From Onthophagus taurus (Eukaryota; Arthropoda; Insecta; Coleoptera; Scarabaeidae), in NCBI RefSeq assembly GCF_036711975.1, contig NC_091973.1, forward strand, positions 19,468,001-19,532,000: a stretch of DNA of 64,000 bases, in the 5' to 3' direction. Positions 1 to 64,000 of this stretch are shown here, piece after piece (within the stretch, counting starts at the first letter, position 1; each line of letters begins with the position of its first letter). The translations under genes were made by a program, and so were the position numbers. The notes beneath the pieces are model-generated. The model ran no database searches and was not told where the DNA came from. It saw only the letters and a list, made by a program, of their open reading frames with translations.

Positions 1-61
1 TAGAAATAAAAATACCGATAGATTCGCTAGGACCTTGAGTACGATCAGTTGTATTACGACC

Positions 62-533
62 TAGTCGTAGGTAATAATAAAAATATAAAATAAATTTAAA
101 ATTTAAAAGTAGCATTTCAAGCTTTGGTGTTTTGCAGCTTGTAAGCATAGTTTCATCTGTCTCATTTACTAGCTGTATAAGTAATCCGCGACCGAAAACA
201 TACGGACCTTGTTCTGCGGTACAGTAATAATAAGGTTGAAAGGCAGGACAACCGGGAAGTACACCTGCGTCATCATCGAGGTATTGGCGAGGCCCGCAAC
301 ACTCACCCTAGCATTACGTAGGCCCGGCTTACTAGACGCAGGTTCTAATCCCGATTGTCAGGATGCTCACTTATGGAGCCCGACCGCAGAAGGGTGTATT
401 AAAATTACATTACACAAGACGAGATGGGCGGCACTAATAAGTACATAAGACAAGGTGGACAGCACTTAAGAGGACTAACAATACTAAAAACGTATATATG
501 CCTCGTGCTTAGCGGCTCTTCGGGCGTAAACGA
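62..533 (-). mobile_element. 3' untranslated tail of the R2-like LINE
   Basis: This stretch follows the end of the R2-like reading frame on the minus strand and has no coding potential. It is moderately GC-balanced until about position 110 and then becomes AT-rich. The exact 3' end is not certain. At 42-75 lies a hairpin-forming stretch that resembles one beside the element's other end (20117-20139), which may mark the target site. R2 elements use a structured 3' UTR to prime reverse transcription; I infer that role here by position only. Confidence 0.5.
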
Positions 534-1507
534 TCAATGCCTATAGAAGGCCATGCGCATGAAGTGCTTCCATATTAGGATGGAGCCATTGATGGTGTTT
601 GTGACGAGGCTTAGGACTTCCCCGTCACTGAGGTGGAGTATGCTGGTGATTTCGGTGTTTCTCGAACACCACACTCAACTCGCTCCAATCACTAATGCAA
701 CCACCTGGATTTCCTTGCCGGGATATTTCCGGGCTAATGCACTTAAGAATGGTGGGTCGGAGTATTTGGCCACTTTGTTAGCGTATGGAGCTGCTAATGG
801 ACCGGGACCCTCCCAACTTATCGCCACATCACAGACGACTATCTGATCTTGTCGTAGGAATAAAAGATCTGGTTTCCGTAATCGGCAGTCGTCAAGGCGT
901 ACGTGTGGCTCTTCCTCTACAACCCATCCCTTTTGCTCGGCTAGTCGACGTAGCCTGCCAGCGATACGGTCGTGCCGTTTGACCCGCTGCCAATGTGTAT
1001 ATGGGCAGTGTTGCAACACGTGGGAAAGAGACTCACTCTTATCGCAACCTGCCCGACAGCGTCTTTCTTCGGGAGGGTTTGAGGGTATACCTCTTGTTGG
1101 GAGGAGGTTTGCACGAAGTTGGACTGCATAAACATAGTCCTGTCCCGACCAAAATTGTGGTAGATTAAGAATCCACGCTCCTGTGGCCGAATTACATGCA
1201 CCCTGCCGTAACCCGTGGCCTGAGTAGCCGTTTTCGAGACTGTCGCATCAGTCGCTTGCGAAGTTCCGCGTATTTCCTCCGTTGTGAGCCGTCCACTGCA
1301 CTAGCTTGTCGTACAAGCGGACGGCTGGAGGAGAGGCCAGAATGGCTGCGGTAAGCGGGTCGGCAGAGGCAACGATGTTGGTCATTCTTTTGCACATTAT
1401 ACAAGGAATATGGGCGGTCATAGAAACTATACCGATACCTCCTTCCTTGATTGGACCATGTAGAAATGCATCCGCGCTACTCCGATTTAAGTGCAAAGCC
1501 TTTCGTA
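534..1507 (-). pseudogene. R2-like LINE, C-terminal part: CCHC finger and restriction-like endonuclease
   Basis: Read on the minus strand, this is the C-terminal third of an R2-clade retrotransposon protein. The segment just inside 1507 matches the R2 region after the RT (LHGPIKEGGIGI). Near 1055-1000 is the R2 zinc motif CRAGC-x7-H-x4-C followed by H-x4-KRHDR. At 950-740 is the restriction-like endonuclease core, with KPDLLF and then VVCDVAISWEGP, the PD...D-type nicking domain. A typical R2 tail (SILIWKHFMRMAFY) ends at a stop at 534-536. The frame changes several times between 1500 and 670, so this copy is dead. Its N-terminal and RT parts lie beyond the Gypsy A insertion, at 16796-19921. 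Removing the insertion and its CGTA duplication leaves the R2 frame continuous at that junction. Confidence 0.85.
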
Positions 1508-1772
1508 TGTAGTGTAGTAATTAATTATAAATAATATATTAATTTAATTGTTAAGTAGGTTAAGTATTCTTTTGTGCGCTATTGCAAATTCTTCGTAATC
1601 GATCATAATGTAACGTAATCACTTTTCGTTATTAAAAAGCGGTCATGATTGCGAAGGATGAGTAGTAGCAATCAATACATTAATAAGGAATAGTTATGTA
1701 ATCATATTTTAATAAACAGTTATTCTTTAAATCTACATCATGTTTCAATCTAAAAGATCCTGAACCATCGCA
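1508..1772 (+). repeat. 5' LTR of Gypsy A
   Basis: This 265-bp LTR begins TGTAGTGTAGTAATTAATT and ends ATCGCA. The same start recurs at 7560 and the same end at 16771-16791, which defines the 3' LTR. The downstream TGGCGACCCTGCCAG at 1773-1787 is the primer-binding site, and it is shared with Gypsy D at 30183. Confidence 0.85.
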
Positions 1773-1843
1773 TGGCGACCCTGCCAGTCGAGTGAAGCAG
1801 CGGATTTATTTGTTAATTATTAATTAGAAGACGTACAAAGAAA

Positions 1844-2086
1844 ATGGGAAAAGGATATTCTAAAGAAGAAATAATTATTGCACAAGCGGGCAATAGTGGC
1901 GGAGTTAGCAACGATACATCGAAGTACCACCTGACGGAAGTTATTGGCATCATGGCTGTGGGATTCTGCATTGTTTTCATCTTGTGGTGTGCATGTGTAA
2001 GAAGTAGAAAAGCATTACGTGTACAAGTAAGAAGAGAAGTGGCCAAAGGTTTTGAAGAGTTGCGTCGTAACGAGTCAGCAGTGTAA
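1844..2086 (+). CDS. Small N-myristoylated single-pass membrane protein of Gypsy A
   Basis: The 80-residue product starts MGKGYSKEE, a good N-myristoylation context (Met-Gly followed by Ser at position 6 and Lys). It has a conserved patch IIIAQAGNSGG, then a hydrophobic membrane segment at about residues 35-52 (GIMAVGFCIVFILWCAC) and a basic tail. It lies between the primer site and gag and overlaps the start of the gag frame by a few dozen bases. A close relative is present in Gypsy D (30271-30312 continuing at 40335, split by the Polinton). Small upstream proteins of this kind are known to me from some insect Gypsy elements. I do not know the function; membrane targeting is an inference. 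Confidence 0.6.
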   Translation: MGKGYSKEEIIIAQAGNSGGVSNDTSKYHLTEVIGIMAVGFCIVFILWCACVRSRKALRVQVRREVAKGFEELRRNESAV

Positions 2087-2948
2087 CAATTTAGTGCTCT
2101 GTGGAATGTGTGGGATGTTAACAGATTTCAATTATATTTTGGAACAGGTAGATAGATTTAAAACCAATTTGTTGAAAGATAATCAGAGTAGAAGGTTAAA
2201 TTTAGAATTAACAATTAAGAAAAGTAGGGAATTAGATAAGTTAGAAGAAAACTTTAACGAATTAGAATCAAAATTTAAGGAAGTTAGTAATTTAATAGGA
2301 AGTAAGAATTCAGATGTAATTTTAGAATGTGTAGAAAAAATTAGAGAAAATATAGATAATTGTAGAGTAACGTTATTAGAAAGAAAAGAATCAGTTAAGT
2401 TAGATAATCCAGTAAAAATGACAGAAAAATTTGATCTTAAAACAGCGGCTTCACTGCTACCTGTTATGACAAATTCTGAAAGCGTAACTATGCAATTAAT
2501 TGATGAAATTGACCTATATTCACAAATGCTGGATGAAGCTGGTCAAAGGTTATTGATTCAATATATTTTAAAAACACGGCTCTCCGTTAGTGCAAAATTG
2601 CGATTGGATAACACATACAATTCTATAAATGATTTGGTTAAAGATATGAAACTTCATCTACTGTCACAAAAATCTGCTGCAACGCTCTCTGTTGAATTAC
2701 ATAGTATCAAACAGAATAGTAAATCAATTAATGATTATGGAAAACAAGTTGAAGAATTAATGGTAAATTTAACAATTGCGCAATCAAATGATGATGCAAA
2801 TGCATCAAGTGTACTTCGTAAAGTAAATGAAAAAACAGCAATTGCTACATTTGGCAATGGTTTACGTAGTTCGGAACTAAGAACCATTATAAAGGCTAGG
2901 AATTACGAAACACTTAAAGACGCAATTGCAGGCGCAAAAGATGAATAA
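2052..2948 (+). CDS. Gag of Gypsy A
   Basis: The open frame encodes 298 residues. A more natural start is the ATG at 2115 (MLTDFNYILEQVDRF), because the first residues overlap the upstream small ORF. The N-terminal half is helical and charged, with coiled-coil character. The middle (LLPVMTNSESVTMQLIDEID onward) is a retrotransposon capsid-type fold, and the C-terminal helices (ELRTIIKARNYETLKDAI) are typical of mdg3/micropia-type Gag. The region after it, to about 3340, encodes an Asn/Arg-rich nucleocapsid-like tail with no clear zinc knuckle. Gag forms the particle that packages the element's RNA. Confidence 0.7.
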   Translation: MKSCVVTSQQCNNLVLCGMCGMLTDFNYILEQVDRFKTNLLKDNQSRRLNLELTIKKSRELDKLEENFNELESKFKEVSNLIGSKNSDVILECVEKIRENIDNCRVTLLERKESVKLDNPVKMTEKFDLKTAASLLPVMTNSESVTMQLIDEIDLYSQMLDEAGQRLLIQYILKTRLSVSAKLRLDNTYNSINDLVKDMKLHLLSQKSAATLSVELHSIKQNSKSINDYGKQVEELMVNLTIAQSNDDANASSVLRKVNEKTAIATFGNGLRSSELRTIIKARNYETLKDAIAGAKDE

Positions 2949-3339
2949 TAATCTTTTGAAACACCAAATGTATTCCATTATCAACAAAATTTTAATTCTT
3001 CGTCTAATTCACGAAATCAAAATTTTCGCGGAAATTATAGATACAATCGTAATAATCATTTTAATAGAAGTTTTAGAGGTAATTTTCGGAACAGTAAAAA
3101 TGTGCAACAGTCAGCTAATAGCAATTGTTTTAGACAAAATACGTATCAATTCACAAATAATAACACGCATAACGGATTGCGAAATCGTGGCGCACCTAAC
3201 TATCGTAATCAGCAAGGTAGAATTCGGGGCAATACGTATTTTCATAACAATAATAATAATCAATCTAGAGCTTACGTAGCAAATACTTTGCCACATGAAA
3301 TCGAAAATAACACACAACAAAATTTAAATACGTTTTTTC

Positions 3340-6300
3340 GTGAACAATGAATCAAATAGTCATTATTTATCAATTTTTAGTTTAAATGGAGTTAATACGA
3401 TAACATTAAATTATAATGAGTTTGACTTGAAATTTTTAATAGATACAGGAGCATCAGTAAGTGTTGTATTTCCAGATAAATTAAAAAATGAAAACATAGA
3501 TAACCGTAATAAAATTAAGATAAATGGTATAGGAGGGTATACAACGTCAATTGGTTCAGCGAATTTGGATTTAATGGTTCGAAATTTTAAATTATGTCAT
3601 AATTTCTTAGTTGAAAATAAATTTGACAGTAATTTTGATGGAATTTTAGGCTCAGATTTCCTTATGAAATTTGGTGTTACGATAAATTATGAAAACCTTT
3701 CGATGTCATTTTGGATAAATGATCAATTGTTAACGGTATCATTAGCTTCGTCTGTCGATAACATGACCACCATACCACCCAGGTGTGAAATAATAAAATT
3801 TTTCGATTGTAATTATGAAGTAGACTGTGTAGTTCTTTCCGAAAACGTATGCGAAGGTGTTTATGTTGCCGGATGCATTGTAAGACCAGATAAAAATAAA
3901 ATTCCAATAAAATTGCTAAATGTAAACGAAAGAGATGTTGAGATTAAAAACTTTCGACCCATTGTACGCTCTCTTAATCATTTTAATATTTGCCAATTTG
4001 AAGAAAATAAATTTTCAATAGAACGTGTAGATAAAGTCTTAAATTTAATTAATATAGAAAGTTTAAATAGTGAAGAAAAAGTATCAATAGAAAAAATTTG
4101 TGCCAAATATGCAGATATTTTTCATTTAGATAATGATACTTTGACCGTTAGTAATTTAATGTCTCAGGCAATAACTTTAAATAGTAATGCTCAGCCCGTT
4201 TATCAAAAACCCTATAGATTACCGCACGCTCAAAAATCCGAAATTCAAAAACAAGTCAATAAAATGTTAAACGATAAAATAATAGAGGAAGCTACATCTC
4301 CGTGGTCTTCCCCAGTTTTAATAGTTCCAAAGAAAATGGACAATTTAGGAAATAAAAAATGGCGCGTTGTTATTGATTATCGACAAGTCAATAAACAAAT
4401 TCTAGACGACAAATTTCCTTTGCCCAATATTCATGACATATTAGATTCGCTGTCTGGTGCAATTTATTTCACGCATCTAGATTTAGCGCAAGGTTACTAC
4501 CAAATAATTAGATTAGAAAAGTCGACCAATAACTGCATTTTCTACTGATAAAGGACAATATCAGATGAGAAGATTGCCCATGGGGTTAAAAATAAGTCCC
4601 AGTGCATTTTCTCGAATCATGACAATTGCTATGTCGGGGTTATGTTCAGAATCTTGCTTTGTCTATTTAGATGATTTCATAATTTTTGGTAATAATTTGG
4701 AAACACAATAAAAATTTAATAAGAGTGTTTGAAAGATTGAGACAGGTAAATCTGAAATTAAACCCGATAAAATGTGAATTTTTGAAAAAAGACTTACTTT
4801 ATTTAGGACATTTAATTACGGCAGAAGGCGTACTGCCAGATCCTGATAAAATTAAAATTGTAGAAAATTACCCGGTACCAAAGAATCAAGATGAAGTAAA
4901 GCGATTTGTAGCATTTACTAATTATTATAGGCGTTTTATACAAAATTTTGCTACTATTGTTTTACCTTTAAATAAACTGACGAGAAAAGGCGAAAAGTTT
5001 AATTGGAGTTCTGAATGTCAAAATTCGTTTGAAAAATTAAAGTACTATTTAATTAATCCTCCAGTATTGCAATTTCCAAATTTTTCAACCGAAAATGAAT
5101 TTATTTTGAAGACAGACGCCTCAGGCTTTGCTGTCGGTGCAATTTTATCAAACTCAAATGATAAGGTAGTAGCATATGCTAGCAGAGGTTTAAACAAATC
5201 AGAGAAAAATTACTGTACCATAGAAAAAGAGCTTTTATCGATAGTATGGGCAGTAAAACATTTTCGTCCTTATTTGTTTGGCAAGAAATTCAAAATTTAT
5301 ACAGACCACAAACCGTTAATTTATCTTTTTGGAATGGCTAACCCATCAAACCGTCTTACAAAATTTCGTTTAATTTTGGAAGAATACGATTTCGACATTC
5401 ATTATATCAGAGGAAAAGATAATGTGGTCGCTGACGCATTATCAAGAATCACAATAAATGAATTAAAAGAACTAAATAATGAAACAATTTTAGTAATGAC
5501 CCGGTCTAAGACAAAATCTTTGCCGGAAGATCATAAAATTGAAATTTCTGCTGAAGATAGGCTTGATCACCCTGGCTTCGTAGAATTATTGAAAAGACCA
5601 AAACAATCAATCGAGTTGCAACCGATAAATCAAATTGAATTTGAGAAATTAATAAATAACAAAAAAGATACTATTGTTTATAAAAGTAAATGTTTAATAT
5701 ATGATAATAAAATGTGTACACTTTATATAAAACAGAATTCTTTATCATCGACAAACTCAGCTGCGTCGTTGAAGGAACTGTTTAATTTATGTTTTGATAA
5801 TAATATTAATGATATAGTAATTATAAAAAATAAAATGACTAGTCAATTTATTAAAGAATTAATAAACTTTCAAGATTCATTTAACCCTTTCGTTACTAAG
5901 AGCGTACGCATACGTTTTTGTATATGTGGGCTTGCTATATGATCTTGAAAATACTCCGTAACGAAAGAGTTAAAAAGGTAAACATAAATATATCTGTCGT
6001 AAAGGGCGTGTCACACGTTCATAATAAAGAAATTCGTCAACTTATTTTGAATGATTTTCATATGTTACCTACCGGAGGACACATTGGTATAAAACGTATG
6101 TTTAATAATGTCAAAAAATATTATTTTTGGAGCAGTCTTTTCAAAGACATAGAAAATTTTGTTAAACGTTGTGATGATTGCCAGCGTTATAAACATGCAA
6201 AACACAACAAAGAACCAATGAGTCTTACCGATACGGCCACTACTGCATTTGAAAAAGTATTCTTGGATATAGTGGGTCCACTTAACGCAGACAATGACGA

Positions 6301-6409
6301 TAATAAATATATATTGACGATACAATGTGACTTATCAAAGTTTGTGGAGTGCTACCCAATCAGCAATAAAGATGCAGAAACTGTCGCAAAATGTTATGTT
6401 CAAAATTTT
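3340..6409 (+). pseudogene. Pol region of Gypsy A: protease, RT, RNase H, partial integrase
   Basis: In order: an aspartic protease with the active-site LIDTGAS near 3440; RT with HLDLAQGYYQI near 4480 and a YLDD box near 4665; RNase H with LKTDASGFAVGAIL near 5110 and the TDHKPL motif near 5305; and an integrase zinc-binding HHCC (GHIGIKRM ... CDDCQRYKH) near 6080-6190 followed by the start of the catalytic core. The integrase core is cut short where the Penelope-like palindrome begins at 6410. The RNase H closely resembles that of Gypsy D (40660-41130). The region is broken, with a few breaks besides the truncation. Confidence 0.8.
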
Positions 6410-7088
6410 CGAAGACACAAGAAAACGAAAAAACGAACGTTTAAGAGAGATAACAATATTTATGTTAAATTTAAAAGAATTTACAAAACGAAATGAAATT
6501 CTGTAAATAAATTTTCTTAACAAACTTAAAAACAAAAATTAAAAAATTTTAAATTAAAATTTAGCTATTAAAACACTTTTTAGGCATATATTTGTAAAGA
6601 GGGGTGTAGAAAAGCTCAACTTGTTCGTTAAGTATATCAATATAATTGTTCTTACTATGTTTATCAATCTCAAAAGATTCCAATAAATCAAGTTTAAACC
6701 CTTTATCAACCCAATTCTAATATTTTCAAACACATCAAAGAGACTGGACATAGTATGGATTTCGATGGGGTAAAACTTTTGCATAGGTGTGATAAAGGGT
6801 TTAAACTTGATTTATTGGAATCTTTTGAGATTGATAAACATAGTAAGAACAATTATATTGATATACTTAACGAACAAGTTGAGATTTTCTACACCCCTCT
6901 TTACAAATATATGCCTAAAAAGTGTTTTAATAGCTAAATTTTAATTTTAAATTTTTTAATTTTTGTTTTTAAGTTTGTTAAAAAAATTTATTTACAGAAT
7001 TTTATTTCGTTTTGTAAATTCTTTTAAATTTAACATAAATATTGTTATCTCTCTTAAACGTTCGTTTTTTCGTTTTCTTGTGTCTTCG
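6410..7088. repeat. Long palindrome: two arms of about 298 bp
   Basis: The left arm at 6410-6708 and the right arm at 6791-7088 are reverse complements with very few differences, separated by about 82 bp. Both arms carry the same coding end of the Penelope-like element. The near-perfect match means the inverted duplication is recent or arose with the insertion. Such palindromes are hard to clone and assemble. Confidence 0.85.
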
Positions 7089-7375
7089 ATATATTTATTT
7101 TAGTCGCATGACCGGTATTTGTTGATTTTCTGTTGTGTAAGTTTTCGATTTCATTTTGTCTTTAAACAATTTTTAATGTGTTAACTATAAGATTTTGTTT
7201 CGACATTTATGTAGTGTTATTTTGTTAGATGAACGTTTAATTTTTTCAACGTGTGTGGTTCTATGACGATCTACTTTTATTAGGATTTGACGTGAGTAAA
7301 ATGGAAAAAGAAATTTTTGGTTTAATTACGATGTTTTTGATTTTGTTTTGTTATTTCATTTAATTAAGGTTTTGA

Positions 7376-7404
7376 CTGATGATGAAGTAAAACTTCGAAA
7401 CCGG
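7376..7404 (+). ncRNA. Hammerhead-ribozyme-like motif
   Basis: CTGATGA at 7376-7382 is followed by a hairpin (GAAGT, loop AAA, ACTTC at 7384-7396), then GAAA at 7397-7400 and CCGGTATC. The arrangement CTGATGA, stem II, GAAA is the hammerhead core, and Penelope-like retroelements are known to carry such ribozymes near their ends. The flaw is one extra T between CTGATGA and the stem, and stem III would be very short. It may be a decayed or non-functional motif, or a chance match. Confidence 0.35.
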
Positions 7405-7559
7405 TATCAATAAATATTTAAACAGCAAGTATAAGAAGTAATTTAATTTTTCTAATTAATCACCAATTTTAAACATAAAAATAGAGTTAAGCAATATTAT
7501 GAATAAAAAAATAAGAAAAAAAATGTAGAAGAAATTTTTTTTATTTTCACCCCCAGAGG

Positions 7560-7679
7560 TGTAGTGTAGTAATTAATTATAAATAATATATTAATTTAAT
7601 TGTTAAGTAGGTTAAGTATTCTTTTGTGCGCTATTGCAAATTCTTCGTAATCGATCATAATGTCATGATTGCGAAGGAT
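7560..7679 (+). repeat. 3' LTR of Gypsy A, left part
   Basis: The repeat restarts with TGTAGTGTAGTAATTAATT and follows the 5' LTR closely until Gypsy B begins at 7680. The remaining right-hand end of this LTR is at 16771-16791. Together they are shorter than the 5' LTR, so some LTR sequence is missing from this copy. Confidence 0.85.
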
Positions 7680-9460
7680 TGTAACGGTTCCGTTCGAGGT
7701 TATTGAATTTCCTTGTGATTTGTCTGTAATTGTTAGAAGTCGGGGAATTATATACCATTTTGTTTATTTACCTTGTTATAATTTTTGTTTTTTTGTTACA
7801 GCAAGCCGAACTTGGAAACACTTGAAAATCCTTTCCTTTTCATCACTTTTCTTAAATCCTTTCCTTTCGCTCATTTTAAACGCCTTTTTCTTTTTCATTA
7901 CCTTCATTACAATCACACAATAGATCTTAACCTTAAAACTTTTCTTTTTCTCTTCTTCGTTACTATCATGAATTTTGTTTACATTTTTAAGTTCGGACTG
8001 TCAATAATAGAGGGAGGGAGTGATTTTGAATTCTTGGCATCGCGCGATTTTATAACGAGTTTTTTTGGTTAAAATCTTGGGAAATGAATACCCGTGCGCG
8101 ATTTTACTCTTCCTCTTTTGAAACCAGCCTTTGTAGTGTTTGGATGGTTAACAAGAATTTTAAGTCGACATTTTGGTATAATTCTGTGTAGAATTTTGGA
8201 TCGATTTATATCCGTATTTATCGGGATCTGAGTTAATTAATCCTTTAATTTTTCGTTTGGAAATTATTCAACGATTACGGTTTCACCGGATTTATTGCAC
8301 ATTTTTACAAAGACTATTCATTTTGCTGGTTAAAACCTCATACCACCTTGAGGTAGGTTTTTCTTTTTACATTTTCTCTAATTTTGGCTTAATACTAACT
8401 TAAACCTAAATTCATTTAAACTCCTTTCACACTACATAAAAACATCCATCCCTACATTCTTGCCTAATTATCTATTTACATTTTTCTTTCTTTTTTTACA
8501 CGCTAGGTTTTTTTTTTTTTTTTTCTGAGAGCCTTATTCCTTATATAAGTTCTTGGGAAATCTCCCATCCCGGAAACAAGTACTACCTGGAATAAAGAAG
8601 TAAATTAGAAGCTACATAACCCAAGTTTCCTGTACTTACCATCGAACAAGTGTTTCCAAAGGAGGTTTGCTGGATTTTGTTGCTGTATCTACGTATAATT
8701 GTTGTCATCGTGAAGTCATCATCCTTCGTTCAAAAGAGTTTGGAATAAAGGTCAGAATTTTCCTTTTTATACAAAAAGAATATCAGTGTGGCTAGATACT
8801 TTTGTATTTTTTTATAAAGTAAGATTTTCTTTTGTACTTACCATTTAATTTTTTTGTTAACTTCACTGGTTCATTTTGTTCATTTCACTTTAAACCAGTT
8901 CCTTATTATTATTATCTCATTTTAATTGTCAATTAATTTTTCTTGTAAAGTTATCGGATTTATTAGGGGTGTTATTAATTTCGGTATTGATTTCGATTTT
9001 GTTTTCTTTTCCGTTCGCCTGATCGAGCGCTCGGGTCAATCGGGGACGTGTCGCGATCATTATTTAGGTTTGTTTTAATTTTGTTTTATTCAGTTCATTA
9101 TTATTTTCTTTCTCTTTTACCCCCCTAATTATTCGGGATTTTTTTTGAACAATCTCCGTTATTTTATTTACTACTTATATACTTTATATTTTGTTTTACC
9201 ATATTTTTTTTCCTTAATAAATTTGTTTTTATATGGTATATGATTTCGCGATTTCTTTGTGTTTTGTTATATGTTGGTGTTGTCGAACCTTTTCCCTTCC
9301 AGCCCTCTTCGCAGTTAGAGCGATCTGTAACTGAAACTGCGTGGCGCCTTATAAATTCAAACCCACCCCATCTTCACTGGGAAGCCGAGGTGTTGCAGAT
9401 CTGTATTTTTTTAAAAGGGGTTCGATTGTGTTGTTGTCGTTTTGTTGAAAAGCCGCCACA
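7680..9460 (+). repeat. 5' LTR of Gypsy B
   Basis: The LTR starts TGTAACGGTTCCG and ends GCCGCCACA, six bases before the primer site. It is T-rich on this strand, with a TATATAAG box near 8536 and poly(T) tracts. The open frames inside it are present in both LTRs and are not considered genes. Confidence 0.85.
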
Positions 9461-9465
9461 AATTT

Positions 9466-9483
9466 TGGCGCCCAACGTGGGGC
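9466..9483 (+). other. Primer-binding site (tRNA-Lys type) of Gypsy B
   Basis: TGGCGCCCAACGTGGGGC lies just after the 5' LTR. It is complementary to the 3' end of an insect tRNA-Lys that ends GGGCGCCA. The same site occurs in the related minus-strand Gypsy C at 20999-21016. Confidence 0.85.
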
Positions 9484-9730
9484 CATATTGTTTTGGAGGG
9501 CCATATTGTTTTAAAAGTCCCCTATTGTTTTGGAGACCCATATCGTTTTGGGAGCCCTTGTTGTATTGTCTTGGAAGTTCTTAATTTTATCGGAACCCTT
9601 ATTTGTATCGAGGACACAAAGTGACTTCGGTTTGTGTCTTAATTCCATTCCAATTATTTCGACTCTTCGGTTCCCTGTTTTCGATTTGACCAATCTCTTC
9701 TCGGGTTCAGGAGAGATCAACCCTTTTAGG

Positions 9731-11014
9731 ATGGCTCTTAAAGTCACGGTTAATTACCTTTCTAAGGAAGAGTTGAGTTATGAATTTACTGTCCGAGGTT
9801 TGGATCCCTCTAGTGTCGATGAGATGCGTAGGTTGTTTGCTTCTTTACTACAGAGGGAGAAACTTAACCCTGATTTGGTCAACGATTACCCAGATAACCC
9901 TTACACAGAAGAGGAAGATTTGTTAGCGGTTAGGGACAAACTGGCCGAAATTACCACATTGTTAGATGATTTTCGATCTAAGAATGCTAAGAAGGTTGAA
10001 ACTAAGATTTGGCATGTTTTGGGGCGAATAAGGCGTATGAGTGAATTATGTGAGGATCGTGCCGTTGTTCTCCGTGAGGCTTTGTCTTTGAAGGATAGGT
10101 TAACGAAGGCCATTGCTTCCGTTTCTAGGCCAATTGAGTTAGAAGCCCTTGAAAGATCCCTGAACGTATCTTTAGGCGGGGGCGCTGCTTCGTCTACCCC
10201 TGTAACAACTAGTCCTCCACCTTTGATGTCTTCTAAGGCTATTCCTGTACATAAATGGGGCCTTAAATTTTCCGGAAGGACGGGTATTTCGGTGGGAGCG
10301 TTTTTAGAGCGAGTACATGAATTGTCCGCAGCTCGAGGTGTTTCTCTTCGAGAAGTTTTTGTGTCGGCTCTTGATTTATTTGGGGGTCCCGCCCTACTTT
10401 GGTATCGTTCTGTCAGGGATGAAGTTAGCTCGTGGGGAGAATTAGAGGTGTTATTGAGGGGTGAATTTTTACCTTCCGACTACAACGAACAACTGTTGGA
10501 TGAGATACGACACAGAACCCAGGGTGAGCGAGAGCCTATTGCAATCTACGTCGCCAATATGTTAGGTTTATTCGGTAGACTCACTTGTCCACTTTCCGAG
10601 GAGGCGAAGGTTAAACTTATCCGTAAGAACCTCTTACCTTATTTTCAAACCCAACTAGCTCTTCACACTATTGATACGGTTTCTGATTTGAAGGTCAAGT
10701 GTAAGCAGTTAGAGGAGTCTAGGCGCGCGGTAAAGGAATTTCAGCCCCCTAAAATTCGCAATAAGACTTTGGAACCCGAATTAGCTTACTTAGGTTGCTT
10801 GAGCTACCCCCAAACTTCAGATTTTTCTGCGGTTGAGTCAAGTCCTGTTAAGTGCTTCAATTGTGGAGTTTTGGGTCACATGGCTCGTGGTTGTCCTAGT
10901 CCCAAGAGACTGCATTGTTTTAAGTGTGGAAATGAGGGTTTTACTACAAAAAATTGTCCTAAATGTCCCCATGGTAATAGGAAGTCTTCGGGAAATGCCA
11001 ATCGTCGTCACTAG
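9731..11014 (+). CDS. Gag of Gypsy B
   Basis: Starting at the ATG at 9731 (MALKVTVNYLSKEEL), the product has 427 residues; the frame is open further upstream but that lies over leader sequence. Residues about 175-340 form the capsid-type domain (KWGLKFSGR ... SALDLFGGPALLWYRSV ... EFLPSDYNEQLLDEI). The C-terminus has two zinc knuckles: CFNCGVLGHMARGC is a perfect CCHC, and the second (CFKCGNEGFTTKNC) lacks the usual His, with Phe in its place. It packages the element RNA. Pol lies in the -1 frame and overlaps the gag end by about 33 nt. A heptamer G GGA AAT (10990-10996), in phase with gag, fits the programmed frameshift this type of element is known to use. Confidence 0.9.
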   Translation: MALKVTVNYLSKEELSYEFTVRGLDPSSVDEMRRLFASLLQREKLNPDLVNDYPDNPYTEEEDLLAVRDKLAEITTLLDDFRSKNAKKVETKIWHVLGRIRRMSELCEDRAVVLREALSLKDRLTKAIASVSRPIELEALERSLNVSLGGGAASSTPVTTSPPPLMSSKAIPVHKWGLKFSGRTGISVGAFLERVHELSAARGVSLREVFVSALDLFGGPALLWYRSVRDEVSSWGELEVLLRGEFLPSDYNEQLLDEIRHRTQGEREPIAIYVANMLGLFGRLTCPLSEEAKVKLIRKNLLPYFQTQLALHTIDTVSDLKVKCKQLEESRRAVKEFQPPKIRNKTLEPELAYLGCLSYPQTSDFSAVESSPVKCFNCGVLGHMARGCPSPKRLHCFKCGNEGFTTKNCPKCPHGNRKSSGNANRRH

Positions 11015-11067
11015 GTCGTCGGCTAGTTGACATTGAAGACGAAAAGCCGGCTGATAGGATTTCTTCC

Positions 11068-14000
11068 GTGTTGGAGTTCGTTTTAGATAGTTGTAAGAAG
11101 GATGAAAGGCCTTATCTGAAAATATCGATATTAGGTAGAGAGTTACTAGGTTTGTTAGACACTGGTGCCTCTAGAACTATATTAGGAGGTGTGGGATGGA
11201 AAGTCGTGTCCGATTTAGGATTTCATTGTCGTCGCGTTAGTTCTTCGGTCAGAATAGCTAATGGACAATTGGTTGAGAGTTTGGGTGTGGTTACGGTTCC
11301 GGTTACTTTGAAGGACAGAATTACCCTTATTGACATGTTGGTGATACCTACACTTCCCCAAACCCTTATTTTGGGTGTTGATTTTTTCAAGTCCGTTGGA
11401 GTAGTGCCTGACCTTAGAAATGACTCTTGGAATTTCGCGTACGAGACTGTTTTCGAGATGGATTCTCTTGATGATGATTTGTCCCCTTCTAATAAGCAAC
11501 TTTTAGAAACCATGGTTAACTCTTTTAAAGCTAAAATGGGTGACGGTTTAGGGTGTACTCACTTGGTGAGTCACGTAATTAGAACTTCAGCTGATCCCAT
11601 TAAACAACGCTATTACCCCGTTTCTCCGGTCATGCAGCAGCACATTAATAAAGAACTTGATATCATGTTAGAGCAGGGCGTTGTCGAACCCTCATCGAGT
11701 GCTTGGTCTTCCCCAATCCTGTTAGTGCAAAAGAAAGATAACACATATCGATTCTGTGTTGATTATCGTCGTCTGAATGCGGTGTCGGAACGTGATAGTT
11801 ATCCACTCCCGTATATTTCCGCAACTCTCGATAAACTCAGGAACGCAAAGTTTTTGTCTTCCCTGGACATTAAGTCCGCTTTTTGGCAAGTCCCCATGGA
11901 GAATGCTTCTAAGGCTTTTACTGCTTTTACGGTGCCCGGTAGAGGGCTATATCAATTTACACGTATGCCTTTTGGCTTGCACAATTCTCCTGCCACTTGG
12001 CAAAGGCTTGTTGATAGGGTCTTGGGTCCTGAGTTGGAACCTAATGTGTTCGTTTATTTGGACGATGTTGTCATTGTTACCGATACCTTTGAAAAACATC
12101 TTGAGGTTCTGTCGAGTGTATTTGAGAGGTTGCTCGCTGCTGGATTGAAGGTCAGCTGGGAGAAATGTAAGTTGTGCAGATCTGAATTGCGTTACCTTGG
12201 CTATGTCGTTGATAAATACGGACTTCATGTAGACCCTGAAAAGGTTAACGCCATGCTTAAGATTCCTGTTCCTAAGTGTCAGAAAGATGTTAGACGTATA
12301 CTTGGTACCTTTTCATGGTATAGACGTTTTATTCCCGAGTTCGCGACTTTGATTTCTCCGATTACGAACCTACTGAAAAAGAATAAGCCAGTTGAATGGA
12401 CGGATGAATGTGAAAGATCTTTTAGAATCATTAAGGAAAAGCTTGTATCTGCTCCAATCTTGCGATGTCCTGATTATTCGCTGCCTTTTGAGTTGCACAC
12501 GGATGCCTCTGGTGTTGGTTTGGGTGCCGTGTTGTTGCAACCAGGTGAGGATGGTGAACAAGTGGTGGTATACTTGAGTAGGTCATTAAGTCCGGCCGAA
12601 CGTAACTACTCGGCCACAGAACGCGAGTGTTTGGCAGTGATTTGGGCTGCGGAAAAGCTGAAACCCTATCTTGAGGGAGTCCCGTTCACGGTGGTTACTG
12701 ATCATTATTCTCTCCTTTGGCTTTTAAAGTTGAAAGTTTCTACTGGGCGTATCGCGAGATGGGCAATTAGATTGCAACAATTCGACTTTGTCGTTAAACA
12801 TCGTAAAGGCTGTGAGAACGTTGTGCCTGACTTACTTTCGAGATCGTTCGAGGTCGTCGATTCGATCCAAGAGAGGACCGAATTGAAATTCTCTGATACT
12901 TCTGACGTGTGGTATAGAAGGCTGAAAGAAAGAGTTCTGAATTTTCCCGCTAAACACCCCTTATTTAGAGTAGAGAATGGCGAGGTTTATAAGTATGTAG
13001 TGTCATCTGTTCTGGGACGAAATTCCGAACCTTGGAAAAGGGTTGTCCCAAGAGATTTTCGTAAAGAGATTTTAGCTCTTTCTCATGACTCTCAAACCGC
13101 TGGTCATATGGGTGTTTTCAAGACTCTTGGTAGAATTTCTGAGCTCTATATATGGCCTAAAATGAAGGCAGACGTGGTAAGGTATATCTCTGGATGTGAG
13201 TTGTGCGCTTCTTATAGGATTCCGAATGTTAAACCAGCTGGTAAGTTCGTTCGTACCCCAGATAGTGATAGACCATGGCAACTTATATCAATTGATCTTG
13301 TTGGCCCTCTTCCTCGTTCGAGAAAAGGTAATCAATTTATCTTCGTAATATCCGATTACTTCAGTAAATTTGTACTTGCTTATCCCATAAGAACTGCTAC
13401 CGCAGATAAGATTTCGCAGATACTTGAGACGGAAGTCTTTCTTAAATTTGGAGTTCCTAAAACCCTTATTTGTGACAATGGTCCTCAATTTAGATCCCGG
13501 AAATTGAACTTACTAACTCAACAGTATGGTGTTTCTGTTAGGTTTAACGCCAATTATCACCCTCAGGCTAACCCTGTAGAGCGAGTGAATCGTACGCTTA
13601 AAAGAATTTTGTCCTTGTATTGCAAAGACGATCAACGTAAATGGGATGTGAGTGTTCCTAAAATAACTTGCGCGATTAATTCCGCTCGTCACGAGGTTAC
13701 GAAGTTAACACCTCATTTCGTATGTACGGGTCGAGAGTTGGTGTTGAATGGGAAACTGTATGATAAAGTCATGGGTGATGGTGAGTGGAGCTTAGATAAC
13801 GAAGATCTGTCGAAGGTATTTGCTGATGTTAGGAAACGCATTGCACAGGCGTCTGGTGTGAATGAGAGGCGGTATAATTTGAGGAGGAGAAGCGATAAGT
13901 TTATGGTTGGCCAAAAGGTTTGGAAGAGAAACTTTGTATTGTCTAATGCATCTAAATATTTTTCGGCAAAGCTGGCTCCTAAATTTGTAGGTCCGTATTC

Positions 14001-14112
14001 TGTTTATAAGGTCTTGTCACCTTGGACTTACGAGTTGAGGGATGGTGAGGGTAATAATGTTGGAACTTGGCACGCTAAGGATTTAAAGCCTTACCTTGTT
14101 GACCCGGGTTAG
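11068..14112 (+). CDS. Pol of Gypsy B: protease, RT, RNase H, integrase
   Basis: A single open frame codes about 1014 residues from 11068; the frame is open back into the gag end, so it is probably made as a Gag-Pol fusion. Protease: LGLLDTGASRTILGG (residues about 28-42). RT: FRFCVDYRRLN-type block near residue 230, SLDIKSAFWQVPM, and the YLDDVVIV box near 330. RNase H: HTDASGVGLGAVLL near 475 and VVTDHYSLLWLL near 545. Integrase: H-x-H zinc region (HDSQTAGHMGV ... CELCASYR) near 670-715, a D,D35E core (SIDLVGPL ... CDNGPQFRS ... NPVERVNRTLK), and a C-terminal GPY-type module (KFVGPYSVYKVL). All key motifs are present and the length is usual for Gypsy pol. Confidence 0.93.
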   Translation: MLEFVLDSCKKDERPYLKISILGRELLGLLDTGASRTILGGVGWKVVSDLGFHCRRVSSSVRIANGQLVESLGVVTVPVTLKDRITLIDMLVIPTLPQTLILGVDFFKSVGVVPDLRNDSWNFAYETVFEMDSLDDDLSPSNKQLLETMVNSFKAKMGDGLGCTHLVSHVIRTSADPIKQRYYPVSPVMQQHINKELDIMLEQGVVEPSSSAWSSPILLVQKKDNTYRFCVDYRRLNAVSERDSYPLPYISATLDKLRNAKFLSSLDIKSAFWQVPMENASKAFTAFTVPGRGLYQFTRMPFGLHNSPATWQRLVDRVLGPELEPNVFVYLDDVVIVTDTFEKHLEVLSSVFERLLAAGLKVSWEKCKLCRSELRYLGYVVDKYGLHVDPEKVNAMLKIPVPKCQKDVRRILGTFSWYRRFIPEFATLISPITNLLKKNKPVEWTDECERSFRIIKEKLVSAPILRCPDYSLPFELHTDASGVGLGAVLLQPGEDGEQVVVYLSRSLSPAERNYSATERECLAVIWAAEKLKPYLEGVPFTVVTDHYSLLWLLKLKVSTGRIARWAIRLQQFDFVVKHRKGCENVVPDLLSRSFEVVDSIQERTELKFSDTSDVWYRRLKERVLNFPAKHPLFRVENGEVYKYVVSSVLGRNSEPWKRVVPRDFRKEILALSHDSQTAGHMGVFKTLGRISELYIWPKMKADVVRYISGCELCASYRIPNVKPAGKFVRTPDSDRPWQLISIDLVGPLPRSRKGNQFIFVISDYFSKFVLAYPIRTATADKISQILETEVFLKFGVPKTLICDNGPQFRSRKLNLLTQQYGVSVRFNANYHPQANPVERVNRTLKRILSLYCKDDQRKWDVSVPKITCAINSARHEVTKLTPHFVCTGRELVLNGKLYDKVMGDGEWSLDNEDLSKVFADVRKRIAQASGVNERRYNLRRRSDKFMVGQKVWKRNFVLSNASKYFSAKLAPKFVGPYSVYKVLSPWTYELRDGEGNNVGTWHAKDLKPYLVDPG

Positions 14113-14976
14113 TTGTTCCTTGTTTGATTTGCTGGCTCACCTGGCAGGGGCCTTAGACTACTCCAGAAGACCGGCTGTCTCCGTTTCGTGTACATCTGTT
14201 TCTATTTTGGTTCTGTCCATCTTGGGAACTTACGGAGTGTGTTTTGTCCTATTTGGTTGTGATTGTTTGGTACAACTAGTTATTTCGTTTAGTGCTATTC
14301 CATAGATATTATGGATAGTATCTACCTGACTGATTTCCCCTTTGGTGTGGTACATCCCTAGTTGTTTAATTTCATTGTCCTCCCCTATTTTTCAGAGCCA
14401 GTACCACAAAGTCCGTGGGCGTTTGGCCATTGACATTTTGTTTTGTGACAGTTGTAAACTGTCACATTTTCGCCGCAGGTAGCGATATACCGATCGTAGG
14501 TTTAGTGTATCTTAGGTTCTTGAAAAAGAGATTATCGGGGTGATTTTAGTTTAGTTCAGGGGTGGGTATGGACCAACGAACCCGTCTTAATTTTCTTTTC
14601 CTTTTTCCGCTTGTTATCCTTTAACTGTAGTAATAAACCTATTTTTGTTCTAGTCCCAGTCGAGTCGTTTTTCTTTTTCGTTTTAGAGTGTCTTCGCTTT
14701 ACGAATTCCTCTATGTTATTGATATTAGGTTGGAATGATCACTGTGTGACTTATTGTTGGTATTCATGAATTCCTATATCTCTGTATTTTCATTTATTAT
14801 TTTATTATTTTCCCTTCCGACCGAATGTCGAAGACCTGAAGGCTATGGGCACGAGGTGGATCAGGTGGTTGGTTCCATAGTTGCATATACTTATTTTTGG
14901 GTTGGATTTTGGTTGTTAGGGTTGCTTGTCTAAAGTTTAAAGTTTACGAGTAAACTTTCTTGTTGTAAGGGGGGAA
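14113..14976 (+). other. Non-coding spacer between pol and 3' LTR of Gypsy B, with polypurine tract
   Basis: About 860 bp follow pol without an envelope or other recognisable gene. It ends in a polypurine tract (AAGGGGGGAA, 14968-14976) directly before the TGTAACGG start of the 3' LTR, which primes plus-strand DNA. A 69-codon frame at 14096-14305 shows a hydrophobic stretch but has no recognisable domain. Confidence 0.75.
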
Positions 14977-16770
14977 TGTAACGGTTCCGTTCGAGGTTAT
15001 TGAATTTCCTTGTGATTTGTCTGTAATTGTTAGAAGTCGGGGAATTATATACCATTTTGTTTATTTACCTTGTTATAATTTTTGTTTTTTTGTTACAGCA
15101 AGCCGAACTTGGAAACACTTGAAAATCCTTTCGTTTTCATCACTTTTCTTAAATCCTTTCCTTTCGCTCATTTTAAACGCCTTTTTCTTTTTCATTACCT
15201 TCATTACAATCACACAATAGATCTTAACCTTAAAACTTTTCTTTTTCTCTTCTTCGTTACTATCATGAATTTTGTTTACATTTTTAAGTTCGGACTGTCA
15301 ATAATAGAGGGAGGGAGTGATTTTGAATTCTTGGCATCGCGCGATTTTATAACGAGTTTTTTTGGTTAAAATCTTGGGAAATGAATACCCGTGCGCGATT
15401 TTACTCTTCCTCTTTTGAAACCAGCCTTTGTAGTGTTTGGATGGTTAACAAGAATTTTAAGTCGACATTTTGGTATAATTCTGTGTAGAATTTTGGATCG
15501 ATTTATATCCGTATTTATCGGGATCTGAGTTAATTAATCCTTTAATTTTTCGTTTGGAAATTATTCAACGATTACGGTTTCACCGGATTTATTGCACATT
15601 TTTACAAAGACTATTCATTTTGCTGGTTAAAACCTCATACCACCTTGAGGTAGGTTTTTCTTTTTACATTTTCTCTAATTTTGGCTTAATACTAACTTAA
15701 ACCTAAATTCATTTAAACTCCTTTCACACTACATAAAAACATCCATCCCTACATTCTTGCCTAATTATCTATTTACATTTTTCTTTCTTTTTTTACACGC
15801 TAGGTTTTTTTTTTTTTTTCTGAGAGCCTTATTCCTTATATAAGTTCTTGGGAAATCTCCCATCCTGGAAACAAGTACTACCTGGAATAAAGAAGTAAAT
15901 TAGAATCTACATAACCCAAGTTTCCTGTACTTACCATCGAACAAGTGTTTCCAAAGGAGGTTTGCTGGATTTTGTTGCTGTATCTACGTATAATTGTTGT
16001 CATCGTGAAGTCATCATCCTTCGTCAAAAGAGTCTGGAATAAAGGTCAGAATTTTCCTGTTTATACAAAAAGAATATCAGTGTGGTTAGATACTTTTGTA
16101 TTTTTTTTATAAAGTAAGATTTTCTTTTGTACTTACCATTTAATTTTTTTGTTGACTTCACTGGTTCATTTTGTTCATTTCACTTTAAACCAGTTCTTTA
16201 TTATTATTATCTCATTTTAATTGTCAATTAATTTTCCTTGTAAAGTTATCGGATTTATTAGGGGTGTTATTAATTTCGGTATTGATTTCGATTTTGTTTT
16301 CTTTTCCGTTCGCCTGATCGAGCGCTCGGGTCAATCGGGGACGTGTCGCGATCATTATTTAGGTTTGTTTTAATTTTGTTTTATTCAGTTCATTATTATT
16401 TTCTTTCTCTTTTACCCCCCTAATTATTCGGGATTTTTTTTTTTTTTTGAACAATCTCCGTTATTTTATTTACTACTTATATACTTTATATTTTGTTTTG
16501 CCATATTTTTTTTTTCCTTAATAAATTTGTTTTTATATGGTATATGATTTCGCGATTTCTTTGTGTTTTGTTATATGTTGGTGTTGTCGAACCTTTTCCC
16601 TTCCAGCTCTCTTCGCAGTTAGAGCGATCTGTAACTGAAACTGCGTGGCGCCTTATAAATTCAAACCCACCCCATCTTCACTGGGAAGCCGAGGTGTTGC
16701 AGATCTGTATTTTTTTAAAAGGGGTTCGATTGTGTTGTTGTCGTTTTTTTGTTTTTGTTCGTTTTTTTTT
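14977..16770 (+). repeat. 3' LTR of Gypsy B
   Basis: It matches the 5' LTR nearly base for base from TGTAACGG, but its last few dozen bases are T-rich and differ from the 5' LTR end. Gypsy A LTR sequence resumes at about 16771. Confidence 0.85.
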
Positions 16771-16791
16771 AAAAGATCCTGCACCATCGCA
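16771..16791 (+). repeat. 3' LTR of Gypsy A, right-hand end
   Basis: These 21 bases match the end of the 5' LTR (1752-1772) with one difference and are followed by the duplicated CGTA at 16792-16795, fixing the right border of Gypsy A. Confidence 0.85.
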
Positions 16792-16795
16792 CGTA

Positions 16796-18332
16796 CCGCA
16801 ACTCGGACAAGTCGATCAATCCCTCTTAAAACCCCTTTGGAAACTCTTGGCGTCTGCAGCTAGAATAACAAACGGGGAATAAGGTGACTTCTTATAATGG
16901 TAGCCTTTTGACTTGGCTTTAACGGAGCTTTCTGGATTCTTGGCAGTAGGGTTTGTACGTTTTCTAACGTGAGCCCTGACTGGCCGATGTAGTTGTACTT
17001 GCTGCCTAAGTACTTGAACATCTCGCCCGGACTAACCTGCGGGAGAGGGACTCCTCCCACAGTAAAGCGCGAGTTGGTATGCGCGAATGTTTGCTTACGT
17101 CCGGGCAGCGTACTAACCGAGAGAGCTACGCTTTTGATAGGATTAAGCGCTAAGCCTCTCTCTTCAAAGAACCCAACTGCTGCTCTTAGTGTCTTGGTGG
17201 CGCCCTGTACCGTATCATCAAGTAAGATGATATCATCTGCATAACCGATGATCTTGGCTTTTGCGTCATCCGAGACTTGCAATCCCCCGTCCTGCCTATT
17301 TTCCAACTTGTGGAATAGCTCGTCTAACACCATGTTGAAAAATATAGGTGAGAGAGGGTCTCCTTGTTTCACACCGCGGTTAATATCGATTTTTGGCGTG
17401 ATGGCCATGCCCACCTGCACGCGTGTGAAGGAGCCCTCGTATTGCGCTTTTATGAGGCGTGTTGTTCTTTCGTCTACCCTAAAGTGGCGGAGTGCTCGAT
17501 AGATAGATTTGTGCGAGACAGAATGGAATGCCTTTTTAAGGTCCAAGGATAGTATGTTATACGGTCTCGCACCTCGCCTACGGTTTTTAATCGCCGTATC
17601 TAATGTGAGCGAGTTAATAAGCACCCCGTCTACTTTCATATATCCTCGTTGATGAGGATGGAAGGGCAGACGCGCCAAGCGCCGAACCAATAGGCGGTTG
17701 AAAAGACGGAGGATGTGCGACGCAATGGTAATCGGGCGCCAGTTGTTAACATCAAGACGGTCACCCCCCTTAGGAACTAATATTGTCCTGTTCTCCTGTA
17801 GCTGTCTCGGTACTATGCCGAATACAAGCATGATGTTATACAGGGAACGTATCTGCAGACCTTGACTTTACCGAGGTCGGAGTGCTTAATGGCATCAGGA
17901 CCGGGGGCGGAAGGTTTGGTGGCTCGAATCGCATGAGCGATATCTTGCTCAGTCACGGGTTCGAGCTCCCAAAGGTGTTCTTGCGTATAATCGTGAATCT
18001 CGCTATCGTCGTAAGGGGATGGGGCGCTGAATAGCCTTCTAAAACTATTTGTGACACTGTCTACGGTCGGATAGATGTCATTATCTGATAATTGCTTATC
18101 ATCTAATATATGTTCTGCCAGCTGCCGTCGATTACGCTTGTACATTGATTGTACTACCTTGTAAAGGTAAGCTCGACCGTAGACCTTTCCCCTATAGCGA
18201 TTCCGTTTAGCTCGAGACCCGTGAGTGCGATCTGACGGTGATCGCACTTCGGCTATTATAGACTCTAGCCACGATTCGAGCTCATTGCGGACTGCGTTAT
18301 AGCCATTATTTACTGAACTTCTGTCGAAGAGA
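16796..18332 (-). pseudogene. R2-like LINE, reverse transcriptase part
   Basis: On the minus strand this holds the pre-RT region (WLESIIAEVRSPSDRTHG, RGKVYGRAYLYKVVQ) and then the full RT palm and fingers. Motifs seen: PSAPGPDAI near 17910, NWRPITIAS near 17740, LSLDLKKAFHSVSH near 17530, NRGVKQGDPLSPIFFN near 17360, and the catalytic YADDIILL near 17240. The order and sequence match R2-clade proteins, which nick a target and copy their RNA in place. Frame changes occur near 17855 and near 16860, so the copy is inactive. The element continues toward the C-terminus at 1507, beyond Gypsy A, and toward the N-terminus at 19318, beyond the Jockey-like LINE. Confidence 0.9.
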
Positions 18333-18338
18333 CGATAT

Positions 18339-19317
18339 TTTTTATTTTATTTTTTTTATTTATTACAATTTGGGGCGCAAACAAGGAGAACATCCCCAGT
18401 GAAGCATCCTCACAAAATATCGAAATTAACATTATATTTCATAAAGATACACAAGCAAGAAATTTAAATATAAAGAAAAGTAGTTACAATGTTTTTACAA
18501 AGTTAATACAGAATTAAAGTGGTTCGCAACTAAACAATATCGCGCAACACGAAATCTTTAAACGAACGCAATGACAGCCCAAATAGAGAAACATGGTTGA
18601 AGCTCTGGTTGTAAGTATTAAGAACCCGTATGATTGGCGAATTAGAATAAGTATTCGTATTAGATGTGCGCAAACAAAAAGTGATATTATTCCGGGTGAA
18701 GCGTTGTGGAATATTAAAATTCAGCTCGGATAGAACATCGGGGACATCCAGCATGCCGTTAACAATTTTGAAAAGAAATACCAGGTCAGACAAGAGCCGC
18801 CGTTACCTTAGAGGCAATAGGTTGAAAATCGTACAGCGTCTGTCGTAATCGCAGTACGGAAGATAATATTTATACGCCATGTGACGAATAAAGCGCCGTT
18901 GAATGGCTTCGATGCGATCACGATAGACGGCGTACATGGGACTCCACACCACAGAACCATAGCTTAATACACTGTTCACAAATGCCATATAAAGGGACTT
19001 TATACAGGTAACATTGGTGAAATTTCTGCTTATTCTGATAACGAACCCCAAGTTACGTAATGCTTTTATCACCATAAGGTCAATATGAAAGTGGAATCGC
19101 AGTTTGGAATCAAGAGTAATACCAAGATCCTTCACTCTGTCAGTGGACGCAATAGCTCTGCCGTTAAAACTGTAATAAATGTTAACCGGATATCGTTTCC
19201 ATGTAAACGTAATTTTTTGACATTTGTCGTAATTGAGATGAAGTTTGTTGACGAGACAGTAGTCATGCAAAAGGTCAAGGTCTTCCTGAAGCCGCAGACA
19301 GTCGAGCCTTGTAGTAG
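18339..19317 (-). mobile_element. 5'-truncated Jockey/CR1-like LINE inserted in the R2-like LINE
   Basis: The minus strand encodes the end of a non-LTR RT and the C-terminal region common to Jockey/CR1-type LINEs: CLRLQEDLDLLHDYC, VKDLGITLDSKLRFHFHI, SVLSYGSVVWSPMY, and IEAIQRRFIRHMAYK at 18803-19310, then DLVFLFKIVNGMLDVPDVL and the terminal block at 18530-18793. A frame change separates the two near 18798. The 3' end is an A/T-rich tail (18339-18372). Flanking CGATAT at 18333-18338 and 19318-19323 is the likely 6-bp target duplication. The 5' truncation is the usual outcome of incomplete target-primed reverse transcription. Confidence 0.85.
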
Positions 19318-19921
19318 CGATATCGCGAGTATAGCGCGATATCGGCTTTATTCCAGTCGTTGTTCGAGCTGTAGTAGCCAGACAGATATGCCCGTACTGG
19401 GTCATGTTGAACGTCAGTGTCATGTTCAACTGCATCGGGGACGAGTAGTGTTTCGTCCTCGATTGGTTCTATGTCTGGCTCTAGATGAAGTCTCGATAAT
19501 CACGTTTTTGTCTCCTCGACTTAATGGCCTCTAGAGTTCTTCTGGGAAATAACGCCGCTAGGTGTTGGTTGATAAACCTTCCTTCAAAGGCAATCTCAGC
19601 CTTAGCCATGGCAACTAATTCTGCCTCGGTCCATGCACTCTCATGCCTTATTGGATTATCGTGCATGTCCGTGAGTTCCCTATTGAATTCCACGGGATGG
19701 GCTTTAGGTAGATGCAGCCTCATACCCGTGTACGTGGTAAACTCGCGATGACAAATTGGACATGTATGTAATGCATTCCCCGGGTGGTCTTGGGTGATTC
19801 CTGCACCCGGTATGGGGTTGGGATTAGGTGGTGAAGGAGGACCTTTGCAGTACCTCCTAGTGACATGCGCCCTCATGCCGCTTTCCGTCGCAAACGTCTT
19901 CATACAGATGCAACGAGGCAT
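19318..19921 (-). pseudogene. R2-like LINE, N-terminal zinc fingers and Myb domain
   Basis: From the ATG at 19921 the minus strand reads MPRCICMKTFATESGMRAH, a CCHC-type finger, then CPICHREFTTYTGMRLH, a CCHH finger, and then a Myb-like DNA-binding helix set (ESAWTEAELVAMAKAEI ... AALFPRRTLEAIKSRRQK). This zinc finger plus Myb order is the hallmark of R2 N-termini, which bind the DNA target. Two fingers are visible; some R2 groups have three and others one. After KRDYR the frame shifts (about 19490) and continues with LEPDIEPIEDETLLVPDAV up to the LINE insertion at 19317. The 3' splice-like TTTCAG just before the ATG is probably fortuitous. Confidence 0.88.
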
Positions 19922-20119
19922 ACTGAAACAATAAACGCTTATATTTACCGAAAGCTTAAAAATAAAACTCGTTTCGCTTTGTTCCCTGTATGATCCACTA
20001 CTAAACTGTGAGGACTGTGCCGTAAGAATGTTTTAGAACGATTACGTACACACTGGACCGACCAGTTGGCACTATATGATTGCAAGTAAAACTATGCAAA
20101 AACCCCGAGGGGGAAAGTT

Positions 20120-20897
20120 GTACGACCTCGTCGTACAACTGATCGTCATAATCAACAGGTAAGAATTCCGCGCGCAATCCTTCCACTAATTGTTCCCATG
20201 TCGCGAATTTATCTCGGTTAGCTCGACACCATATCAGCGCTTGGTCTCTAAATAGATCGACTGCAGAGAGAAATAACATTACTTTCGGCACGCCCCGCGT
20301 CACACGCAATTCATTTATCCTTTCGAGAAAGGCGCTTAACGAACTTTTTCTATCTCCGGCAAACGTAATGGGGTATTACGTTATTTATCGGTACTAATTT
20401 TGAAGTATATGAAGCCACTTCATTTTCGGAAGTTTCACTAGAATTCGACGATTCCTCAACCAAATTTACTGTGCTTATATTGTGAGTGGACGATGCTTTA
20501 ACCCGAATTTCAAGTCGCGATGACAAGGTCACGATTTCACCAAGTTCATTTTCGTTGCTTTATCATCCGCAGTAGTAGCTTTTGCCCGATTCGCGCGCCC
20601 TACCAAATAAATCAAATTATTATTTAAACGTTTAAAAGCCGCGCATCAACTAGTACCGGAAAAATTAATAACTTTATCCTCAAGTTGATCAAGATCAGCC
20701 CGAATCGCAACCGCATCTTCCTCAAATGTAAACGGATACGCCGGTAACGTGAAACGAGAATTCGTGTCCATACTAATCAAGCTTCTCAATGTACGTCTCA
20801 CTTTATCGTGATTTAATTCCTTAGTAATACAGCGAATCTTTAATTCGTAACGTAAGGCGTCCGCCGTTAGCCTACCTACGTCATAATTTCTAACCAT
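20120..20897 (-). pseudogene. Gag remnant of Gypsy C
   Basis: The N-terminal part (DVGRLTADALRYELKIRCI, then FTFEEDAVAIRADLDQLED) parallels the first 100 residues of Gypsy B Gag. The capsid-type part (SAVDLFRDQALIWCRANRD ... LRAEFLPVDYDDQLYDE) matches the same block in Gypsy B. Downstream of that the resemblance ends abruptly beside a short perfect hairpin at 20117-20139. The gene is a broken fossil. Confidence 0.75.
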
Positions 20898-20998
20898 CTT
20901 CCAAAAAAAAATGATCCGACCCGACAATCAATTAAAGAGCTTCCCTAATTTCCTTTCCGAGCCTTAAGCGTTTGCGAAAGTTGCCTCTTTTTCGAGTG

Positions 20999-21016
20999 GC
21001 CCCACGTTGGGCGCCA
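20999..21016 (-). other. Primer-binding site (tRNA-Lys type) of Gypsy C
   Basis: On the minus strand TGGCGCCCAACGTGGGGC is the same tRNA-Lys complementary site as in Gypsy B, placed between the LTR region and gag. Confidence 0.8.
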
Positions 21017-22199
21017 AATGCGTTAAATGATTTTAAATTTATCAAAACAAAAAAAAAAATAACGAAATTTTCAACAAGGACAAAACTAGTTTTATCACCC
21101 TGAGATGTACGCGAGTACTCGACCGGCTCAGTGAAGAAGGGAGGGGTATTTATATGGCGCCACACAGTTAACCCCGCGTACAACACGAACTGTGACGTGA
21201 GATGATGGAGTATGGTGATATAAACAAATAACACAACAAAATATAAACGCTCAACAACATAGGTTTTGAGTTGCAGACAAAATTTATTAAAAACTCCCGT
21301 AAATAACAGGTAAGTAAAAAAAATAAACCAATAACAAAATTATAAAACCGTAGACTTTTAGGTTCAAATAACAAAAAAAACTATATTGATGTTTGCGATC
21401 TTTAAAAATGAAAGTCAAAACTAAAAGGAAATTTAAATCAAAATACCAAAAAAATGAAAATGAAAAGTTAACCCGCGTCTGACTCCGTATGGTTGAGCTC
21501 AACGTGAAATCAAAAATTATAAAAAGTCAACGCCAAAAATATAATTAAAAAAAAATCTCGCCAAAGAAGAATTTACAAAAAAAAAATTGAAATGATGTTA
21601 AAAAAAAATTGAAAAGTTTGATGTTCCAATGATTAATTAATTAAAGATTTTCTTAATGGAAATCAAATAAAAAAAAATATATAAGATACAAATTCTTCAA
21701 TGACCAAAATAATAATATGTTGTTCTATCTGACCTTTACTCCAAGTCTTGATCACCGGCCCGATTCGAAATAAATCCTCAGCAGCAAATTCTGGTGATTC
21801 AGGAAAGGTAAGGTAATATTCTTTGTTTCGTACCAAAAAAAATAATTAAAATCCTTACTATGTAATGGAAATTATACCCTTGGACAATGGTTCCAAAATA
21901 CCAACAAAAAAAAAGTTGTTCCAAAAGAGATGCCAAAAGTTGCTCCCCTCAATAAAAACCTGGATATAGAAATTTTAAAAAAATGAATGGGCCAACCTAC
22001 CTCCCCGCGGTAACCTCGGAAACGAATCGGGGGCCGGCAAGTTGGTAAGGCAAAACCTAACGTATTTGACAGGCCTCTGACACGACATAGGAATAAATTT
22101 ATCCAAGTATGTAGTTCCCTGTCGCAACTATGGGTGGCGCTACCGTCGATCTTTCGGCAATATTCGGCATTGTTCGTCCTTCCCGAGGTTAAATAATTA

Positions 22200-22880
22200 A
22201 AATTTTAATCACTTATTTTATAAATTATTATAATATGTTACCTAAATAATGTATATATGAGAAAAAAATTATATATGTAATTATCCTGTGTTTGTATGAC
22301 CTTTTGAGAATAAATATCGAGAAAAAGAAATCGTAGTTTCATCATGGCGTCTACCTGGCGTATTAGTCACAGTCTTTACTTGATTTCGTTACGTTCAGTT
22401 ACGTTCTTTACGTTGTTTACTTCACTTCGTCTCAAAGTTTTAGCTGAAATAAGTGTGGTGTATTATTATATTACAAAGTAGTTGTAAAAGGTAATCGCTT
22501 TATAAACGTTTATTACTTTCATTGTGATAATTGATTACCGGTCGATTAATAATAATAATTGTTATATAAATTAATCGAACAAATATTTAGGCTACCCCAA
22601 TTAGTCGCAAGAATACGATGTTACAATTATTATTTATTAAATAAATTAATATGTTTTAGATATTTTTCAATATTATTATAATAGTATTAAGTATGTCTTA
22701 ATTATACCACTTATTTTGCCTTAAATAAATATTTTTAAATATTGTACGCACTTGTATTATTTTCATATATTTATTTCATCATAAAACCATTACAGGAGTA
22801 AGATTTTAAATTTATTTAAACCCGCCGATTTGCCGCGCTCCTTATTAGTTCACATGTCGCAACTATAGAGGCGCTGAAAG
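22200..22880. other. AT-rich spacer, no gene seen
   Basis: About 680 bp of AT-rich sequence without coding potential. A similar phrase, TGTCGCAACTAT followed by GGCGCT, occurs just before it (about 22130) and just after it (about 22855), so the spacer may be bounded by a short direct repeat. It might be a non-coding element or old LTR sequence; I see no firm evidence. Confidence 0.4.
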
Positions 22881-23219
22881 CAGGATAAACTTTTTACCAT
22901 TGCGTGTCCACCGGCTGGTATTTGAGCCGTAGGTATCCTCTGTACGGCCAAAGGTACCGTTCAGCGTAAGCCACCCTGGCAGGAGGGGACTGGGAGTGGA
23001 GACTGAGAGTGCCGACCCGGTCGAAGCTCTCGGCAACATGGGGGATAAAGGGGAAAAAGGGGATAAGCGTAAGGGACAGGAGGGAAAGTATTATGCGGTA
23101 TATATAGGGGCTGAAAGTGATGATTCCGTGGATGAATTCACGAGAGTCTTCCAAAGGAGAGACAGTAAAGTATTGAGAAGTCCGCCCACTAATAGACGAG
23201 TGAAAATAAGATAAAAAAG

Positions 23220-23507
23220 ATGAAAGACTGTATTAAGTTCAAGGAAATGGGCTTAAAAGTTGAGAAACCGAAAAGCTTAAAACCTACTGTCCAAATTTTT
23301 GATGTCCCATATAGCATCACAGAAGAGACCCTATTGATTAATATTTTTAGCAGAAATATAACAGCTGAAACGGCGCTTACATGTGAAAAGTTTTGTAAAG
23401 AATCTAAAATAATAACAAGAGTTGTTAAGAAAGAAACTGAAAGTAATGTTATACTCGAGGTGCCGGTAGATGTCTGGAAACAATTAATAAAACTTGGTAG
23501 GGTATAA
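23220..23507 (+). pseudogene. ORF1 (Gag-like) fragment of the R1-clade LINE
   Basis: The 95-residue frame has the pattern KPTVQIFDVPYSITEETLLINIFSRN and ESNVILEVPVDVWKQLI, which corresponds to the RRM-like/Gag-like block that precedes the zinc knuckles in R1 and related LINEs. A stop ends it just before a CCHC knuckle in another frame (about 23516-23600). The protein would bind the element RNA. Confidence 0.65.
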
Positions 23508-24112
23508 TATGCAAAGGTGAGGACACGTGTAGGCACTGCGCCAAGAGGGGTCACGCAATTAAGGATTGTCTGGATAAAACGAAAGAACCGACTTGCAAAT
23601 GCTGAGTAGAAGCAAGCCGAGTAATCACTCGACGACTTCGGTCAGCTGTCCAGAGTTTGTTCGCCAGATCACACTACGGCGGGAAAAAAAAACTATGTCT
23701 AGCTTGAAAATAGTGCAGTTAAACTGTTAAAACTCCAGGGCGGTGATGGGGGAGATTGAGTGCCTTGCCACGCAAGGTGCGGTTGATATTTTTTTGTTGC
23801 AGGAACCGTACTTACCTGTAAATAAGCCCATGTGGCAAAAAAACCTAGGAAGAATAATTAAATGCGGATCTGGGGAACCAGGTTCCGCTATTTTTGTTTT
23901 AAATGACAGCTTGGTGGTCACAATACAAACGGGGCTGACCGATAAGAACTGCGTGGAGTGACCCTGGGCGTTGGTGTAAAGATGCTTGTCATGGTGTCTA
24001 TGTATTGCCAATATTGTGACGATATCGTTGGATATGTAAGCTTCAAAATATTTTAAATCTGTTTCAGGGTGTTCCAATTATTATATGTACAGATACCAAT
24101 GCCATATCACCA

Positions 24113-24766
24113 ATGTGGCATGATAAAAAACTTGATAGAAAAGGGGAAATACTACAAGCATTCATACTCACGAATGATCTGTATACAGTAAATGAGGCAA
24201 GCAATATTTTAACCTTCTGGGCGCCTAATGGCGAATCTAACATTGATCTAACCATCCTAAACGGACACTCTCCGTCCTTGGTAGACGAATGGCGAGTGAA
24301 AGCTCTCACCATCTCCGCTCACCGCGGTATCCCATTCTCAGTCCAATGGGGTAGATCTGAAACAGAAAAAGGAAAAGACATTAGTTGTAATGGTAATATT
24401 AAAAAGGTTAAATGGGGAAAGGTGGAGGAGGAGATGAGGGAGATTATGGATGCTGAGTTTGTGAGAAAGATGAATGATTTGGGAAATGTCGATGAGATGG
24501 TGGAAATGCTCAATGATAGAATGGGAACTATAATGGCTAAGACACTCCCGAGGAGAAGACAGGGAGGAAATAAAAGAAATAGGTGGTGGAATAGGGAATT
24601 GGACTATGATAAGGCAATAGGAGTGAGAGAGGGAAGGACGGAGGAAGTCATATTAGGCTTAAAAAGAAACTACAGGGACAGAGTTAGAGAGTATAAGAGT
24701 ATAAATGCGGTGCTGGACGCTCTAGTAGTGGGTGGTCCCGTAGAATTGTTTGATGAGACACAATAA
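24113..24766 (+). pseudogene. Endonuclease C-terminus and linker to RT, R1-clade LINE
   Basis: The frame covers the end of the endonuclease domain (SNILTFWAPNGESNIDLTI, with the SDH-type histidine replaced in SAHRGIPFSV) and the charged helical linker before RT (RWWNRELDYDKAIGVREG). It ends at a stop shortly before the RT start LRKAPGNDG. The replaced Asp in the terminal SDH box is another sign of decay. Confidence 0.65.
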
Positions 24767-24919
24767 ATAGCTGATAGAGAGCATCGTTGGGTGACTATGC
24801 CTGAAATAAACACGGCTATAGGGCAGATGAGGCTACGAAAAGCACCGGGGAATGATGGAATTATAAAGAGTATTTTAAACAGCTGCATGCAAAACAAACG
24901 ATTCCCGGCTGCCTGGAAA

Positions 24920-25195
24920 TAATAATAATAATAATATAATATTTATTAACCCCATGTAATACATTGAAAAAAGAAGAGTAATACAAAAAAAAATCAAATG
25001 ACAAAGGAAAGTATATAAACTAATAATAATACTAATAAACAATCAATGGAGTTAAAGAGGGCCAAGTCAATTAGCGAAACCGCAAACTGTTTTTCATTGG
25101 CCCTCGGAAGTATTAAATGAAATTATATCTAAAACCCATCCCACCACCCACCCCAAGTGCAACGCCAATTCAAAGGTTTCAAGGTGTCATAAAAT
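24920..25195 (-). mobile_element. Short insert in the R1 RT, probably a SINE or LINE 3' end
   Basis: The insert begins on this strand with an (AAT)n run and TTTATTAACCCCATGTAATAC. Read on the minus strand this is a GTATTACATGGGGTTAATAAA ... (ATT)n tail, typical of a LINE or SINE 3' end. RT coding resumes after it with DPKSYRIISLLPV. No internal promoter boxes or open frame were recognised. Confidence 0.4.
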
Positions 25196-25689
25196 GTGCA
25201 GAGGCAGCGTTACTAATAAAGAACGTTAATAACGAGGCAAATGATCCAAAGTCATATCGTATTATTTCTTTGTTACCTGTTGTGGGCAAAATATTTGAGA
25301 GGGTGATCTGGAATAAAATTGAAAAGAGTGATGTAGATAAAAATATGAGTAGCAGCAAACAGTATGGCTTCAAACAAGGAATGGGAACTGTTGATGCTAT
25401 AAACAAGGTAGGACAAATAAGACATGAAATTAGTGATAAGTATGTTCTAGGTATGTTCATTGACGTTGCGGCCACCTTTGACACAGTTTGGTGGCCGGCA
25501 CTCCTGGCACGACTTAGGTTGGCTGGGGTGTCGCACGCTGTATATGGCGTGGTGTTGGTTTAGTTCAGGGACAGAAACATAAACATAACGGCGGGAAAAG
25601 AGATTATAGGGAGAAAGGTAGTGCGCGGGTGCCCGCAGGGATCTGTTTTAGGTCCACGGTTTTGGTCGATCCTCCTAGATGATCTCCTG

Positions 25690-25825
25690 ACGCATCATTT
25701 TGAGGATCCACCGATCGGATCCACCGATCCAGATCCACCATCTACCGATCCACCGCGTGCGGGGGGGCGTTTTGCCTGTTGAGCGGCGCGCGCTAGGCGG
25801 GGGGGGGGGGTTTGCCTGATGGGTG
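25690..25825. repeat. Low-complexity stretch: (GATCCACC)-like repeats and G-runs
   Basis: Imperfect copies of GATCCACCGATC are followed by two G-runs of 7 and 12, each leading into a TTTTGCCTG/TTTGCCTG phrase. It separates the broken R1-like LINE from the Polinton polymerase remnant and may be a rearrangement or assembly scar. Confidence 0.5.
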
Positions 25826-27949
25826 ATTTAAATAAACTTTATTAACATTTCGGTGGTAGTATTAAAATGAATATTTTCTTTTATTAAATTAAATAAACTT
25901 TATTAACATTTCGGTTTAACAACTTTACATTTCACAAGTTTATCAACTTTCTAACGTTTTACAATGTCGATGAAATCCGCTGGATTCCTACGTTTTTACA
26001 AAGTCGATGAGAACATTCTGATTTATTAAATAACAACTAAGTTTCGCTTAAAATTATTCAATATTGTAATGACCCCACGCTAAAGTTTTGATCCCATCAG
26101 AATTAATAAATTTTTTGGAATCGTTTGGTGAAAGAACTAATTTATTTTGAAGAATGGTAAATATGTTATGATTGAAACTTTTAAATAATAATTGTTTTTT
26201 AAGTAAAATAGTTTTAGATGTTAAGCAATCGTTATAATGATCGAAAGAAATTCTATTTTTTACTACAGTTTTTTTACACCTTTCGATTTTTTGGTAACCC
26301 AACCATCTAGAACCCGATTCGCGTGCATTTTTGATCGTAAACCGATAAAATCAGTCATAATTTTACTAGCATTCTCATCCTTCATAAGACCTAATACAGC
26401 CTTATTTTGAAGAGAAATCTTAAATTGGTTATCAGGACTATAGTTTGATGTATCAAATCTATCCAAATTTAATTTAACATCCTGATAGACATCATCGGTG
26501 TTAATGAGTACGGTAAAGCTGTCGGTGTCCATGTAACACAAATTAATTTTATCGATGTATGTTGGTTTTAAAAAGTCGTAGTAAAATACGTACATTAATA
26601 ATTTTGATAATTCCAAAACTGTAAAACCAATGTAAATAGGCTTATCATAAACCACATTAAGCTTTTCCATATCTATAGCCGAAAAATGTTCAGTAAAAAT
26701 TTTTATACTTTTAAAATTTAATTTTGCGATTAAACTTCGAGCACCAAGTTTTGGTCGACCTCCTTTACCTTTACTACGCACATCATTCCAAGTGTTAATC
26801 AATCTTACATCTACTATCTATCGTCATCTACCTAACGTTTTCTATGGTCTTACCAAATATAGTATTGTTCACTAATTTGAAAAAATCTTTTTCGAAATCA
26901 TTTTTAGATGCCTGACGTAATTTAGTATTTATATCAATGTAAGGTTTAAGCCAAGCTGATTGTTTAAAAGATAAAACTCTATTGATTCTCTTAATGATAA
27001 GACCATGGGTTGGTTTTCTGTAATGAATAATGTAATTATTCTTTTGTTTTAAATTGGGGATTAATCTTTTTTCGCTTTTATGCTTACAACCGGGTGGGAG
27101 TATGTTTTCAGCTAGGAAAGGAAGGTCATTATGTATGTCATGTAAATGTTGTGGATAATCAATATCCACATCTAAATTATACCCAAAATCGGAAAAGTCG
27201 GGGATATTGTTAATGTCTAAATTTTAATTTCTTCTTTCCTCAACCACTTAAATTCGGAAAACGGAATACATTGTGACATAGCCCAACCGTACAAATTATT
27301 TGCATCCCAATACATTAAATATTTCAATGATAAATTAGGGTCATATTTATCCAACATATATTTATTATTAGCTTTAGCATGACGTAAAGAACATTGCGAA
27401 ATACCACCGCGGATACCTTTTTTAATGAAGTGTAATTTTTCAATATCCGCCGGAATTCCAGTTTAATTGTAGTAAATTTCAACATAGCATCCCAACTAAG
27501 TCCAGATGCTGCGTAATAATGTGCTGGATCTAAACCATATGTTTTAAAACAAACGCTTCTAAACGATTGAAACACATCAGTCTTTAGATAAAGATCTGAA
27601 TAATCTTTTATAGTTTTACAGTTAAATGTTTTCCAAACATTTTGAGCATGTTGATACTCTTCATCAGTTATATCTTCAAAATTTAACTTATTAAAAAAGG
27701 CATTCTTAGGTGGTAGTGATGAATCTTCTAATTTCTCAAATGATGTTATGTAATTATAGGGGAATATACCTTTTTTCGTTACAAATTTAAACTGTTCATT
27801 ATCGGGGAAACATTTTTTTATGTGAACAAAATCATTATCTGTGAGATTTTTAGACAGTGAATCGAGTGAAGATGCCATGAACCTAAACGTGTCTATGAAT
27901 CTTTGTAATGGACGGTAAAGTATTTGTAGTTGGCGAATGTTGCACAATA

Positions 27950-28350
27950 ATTAATCAAGTCAATATACTCAAAAAAACGCACAAGTATGCCTACTTGTGC
28001 GAGTAGTGCGATATTCGCCAATTCAACAAATAAATTGTGTTTGATTTTATATTATAGAATATAATATATTAAAGGAAGAGCTTAAACATTACACTTAATT
28101 TAATAAAAATTTGATTATGAGGAACTTGACCGTCAACCTTATCCATACCACGAACAGGAATTTTTTTACTAAAACTAATGTATTTTTCTTTATTATTCGG
28201 TAAAACTTCTATACCATACTCATCCAATTCAACCAACTCTTTTACGAATAGATGAGAATCATAACCACTGAAATTGTGGAGAAATATGGGGAAATAATTA
28301 GGAATTTTAATATTAAGATATGCATATGTAATGTGCTGGACCCCGATATT
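27950..28350. other. Non-coding stretch inside the polymerase remnant, with hairpin
   Basis: No reading frame of note. A perfect short inverted repeat, CGCACAAGTA-TGCC-TACTTGTGCG, lies at about 27985-28010. The right part from about 28110 resembles degraded polymerase coding sequence. Confidence 0.4.
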
Positions 28351-29652
28351 TACCGCTTATATGACAGTGATCGTGGACTTTGTAATTATTTTCATCTTTT
28401 TTGAAAATGTAAGAGGTAACATTGGTTTCACAGTTTTAAAATATTTATTATAAATCGGTTCAACATCTCGAAGTAACATTAAAATAAAAACTCTAGAGCA
28501 ATCTAAGCCAGTGTAAGTTTCAAATTTGTTAAAATCAACACCATCTATGTTTGAAACAATATAATAAGCAAAACTATAGGGAATGTGTTCCTCAACCTTT
28601 TCGGTAAACGATTTAGATGAATTGGGTTCACAATTATCTATAGGTTTCAAAACAGACTCAAAGTCTGCATAAATAACAAACGGTACAATCTGGGTATTTT
28701 TGTAGTTGTTAAACTCTAAAATGTTTTCGTTTATATAATTTCCTAAAAAATTTGGCTTCTGTTTCAACTTCTGCGATGGTAAAATTGTTTTTATATGATT
28801 ACAATAATTTTTTTGATGATTAACTAATTTTCTATTATTTTTTTTGACTTATAAACTAATTCATAGACATTAATGCTTATACCATTTAATTCTTCAATTT
28901 TAGCTATATCTTTTAAATTAACTGGAAATTTAAAGGGTAGGTTTAAAACCTGACTGTAATGTGGGTAGCTAGATATTCGATCCGAATGTCCATTCGCGGG
29001 ATGATGGGCTGCCGCATGTTTATTAACAATCTTTTTCGGTAGACGTATGTACGATGAACCGGGTATTGGTTGGAAATTATTGAAGTTTAGTAAAAGATGA
29101 GAAATTGAGTAAAATGACCAACCAGAACCACGTTCCTGAAACTCTTCCGCTTGAGCCATAATATCTCCCATCATCTCATCGTAAATCTCTTCCAAAATTG
29201 TAGCTGTTATGATTTTAAATTTCGTATTAAAATTTTTTTCGGACACTATCATGTCTTCTTCACCATTTTCTTCATTAAATTTTATAAAATTAGATAGTAG
29301 TTCCATCTGTGTTTTAACTGAACCACTTAATGTAATATGGTTGTTAATAAGTGTAATAATCGTTTCTCGCAATCGTGGAAGATAGGAAGATATATCACCA
29401 TCGGGTTGAACTTTACTAATTTTATAGCTGACAACCCGATTCTTAAAACATGAAGCAATTTTTTCCACACCATCTTCAATAATTGTTGCATGATTTGTGC
29501 GAAGATGTGTTTGTAAAGTGAAGGAAAGGACTCACCACAAATCTTACACGCTCTCAATAGAGATGCTGGTGTTGAAGAAGTTGATGGTAGCGATAGCGAT
29601 GATAATTCATCCTTCTTAAAAGGTTGAGATGGTGCTTGACGAGATTCTTTAA

Positions 29653-29707
29653 CCCTTAACCACCGCAGTGATTTCGAGTCCTATTTAAAAGCTACGGCGA
29701 TTAAGGG
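29653..29707. mobile_element. Tiny piggyBac-like MITE
   Basis: A 55-bp unit begins CCCTTAACC and ends GATTAAGGG and is flanked on each side by TTAA (29649-29652, 29708-29711), the piggyBac target duplication. It lies in the decayed polymerase N-terminal region. Its shortness means chance palindromy cannot be excluded. Confidence 0.4.
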
Positions 29708-29905
29708 TTAATCTTCTTATGTACTTCTCGTTTATTGTTCTAATTAGTTTACTGTTCTAATTAGACTATTGTTCCGTGAAAATGTTTTACTACAAATTGT
29801 AGATGTTTTAACGATGTTAAGTACGATCTTATGTGTATGTCGTACATGACGTTTGAGATTACTTTTTAACATATAAGATTTTTGACATAATTCGCAAACG
29901 AACAT

Positions 29906-30182
29906 TGTGATTTAAGTGTAATGTATCCAAATTCATTATTGTTTAAGTAAATTACAAAAAGTTTAACTATAAAATGTAGGCTCAGCAACTTAATTAATAA
30001 GTATCAGGTCATCGTCCGTTGAACCGTATTACCGTGGTAAGCATTATTGCTGTAATACTTTAATATTGATTACGCTTTTGTAAGCAGCAGAATTGTACGA
30101 ACCTTTGGGTTAAATACATTCACATGTAGTTGGAAAGAAACTCTTTTATTTAAAAAACCTAAAACCCTTCAACGATACCACA
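29906..30182 (+). repeat. Probable 5' LTR of Gypsy D
   Basis: It ends in CA directly before the primer site at 30183. The start is inferred from a TG and from the length of the related Gypsy A LTR (265 bp). It abuts the start codon of the polymerase remnant's zinc-finger frame at 29905. Confidence 0.55.
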
Positions 30183-30312
30183 TGGCGACCCTGCCAGTTG
30201 TGTTCATAGTGATACACAGAACAGCGTAAAAAAAAATAAATAAAAAAAAAAAGAAGAAGAAGAAAGAAAATATGGGAAAGCAACAATCCAAAGAAGTTAA
30301 AGAAGAGATAAT

Positions 30313-31364
30313 AGTAGTGTAAGAATGCCGGTTCTAGAGCGGAAGTTGCTCCTGCTGCTCCTGCGGTGACGTCACATCTCAATGTATTAGGTATAGGGGG
30401 GGATACCAACTAAAGTTTGGGGGAAAAAAATTAGGTTGGTATTAAAAGTAACTAGAGATCTAGGGATTTTTAGAAAATTAAATAAAAAAATTTAAATACA
30501 ATGGCGCCACCTAGATTTGAGTGGTGTAAGTAGGACTGAATTATGCGCACTCTGGTGTGTGGTGGATAAATAAAACACAAAATTAATAAATAAAAATTAA
30601 TATTATATTTATTTTAAAACACAATTTCTTTTCTTCAAATTTTTTTTTACCATCAACCCTAATATATTTAAACATATTAAAGACACTGAACCTCTGATGA
30701 TCGAAGATGCATCTTTCATCGCTGTGGTTGTTGTAGGTTGATCTTGTTTTGCGGAGGTTCCTCCTCCTTTCTTAGGATTCTTAACTTTAAAACATACTTT
30801 AGGATCTGTCTTCAACCGGAGTAGTTGATAATGAAAATTATTTATTTTTCGAATATCAGCTGGAGATGATGCTAATGTAGTATGTAGTAGTAGTAATCTC
30901 TAAGGTTTCAGCTGAAGGTGATGCAGTAACTACTACGGTTGTTTCTCCTTCTTCTTCTTCTCCGCTATCGCACAATGTTGTCGTAATAAAAAGAAAGAAG
31001 AGGAAGACCGTTGTACTTTGACGTTGTAAATTGTACTAAACATTTTCTTTTATATCGTGATTTACGAACTAGACGAATTAGCAGCGGTTAAAAACGAACT
31101 GAATCGGGTCTTTCGAGTGCGGCGGTTGTTGACGCGTTAACGAATCGCAGGAAATATGCGGTAGGAAATGTGCGAAGATTAGATAAGAGGAAACTCGCTC
31201 GCAGACGATGAATAAGAATAATACATTTAATAAAAAAAAATAATATATTTAATGAATAAAATAAATTTACCTGACGGACTGTTACATTTTTAAAATTTAA
31301 ATTTGTTGAGCGCTTAAAGGGTGTCTCCCGTCGCTTGAATGCGCGTGTGCAGGAAATAGGAATA
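30313..31364 (+). repeat. Left terminal inverted repeat of the Polinton
   Basis: It is the inverted partner of 39256-40328. Within it, minus strand 30609-30815 is open and encodes a Lys/Thr-rich peptide ending in a hydrophobic segment (SIIRGSVSLICLNILGLM), preceded further upstream by an A/T-rich part with Thr/Ser-rich coding character. The mirror copy is in the right repeat, so any gene here is present twice. Confidence 0.9.
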
Positions 31365-31766
31365 AATTTTATTCAAATGTAGTAGTATTGTTGGTTGCCT
31401 AGCTCATGACGCGCCACCTGGCGGTGTAACGATGGATAGAGTTGTTGGTTGCTTAACTCGTGTGACGTCACTTAGCAGGCGGTAGACAGTGGAACGCACA
31501 TCTGTTGAGCGATAAATAGCGCGCTTATAGCTATAGGCGTTCTGGACCAAAATCCCATAAGATTTAACATTGGGGTTCAAAAGTACCCTTTTTATCCCCA
31601 CCACTATCTCCTTTCGAGGTTCTGGCTACGCCAACATTTTAAATTCGATCAATCAGAGCGCAGCATTCTCCAAGAACCACCTTTTGGCGGGAAATTTGAA
31701 TGAGGCTATCTAGATCGACAGGCTCAATGCAAATAATATATATGACGTGTTTAAACTGGAATAAAT
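31365..31766. promoter_or_regulatory. Polinton intergenic region upstream of the PPP1R15-like gene
   Basis: About 400 bp with no gene of its own. A TATA-like AATATATATGAC lies about 30 bp before the ATG at 31767, so this is a plausible promoter for the gene that follows. Two similar phrases, TTGTTGGTTGCCTAGCTC and TTGTTGGTTGCTTAACTC (about 31390 and 31442), form a short direct repeat. Confidence 0.4.
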
Positions 31767-31961
31767 ATGAAATCGGTTCGATTTAAGGCGGAGATTGAGA
31801 TTTATGAAGTAGAGTGTGATGATGTACATAAAAGAGCAAGAAGCGGGCGGGAATGGTTAGAGGCGGTAATTGATAGACAACGATTTCAAAGACGTATTAA
31901 AGAAATTGAACGAATTCTTGACAAAATATTGCGTGAAAAATTGTTAAAAATGAATGAATAA
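31767..31961 (+). CDS. PPP1R15 (GADD34)/ICP34.5-like PP1 regulatory protein of the Polinton
   Basis: The 64-residue protein is almost entirely the conserved core of PPP1R15 proteins. It has a VRF motif at residues 4-6 (the RVxF site that docks protein phosphatase 1), alternating hydrophobic residues IEIYEV, then ARSG at 24-27, Trp30, and DRQRFQRRI at 36-44. From memory of human GADD34 (KVRF ... ARQGPWEQ ... DRSRFARRI) the VRF-to-Trp spacing and the Trp-to-DRxRF spacing are the same. In the known family (GADD34, CReP, herpes ICP34.5, African swine fever DP71L) this core brings PP1 to phosphorylated eIF2alpha and restores translation under stress or infection. The gene has its own TATA-like box and an AATAAA at its stop. 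Activity here is inferred, not shown. Confidence 0.8.
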   Translation: MKSVRFKAEIEIYEVECDDVHKRARSGREWLEAVIDRQRFQRRIKEIERILDKILREKLLKMNE

Positions 31962-32292
31962 ATTAAACATAATAAAATACATTGTATTAATTATTTTAGT
32001 TTTAATATATAGTTGTATAAAACGTGCATATAAGTTAAATGTTATGTATGGTTGAATTAAATTCTATCCCCACCACCACCACCACTACTACCACAACAAC
32101 CAGTCTCATAACCCCATGGAACATACTTACTTATTTACTGAGAATGCTTATCGCAAAATACTTGGGAAACGTTGATGCACAAAAGAAATGTTTAAACAAA
32201 ATATATGATTTGAAGGAGATAAGTATACTACTAAAATAAGGGTCAGATAACATATTACAAAAATTGCTTTATTTAAAAAAATCTACATACTA
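31962..32292. other. Polinton intergenic stretch with (ACC)n run
   Basis: AT-rich sequence containing an AATAAA signal for the gene to the left, an (ACC/ACT)n microsatellite at about 32068-32100, and the end of the integrase gene to the right. The 66-codon frame at 32039-32239 is a microsatellite translation and is not considered a gene. Confidence 0.5.
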
Positions 32293-33201
32293 CTACACAA
32301 TATCTGATTTCTTAATCCAACTTCTTTCATCTATTCCAAACCACTTGACGTACATTCTGTTTCCTTTCCGTTTTAGAATCTTTTCAATCAACTGTATGTC
32401 AGGATAATGAGTCCGTTGTAATTCTTCAGTGTAGAAAGCTCCTTTAATGTTATCACCTTTCAAATCTTGTAATAAATACGTCACTGGATTACTATATTGA
32501 ATCTTAACAATTTTAAAAACTTCATTGCTCCAGTTAGGAGTATACCCTTTGGTGAACACACCACGATGTTTCGATATTCTTACAAAGTCATTCAAACGAA
32601 ATTTTATGGGTAATGTTTGATTTTGATAATGTATTTTCCTATTATAAACAGTACGCAATAGCTTTTCCTCATCTGCCTCTATTGGTTTCATGCCTGTAGT
32701 GGAATGCTTGCGGGTATTATATGTTAATAAAATTAAAAGATTAAAAGATCCCTGCACACTAAATTCTTTCCACATTAAACCTTTTAAAGTTCTATTTAAA
32801 CGTTCAACGATAGATGCTTTTAATGAGCTAAACGTAGAGTAATGATTAATTTTTAATTTACTCATAAGTGAGATAAAATCTTTATTATAAAACTCTTTTC
32901 CTTGATCGGTTTGAAGGTTTTTTGGTGCGTTTGCATCCTTTAAAATACTTTTCATTGCTTTAGTAACATCTTTACCCGATTTAGTTTTTACCGGAACAGC
33001 CCATGCATATTTGCTAAAGACATCAATTACAACGAGTATATAACGATAACCACTATTTTGTCGTGCATAAGGTATCATCTCTACTAAATCAGCCTGGTAT
33101 AAATCATTTATCCCTTTAGTAAGTACATGTCTCCTTTTAAAATGTATTCGAGCAGGTTTATGAAGTTCTTCAGCTAATTTTCTTTTAATATCAGAGGACA
33201 T
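32293..33201 (-). CDS. Polinton integrase (retroviral-type) with chromodomain
   Basis: The 302-residue protein has the D,D35E-type core: QADLVEM near residue 38, LQTDQGKEFYN near 97-107, and the Glu in SIVERLNRTLKGLMWKEF near 133. A beta-rich C-terminal region (FRLNDFVRISK) follows, and then a chromodomain-like end (IEKILKRKGNRMYVKWFGIDERSWI, shown here in part). The enzyme joins the element's ends to target DNA and makes 6-bp duplications, which fits the GATAAT flanks. The start overlaps the next gene upstream by 28 bases. No zinc-binding HHCC is seen in the annotated frame, which is usual for short Polinton forms. Catalytic residues look intact. Confidence 0.92.
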   Translation of the reverse strand: MSSDIKRKLAEELHKPARIHFKRRHVLTKGINDLYQADLVEMIPYARQNSGYRYILVVIDVFSKYAWAVPVKTKSGKDVTKAMKSILKDANAPKNLQTDQGKEFYNKDFISLMSKLKINHYSTFSSLKASIVERLNRTLKGLMWKEFSVQGSFNLLILLTYNTRKHSTTGMKPIEADEEKLLRTVYNRKIHYQNQTLPIKFRLNDFVRISKHRGVFTKGYTPNWSNEVFKIVKIQYSNPVTYLLQDLKGDNIKGAFYTEELQRTHYPDIQLIEKILKRKGNRMYVKWFGIDERSWIKKSDIV

Positions 33202-33539
33202 GTTACTACGATTTCAACAAACAGTGTATTAATCGTCGCAGTAGGAGATGGAATAAATCTTACTCTATCACCTTTCTTCAATTTGATACCCTTCCCATTT
33301 GAGCTATCATAAATCCTATTGTTTACTATAAAAGTGGTGTCCGATGGCTCAATAGTGATAGAGTAAATTTCTCCTGATTCAATAGGAAAAATATAATATT
33401 TTTTTAAATTACTCAGCGCATAACTATGTCCAGCTTTCCCACCAGTCAAAGAAATATTCAAATAAGAATAATGGTTATGTTCTACTGAGGAGGCGGAGGA
33501 GGAGGAAGAAATGTGATGTCCGAACTTGTGGATAGTCAT
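33174..33539 (-). CDS. Polinton small beta-rich protein, function unknown
   Basis: A 121-residue product with a Ser/His-rich start and a region of alternating polar and hydrophobic residues that suggests beta strands (YSLNISLTGG-like, IFPIESGEIYSITIEPS, VRFIPSPTATINTLFVEIV). It overlaps the integrase gene by 28 bases and lies directly downstream of the charged protein, so the three may share a transcript. A minor virion or spike role is possible from the neighbourhood. I do not recognise the family. Confidence 0.6.
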   Translation of the reverse strand: MTIHKFGHHISSSSSASSVEHNHYSYLNISLTGGKAGHSYALSNLKKYYIFPIESGEIYSITIEPSDTTFIVNNRIYDSSNGKGIKLKKGDRVRFIPSPTATINTLFVEIVVTCPLILKEN

Positions 33540-33566
33540 AACTAAAATGATGAATGTATTGTAGGT

Positions 33567-34739
33567 TTATACAATTATATGAGCTTCTCGTAACTCTTCT
33601 GTAATACTATTAATTTCATTACCATGTGACGTATTACCGGCAAGCTGAGAGGCTATTAAAAGTTTTAATCTATTTACTAATTCATTAGGATCATCCCAAT
33701 AAATAAAATTTGACCGTTGATTATTGTACTGCTGCTGCTGCATGAGACCTTCACCAGTTCTCATACGAACAGGAACGCTTTTTACTCTGCTCCGTCGTAC
33801 AACTCCTTCCGTTGCATTTAAAACAGGTGCAATTATTTGACGATACTTGTCCGACTTGTCACCCATAATTTGTTTGCTTTTATCTTGGTTTTTGTTTAAT
33901 GCTGCTGTTGTTTTTAGTATTTCAACGTAATTCTTTTGATCGTCACTAGTATATTGTTCTGGTTCCCTCTTGAAAATTAGCTCATACAGACCTTTCGTAC
34001 CCTTATAAGTTTTATTTGCAATGGTTATATCATTCGTTTTACTACTAAAGGATATTTCACTATCTCCAATGTAATATTTATCAGTTAAAATATTAACACG
34101 AACTCCCTTGTTGCTAGAATCGAATTCATTGTTATCATCTCTTACATAACCCTCAATGTAGGATCTTGTTAGAGGAGCAAATTGTTCCAAATATAAGAAA
34201 AATGATTCTTCATTAATATTCATAGTTTCTGGTAATGGAGATTCATCTGCTGCTGTCGCTGCTGCTGCTGCTGCAGGTGGTGATGTTTGCGTTGGTTGTG
34301 GTGGTGGTGATGGAGATGTTGCAAAAACATCGTCATCGTCATCGCTTAATATTGATATTGTTGGTGATTGAGGCGCTTGTTGTTGTTGTTGTTGATGAAG
34401 TTCTGGTAGACGTGATGCTTGTACTGCTTTTGATACTCTTCTTTTCTTTGTAGGTATTACTGTTTTAAATTCTTCTTCTTTAACTTCCTCCGATTTAAGC
34501 TCTTCCTCCTCCTCTTCGTCCTCCTCCTCTCCCTTCTTAACTTTAATACGATGTTTAATTGTAGAAATTATTTTTTCTAAAGGGGTTGTTACTGCTTTAT
34601 ATTGCTGTTGAAGCAAATGTTCAGATTTATGCTTCCTTGCTTTTAATTTATCCAATTTCTTTTTCACATTTTCTCTTGTTTTAATAAGCTTTCGTGTTAA
34701 TTGTTTTGAATCCATGTTTTCTGTACAATGAATGAACAC
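33567..34739 (-). CDS. Polinton large charged protein, likely virion-associated, function unknown
   Basis: The frame gives 390 residues; the second Met (MDSKQLTRKLIKTREN) is the likelier start. It has a basic coiled-coil N-terminus (about residues 10-65), then an acidic Glu-rich run, a nuclear-localisation-like KKRR, Gln- and Ala/Pro-rich linkers, and a folded C-terminal half (EESFFLYLEQFAPLTRSYI ... ILTDKYYIGDSEI ... GTKGLYELIF). The C-terminal half resembles an unnamed protein conserved among insect Polintons, often encoded beside integrase. No enzymatic motif was seen. Confidence 0.65.
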   Translation of the reverse strand: MFIHCTENMDSKQLTRKLIKTRENVKKKLDKLKARKHKSEHLLQQQYKAVTTPLEKIISTIKHRIKVKKGEEEDEEEEEELKSEEVKEEEFKTVIPTKKRRVSKAVQASRLPELHQQQQQQAPQSPTISILSDDDDDVFATSPSPPPQPTQTSPPAAAAAATAADESPLPETMNINEESFFLYLEQFAPLTRSYIEGYVRDDNNEFDSSNKGVRVNILTDKYYIGDSEISFSSKTNDITIANKTYKGTKGLYELIFKREPEQYTSDDQKNYVEILKTTAALNKNQDKSKQIMGDKSDKYRQIIAPVLNATEGVVRRSRVKSVPVRMRTGEGLMQQQQYNNQRSNFIYWDDPNELVNRLKLLIASQLAGNTSHGNEINSITEELREAHIIV

Positions 34740-34786
34740 TTACTGACTAATGCATGTGCTTACTGTAGAGTTTTATTAGAACTGTT

Positions 34787-34975
34787 CAAGTCGGCTTTAA
34801 CTGATCTGTTTTATCCGACCGGTTTTAACCGATCCGTTTTATTCGACCGGTTTTAACCGATCCGTTTTATCTGACCGGTTTTAACCGATCCGTTTTATCC
34901 GACCGGTTTTAACCGATCCGTTTTATCCGACCGGTTTTAACCAATCCGTTTTATCCGACCAACCGCATTTATCGG
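34787..34975. repeat. Tandem array of a 28-bp unit, about 6 copies
   Basis: The unit is approximately CGATCCGTTTTATCCGACCG followed by GTTTTAAC. It is repeated head to tail with few differences. It sits between two minus-strand Polinton genes and overlaps the very end of the PLA2-like gene, directly upstream of the charged-protein gene. A regulatory or purely slippage-derived role are both possible. Confidence 0.85.
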
Positions 34976-35340
34976 TTGAAACACCGATACTTTTTCGGAT
35001 TCTCCAATCCGAAACCCAACTTTTGTTTTACTTTCATCGCGTTAGTAACAAACCATGCGTTAGCTTTTTCACCAATCGAAGAATCTTTCGCTAATACTCT
35101 TTTCCATGCTTCTGCAGCTAATACTTTATCTGCTATATGTCGATTGTGTAAATCTGTGTATTGTGTATAGGCTAAATCATGACTTTTACATGCTCTATCA
35201 AGGTCATTAATGCCAGGATCTCCACGTGCTAAGCGTTTCATGAGATTTGTCCCAGGTCCACAGAACTGATAGCCGGGTAAATGCAGCTCTCCACCTGTTC
35301 GTATCACTAACATGACTGATATAGAAACATACACAATCAC
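34969..35340 (-). CDS. Polinton phospholipase A2-like protein (parvovirus VP1-type)
   Basis: The frame gives 123 residues. The core LPGYQFCGPGTNLMKRLARG holds the YxGPG-type calcium loop. It is followed by DLDRACKSHDLAYTQY, with the HD catalytic pair, and a helix with DKVLAAEAW that supplies the second Asp. This is the layout of the PLA2 domain of parvovirus VP1 unique regions, which lets incoming particles breach the endosome. The tail is basic (KVKQKLGFGL, NPKKYRCFNR). PLA2-like genes have been reported in some Polinton and adintovirus genomes. It lies next to the packaging ATPase. All key residues appear present. Confidence 0.82.
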   Translation of the reverse strand: MIVYVSISVMLVIRTGGELHLPGYQFCGPGTNLMKRLARGDPGINDLDRACKSHDLAYTQYTDLHNRHIADKVLAAEAWKRVLAKDSSIGEKANAWFVTNAMKVKQKLGFGLENPKKYRCFNR

Positions 35341-36133
35341 AGTATTATATAGTAATGAAACCCATTACGATATCTACCATTGTTCATATCGTCCTCCTTA
35401 CTAATTACAAAAAATCCGAATCTATCTCTCCAACACATTGAACACATTTTCTTAAAGACGTTGAATTTCATATCGGGTATTACATGATCGTTATAAATAT
35501 GTCTTAAATTTAGATCATCTTGTTTGAAAAGTATTAAAAAGTTTGCATTATCACGTATTAAATGCTTTGGAATATGCGTGAACTCTGACATAAATAAAAA
35601 CTGTCTATTGCCTTATGTCGTCCCATACAAAAATAATCACGAATAATTGATTGTTTATCGCATGCTACATCATCAAATATAAAAACCGAATCTTCATTCG
35701 CTTTGGAAGGATGCATTATGTCATCACTACTGCTATACTCATAATATCCTAAACCTTTTATAGGCTGTAGTAATTTTCTCAAATATTCATATTTGCTTTG
35801 ATACAATGACTTTGAATACACATACACATTTTTAAAGGATAGTCCATTAGGATCCTGTAATAAGCTAATTATCAGATTTGTTTTACCAGAGTTAGAAGGT
35901 CCGGATATTATGCAACGTAGATTATTTGGAAATAAATAACTATGCTTTTTGTTTTGAGGTGATTGATTATTATTATTAAATTGTATTGTTACATCATCAA
36001 CATTTAATGTGTAAGGTTGTTTTATCACTTTCATGTTTATTGTATAACTAACTCTTATATCAGTTTGATTTTGAATATATAATGTTCTAATTTGTCTGTT
36101 GACCATTGAAGTGATTATCAATATCATCAACAT
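35337..36133 (-). CDS. Polinton genome-packaging ATPase (FtsK/HerA type)
   Basis: A natural start is MKVIKQPYTLNVDD near 36035. The Walker A motif is ISGPSNSGKTNLIISLL, and the Walker B-like region is DSVFIFDDVACDK. The sensor-type stretch CMGRHKAIDSFYLCQSS and the C-terminal block IPKHLIRDNANFLILFKQDD complete the fold typical of Polinton, adenovirus and virophage packaging motors, at about 230 residues. The frame ahead of the start runs into the 130-bp repeat. The gene looks broken, with about one break. It is divergently placed from the plus-strand capsid genes. Confidence 0.85.
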
Positions 36134-36375
36134 TTAATGTGTAAGGTTGTTTTATCACTTTCATGTTTATTGTATAACTAACTCTTATATCAGTTTGATT
36201 TTGAATATATAATGTTCTAATTTGTCTGTTGACCATTGAAGTGATTATCAATATCATCAATATTTAATGTGTAAGATTGTTTTATCACTTTCATGTTTAT
36301 GGTATAACTGACTCCTATATAAGTCTGAATCTGAACATATAATATTCATTTGTCTGTTGACCATTGAAGTGATTG
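35992..36375. repeat. Three tandem copies of a 130-bp unit at the divergent gene start
   Basis: The phrase ATTTAATGTGTAAG recurs at 36002, 36132 and 36262, and TGTCTGTTGACCATTGAAGT recurs at the same spacing. The first two copies are almost identical and the third has drifted. Each unit carries the ATPase start and the sequence ahead of it. The array lies between the minus-strand ATPase and the plus-strand core-type gene, where a two-way promoter is expected. Confidence 0.9.
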
Positions 36376-36376
36376 G

Positions 36377-36727
36377 ATGATCATGAAGAAAAGAGCCAGT
36401 GGAAAAGCCATTTCTTTTAATAGAGCCGTTAAAAATGCTAAAATAAAATTAAAAGAGTCAAGCACTAATGATTTGAAATCTGCTGCAAAGTTAGCTTTAC
36501 GTGCCGTAAAAGGTATTGTCAAAAAGAAACCTCGTTCTAGAATTATTACAATTCCGAAAAGCGGTGGTATCCTTCCGCTCATTCCAATTTTTGCTGATTT
36601 AAGTGCATTAGGAGGTTTAGCAGGTGGCACTGCTTCCGTTATAAGTGCTGTCAATAAAGCGAAGCAAGCACAAACGGCCCTCAAGGAAAGTCAAAGACAT
36701 AATCAAACGATGGAATCAATAGCTTAG
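36377..36727 (+). CDS. Polinton small basic core-type protein (adenovirus pVI/pX-like position)
   Basis: The 116-residue product has a very basic N-terminal half (KKRASGKAISFNRAVKNAKI, KGIVKKKPRSR) and a hydrophobic Gly-rich patch GGILPLIPIFADLSALGGLA, followed by a helix (AVNKAKQAQTALKESQ). This layout is common to a Polinton protein encoded just before the protease, thought to be a minor core or membrane-active protein. It may start at the second Met. The sequence right after it still shows family-like coding character. Identification is by composition and position. Confidence 0.65.
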   Translation: MIMKKRASGKAISFNRAVKNAKIKLKESSTNDLKSAAKLALRAVKGIVKKKPRSRIITIPKSGGILPLIPIFADLSALGGLAGGTASVISAVNKAKQAQTALKESQRHNQTMESIA

Positions 36728-36830
36728 GTAAAGGTCTATATTTAAAACCATATAAAAAAGGATTAGGTGTTTTTTTAAAGACACGCCAAGAAAAACCATA
36801 CAACAGCAGAAAGCGCTAACAAACGTTGAC

Positions 36831-37169
36831 TTGATGCGTTATGTAAAAATATTGGGAATACCAGAGTTTAGAGGGATATTCATGCGAGATAAATTGCCTA
36901 TACGTATTAATAATAATGAAAGAGGTATTATTAACTTGGATAGTGTGAAAGGGCCTGGCACTCATTGGACAGCCTATATTAAGAAGGGAAATATAATTAC
37001 TTATTTTGATAGTTTTGGTAATTTAAAACCAAGTAAAGAAATTGTGAACTATTTCAAGAGTGCTGGAAATAATGTAATTATTAAATATAATCACCATCAA
37101 TATCAAACCTATAACACAAGTAATTGTGGTTATTTATGTTTAAATTTCTTACTATCGGACGCATTATAG
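36831..37169 (+). CDS. Polinton maturation protease (adenain type, cysteine)
   Basis: About 112 residues. The catalytic His lies in GPGTHWTAY (near residue 43), an acidic residue in TYFDSFG, and the catalytic Cys in SNCGYLCLNFL (near residue 99). This is the order of adenain/Ulp1-type proteases, which cleave capsid and core precursors. N-terminal LGIPEFRGIFMRD is typical of the Polinton version. It overlaps the next gene's annotated frame by about 45 bases. The length is usual. Confidence 0.9.
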   Translation: MMRYVKILGIPEFRGIFMRDKLPIRINNNERGIINLDSVKGPGTHWTAYIKKGNIITYFDSFGNLKPSKEIVNYFKSAGNNVIIKYNHHQYQTYNTSNCGYLCLNFLLSDAL

Positions 37170-37894
37170 CTTCAACAATCAAAGGATGTGGACATCTGGA
37201 TTTAGTAGGAAAAACATCTGTTCTAACAGCAAATTACCACCCTGCAATAGAACTGAATCCTAATTATCAATATGAACTGGCACTTGTAAGCTTTGATGGT
37301 TACAACTCAATTCCAAATATTGATGAAACAAACAATTGCTTAAAAATAGATAATGTATTGATAGCACTACCAACAGGATCTTATGAATTAATACACATTT
37401 CGAATGCTATTAATAAACAACTTAAAGAAAAGAATATTAATGGTGTGACCTTTAGCCTACAAGCAAATGAGGATACGCTACAAGCAGTGATCACATGTAA
37501 CAAAACTATTGATTTTAATATAAACAACTCCATCTCAACAATATTAGGATTTAATAAATCAGATGTACTGGATCCAATAAAATCCCCGCATAGAGCTCGC
37601 AATATTGTAGATATATTTAAAGTAAATTCTATACAAGTACTATGTAGCATAACACATGGAGCTTATCACAACGACATACCTGCGCACACTATCTACTCAT
37701 TTTTCCCTACAGTACCTAAAGGTTATAAAATATCAGAAACTCCCCACAATTTAATATATATGCCTTTGAATACACAAATAATTAATAATATTACCCTTAA
37801 AATAGTTGATCAAAACGGAGTGTTGGTTAATTTCAGAGGAGAAGTCATCAAGATAAGACTACATTTAAAGCTCTCTAGTAATAATGGTTCTTAA
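37124..37894 (+). CDS. Polinton penton-like minor capsid protein (single jelly roll)
   Basis: The frame codes 256 residues, though the first 20 overlap the protease, and the domain proper begins near VLTANYHPAIELNPNYQYEL. Typical blocks are ALVSFDGYNSIPNIDE, ALPTGSYELIHISNAINKQL, and LGFNKSDVLDPIKSPHRARN with the terminal strand FRGEVIKIRLHLKL. These are conserved in the Polinton minor capsid protein predicted to form the five-fold vertex. It stands directly upstream of the major capsid gene, as in relatives. Confidence 0.85.
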   Translation: MWLFMFKFLTIGRIIASTIKGCGHLDLVGKTSVLTANYHPAIELNPNYQYELALVSFDGYNSIPNIDETNNCLKIDNVLIALPTGSYELIHISNAINKQLKEKNINGVTFSLQANEDTLQAVITCNKTIDFNINNSISTILGFNKSDVLDPIKSPHRARNIVDIFKVNSIQVLCSITHGAYHNDIPAHTIYSFFPTVPKGYKISETPHNLIYMPLNTQIINNITLKIVDQNGVLVNFRGEVIKIRLHLKLSSNNGS

Positions 37895-38026
37895 GGTGAA
37901 AGGTTATATAAACCCACGAAATCAAACCAATACTTTTAGTTCTCCTCACACTGTGAAACAGTTAACACCTCAAAACAAACAATTTCTTGAATCATTAGGT
38001 TTACAATTAATAAAATAATATTCAAT

Positions 38027-39136
38027 ATGAGTATCTTAAACGTCTCGGATAAAGTAGAATTTGATAATTCACTCGTACGGATTCAGTATCATAATCATTT
38101 ACCATACTCATCAAATTCGTTTAACAATAGCGATGAAATTCGTATTGCAATTCAACAACAGGACGTTTACACGTTACCAAGTCAATCTTTTATTTACGTA
38201 CAAGGGAAACTATTGAAAGATGACGGAACCGTTGATAAAGATTCAAAATTATCAGTAAATCCGATCGCTCATATGTTTAGTGAAGTACGATTTGAATGTG
38301 GAGGGAACGTAATTGACAGAGTAAGAAATCCAGGAATAGCTAGCACATTAAAAAATCTTTGCTCATTAACAAGATCGGAATACTATCATGCCTCTAACGC
38401 AGGTTTCGAATATCCAAATGTTAAAGTAAATGAAAATAAAGGAGATTTTGATTTTTGTGTTCCCTTGAAATATTTTCTTGGTTTCGCAGAAGATTATAAT
38501 AAAATTTTGATAAATCTCCGTCAAGAATTAGTTTTAGTACGCAGTAATTCAGACAAGAATGTTATCGAAAGTCTTTTACCTAATGTGATAATTACTATTA
38601 ATAAAATAGTATGGAAAGTGCCTCATGTTTCTGTAGCCGATGTTGAACGTTTAAAACTTTTAGAGTACATTGAACAAGGAATTGAATTAGACATGGGATT
38701 TAGATCATTTGATTTACATGAATACCCATCATTACCAAAAAGTAGACAACACACATGGACAATTAAAATATCTACTCAATTAGAAAAACCCAGATACTTT
38801 ATATTAGGGTTTCAAATCAATAGAAAAGATAATCCGTTACGTTCTGCATCACAATTTGACCACTGTAATTTAACAGATATGAAAGTGTTTTTAAATAGTG
38901 AGAAATATCCCTATGAAGCTTTAAATTTAAATTTTAAGACAGGTCAAATTGTAGTTTTATATGAAATGTATTGTAATTTCGCAAAAACCTATTACGATCG
39001 AGAACTTGCAGAACCAATGTTTAACAGAGATACATTTTTAGCACATACACCGATTATTGTAGTTGATTGTTCACGGCAAAATGATATTTTAAATGTTGGA
39101 ACCGTTCCTTTAACTGGTATGATTAATCAAATATAG
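38027..39136 (+). CDS. Polinton major capsid protein (double jelly roll)
   Basis: The product has 369 residues, beginning MSILNVSDKVEFDNSLVRIQ. Blocks typical of the family are DVYTLPSQSFIYVQGKLL, NPIAHMFSEVRFECGG, DFCVPLKYFLGFAEDYNKIL, VERLKLLEYIEQG and RQHTWTIKISTQLEKPRYFI. The length is a little under that of many Polinton capsid proteins (400-600). The fold builds hexon-like trimers in viruses of this lineage. It is the last gene before the right inverted repeat, and the frame is open throughout. Confidence 0.9.
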   Translation: MSILNVSDKVEFDNSLVRIQYHNHLPYSSNSFNNSDEIRIAIQQQDVYTLPSQSFIYVQGKLLKDDGTVDKDSKLSVNPIAHMFSEVRFECGGNVIDRVRNPGIASTLKNLCSLTRSEYYHASNAGFEYPNVKVNENKGDFDFCVPLKYFLGFAEDYNKILINLRQELVLVRSNSDKNVIESLLPNVIITINKIVWKVPHVSVADVERLKLLEYIEQGIELDMGFRSFDLHEYPSLPKSRQHTWTIKISTQLEKPRYFILGFQINRKDNPLRSASQFDHCNLTDMKVFLNSEKYPYEALNLNFKTGQIVVLYEMYCNFAKTYYDRELAEPMFNRDTFLAHTPIIVVDCSRQNDILNVGTVPLTGMINQI

Positions 39137-39255
39137 ATCAGTTTGTAAACAACTCTATGTCCATAACATTATGTTTTAATAAAGTAGATGAACTGGATTT
39201 TTATGTAAACAAAATAAAGTTAGTCGTATTTAAGTTGGCTGAAATTTTATTACAA

Positions 39256-40328
39256 ATATTCCTAATTTCCTGTGCATGCGCATTCAAGCGACGCCGACGG
39301 GAGGCACGCCTTTAAACGCTCAGCAAATTTAAATTTTAAAAATGTAAACAGGTAAATCAGGTAAATTTATTTTATTCATTAAATATATTATTTTTTTTTT
39401 TTTAATTTTATTAAATGTATTATTCTTATTCATCGTCTGCGAGCGAGTTTTCTCTTATCTAATCTTCGCACATATCCTACCGCATATTTCCTGCGATTCG
39501 TTAACGCGTCAACAACCGCCGCACTCGAAAGACCCGATTCAGTTCGTTTTTAACCGCTGCTAATTCGTCTAGTTCGTAAATCACGATATAAAAGAAAATG
39601 TTTAGTACAATTTACAACGTCAAAGTACAACGGTCTTCCTCTTCTTTCTTTTTATTACGACAACATTGTGCGATAGCGGAGAAGAAGAAGAAGGAGAAAC
39701 AACCGTAGCAGTTACTGCATCACCTTCAGCTGAAACCTTAGAGATTACTACTACTACATACTACATTAGCATCATCTCCAGCTGATATTCGAAAAATAAA
39801 TAATTTTCATTATCAACTACTCCGGTTGAAGACAGATCCTAAAGTAAGTTTTAAAGTTAAAAATCCTAAGAAAGGAGGAGGAACCTCCGCAAAACAAGAT
39901 CAACCTACAACAACCACAGCGATGAAAGATGCATCTTCGATCATCAGAGGTTCAGTGTCTTTAATATGTTTAAATATATGAGGGTTGATGGTAAAAAAAA
40001 ATTGAAGAAAAGTAATTGTGTTTTAAAATAAATATAATATTAATTTTTATTTATTAATTTTGTGTTTTATTTATCCACCACACACCAGAGTGCGCATAAC
40101 TCAGTCCTACTTACACCACTCAAATCTAGGTGGCGCCATTGTATTTAAATTTTTTTATTTAATTTTCTAAAAATCCCTAGATCTCTAGTTACTTTTAATA
40201 CCAACCTAATTTTTTTTCCCCCAAACTTTAGTTGGTATCCCCCCCTATACCTAATACATTGAGGCGTGACGTCACCGCAGGAGCAGCAGGAGCAACTTCC
40301 GCTCTAGAACCTGCATTCTTACACTACT
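39256..40328 (-). repeat. Right terminal inverted repeat of the Polinton
   Basis: It is the reverse complement of 30313-31364 with few differences. It holds a second copy of the Lys/Thr-rich repeat-borne coding stretch (about 39830-40030, plus strand). Confidence 0.9.
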
Positions 40329-40649
40329 GATAATTATAGCTCAATCCGGAAATAGTGGTGGTCAAACATTTGATGTTTCAACGGGTCATATATCCGAAAT
40401 TTTCGGTATAATCGCATTTATTGGTGTTGTTTTAATATTTACGTGTTGCTGCTGTGGGCCGGTGATATATTTGGTACGAGCGAGAGAAAGGGCTATGGAA
40501 TGAAGATTGAAGCGTCATCTTAGCCGAACCCAAGACTTATAAATTAAATTTTCCGCACCAAGCAAGAGATGTGGCCGATTATGTCTATTGAATGTCGGAA
40601 GTGATTGTGACGAGTTTTCGGCATTTTCTTGAAGAGCTGCGTGTAATAC

Positions 40650-41378
40650 AGAGAAACCTAACCAAGGACAAGGAAGAGAGGCGTAAAGGTGTAATCTTTA
40701 AATGGGATAGCGCGTGTCAAGACGCATTTGATAAATTAAAAGCCAGCCTTATTTGTCCACCTATACTACAATATACAAATTTTTCCAAGGATAACACTTT
40801 TATTTTAAAAACAGATGCTTCAGGTTATGCTGTTGGTGCTATTCTTTGTAATGGAGATGACAGACCTGTATTGTAGTCGTAGCCTTAATAAATCCGAGAA
40901 AAATTACAGTACAATCGAAAAAGAACTAACAGCAATTGTATTTGCAGTAAAACATTTTAGACCTTATCTATTCGGAAGGAAATTCCAAATATTTACTGAC
41001 CATCGACCACTTGTTTATTTGTTTAGTATGACTAATCCTTCCAGTAGAGTAATGAAATTCAGATTAGTTTTAGAAGAATATGATTTCGATATTCAATATA
41101 TAGTAGGAAAAAATAACATGGCAGCAGATGCTTTGTCCCGCATAGAAATTTCTTTAGATCAACTTAAAAGTATGACAGATAACGCAGTAAATGTAAATGT
41201 TATAACTAGAGCTCAACAAAAGAAACTCACCAGCGATCTTAAGGATAAAATTAGCAATCATTTACAAGAAAGGATTGGCCACCCTGGTATTGTAGAAATG
41301 TTAAAATGTCCTGAGAATTCCACTGAATTAAAGTTACTAAACATTAATGAAATTAATAAAGTAATAAAAGGAAAATAA
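40650..41378 (+). pseudogene. RNase H region of Gypsy D pol
   Basis: FKWDSACQDAFDKLKASL begins the RT connection. LKTDASGYAVGAIL and ATFAVKHFRPYLFG-like blocks, then FTDHRPLVYLFSMTN and VLEEYDFDIQYIVG, complete RNase H, and the tail runs on to 41378. It is about 65-70% like the same region of Gypsy A by eye. It is isolated from any RT core and is a fossil. Confidence 0.8.
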
Positions 41379-41410
41379 TACGTAAAATTTAAAGACTTTA
41401 TTTATGTAAA

Positions 41411-43240
41411 ACAGTTAAAAACCCTTGTTCAAATCGAACTTTTGGAACTTTGATTTTGAGAATTGGCGATTTTGTATGCCGTTGTGTCTTAACTTTCTGG
41501 CATTGTAAACATGATTTCTGAAATTCTATAACTATTCCTCTAAATTGCTGCGGAATGTAAATTCGCGGAGAATCCGTTGATATTTCACACCATAATTTGA
41601 TATCAGGTAGCACTGTGGGTTGTAGCAGTTGTAGCAGCAACTGATAGGGTGTAGTGTGAGTGTGAGAAAATTGTTTATGTAGTAAGTTCGACAATTCGAT
41701 ATCTGTGAGTTGAGCTTTGTAAAGTGTAAGTGTGTCGGGGTACTGAGAATTTAGGGATTCAATATTTGTCCTGGACAAAGTGTCTGCAACGATATTGGAA
41801 TTTCCCTTAATGTATCTCACATCGGATGTATATTGTGTTATGTAATTTAGGTACCTGGTTTGTCTTGGTGTTTTTTCTGTTCATGAAAATATTGCCGTAG
41901 TTATTATGTTTGTGGTCAGTGAAAACTGTAACATTGTTTCCATGTAGGAAATGATTAAAAAATTTTATGGCAGAATGTATTGCCAATAGCTCTCTGTCGA
42001 AAGTTGAATATTTAACTTGACTTGGAGAAAGTTTATGTGAATAAAATGCTAACGGTTGCGGTGTTTCATCAATAGTTTGGCTCAGAACTGCTCCTATACC
42101 TGTATTAGAAGCGTCTGTGGTATCTGACAGCGAAGCGTGACCAACAAATATTAGTGCGATTATTGGGCGACAAGGATCGTTTCCTCGAATTTCTTCGATT
42201 TCGGTCTCTTGATACTTGTCGTCTATAATCACAATGACACGGTTTTGAATTATTAAATGGTAATGTATTGCTAAATTGTGCTTCTAAAGCACTAATTTGA
42301 CTTTCTAATCTTTTTGTCGTATTCTGCTGTTGTTGAGCAACTGGGTCCAAAAGCGTTTGGCAAGCTAAAGTCAAATTTTTTATAGAGGTTAAAATTTCGT
42401 CATGTCGTGTCATTGGTGGCGTCGTAATGCTGTTTTCGCGAGTGTTGTGGTGTTTTTGATAATACAGGGTGTCGGCTGAGGTATCCGAGAAATTTTGTAT
42501 ATGAATTCTATAATTAATTTTAAGCACAAATGATTCTATTCACTTTTCTCGAATTCCAAACGGTTGTTGAAATATCGAGGTTTGAAGTTGACAGATCGTA
42601 TGGATAGATATTAAACAGTAAATAACATGTTGCTAGGTAATTGAATAATTAGCCATTTAATTGATATTAGAATAAAATTGTTGACATTCAGGTCATTAAT
42701 TGTCATCATTGTTATCAATTGTGCTTAAAATTGATCATAGAATTCATATACAAAGTTTCTCGGATACCTTAGCGGACACCCTGTATGTGTTGTGTTGTGC
42801 GTCGTTATAGAAGGAAGAAGAAGTGGTGGAAGAAGGCAACAAAGGCAAATTTAGGGATTCCCAGACCTTATCCGCGACCGTAAGGAGGTCTGCAAGTTCT
42901 TCCTTCGCGGATGATAGAAGTGCAACGGAAACTACCCGAGGTAAACGCCTTTCCCACAACTTAATTAGTAATTTGGGGCTCACCACTTGCGATCCACCGA
43001 CTGTTGCGGACATAGATCTATAAACCTCTGATGGTTTCTGATCTCCCATCTGTGATCCTGAAAGGATACCATCTAAGCGTTTTTCTTCACTTAGTGATAA
43101 TCTTTCTATTAAGGCCGTTTTAAGAGAGGTATATGGGGTCGCAAGCGGAGGAGCCTGAATGAGATCGACTACCGTGGTAATAATTTCGGTTGGTAAATTA
43201 GCGAAAAGATAGTTAAATTTAGTTCCAACATTCACTGTGT
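41411..43240 (-). mobile_element. CsRn1-type Gypsy remnant
   Basis: The minus strand shows a CsRn1-like Gag (FNYLFANLPTEIITTVVDLI, PYTSLKTALIERLSLSEE, IKLWERRLPRVVSVALLSS) at 43235-42800, an RNase H (DASNTGIGAVLSQ, QPLAFYSHKLSPSQVKYST, YSTFDRELLAIHSAIKFF) at 42150-41940, and the start of the integrase zinc region (SCLQCQKVKTQRHTKSP) to 41411. Protease and most of RT are missing and no LTRs are seen. It is a broken, old fossil that carries a MITE in gag. Confidence 0.8.
42465..42783. mobile_element. MITE with about 70-bp inverted ends, TA target (Tc1/mariner type)
   Basis: The 319-bp unit starts CAGGGTGTCGGCTGAGG and ends with the matching complement (CCTTAGCGGACACCCTG). The inverted match extends about 70 bp with few differences. 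TA flanks it on both sides (42463-42464 and 42784-42785). Gag coding of the CsRn1-type fossil continues on both sides. It encodes nothing and would need a transposase from elsewhere. Confidence 0.85.
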
Positions 43241-43599
43241 ACCAGTATTATAATAAATTTAATGTAAACGAAGAAAAATATAAATTAATTGTATATTGTA
43301 CTTTTTTACTAATAATGTCCACAATAATGTACTTCACAAACAGAACAAAGGGTACCAACTGGAGCTTCTTGAAAGCTACGAAATAGACAAGTTTATAAAA
43401 AACAACACACAACTCGAATGTCTTAATGATCAAATTTTTCGTATTAAACCACCTCTTTACAACTGTTTGCAAAACCCTTTTCCCCAAAATACCGAGGACT
43501 AGTTTAATTAGCCGCACACACTAGTCACAGATTTTGGGGTACTATTGTTAAATATTGTGATAAAAATAACCATTTCATAGTTCATTGAGAAAAACATAA

Positions 43600-45030
43600 C
43601 CATAAAATTTGGACAGAGAAATTTTTGTTGGTAGAAATCTTATTTAAAACCGTTTAGTTTGCTTCCAAAGGTATCAATTAAATTAGTTCAGCTCCTAAAG
43701 CACATTTTTCATCCATGCTTTGATGTTTTAACGTTATTTTGAAGAAGAAATCGTAGATTTAAAATTGAATTTTTCTAACTTTACTCATTGGAATTTGGCG
43801 TGTACTCCAATGTATATCTGAAAACAAGAAAAGACAACGATGAATACGAAGTCTTATTACGACTCATAAAGGAATAAGGAAGAAATCAACGGAAAAAGAA
43901 TTTAATTTTGAAGGTTAGTTCCAAGAAAATCCGAAAGATGACGCTAATTTCGATGCAAAAATTTTAAATTTTGAAAAAGGCGCAAACCTAAGAACCAATC
44001 AGAAACGAGGAAGAAACAGGAGGGGGGCTGAGTATAAAATCGCAAGCAAACAGGAGACAGTCGTCATCTGACCAGCAACGAATTTACGTCGATTGACAGT
44101 AAAAAACAAATTAAATCTCCGCGAGGCCAACGAGTCAATTCAAAACGTCAAAGTTAAAAAAAAAAGATAACCTCAAAATTATTAAATAATTGAACTAACC
44201 TCAAACCTGATCCGAGAACTCCTGAAACATCTTCGAAATTATCCAAGATCCAAATCCCAAGGACAAGCAGTCCACTCATCCGTCAGAAGAATCCCGTAGA
44301 CAATCCCGAATAAACCGAAAGAGAGACCTGAAACTACGAGGAATCCGGAAAAACTAGTTCGAACTCCGAAACCAAGAGACAATCCATTATCCTGTTACCA
44401 CATTGAATCCCAACCCTTTTTCTTCGCAGTGAGTCGGTTGATAATTTATTTTTTTTATTTAACATAACCTATAAAAGAAAAATTAACCAATTAAACTCAA
44501 AAGATAACTGACAAGAATTTCCTTTATAATTCATTATCAATACTTACTTGTGGGTAAAGATTTTTCAGTTTTTCTTGTATAACTTTCATTTTCTTTTAAC
44601 ACTATTTTTTCAACGAGTTTGATTTCAATTTAAAACGTTAGCCATTTTTTATTTCAAGGACGAATATAACGAGTTTTCTACCCTGTTCTCTCTCAAAAAG
44701 ATAAAAAATAAACGTGTTCTCTCTCAGATCGATTTTTCAGTCGATAATTGTAGTTTTCTGTTTTTTATTTAAAAGTTTTACCTCTCGTCGATAGAAATTT
44801 AATTTAAATTCAAAAGAAATTTATTTTTTGAACTGAACTTGCCCGAAACCCTGAGTTTAATTAGAGTCTCATAGTTAAAACTACTATTATTATTGTAATT
44901 AAATAAATTAAAGAACCCTATTTTTTGAAAAACCGAACATTGTAGTTTTACTTCAATTAATCAAAGTCCCCACACACAGTAAAACATTACAATATATTTA
45001 AAAAACGCAATTTAAAATCCAAACTCCCCA
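43600..45030 (+). repeat. Apparent solo LTR related to Gypsy E
   Basis: From about 44365 to 45030 the sequence aligns, at roughly 80% by eye, with 46541-47200, the LTR of Gypsy E (shared AGAGACAATCCAT, TACTTACTTGTGGGTAAAGAT, CAACGAGTTTGAT). No primer site or coding region follows, so it looks solo. The start is unclear; coding potential is absent from 43560 onward. A promoter-like TATAAA is near 44034. Confidence 0.55.
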
Positions 45031-45660
45031 CCCTTTACACGTTTATTTTATTTTTATTATATAAAATAAACTTAACCCTATTATACTTAACCAATAAAAT
45101 AACTATAGTAACTAAATACTCGCCGGGCCTGAGAAGCCCGGTTTATGCATCCTAGGGTTAATGCATAAAACTTTATATATTTGCCAAAATATTATTTTGC
45201 CAAATTTCCTAAATGAATTCACTTTTTTTTTAAATTGTAATACTTTAATTGACTAATTTTAATAATAGCTAAACTAATTTTAATAATAGCTAGAAACATA
45301 AATTCAGTTACAAAAGCACATGCGCAATACATATTTTTCACTTTTCTCAAATCTGGTTTTCGAACAAAAAGTTGAATTATTCTTGCAAGATCATCCATTT
45401 TACTTCATTTACTTGTAACGTCCGTTCGTTTTATTTTTACCTCAAATTTTAATGTGTTAATAGTTTAAACTTTAATCATTTTTATACAAAATTATAATTT
45501 ATAATGTATATCCGTCAATAATTTGTGACAGAAAATATTGGAAATTCTTCAAATGTTGATAATGCACGTGCGTTTTTTAAACTATGGTTTTTGAATTAAC
45601 GAGTAAGTTTATCTTTTAATTTTTAATTTGTAACATCAATTAATATTACTCAATAACGTA
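45031..45660. other. AT-rich non-coding stretch with a GC hairpin
   Basis: No gene. A perfect 6-bp stem, CCGGGC-CTGAGAA-GCCCGG, lies at about 45123-45141 in otherwise AT-rich sequence and is followed by TGCATCCTAGGGTTAATGCAT. Confidence 0.4.
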
Positions 45661-45775
45661 TTGTAGCGCTTCTCAGGATGACGTAAGTCGAAACTTGTCA
45701 AGCCAGATTTAAGAATAAACCAGTAAAAAAGTACAATATTCAACTAATTTATATTTTTCTTCGTTTACATTAAGT

Positions 45776-46325
45776 TTATATAAATAAATACCTAGAAATA
45801 GTGGGTGATACACACGCCCATAAACGCAATAATGATCCTAATGGGCAAATAAAGGGTAACAAATCATTTAAATATAGAAATATTATTAAGCGGTTGATTG
45901 ATCGTCAAGGAGAAGAGAGCACGCATCGCACTTCTCGTAAAAGAACTAACAAGGAGACAACGCAGTTGACTCTTCACCAATTTTGATGAATTTTTTTGTG
46001 GTGAATCTATGTTGAATATGTATCAGTTTTACCAGAGCTTTTGATCCAATGGCCCTTCTAAAAGGCGTAATTTATTTTTAAAGTTTAAGACCTTTGAAAA
46101 TTAATTTTATATGCCGCAAGGAAAAATCGCCTGCGGATAACAACACATAGCGCGGTGGATGAGTGCTGGGCTCTCATTCAGAAGTACTAGGTTCGAGACT
46201 TGAACGAACGTTCCTTTTTTTTAACTTATTTTGCAATTGTAATTGTATGTTTTTATAGTGTATATGTTTTTTTGTAAGTCAATAATAAAATGCAAAGTTG
46301 TAGTTTATATTAATAATATATAAAG
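45776..46325. other. Spacer with an unassigned frame and a tRNA-like segment
   Basis: A basic 61-codon frame at 45801-45986 (MGDTHAHKRNNDPNGQIKG ...) has no recognised domain. At about 46150-46215 a tRNA-like stretch has a box-A-like TGGATGAGTGC and a box-B-like GGTTCGAGACT at the proper distance, followed by a T-run. It could be the head of a tRNA-derived SINE or a decayed tRNA. No functional tRNA fold is convincing. Confidence 0.35.
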
Positions 46326-46530
46326 ATAATGTTTACCGATCAAAAAAAAGTAATACAAAAACAAAATAAAACGTGATTTTAATTATTGTAAAGTAAAACA
46401 GATAAAACAAATATAATATTTTTTTATTATAATATTTTTAATTTTTCGATCGATCTGTTTTACTTTACAATAATTAAAATTACGTTTTATTTTGTTTTTG
46501 TATTACTTTTTTTTCGATCAATAAACATTA
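46326..46530. mobile_element. Small palindromic element, about 205 bp
   Basis: Arms of about 75 bp (46326-46402 and 46453-46530) are reverse complements, starting AATGTTTA(C/T)(C/T)GATC and including AAAAAAAGTAATACAAAAAC. A 50-bp AT-rich middle separates them. It is a non-autonomous DNA element or fold-back repeat; no firm target duplication was found. Confidence 0.6.
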
Positions 46531-47219
46531 TTAAAATTAGTTAGTGCCCCGAACACAAGAGACAATCCATAATCCAGATACCACATTGAACTCCAATCCT
46601 TTCTTTTTCACAGTGAGTCGGATGATAATTTTATTATTTAACATAACCTACAAAAAGAAAAATCAAAGAATCAAATTCAAAGAACAACTCCCAAGAGTTT
46701 CCTATAATTTTGATAAATACTTACTTGTGGGTAAAGATTTATTAGTTTTCTTGAATAACGTTCATTTATTTAATTCTATTTTTCTTCAACGAGTTTGATG
46801 ACAACTTAAGACGTCGGCCATTTGTTATTTTCAAAGAACGGTTCTAACGAGTTTTATCCTACTCTCTCTCTCTCAAATAATAAACGGGTTCTCTCTAATA
46901 TCGATATTTCAGTCGATAACCACAGTTATCTATTTTATTTAAAAATTTATCTCTCGTAAATAAGCATTGTTATTAAAGTAAATGTAGGAAAACCATTTTT
47001 TTTTGTTACTCATAAAACGAGTTAATTTGATTTTGTGTTTAATTAAATGAATTTTTTGTCGAACCTGATTAATTTTCTTTTGAACCTGAACTTGCCCGAA
47101 ACCCTGAGTTTTTAATAAGAGTCTCTTAAAATTAAAGAAACCCAAATTTATAGTTTAATAACTTGTGTAAAAACACAATTAAAATCACCACAATTATTTG
47201 GCGACCAAAACGTGGGGCA

Positions 47220-47242
47220 NNNNNNNNNNNNNNNNNNNNNNN
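47220..47242. other. Assembly gap (23 N)
   Basis: A run of N falls between the primer site and the leader of Gypsy E; its true length is unknown. Confidence 0.99.
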
Positions 47243-47456
47243 CTACTGGGCAGTTCAAAAAAGAAAAGAGAGAGTAAAAACGAGAGGTAGAAAGATAAAG
47301 AGAGAGAGAAAACTTAGCGAAAATTTTTATTATTAAAAAAATACGGTTCTTATTTTGGTAACTAATTTAAGCAAAAACATAAAACAGATCAGTAAAAGAG
47401 TTTTATAAAAGAACAATTCTCGTACGAAATTATTTATTTTAATAAACAAAAACATC

Positions 47457-48755
47457 ATGTCTGAAGAAAGAGTAACACGAGGAAGAACTTTAGCGAAGGA
47501 AAAGACCAGAGATAGAGGTACAAGCAAGGAAACCTCGATAATAGCAGCCACCACTTCTTCGGGGGATAGAAAAGGAAAAAGTGAAGACCGAATCTTAATG
47601 GAATTTCTTAAACAAATGCAAGAAAATGTTAATGAAAATCAAAGAAAAAATAAAGAAAGAGCTGCTCAGGATAAAAAAGAAATGATGGATAATTTTAATG
47701 AAAAAGCAGAGGAAAGACAACGTATAGCTGAAGAAAGAGCAGAACAAAAAGCAGATGAAAGACAACGTATAGCTGAAGAAAGAGCAGAACAAAGAACAGA
47801 GCAAAATAAAAGAGAAATAATAGAATTATTAAAAAACAACCAACAACTAACAGACGAGAAATTAAACGAATATAAAAGTGAAGTAAACCATAAAATTGAA
47901 GAAACTAAACTAGAATTACAGAACAGTTTAAAGAGCTTATATGAAAATCAAGTTGGAATTGACGAAAAGATCAAAAAGATAGAAGAAAACCAAAATTGTA
48001 CCGAGGCAAAGTTTGAAAGTCTCAACGAACTAAATTTCAAATTAAATAGAGACATTAATGAAATACAAACCAAAGTCCAAAAAGTAGACATACAACAAGA
48101 GAATATAAGTAAGGAATTAGTCGAGATAAAAGAACAAACTAGTTTACATCAAGATAAAATTCATAAAATAGAATATTATACGACCAGTTTAGAGGGAAAA
48201 ATTGACAATGAAACCATTAATTTAAAAAGTTCACTTGAAAATTATAAAGGAGAAGAAAAACTTAAATTGGAATTACTGGAAAATGAACTTAAAAAATTAA
48301 AAAGAGTGCGAATAAATATCAATAATATTGACCAGAATAAAATCAATCCTTACTTAAAACCTGAAATGTGGCCCCGATTTAAAGGTAGTTCAGATAAACT
48401 TCAACCAATGACATACTTAAACAACATTATTAGACTGACTGAAGAAATTTCTGATCCCAAAATTATACTAAATTTGATCCGATTGACGTTGGAAGAAAGA
48501 GCTTTAGAATGGTTTGAAATGGTTCAAGAAAAATGTAACAGTTTAGAAGATTTCCAGAGAGAATTTGTTAATCAATATTGCAGTAGAAGTCAGCAGGATA
48601 GAGTTAAAGTACGACTGTTGATTGGGAAATACCGAGAAAATTATGGAAGTAGGGAAAACTACGCATGTGACATGTTTAATCGCTGTAAATTTGTAGAAGG
48701 ATTAGACGAATCGACAATCACCAAATTTATTAAACCATTTTGTACTATCAGATAA
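47457..48755 (+). CDS. Gag of Gypsy E with long coiled coil
   Basis: The frame codes 432 residues. The N-terminus is basic and Ser/Thr-rich. Residues about 45-290 are a long heptad-rich coiled coil, with two copies of a short repeat ERQRIAEERAEQ at about residues 83-116. Then follows a capsid-type domain (INPYLKPEMWPRFKGSSD, LNLIRLTLEERALEWFEM, DFQREFVNQYCSRSQQDRV). The following frame (48787-49356) is rich in Asn, Tyr and His, a nucleocapsid-like tail without zinc knuckles. Gag packages the element's RNA; the coiled coil presumably drives assembly. Confidence 0.75.
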   Translation: MSEERVTRGRTLAKEKTRDRGTSKETSIIAATTSSGDRKGKSEDRILMEFLKQMQENVNENQRKNKERAAQDKKEMMDNFNEKAEERQRIAEERAEQKADERQRIAEERAEQRTEQNKREIIELLKNNQQLTDEKLNEYKSEVNHKIEETKLELQNSLKSLYENQVGIDEKIKKIEENQNCTEAKFESLNELNFKLNRDINEIQTKVQKVDIQQENISKELVEIKEQTSLHQDKIHKIEYYTTSLEGKIDNETINLKSSLENYKGEEKLKLELLENELKKLKRVRININNIDQNKINPYLKPEMWPRFKGSSDKLQPMTYLNNIIRLTEEISDPKIILNLIRLTLEERALEWFEMVQEKCNSLEDFQREFVNQYCSRSQQDRVKVRLLIGKYRENYGSRENYACDMFNRCKFVEGLDESTITKFIKPFCTIR

Positions 48756-50084
48756 CCAATTACTCGTATGTCAGAACATAACGAAAATGACACAACTCAT
48801 GGAAATTTTAAGACGATTGGATGACTTTAGTGAACAGCAAAGAAGGAAAAATAATATTTACAATAAACCTAAGTTAAGAAACGAAAACCACTATCCTAAT
48901 CAACACGGAAATGGAAACAACAATAATAAAACTACTAACCTAAATAACAACAACAAAAACAATTACCATAACTACAACAATTACAACAAGAATAATTACA
49001 AAAATCACAATAACGAAAATAATTATAACTATAACTATAAAAATGAAAATCATAATGGAAATGGAAATAATTTTTCCAGAGGAAACAGAGATAATGAACA
49101 TTATAACCGTAATTATCAACCAAATACATATAGACCACAAAATTATCCACGACTTGGATTTCAACCACGAGGACAGACAAATTTTAATCAGGGAAGGAAT
49201 TCATTTGGACCAGATGAACGTACTCCAAATAATACTAATATAAACGTGATAAACACTCGCAGACAAGAAGATGATCGCTGGAATAAAGAAGAGGTGACCA
49301 TTGCAGAGATACATGACCACGGTCAAAATGAAAAAAAAAAACGTCAAATTAACTAATGAACTACAAACAATTTTAAAAGAACCCGAAAATAAGATTCTAT
49401 GTATTAACCAATTTAATTTAAACAACCCTAAGAAATTTTACGATAATCCACATAATTTTTTAAATTTTCCTGATGAAGAGGAAATCTTATATAATTTAAT
49501 TCCAAAAATTGAAATACGAATTCGAAATTTAACCATAAAAGCAATTATCGACACAGCAGCAGAAATTTCACTAATAAATAAAGACATGGCATCGAAAATA
49601 GAAAATTTAGAAAACATTTTAGAAAAAATTAAGAAGATCGATTTAATAACGGCTGTTTGAATTCTTATAATTTTTATTACTTAGTTTTAGTTTTCAATTC
49701 GAATTTTCCTTTTCGTTCATAATTTCGTTCTTTTGTATGTTGTCTTTGTATTCATGTTACGCGTGCGTCTTGTCAAAAACCTGTATATTTGTAAAAATAC
49801 CTGTATCGAGTCAGTCAGTCGATTAAAAGTCTTGAAAAGAGCGTGAATTTCGTCGTTTTATTGAATACATCAAGTTATAAGTTTTGTTGAGTTTCGAGTG
49901 AAAAAAGAGGACATTTTCGTTTAATTCGATAAGTATAAAACTTTCAATTTTTGAATTATTCTAAACATTTGGTCCTTCGAGCCGGATCCTCGAATAAACG
50001 CGAAAATAAATTCGTGGAGGTGCGTGCAATTATACCGGTTCAGTTTCAATAACAATTTCGATTTATTTTAAGATTAATTTTTCG

Positions 50085-51035
50085 GTGCGCAATTTCTTAT
50101 TCTTTTTCGTTTTTTTTTTTTTTTTTAACAAGACTTTACTTAAAATTGTTGAAACCCAATCCAAAACTGAATTGAATGCGCTTTTCGAGCAACAAAATGA
50201 CTTTTACGGCTCTATTTCTCGCGTCGTGGAAAATACAAAAAAAATGGGTAAAAATAATTGGACATTAAATAATCTTCAAAGTCGTCTTGATCGACTGGAA
50301 GCAACTTGGAATGAATTTTTTAATCTTCATAAACGGTTAATTCAATATAAAGTCGAATATGCTGATACCGTGTATTTTTCGGACGATTTATTTTCGGCTT
50401 GTGAAGAGACATATATTGAATCTAGAGCATTTCTTCTTGATTCTATTCGGTCGTTTAAGGGATCTTCTTCAGCGGGATCGGTTCGCAGTGTTAGGCCCGT
50501 GCAATCAGCTCCACCACCAATCGTCGATCCCTCAATACAACAACCGGTTCCACCGATTGCTACGGCAACACCGTCGTTTTTGTTTTCAAGACAATTACCA
50601 CAAATAAAATTGCCTACTTTCGACGGTAACTACAATAACTGGCCCCAATTTTATGACTTATTTTCCTCAATGATTTATTCAAACGTTGGAAATTCTAATG
50701 TTGAAAAATTTCATTATTTGAAAATGAGCCTTGTTAACGAACCATCACAATTATTAAAAAATTTGTTGGTAACTAATGACAACTTTCAACGTGCGTGGAC
50801 ATTGCTGATCGAACGATACGAAAATCGTCGAGTTATGGTGGATGCGCAATTGACCTTACTGTTGTCAGCACGTTCGATTAAATCTGAATCAGCTTCCGAA
50901 TTGAGGAGACTTCTCGGGGAAGTTAAAGAGGCTTTAGGAGCATTAGAATCTTTGGGATGTTACATACGGGCTTTCTTGCGCGCCTTACTTAGCGATTCGT
51001 TGCATTCGTCAAATCGCGGACGAACATTCTTCTAG
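50085..51035 (+). pseudogene. Gag part of BEL element 1
   Basis: The conserved BEL Gag blocks are here: NLQSRLDRLEATWNEFFNLH and the later QLPQIKLPTFDGNYNNWPQF ... FHYLKMSLVNEPSQLLKNL ... AWTLLIERYENRRVMVDAQL. These correspond to the N-terminal helical part and the capsid-type domain of BEL/Pao Gag. The frame then meets sequence from far downstream, the internal deletion. Confidence 0.8.
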
Positions 51036-51060
51036 TCAACCTCTCGGCACAACGGTACTT

Positions 51061-53568
51061 TTGCGGGATACTTATGTTGACGATATCCTCCCTGGGGCAA
51101 ATGACATTGATGACGTACAGGAAGTCATATTTCAACTAAATCAAGTATTGAAACTGGGCGGTTTTAAAGCGCGTAAGTGGACTTCGAATCATTCCGAATC
51201 ATTAACGAATCTATCTCCTGAACTGATCGCAAAGAGTAACACTCTAGATATTGATAACGATCACTCTCCCCGCGCTCTCGGGCTTCATTGGGACAACGTC
51301 GACGATCAATTTTTGTTTCGTTTGAACGATTTTCGAGAATTTTCGGGTCAGGTTACAAAACGTTCCGTTCTTTCGTTTATTGCCCGACTATTTGATCCTC
51401 TAGGCTGGCTATCTCCGCTGATAGTTACAGCAAAAATCTTCATGCAGGATCTATGGATCCGAAAGCTTGATTGGGACGAGTCGTTACCAAATGACTTAGC
51501 TCTAAAATGGACTTCTTTTCTAAACGATATTCGCACTATTCCAGCAATTCGAGTACCACGGTGGCTTGGAATAGAACAAAACGTTACGTCCATTGAACTA
51601 CACGGTTTCGCGGATGCTTCTAATGCTGCTTTTGGGGCGGTCGTTTACCTTCGTGCGTTTGGGGATTCGGATGTTCGAGTTTCGATTATCTCTTCTAAAA
51701 CGAAAGTGGCACCATTGAAAACCGTTACCATACCGCGGCTCGAATTGTGCGCGGCTGTGCTTCTTGTGCGGTTGGTGAGACGCGTGATCCGTGCTTTAGA
51801 CTTACAAAGTGTCCCCGTTCATCTTTGGAGTGACTCCACAGTAGCACTTTCATGGATATGTAGTCATCCTGGCAGGTGGAAGGACTTCATCCGAAACAGA
51901 ATAATCGAAAATCAGGACCTGTCTCAAGCTAAATGGTCTTACGTTCCAAGTCAGGATAACCCTGCCGATCTTGCATCACGAGGAGTCCCCATTCGTCAAC
52001 TCCAAGGCGAAACACTATGGTGGACAGGACCTTCTTGGCTGTCTCTACCTTCATCATATTGGCCTTGCATTCGACCAACAATATCATCGGAGGCAGATCG
52101 CGAGCGACGACGTTCCATTTCAGTGACTCATACAGCATCTCCTTAGCACGGCTGGAACTTAAAGAATAAATATTCAACGTTGAATAAACTTCTTCGCATC
52201 ACCGCCTGGTGTTTCAAATATTTAAAAAAATCTAAGTCTTGTTCTGTTGTAGGCATTCTTACTCCCGATGAAATTAACCATGCAATGATGTTTTGGGTCC
52301 ATGAATGCCAGCAACTTTATTTTCCTAATGAAATTCGAACTCTTCAGGACGGACAAACAATTCAGAGATCCAGTCGGTTGTACAAGCTTACTCCGTTTCT
52401 GGACGGTGAGGGATTCTTGCGGGTTACGGGCCGTCTTCGGTTTGCGTCACTGGACTGGGACGAGAAGCATCCCCTCATTTTGCCCAAGCAATCTAGGATA
52501 ACTAACATGGAGGTACGCAGCTGACTCTGTCTTCATTGAGACGTCGTTTCTGGATAGTCGGCGGCCGTGTTCCTGTTCGATCTTTCATTCAGCGCTATAT
52601 AATATGTGCCAGACATCGAGTAGAAGCTAGTCAACAACTTATGGGACAACTGCCTCCTTCAAGAGTCACGCCATCTAGACCGTTCACACATACCGGAGTT
52701 GACTACGCAGGGCCATTTCAGCTTCGAACATTTCGAGGTCGGAATGGTAAGATATATAAAGGATATCTGATACTTTTTGTATGTTTAGTTAATTTCAACG
52801 GACTATACAACTTCGGGATTCTTGGCGGCATACAAGCGTTTTTCTGGGCGTCGTGGTCTTTGTAGATGCCTATACAGCGATTGCGGTACCAATCTCATTG
52901 GCGCAGACCGAGAGCTGCGATCATTGTTTTCTGCTGCTTCCAAAGAGTAGAGACACATGGCCGGTGTTCTGGGTGATGACGGTACTCAGTGGCGATTCAA
53001 TCCTCCTGCTGCCCCGCACTTTGGGGGAAAGTGGGAGGCTGGCGTTCGTTCTGTCAAGACGCATCTAAAGAAAATTGTTGGTTCGACGCTGCTCACCTAC
53101 GAAGAGTTTTCCACCGTCCTCATACAGATCGAGGCAGTTCTGAACTCGAGACCTCTTTGCTCACTATCCGAAGATCCCAACAACTATGAAGCTTTGACTC
53201 CTGCTCATTTTCTGGTTGGATCATCGTTAAATGTTGTTCCAGAGCCATCTCTAGCAGACGAAAATATGTCTCGACTTTCACGTTGGCAACTTCTTCGAAG
53301 AATGGTGGAAGATTTCTGGAAGCATTGGCAGAAATTCTATTTGCAGTCACTTCAAAATTCAACAAAATGGTATGAACAACGAAATATTCCTTCGATTGGT
53401 AGCTTGGTACTTGTCAAAGATGAAAGACTCCCCCCTGCAAAATGGATGATGGCGCGAGTTCAACAGTTGCATTCCGGTAGTGATGGCAATATTCGTGTGG
53501 CTACTATAAAAACAGCAACTACGACGCTTACTCGCCCTCTAGTAAAATTGTGTTTGCTTCCTTGTTAA
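51061..53568 (+). pseudogene. Pol part of BEL element 1: RT end, RNase H, integrase
   Basis: It begins with the catalytic TYVDDILPGA, then the BEL-specific TKRSVLSFIARLFDPLGWLS. RNase H shows ELHGFADASNAAFGAVVYL and LWSDSTVALSWI. The integrase region shows TGRLRFASLDWDEKHPLILP, RRRFWIVGGRVPVRSFIQ, PFTHTGVDYAGPFQLR, FNPPAAPHFGGKWEAGVRSV and the C-terminal LVKDERLPPAKWMMARV. It matches BEL element 2 closely. The coding region is broken, with several breaks. Confidence 0.85.
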
Positions 53569-54040
53569 TTGTAATAATACGTTTATTTTTATGTTAATTC
53601 TTTTCTATTTCAATCAGTTTAATTTCATTTTGTTTTTCTTTAGTTGAATTTATATGTTACTGTATTCAACACATTCATATATTTTGTAATTGTAATTCAA
53701 GTTTTCTATGCAAAATTCACTTATTCTTTTGATTTATTTGTTTCGATCGTTCCACCTAAAATATTCAATGTTCTGTTGTTCATTATTCAAATTTCTTATT
53801 GCCAAAGTGTTTGGCAAGGCGGGCGGAATGTTTGAATGTATATTTGTAAAAATACCTGTATCGAGTCAGTCAGTCGATTAAAAGTCTTGAAAAGAGCGTG
53901 AATTTCGTCGTTTTATTGAATACATCAAGTTATAAGTTTTGTTGAGTTTCGAGTGAAAAAAGAGGACATTTTCGTTTAATTCGATAAGTATAAAACTTTC
54001 AATTTTTGAATTATTCTAAACAACGGCAAAAAAGAAGAAA

Positions 54041-55450
54041 ATGGGACAGATAGGAGAGAAAATTTTTGTTAATGTAATCATCAAAGATAAAGCTTATTTA
54101 ATGGAATTTTACATATTTGAAGGAATGACACACGATTGTTTAATAGGGATAGATAACATCAAAAGAAACGACATGATCTTAAATTTTGAAGAAAATTATT
54201 TAGAAATAAAAGGGAATAAAATGGAATTTGATTCAATCGTAGCAACAGAAATTTTAGTAATTGAGGAAAAGTTGAAAGAAGAAAAAAAGGAAATAGAACG
54301 AGGTTTCGAGAAAGAAAAGAAATATGAGTTAATAAGTGATAATAAAAGGATTAATTATATAAACAAAAGTGAATTATATGAAAATGAATTCGATGAAAAT
54401 GATTATTATGATATTAAAAATGAGTATTATGAGGAAAATGAAGTAAAAGATAAAAATAAAATAAAAAGTGAAATTATTGCTGAAGAAAATAAAATTGAGC
54501 ACATAGAAAAGTTAATAAAAGAGTTAGAATTGGAAGATGAATGTAAAGAGAATTTGAAAGAAATGCTACTAAGATATTCTATAATCTACAATGAAGAAAT
54601 AACGTTTGCCAAAGGTTATGAATACAAGATTTTGATAGAAGATGAAACACCTTTGAAAAGTAATAGTTATCCCATACCATTCCATTATCGTGAACAAGTA
54701 ACTTACGAAATAAACAAATTAATCGACCAACAGATTATCGATAGATCAACATCATATTTTATAAGTCCTATCGTTATAGAAAAGAAATCAGACAATAGCC
54801 TTCGAATTTGTCTTGATGCCAGAGAAATTAACAAGCGTATAAAACCAGGGTTTGAAACACCACAAACTATAGACATCCTGACTGCTAAATGTGGAAAAAG
54901 CAAAATTTATACAAAAATCGACTTAAAATCAGCTTTTTGGTTAATCAAACTAGAAGAAGAATCTAAGAAATTTTGTGCTTTCAACATAAATGGAAACATT
55001 TATCAATTTAAAGTCGCAACTTTTGAGTTAAAATGTAGTCCATCGGCATTAATAAGGTTCCTACATAGAATTTTAAACGAATTTGAGAGTTTTTGCATAC
55101 ATTATTTCGATGACATATTGATATTTTCCGAGACCATTGAAGAACATATGATACATTTACAAATTATATTGTCTACCTTAGCTGAAAACGGTATGAAAGT
55201 GAATATCCAAAAATCAAAATTTTTTCAAAAAGAAGTCAAATATTTAGGCCATTTAATCAACGAACAAGGAATAAAATTAGACCCAGAAAGAGTAAAACAA
55301 ATCCAAAATTTTCCGAGACCAAAAAAGATAAGAGATGAGAGGTTTCTTAGGACTTTTAAATTACTATCATCGATTTATTCCTAAATATGCCGAGAAAATT
55401 TTACCTCTACTTCGTTTATTGAAGAAAAATGTAGTTTCGAGATGGGCGGA
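54041..55450 (+). pseudogene. Gypsy E pol, protease end and RT
   Basis: The sequence resumes after the BEL insert with the protease end (FEGMTHDCLIGIDNIKRND), a charged linker, and RT: FHYREQVTYEINKLIDQQII, PIVIEKKSDNSLRICLDARE, KIDLKSAFWLIKLEEESKK and the catalytic HYFDDILIFSE near 55105, which has YFDD in place of the usual YLDD/YVDD. The connection ([18 protein letters not shown]) ends near 55450, where BEL element 2 begins. Confidence 0.8.
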
Positions 55451-55453
55451 CTG

Positions 55454-55861
55454 ACAGGTAACTACACATTAGAAACAGGACTCTGTAACCAACGGAAAAC
55501 GGAAGAAGGCATAGTGCTTCATTATTGTACCGCGGCGCCGCGACCTTCAATCTAGAAGGGGTACCAAACGCGGGTTGAATACAGAATTGTAGATCAGAAT
55601 TCCCCTAAATGAAAATCAGCTGAATGATTCAGCGAAATGAAAATATGCGCAATGAAATTAAGTGACTGTATTGTAAAGTATTTGAATGCTAAAGTTGCCA
55701 GTAAAAGGAACAAATACAGTGTACATAGTGAAATGAATCGGTTATTAATATGTGTTGAACGAAAATTAAAGTTTGAACGTAAGTACTCATAGAATTCACA
55801 TTAAAAATAGAAAATTTTACGTTAACAATATGCAAGGAAATTGTTAATTTTTTTTTTTTTT
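55454..55861 (-). repeat. Probable 3' untranslated region and LTR of BEL element 2
   Basis: About 400 bp without coding potential between the pol stop and the point where Gypsy E coding stops (about 55450). Its outer edge reads TGACAGGTAAC on this strand, so an LTR ending in CA on the minus strand fits. Without the other LTR in view it cannot be confirmed. Confidence 0.4.
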
Positions 55862-58250
55862 TTAACAAGGAAGTAAACATAATTTCACCAATGGTCGAAC
55901 TAAAGTGGTAGTTGAAGTCTTTATGGTAGCTACGCGTACCAAACCATCCTTTCCAGGATGAAGCTCAGTTATTCTTGCTAGAAGCCATTTCGAAGGGGGC
56001 AATCGCTCGTCCTTAACTAGTACCAAATCTCCAATAGCCGGTAAGTTTTTTCCCTTGAACCATTTAGTTGAGTTTTGTACAGATTGAAGATAGAAATCTT
56101 TCCACCTCTTCCAGAATTCCTCAACCAAACGTCGGAGATGTTGATATCGAGTGAGGCGGGATACCTTTTCATCCAGAAGAGACGGCTCAGGCACTACGGA
56201 ACCAGATGATCCGATTAAGAAATGGGATGATGTTATTACATCGTAGTTACTCGGATCATCTGAAACAGCACAAAGTGGTCTCGAATTTAAAATAGCCTCA
56301 ATCTCAATTAGAACAGTTGTAAATTCTTCGTAGGTTAGTAGAGTGGAGCCGACAACTTTTCTAAGATGGTTTTTCACGGATCGGACCCCAGCCTCCCACT
56401 TTCCACCAAAATGAGGTGCTGCAGGTGGGTTGAATTTCCACCCAGTTCCATCCTTGGAAGCCGCGGAGAACAACGATCTCAATTCTCGATCCGCGCCGAC
56501 GAGGTTGGTTCCGCAATCGCTGTATAAACACTGGCATAATCCACGGCGTGCAGTAAAACGCTTATAGGCTGCCATGAATCCAGCGGTCGAATAGTCAGTA
56601 GCCACCTCCAAGTGGATTGCCGAGGTGGCTAAACAAACAAACAGTATTAAATAGCACTTATAAGATTTACAACCTCGTCCGCGAAATGTTGTCAATAAAA
56701 AGGGACCAGCATAGTCGACTCCTGTATGCAAAAACGGCCTCGATGGAATTACGCGTGCGGGCGGTAGCTGTCCCATCAATTGTTGGCTGGTCTCGGCTCG
56801 GAGTCTCACGCAAACGATACATTGTTGGATGAATGATCGTACCGGAATCCGTCCTCCAACTATCCAAAACCGTCGCCTTATGTAGGACAAAGTGAGCTGA
56901 GTACCACCATGAAAAGTCCTCCGATGATGTGAATCGATGATTAATGTTGTCAGATGAGAAGTCTTTGGAATTATCATCGGATGTTTCTCGTCCCAATCAA
57001 GAGAAGCGAATCGGAGGCGTCCAGTAATTCTCAGGATGTCATTACCATCAATAAACGGGGTGAGTCGAAATAAAGGGCTTGATTTGGATATCGGTTTTCC
57101 GGCCTTAAGATCATGAATTTCCTGTTGAAATTGAATTCGTTGTTCCTCGCGAACCCAAAACAAAAGAGCAAAATCAATCTCAGCAGGAGAAAGCGAGCCT
57201 GAAACAGAGTCTCTTTTAAGTTTATTAACAAATCGAAAACACCAAGCAGTTATTCGTAAAAATTTGATGGAAGATGAGTATTTGGTTTTCAAACCCCAGT
57301 TCGAAACGGCACCAACATGAGCAGTCACTCTGGAACGTCTTTCATTATCAGCGTCTGGTGAAGAAGAAGGTCGTAGAGAAGGCCAGCGGGTGGACGATTG
57401 GGAGAGCCAAGAAGGTCCGCGCCACCAGAGGGAGTTGTCCTGAAGTTGTAAAGCAGGAACTCCACGGGAAACCAAGTCGGCGGGGTTGTCCTTGGTTGAA
57501 ACGTGAGACCAGCGGGCCTCGGGCAAGTCCTGGATCATCAACCACACGCAAGTAAACGACCGCACCGAACGCACGAACTGAAGCATCAGCGAATCCGTGG
57601 ATCTCTACGGAATTGGTATTATTATGAGTACCAATCCAACGCGGAACGCGAATAGCAGGGACATTGTGAAAGTCTTTTAAAAAGGAGATCCAATTTTTAG
57701 TTAGATCAGAAGGGAACTCCTCGTCCCAATCGAGACCAAGGATCCAGAGTTCTTGCATGTAGATCTTCGCGGTGATTATAAATGGCGATAATAAACCGAG
57801 GGGATCATACAAACGCGCGATGAAGGAAAGGACCGACCGTTTGGTAAGTCTATTCAAAGTTTCACTCGCTTGACTCAACACGAACAAAAATTCATCAGTT
57901 TCATTGTTCCAGATCAATCCCAAAGCCCTTGGGGCATCATCCCCTCTTAAATCTACTGTTACGGTATGAGAATCATCGCTTGGGGAAAGCTGTACGAGAA
58001 CGTCTGGATGGTTCGACATCCACTTCCGAGCATGAAAGCAGCCCGCCATAACAATCGTTTGTACTTGAGATATGACTTTCTGGGCTTCAGAAACACTATC
58101 AGCACCTGACAAAATATCGTCGACGTAGGTATCCTTCAGAAGAATCGCTGCACCATTTGGTTGATCACTGGAATGTTGCTCTGCTAACAGACGAAGACAA
58201 CGAATAGCCAAAAACGGAGCGCAATTTAAACCGTAAGTGACTGTGGTCAA
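55862..58250 (-). pseudogene. Pol of BEL element 2: RT end, RNase H, integrase
   Basis: The frame opens with TYGLNCAPFLAIRCL and the RT box TYVDDILSGADS, then TKRSVLSFIARLYDPLGLLS, ELWILGLDWDEEFPSDL and EIHGFADASVRAFGAVVYLR (RNase H). The integrase region follows: ITGRLRFASLDWDEKHPMII, RTFHGGTQLTLSYIRRRFW, HTGVDYAGPFLLTTF, LYSDCGTNLVGADREL, the HFGGKWEAGVRSVKNHL block, and the C-terminal LVKDERLPPSKWLLARI, ending at LLPC. The order and spacing are those of BEL/Pao pol. Confidence 0.88.
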
Positions 58251-58296
58251 TTCGTAAGTTTTTATTTCTTCCGAAGGGCTATCTCGCCAAACTATT

Positions 58297-58507
58297 TGTT
58301 ATGTATGTACGGTTTATATAAATACACCTTGTAAACTTAAACACATTTATTTAATGTTTATATTCATTGAATAACAAACGTTACAAACTACTCTCATAAT
58401 GGTTGCGTACATACTGATTGTCTTTGTTTTTCTCATTCCGTGTACCGCCCTCTATGCTTAATCCTCTACAACTATATCCGTTGCCTAGTAACTTAACGTA
58501 TCTAACA
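58297..58507 (-). repeat. 3' LTR of the Mag-like Gypsy
   Basis: It starts TGTTATGTATGTACGG and ends TATCTAACA on the plus strand, and matches 62528-62738 with no difference that I could see. Confidence 0.93.
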
Positions 58508-58586
58508 TCTCTCTTCCTTAATAATACAAGACCAAGTAATGTAACTAAAACTAAATTAATCATGGTAATAACGAATGCACAACGAT

Positions 58587-59846
58587 TTAATGCAAATAAT
58601 AATCTTTAAACTTATTAGGTAATTTTACATTTCTACGTACTCTTTCGTTCGTTTCGCCTGATATAGGAACATTTTCTAAATCTGATTCAACAGTTTCATT
58701 TTGTGGTATGGGTTGAGCCTGCGCTACAGTCCTATCCGGTTCTTCATGTTCTATACTATAATAATCTATTTCTGAATTTAACTCTTCATGATCTCTAACG
58801 TTCTGGCCACATTTTCTTAATTGATCTACATGTCTCTTCCATATTTTATTGTTAACTAGTTCGATTGTATAATGCAATTTTCCAATTTTGTGTAATATTT
58901 TTCCTAGTATCCATTTTCTTTTTCCTGTGTAATTCCTACATAACACTTTTTCCCCCTCCGAGAAAATTCGAATCTTCTTATTGTCATTTACCCTTATTTT
59001 CGGTTTCTCTTCAGGTAGTATCAAATCCAATTTAGTTCTAATTCGTCTTCCGAACATCAATACTGAAGGTGATTCCTTCGTTTCTTGATGTGGCATGATT
59101 CTGTATTGTAGTAATAATTGATTCAATTTCATTTGTAAACTTTCATTGGTTGCATTTAAATTTCTTAAACCTTTCTTTAACGTTTGTACAAATCTTTCCA
59201 CCTGTCCGTTTGTTGATGGATGATAAGGTGCTGTGAATTTTGAAATAATTCCATTCTGTCTCAAAAAGTTCTGAAAATCCAGTGAATGAAATGTGGTTCC
59301 ATTATCTGAAACCACAACCTTCGGTAATCCAAACATTGAAAAGATCTCCCTACATGTTTTAATTGTTGATTCCGTCTTTATAATGTCCATAACGTACACA
59401 AACGGGTATTTTGAAAATGCATCAACCAAAAGAAAGAAATATTTCCCCATGAATGGACCAGCAAAATCGATATGAACTCTGTGAAAAGGTTTATTTGCCG
59501 GTTCCCATACATAAACTTCTACCTTAGACGAATTCGTTAAACTACAATTTGTACAATCCTTAACCAACTCTTCTATATTTGAATCAATATTTGGCCACCA
59601 ACAAATCCCTCGTGCCAGTCCCTTCATTTTCACAACTCCGAAATGACCCTCATGTAATTCTGTTAATATTTTCACTCTTAATTTGTTAGGAATAACTACC
59701 CTATGTCCCCTCATCAATATACCTTGTTGTAAATTAAATTCATGTTGATTTATATGAAATCTATCATTTTCTGGAATCTCCTGACCACTTTGTAATTTTT
59801 TTATAATTTTTTTGTAATTGACTATCTTTCTTAGTTTCGTAAACAA
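58587..59846 (-). CDS. Integrase region of the Mag-like Gypsy
   Basis: The 419-residue frame has the integrase zinc region (ELHEGHFGVVKMKGLARGIC ... CTNCSLTNSS), a D,D35E core (VHIDFAGPFMGKYFFLLVDA ... VVSDNGTTFHSL ... PSTNGQVERFVQTLKKGLRN) and a C-terminal module (EGEKVLCRNYTGKRKWILGK ... KRHVDQLR). All catalytic residues are visible. It overlaps the upstream protease-RT frame by about 80 bases in a different frame. Confidence 0.9.
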   Translation of the reverse strand: MFTKLRKIVNYKKIIKKLQSGQEIPENDRFHINQHEFNLQQGILMRGHRVVIPNKLRVKILTELHEGHFGVVKMKGLARGICWWPNIDSNIEELVKDCTNCSLTNSSKVEVYVWEPANKPFHRVHIDFAGPFMGKYFFLLVDAFSKYPFVYVMDIIKTESTIKTCREIFSMFGLPKVVVSDNGTTFHSLDFQNFLRQNGIISKFTAPYHPSTNGQVERFVQTLKKGLRNLNATNESLQMKLNQLLLQYRIMPHQETKESPSVLMFGRRIRTKLDLILPEEKPKIRVNDNKKIRIFSEGEKVLCRNYTGKRKWILGKILHKIGKLHYTIELVNNKIWKRHVDQLRKCGQNVRDHEELNSEIDYYSIEHEEPDRTVAQAQPIPQNETVESDLENVPISGETNERVRRNVKLPNKFKDYYLH

Positions 59847-61698
59847 GTTGCTCTAATGTGACTGGTAACGTTTCTATTGTCTGAATTTGGAAAACATCTA
59901 TGACATCACAGTCCATTGAACTTTGTTCAACCGGCAACCGTGATAAACAGTCTACATTAGCATGATCTTTAGTATTTCTGTATTTAATGTTGTAATTAAA
60001 ACCTTGTAAATACAGTGCATAATGTTGCATTCTCATTGCAGAATAAATTGGCAAACTTTTTGTCGGTGAAAAAATTTGAACCAAAGGTCTATGATCTGTT
60101 ACAAGCGTAAATGTATTTCCGTACAGATATTGATGGAATTTTTTTACAGCAAATATTATTGCATAAGCCTCTTTATCTATTTGGGAATACTTTCGTTGTG
60201 TCTCTGAAAGCGTTTGTGAAGCATACAGAATCACTCTTTCGTCCCCATTATGGTAAATATGTGAAAGTACTGCCCCAACACCATACGGACTAGCATCGGT
60301 TGCCACTGTAATTGGCAATTTTGGATTGAAATGTACTAAAAATTTAGGACATTGAAAATTTTTCTTTGCATTCTCAAAACTTTGTTGGCACTCTTTAGTC
60401 CATTTAAATATTGTATTTTTATGTAGTAATCTATTCAATGGATATAGAATTGAACTTAAATTTGGAATAAATCTTCCATAATAGTTAATCAACCCGATAA
60501 AAGCTCTCACCTCTTGTATATTAGTAGGTCTAGGCATTTTATTAATTGCTTCAATTTTTTTAGGTGATTTCTCTATACCGTTTTTTGTTATAATGTAACC
60601 ACAATACTCTATCCTATCTTTGAAAAACTCACTTTTTTCTTTATTAATTTTAATATTGTACTTGTTAAAACGTTCAAAAACTTCTTGTAGGGTCTGTAAA
60701 TGTTGTTCTTGAGTTTTCCCAGTAATTTTTATATCATCCAGAAACACTGTAACTCCTGGAATACCTTGTAATATAGTTTCCATAGAACGTTGCCAGATAG
60801 CTGGAGCCGCTGCTACACCGTAAAGCAATCTGCTACATTTGTATAACCCTTTATGTGTACTCAATGTTAAAAGATGTCTACATTCAGGTTCAATTTCTAA
60901 CTGTAAATATGCATTTTGAAGGTCTATTTTTGTGAATGAAATACCCCCAGCCATGTCAGAAAACAACTCGTCAATGGTGGGTAAGGGATGTTCATCTACT
61001 ACAAGATTAGCGTTAATTGTAACTTTAAAATCTCCACACAACCTAATTTTGTTGTTAGCTTTCAATACCGGCACGACAGGAGTAGCCCATTCTGAACCAT
61101 TAACTTTTTCAAGTATACCCTGTTGTTCCAATCTGTCTAATTCTTGCTCTACTAATGGTAATAATTTAAAAGGAACTCTGCGTGCTTTAATAAATTTGGG
61201 TGTAACATCTTCCTTTAATTGTAATTTTGCTGTTAACCCCTTAATTTTTGAACCATCTATTTCAAATAATGGTTTGTACTTATTAAATAAGGTTTGTAAC
61301 TCAGTTTGTACATCTACTTTATTTACATTACTAAATTGTAGTAAATTAAGTTGCCGAATCCATTCCGTTCCCAACAAAGGTTCTTTATTATCCTCCGTAA
61401 GATACATATTCAAATTATACGAGTTATTATTATAATTTACCTTAATTGTTGCATACCCTGCCACTTTTAAGCTTGTATTACAAAATGAAACTAATTTTAT
61501 TGAAGTTTGTTTTATTTCGTATCCAGGGTAACTTTGTTTAAAAAGTTGCTCACCCATTAATGTAACCGCTGAACCGCTGTCAATCTCGAAATTTACCAGT
61601 TTCTTTCCGATAGGTATCCGAATATGGTATTTATCTCTGTAATGTACATCTTCCGTCTTAATTTGACATACTTCTTCGACCATCTTCACCTTCGCCAT
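59764..61698 (-). CDS. Protease, RT and RNase H of the Mag-like Gypsy
   Basis: The 644-residue frame begins near the last zinc knuckle. The protease has FEIDSGSAVTLMGEQLF near residue 35. RT has EKVNGSEWATPVVPVLKANN, KIRLCGDFKVTINANL, FTKIDLQNAYLQLEIEPE and the catalytic VFLDDIKITGK near residue 325, then GYIITKNGIEKSPKKIEAI. RNase H has VATDASPYGVGAVLSHI and LVTDHRPLVQIF. These are typical of the Mag clade, whose pol is often continuous with gag. Open throughout. Confidence 0.92.
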   Translation of the reverse strand: MAKVKMVEEVCQIKTEDVHYRDKYHIRIPIGKKLVNFEIDSGSAVTLMGEQLFKQSYPGYEIKQTSIKLVSFCNTSLKVAGYATIKVNYNNNSYNLNMYLTEDNKEPLLGTEWIRQLNLLQFSNVNKVDVQTELQTLFNKYKPLFEIDGSKIKGLTAKLQLKEDVTPKFIKARRVPFKLLPLVEQELDRLEQQGILEKVNGSEWATPVVPVLKANNKIRLCGDFKVTINANLVVDEHPLPTIDELFSDMAGGISFTKIDLQNAYLQLEIEPECRHLLTLSTHKGLYKCSRLLYGVAAAPAIWQRSMETILQGIPGVTVFLDDIKITGKTQEQHLQTLQEVFERFNKYNIKINKEKSEFFKDRIEYCGYIITKNGIEKSPKKIEAINKMPRPTNIQEVRAFIGLINYYGRFIPNLSSILYPLNRLLHKNTIFKWTKECQQSFENAKKNFQCPKFLVHFNPKLPITVATDASPYGVGAVLSHIYHNGDERVILYASQTLSETQRKYSQIDKEAYAIIFAVKKFHQYLYGNTFTLVTDHRPLVQIFSPTKSLPIYSAMRMQHYALYLQGFNYNIKYRNTKDHANVDCLSRLPVEQSSMDCDVIDVFQIQTIETLPVTLEQLVYETKKDSQLQKNYKKITKWSGDSRK

Positions 61699-61926
61699 GC
61701 AGACCTTGCGCAGGTGACCCTTTTTACCACATTTTGAACACTGTATATTTAAATTAAGTGAACATTTTGTTGCTAAATGTTCACCCCCACACCTGTAACA
61801 TGCGATATTGAATTTATTAATATTATTTTCCTTACAATATTTATTTTTATTTTGAAATTTGAACTTATTATTCGATTTTGTAATTTGTTTGTGTTCCTTA
61901 ACTCCTTTGACTTCCGTGAAAGGAGT

Positions 61927-62457
61927 TCAAAGGAACGTCTTTTCGGTAGTTTCCATACTCGTTGAAATTTCTAATGCTTTTTCCAGGGATAAATCCTTGG
62001 TTTCCAAAAGCCGGGCTTGAATTCTCTTTGAAAGAAGTCCAAAAATCAACTGATTTCGTACTGCTTTTTCCAAGTAGTCACTAAACTTGCAATTTATGCT
62101 CAGTTTTTGTAGAGCGTGACAAAATTCTTGTATCGTTTCTCCCTCTCTTTGTTTCCGGGATTGAAATCGAAAAATTTCCGCAACTTCTAGTGGCGCTGGT
62201 GAGTAGAAACCTTGTAACATTTCCACAATTTCATTGTATTTCTTTGTGTCCGGTTCTTGTGGAGCCATTTTGTCGCACAAAATGTCGTATGCTTCCGCCC
62301 CCATATAATGCAGTAAATAAAATACCTTCATATCTTCAGGTGTTTTGAAAACCTTGAACGCTCCTTCTAACCGTCGAACCCATCGTCCCCACGTTGTTGT
62401 GGTTTGATTGAACGTATCAATCGTAAATGTTTGCATCGTAGAAATACCGGTCGCCAT
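61927..62457 (-). CDS. Gag of the Mag-like Gypsy
   Basis: The 176-residue frame starts MATGISTMQTFTIDTFNQ. It shows the Mag-clade capsid-type domain (WGRWVRRLEGAFKVFKTPED, YLLHYMGAEAYDILCDKMAP, PLEVAEIFRFQSRKQREGET, FCHALQKLSINCKF, LLETKDLSLEKALEISTSME). Zinc-knuckle coding (CYRCGG-type and CSKCGKKGHLRKVC) follows at about 61810-61700. It binds and packages the element's RNA. Confidence 0.88.
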   Translation of the reverse strand: MATGISTMQTFTIDTFNQTTTTWGRWVRRLEGAFKVFKTPEDMKVFYLLHYMGAEAYDILCDKMAPQEPDTKKYNEIVEMLQGFYSPAPLEVAEIFRFQSRKQREGETIQEFCHALQKLSINCKFSDYLEKAVRNQLIFGLLSKRIQARLLETKDLSLEKALEISTSMETTEKTFL

Positions 62458-62527
62458 TTTTTTTTTTTATTTCTTCTTTTTTTCTTCTCTTTTCGTACCT
62501 TCTTAACTCCAATCCTCGTCGCCACTT

Positions 62528-62738
62528 TGTTATGTATGTACGGTTTATATAAATACACCTTGTAAACTTAAACACATTTATTTAATGTTTATATTCATTG
62601 AATAACAAACGTTACAAACTACTCTCATAATGGTTGCGTACATACTGATTGTCTTTGTTTTTCTCATTCCGTGTACCGCCCTCTATGCTTAATCCTCTAC
62701 AACTATATCCGTTGCCTAGTAACTTAACGTATCTAACA
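62528..62738 (-). repeat. 5' LTR of the Mag-like Gypsy
   Basis: It is the 211-bp partner of 58297-58507, adjacent on its inner side to the primer-type site (about 62515-62527) and on its outer side to the CTATT duplication. Confidence 0.93.
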
Positions 62739-62744
62739 CTATTC

Positions 62745-63918
62745 GTTGGTAATGTAAATCATCGGAATGGATCTTAATTTGGCGATACATCTTTTCCAGA
62801 TCACAAGCAAATACGATTCTATGTCTTCGCCAACGAAGAAGAACATCGACCAACTCGGTCTGCAACTTGGGTCCAATGTGCAAACAATCATTCAGTGTAA
62901 TACCGTTAGAAGTTTGAGCTGATCCATTAAAAACTACTCTTAATTTCGTGGTTGTACTTGACTCGCGAATAACACCGTGGTGAGGTAAGTAATAATTCGG
63001 AATATTTGCATTCGTTGATATGGGCATCATGTGTCCAAGCGAAACATACTCATTCATAAATTCGTGATACGAAGCTGAAAGGTTTTCATTTTTCAGAAAT
63101 CGGTGTTCCAAACGATAAAAGGAGCTCACTGCGAGATCATAAGAACTTCCGAGTGTTGATGGGGATTTTTTGAAAGGTAACCGCACCATGAAACGACCGT
63201 TAACTTCGCGAGAATATGTCCGAAGGAAGTGATTTTCGCAATCACGTTCATCTGATGATAATCGGTGTTCAGGAAGGGAATCGTCTTCTTGTTTCCAGAA
63301 TCTTTGAATAGTCTCAATCAGAGCTCGGTCAACTGAACATTGAAACCCGTAAACAGTGTTGTTAGTTGCAGCCGGACAATCGATCGCTCCAAAAAGAATC
63401 CAGCCAATAGAAGTTTCTTGTGCAACCATGAGATTGTTATTGAATTTTTTAATTTGATTTAAAAGAATCTTGAAATAAAACTGTACCCCAAGGATTAGGT
63501 CGATTCGTTTATCGCACTCAAAATCTGGATCGGCTAAAGGAAGATTCTTCACCTGAACTGGTAAGTTATTTGACAATCGCGTTGGAAGATAAGTTGTTAG
63601 TTTTGGTAACACCAATGTTTCTTCAAGAAATGAAATTGAAGGATTCAATTGAGACACTAATTTAATGGAAACAAGTCCGTTTGAAGTACATGTGCGTTTT
63701 GAGCCAACTCCATTAATAGGAACACAAGCTGCACGTCTAGGAAGGTGTAACTGTTGAGCCAGTGATTCACTGATAAACGACACTTCCGACCTTTGGTCAA
63801 TCAATGCGCGGACTGTAAAGGATTCATCATGGAGAGACAAAACTTGTATTAAAGCAGTAGCTAGTAAAACCGGAGTGTTTATGTGAAGCGAATGTACTGT
63901 ATGACTTGTTGAAGGCAA
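62745..63918 (-). CDS. Protease and RT start of BEL element 2 pol
   Basis: The frame encodes the BEL protease (VRALIDQRSEVSFISESLAQ, with IDQRSE in place of the usual aspartic D-S/T-G, so the active site looks altered or diverged), the peptidase-to-RT linker (DFECDKRIDLILGVQFYFKI, ETSIGWILFGAID) and the start of RT (YYLPHHGVIRESSTTTKLRV, VFNGSAQTSNGITLNDCL, VFACDLEKMYRQIKIHSDD). It stops at the Mag-like insertion, and RT continues at 58250. The upstream part extends beyond the window. Confidence 0.85.
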
Positions 63919-64000
63919 ATTTGATGTGTTAGTAGCAAGAGGTTTCGATATAACTGTTGAAGGTTTGTTTAATTTTTCTGGAGGAAGTTCGTGTAAAACT

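Follow-up and report, generated by a model that had tools for sequence, protein, structure and literature searches.

A divergent PPP1R15-core homologue carried by a Polinton-type element of Onthophagus taurus, and its probable role as a minimal PP1 cofactor

The window analysed here, a stretch of 64,000 nucleotides from the beetle Onthophagus taurus, contains a Polinton-type element of 10,016 bp (30313..40328) that ends in AGTAGTG and is flanked by a 6 bp target-site duplication, GATAAT, on the left (30307..30312) and on the right (40329..40334). Its terminal inverted repeats, at 30313..31364 and 39257..40328, are 96% identical over 1,073 columns, with individual pieces at 96–98%. Just inside the left repeat, and in a single copy, lies the gene with which this report is concerned: an intact forward-strand frame (31767..31961) with an ATG start and a TAA stop, encoding 64 aa. 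Convergent with it is the gene for a retroviral-type integrase of 302 aa (32293..33201, reverse strand; PF00665, E = 4.6e-15). Also on the reverse strand are genes for a 121 aa protein (33174..33539), which is 87.7% identical in the element copies L023 and L024, a 390 aa protein (33567..34739), which is about 89% identical in the same copies, a protein with a phospholipase A2-like domain (PLA2; 34969..35340; PF08398, E = 2.4e-14) and a packaging ATPase of the Pox_A32 type (35558..36133; PF04665, E = 4.9e-5). The forward strand encodes a relative of a protein of about 108 aa found in other Polinton lineages (36834..37151; tblastn, 53%, 3.6e-35), a candidate minor capsid protein (37124..37894) and the double-jelly-roll major capsid protein (MCP; 38027..39136; PF21738, E = 1.3e-91). 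The candidate precedes the MCP and is 37–38% identical to the corresponding gene of the elements of families C and E described below; it has no Pfam match (best E = 0.21), and we take it to be a putative minor (penton) capsid protein from its position.

The original prediction placed the 64-codon gene inside a Polinton. The inverted repeats, the 6 bp duplication and the integrase, MCP, PLA2 and ATPase genes bear out this location, with one refinement: between 30313 and 40328 there is no match to the DNA polymerase (PolB) of families B or C. On its gene content, the element is therefore best described as Polinton-type without PolB and not as a canonical autonomous Polinton. Directly outside the left terminal repeat lies a broken PolB relic (26263–29468, reverse strand), the main pieces of which are 56–77% identical to the PolB of family B.

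The window protein, whose close copies form family A, carries KSVRF at residues 2–6, an RVxF-type PP1 docking motif (V4-R5-F6) at the N-terminal end of the core, followed by A24-R25-S26-G27, W30 and D36-R37-Q38-R39-F40-Q41-R42-R43-I44. The frame with its VRF, ARSG-x2-W and DRQRFQRRI motifs is thus as first described. The claim that the VRF–Trp and Trp–DRxRF spacings equal those of human GADD34 was likewise right: V to W is 26 residues and W to F is 10, as in human V556–W582–F592 (human residue numbers, here and in the residue table, are from PMC5429092 and PMC8500838). When V4 is placed on V556, the W, D, R, F, R, R and I of the window protein fall on positions 582, 588, 591, 592, 594, 595 and 596. 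According to the structural literature on human PPP1R15A, V556 belongs to the PP1 docking motif and R578 inserts into PP1 (PMC5429092, PMC8500838); W582A and F592A abolish activity (PMC5429092); F592, R595 and R612 contact actin, and R587, D588, R591 and R594 face eIF2alpha, with D588 and R591 contacting or approaching it (PMC8500838). At three of the human positions the window protein has another residue: Ser at R578 (W-4), the arginine of ARSG being at W-5, Ile at R587 and Leu at R612 (W+30), the second actin contact. Since R612 has been reported to be less important than F592 and R595 (PMC8500838), its equivalent was not treated as defining. An AF2 model of the protein (pLDDT 73.5) consists of two helices that include the VRF segment; a fold search with it against the PDB gave no match below E = 5.8, and the model is uninformative as to the bound form.

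A phmmer search of the PDB sequences with the window protein returned DP71L of African swine fever virus (ASFV) as the best match (E = 1e-7, residues 2–60) and as the sole row with E below 1 to contain a stretch that passes on its own; the next rows, designed armadillo repeats at about 1e-3, contain no individually passing stretch. The Pfam profile PP1c_bdg (PF10488) gives the window protein 12.3 bits (E = 0.14), under its gathering cut-off of 26.1. Its relatives in the same genome score higher: 24.4 bits (E = 2.7e-5) for family B, which is 49% identical to A, and 24.6 bits for family E, represented by the core sequence of L018, are both still below the cut-off, and 28.1 bits for family C is above it. 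The profile match that was looked for to the PP1_c_bdg/PPP1R15 family thus exists for the relatives, with C over the cut-off, but not for the window protein on its own. Family A is tied to these relatives by B (49%, 3e-20) and by profile score, as a profile that draws on families C, E, F and G alone gives the window protein 31.3 bits; the maximum among shuffled sequences was 15.3 bits, and none of the 4,986 that were scored (of 5,000 made) reached the window score. A loosely spaced version of the motif occurs in one of the 610 stop-to-stop frames of at least 40 aa in the window, namely the gene at 31767..31961. Against the PDB sequences, family B matches DP71L (1.2e-5) and PPP1R15B (8e-4), family C matches DP71L (2e-5), PPP1R15B (2.7e-5) and PPP1R15A (6.6e-5), and family G matches DP71L weakly (0.005). 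The DP71L match, the shuffle test and the score of family C together uphold the predicted PPP1R15 homology. The window gene is read as a divergent PPP1R15-core homologue, under selection, in a Polinton-type element.

The core is not confined to the window. About 133 places in the 291 Mb (290.8 Mb) genome carry it, some of them fragments, in a count for which most of the largest family (E) was assigned by score only. TTAGG arrays occur in this assembly at a single internal place, which does not decide the identity of the host. A protein search of the genome with A gave 59 rows, comprising 42 A places, 15 B places (about 49% identical) and two fragments of one degraded A place. The full 64-codon frame is kept in 33 of the 40 A loci L031–L070 and VRF in 39 of them; the frame is intact in 12 of the 15 B loci, where the docking motif reads VKF in 11 and IKF in one. 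Elsewhere it is KVKF (C), KVTF (F), KVRF (G) and KVRI (E). E is the most numerous family, and its KVRI weakens the case for PP1 docking there. The Pfam profile search of the genome (E <= 10) gave 88 places, which were assigned by score, profile range and copies read as 63 E (of which seven were read), 12 B, 8 C, 4 F and one G, the place on which family G rests. Family C has six places above the cut-off, one of them only together with its neighbours, and two degraded ones. A residue table was drawn up with a single sequence per family, six in all, and every one of them has equivalents of W582, D588, R591, F592, R595 and I596. The equivalent of R578 is absent in A and B, and also in C, which passes the Pfam cut-off; that of R587 is absent in all but C; C, E, F and G have Lys, Asn or Thr in place of R594; and the R612 position holds Leu in A, Glu in B and Arg in the other four families.

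The surroundings of the core differ between families. In nine A elements, copies lie in opposite orientation about 8.6 kb apart, towards both ends; in two of these (L068 and L069) the left copy is frameshifted, and in the two paired elements that were fetched whole (L023 and L024) the R15 gene is within the inverted repeat. One further element end has two tandem family-A copies 423 bases apart (C6:27857408 and C6:27857831). In B (L021 and L022), the core lies 33 bases from a gene for 242 aa, which is followed by PolB. In E, F and G (L018, L091 and L092), it is just upstream of the PLA2 and capsid genes. In C (L019 and L020), one further gene separates the core gene from the MCP that it follows, and genes for the ATPase, PLA2, capsid and PolB are all present in the element; a third C locus with context (L027) has only PolB pieces upstream, and in the relic L088 the core appears, judged by eye, directly after the end of the MCP. 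The C protein itself has 222 aa, consisting of the R15 core and a second domain of about 150 aa; the domain has no Pfam match, and the AF2 model of the protein (pLDDT 36.6) is unusable. In family C (L009:1504–2169) this domain is joined to the core; it also occurs without the core, in the Logan protein P0002, perhaps a truncated call, and as a relic in L018 (5295–5801). The MCP of A shares 42% identity with that of the E element and 41% with that of the C element, and these are therefore separate lineages. Within this one genome, the core thus recurs in other Polinton-type elements, in several lineages and gene positions.

Among A elements with capsid genes, L023, L024 and the window element have no PolB match. 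Six B loci of about 10 kb (L021, L022, L026, L028, L029 and L030) have no capsid match; L026 has a weak integrase match. A two-part system in which B helps A is possible on this distribution of genes; in the B loci tested, the terminal repeat of A has no match. In a count that used 80 of 106 PolB rows, themselves drawn from the 105 candidates scored out of 523, the places with a PolB no more than 15 kb away number 6 of 42 for A, 9 of 15 for B and 2 of 8 for C. These 523 were the first-look candidates for one PolB segment, and by these matches the genome is very rich in PolB-type elements. The name PolB comes from a PF03175 match on the C relative (3.5e-6) and from the homology of the B protein to the C PolB (36%), together with motifs that we take to be those of PolB. 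The B protein has no PolB match in Pfam, NCBIfam or the PDB sequences; in L022 (162–4106), C2H2 zinc fingers lie at its N terminus, it contains an Endonuclease_7-like segment, and DANNLYG stands where SLYP would be expected.

Outside this genome, neither A by itself nor the A+B alignment found a relative in protein searches. For the 222 aa C protein, two Logan proteins were the only outside matches. One is 100% identical over 222 aa and, being so, is possibly from the same species; the other, of 149 aa, covers only the second domain and may be a truncated gene call on its 909-base contig. Scans of viral contigs with A, A+B, C and four capsid queries found no relatives, and insect Polintons may be absent from that collection.

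Selection on the coding sequence was measured in 36 of 41 A sequences, after the broken L025 and L067–L070 were dropped (L052, L057 and L059 were kept with their stop codons skipped), and in 12 of 15 B sequences, without L028, L029 and L078. Pairs of distinct sequences give pN/pS values of 0.24 for A, with 21 distinct sequences, and 0.27 for B, with seven. When each distinct change is counted once, it is 0.39 in A (17 silent, 28 replacing and four stop changes) and 0.32 in B (four silent and six replacing, ten changes only). Between A and B, pN is 0.32 and pS 0.71, which is near saturation; among E, F and G, the ranges are 0.27–0.32 and 0.53–0.74. In a cross-family comparison over 32 codons, 14 of 15 pairs have a pN lower than their pS, and B versus G shows the reverse. 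The 21 distinct A copies differ by a mean of 4.3% in the coding sequence, with 3.7% at positions 1 and 2 and 5.4% at position 3, a modest excess of third-position change. Their flanks differ by a mean of 40% in the 300 bases upstream (median 55%), which partly reflects different and poorly alignable repeats, and by 19% downstream (median 10%). The coding sequence is conserved while the flanks diverge, and the copies show purifying selection.

The sequences show homology to PPP1R15, contact residues that are conserved, copies under purifying selection and a core that recurs across several Polinton-type lineages, and we read the 64 aa gene as a minimal PPP1R15-type cofactor. With considerable confidence, we propose that it recruits host PP1, probably with G-actin, to phosphorylated eIF2alpha and so undoes translational arrest; the binding of PP1, actin and eIF2, the benefit to the element and the kinases opposed are inferred. 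The VRF motif would dock on host PP1, and Trp30 and the following helix (R39, F40, R42 and R43) would bind G-actin and cradle phosphorylated eIF2alpha. PP1 held in this way would remove the Ser51 phosphate from eIF2alpha, and protein synthesis, that of the element's own products included, would continue while host stress kinases are active. In insects the opposing kinases would be PERK and GCN2, PKR being a vertebrate enzyme. The likely role would be to sustain translation during expression of the element.

The literature on the system bears on whether so short a protein could act in this way. Combined in vitro with PP1 and G-actin, the R15 core removes phosphate from the N-terminal domain of eIF2alpha, and large mammalian R15s have been contrasted with viral or invertebrate counterparts that have a core of about 70 residues in common (PMC10998612), a description that the 64 aa gene fits. 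DP71L, which is of similar size, recruits PP1 and lowers phosphorylated eIF2alpha (PMC5346070). Given the in vitro activity of the core and the size of DP71L, the 64 aa gene could therefore be enough. Sufficiency of the core alone is contested: the extended human R15A is reported to act on the eIF2 trimer at roughly ten times the rate of the core (PMC10998612), and another group reports that R15 needs its middle region to bind substrate, ascribes strong actin binding to short C-terminal pieces and doubts the actin step (PMC8633803).

Three other readings have to be weighed. A basic, Arg/Glu-rich helix might resemble the PPP1R15 core by chance, and both the sub-threshold Pfam score of the window protein and the appearance of designed armadillo repeats at about 1e-3 in the PDB list would suit this. 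Nevertheless, a chance helix would have to account for the shuffle test, a DP71L match that runs as one stretch, a family C score above the Pfam cut-off and the motif spacing, and in our judgement it is already refuted at the level of sequence; we give it almost no weight. A more substantial proposal is that one element recently caught a fragment of a host PPP1R15 gene and amplified it as a passenger with no function for the element. Recent amplification is indeed certain because many copies are nearly identical, and the within-A signs of selection are modest. Against a passenger, however, roughly half of the residues differ between A and B and pN is well below pS, the same relation of pN to pS holds among E, F and G, and the core sits at different positions in lineages whose MCPs are only about 41% identical. 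Moreover, none of the places read among the 88 profile matches (Pfam search, E <= 10; most E places unread) looked like a host donor gene, a search that an intron-split host exon could escape. We therefore hold the passenger reading to be very improbable.

The remaining alternative accepts the descent from PPP1R15 and the binding of PP1, and supposes that PP1 is retargeted to another substrate, for example a capsid, packaging or nuclear protein, instead of eIF2alpha. It could draw on the loss of the R578 and R612 equivalents in A and B, on the placing of the family C core within a longer protein with a second domain, and on the published view that substrate binding lies outside the core (PMC8633803). 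Retargeting would leave unexplained, however, that the residues kept in six families contact actin and eIF2alpha and do not belong to the PP1 motif only; we consider it unlikely, although less so than a passenger. A PPP1R15-type cofactor directed at phosphorylated eIF2alpha remains the preferred reading.

Among the papers listed in the literature searches there was no report of PPP1R15 in Polintons, in agreement with the original claim of novelty; the original adintovirus description could still mention such a gene. No report was found for adintovirus together with eIF2, and the listed papers on Polinton together with eIF2 concern giant viruses and a sea anemone. A term search of two adintovirus papers, PMC11071296 and PMC8363768, gave no GADD34 or eIF2.

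It has long been asked whether Polintons should count as transposons or as viruses. A dedicated antagonist of the eIF2alpha stress response would be directly useful to an entity that must make much protein in a resisting cell, and a viral lifestyle of these elements is favoured. We see roughly an even chance that several deep lineages of arthropod Polintons repeatedly carry, under selection, an accessory gene for a PP1-recruiting cofactor that cancels the stress response, whether the core stands alone, lies within or next to the terminal repeats, or is joined to a second domain, and that living or recent elements accordingly have an infection cycle like that of viruses. If so, these elements would pass through a stage at which viral genes are strongly expressed while host translation is arrested. 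A review of PP1 in virus infection names herpesvirus gamma34.5, DP71L and protein 7 of the coronavirus TGEV as GADD34 orthologues (PMC10807198), and the carriers of PPP1R15 mimics would widen beyond the three groups named there, herpesviruses, African swine fever virus and TGEV. As the protein is short and occurs in several lineages of one genome, PP1 binding and the dephosphorylation of eIF2alpha could be assayed in vitro.

Among the known systems, PPP1R15A (GADD34) and PPP1R15B (CReP) have the same core as family A, and the V–W–F spacing of human R15A equals that of families A and B; mammalian PPP1R15 proteins, however, exceed 600 aa and have membrane and eIF2gamma-binding parts that the 64 aa protein lacks (PMC10998612). 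The short form of DP71L (70–72 aa) is, like A, a stand-alone core of similar size with VRF, Trp and RFQRRI, and the LSAVL stretch that it needs (PMC5346070) aligns with the hydrophobic helix end of A. DP71L differs in a V-to-W spacing six residues shorter than the 26 of A, and the A gene is carried in many copies by an integrating, Polinton-type element. ICP34.5 (gamma34.5) of HSV is longer and multifunctional. It is likewise a viral PP1 recruiter related to R15A (PMC8633803). Its gene too lies in inverted repeats, and nine family-A elements have a copy towards both ends. With Polintons/Mavericks and adintoviruses, finally, the window element shares inverted repeats, a 6 bp duplication, an integrase, a double-jelly-roll MCP and an ATPase, and it differs from Polintons and adintoviruses in being without PolB and in carrying an R15 gene.
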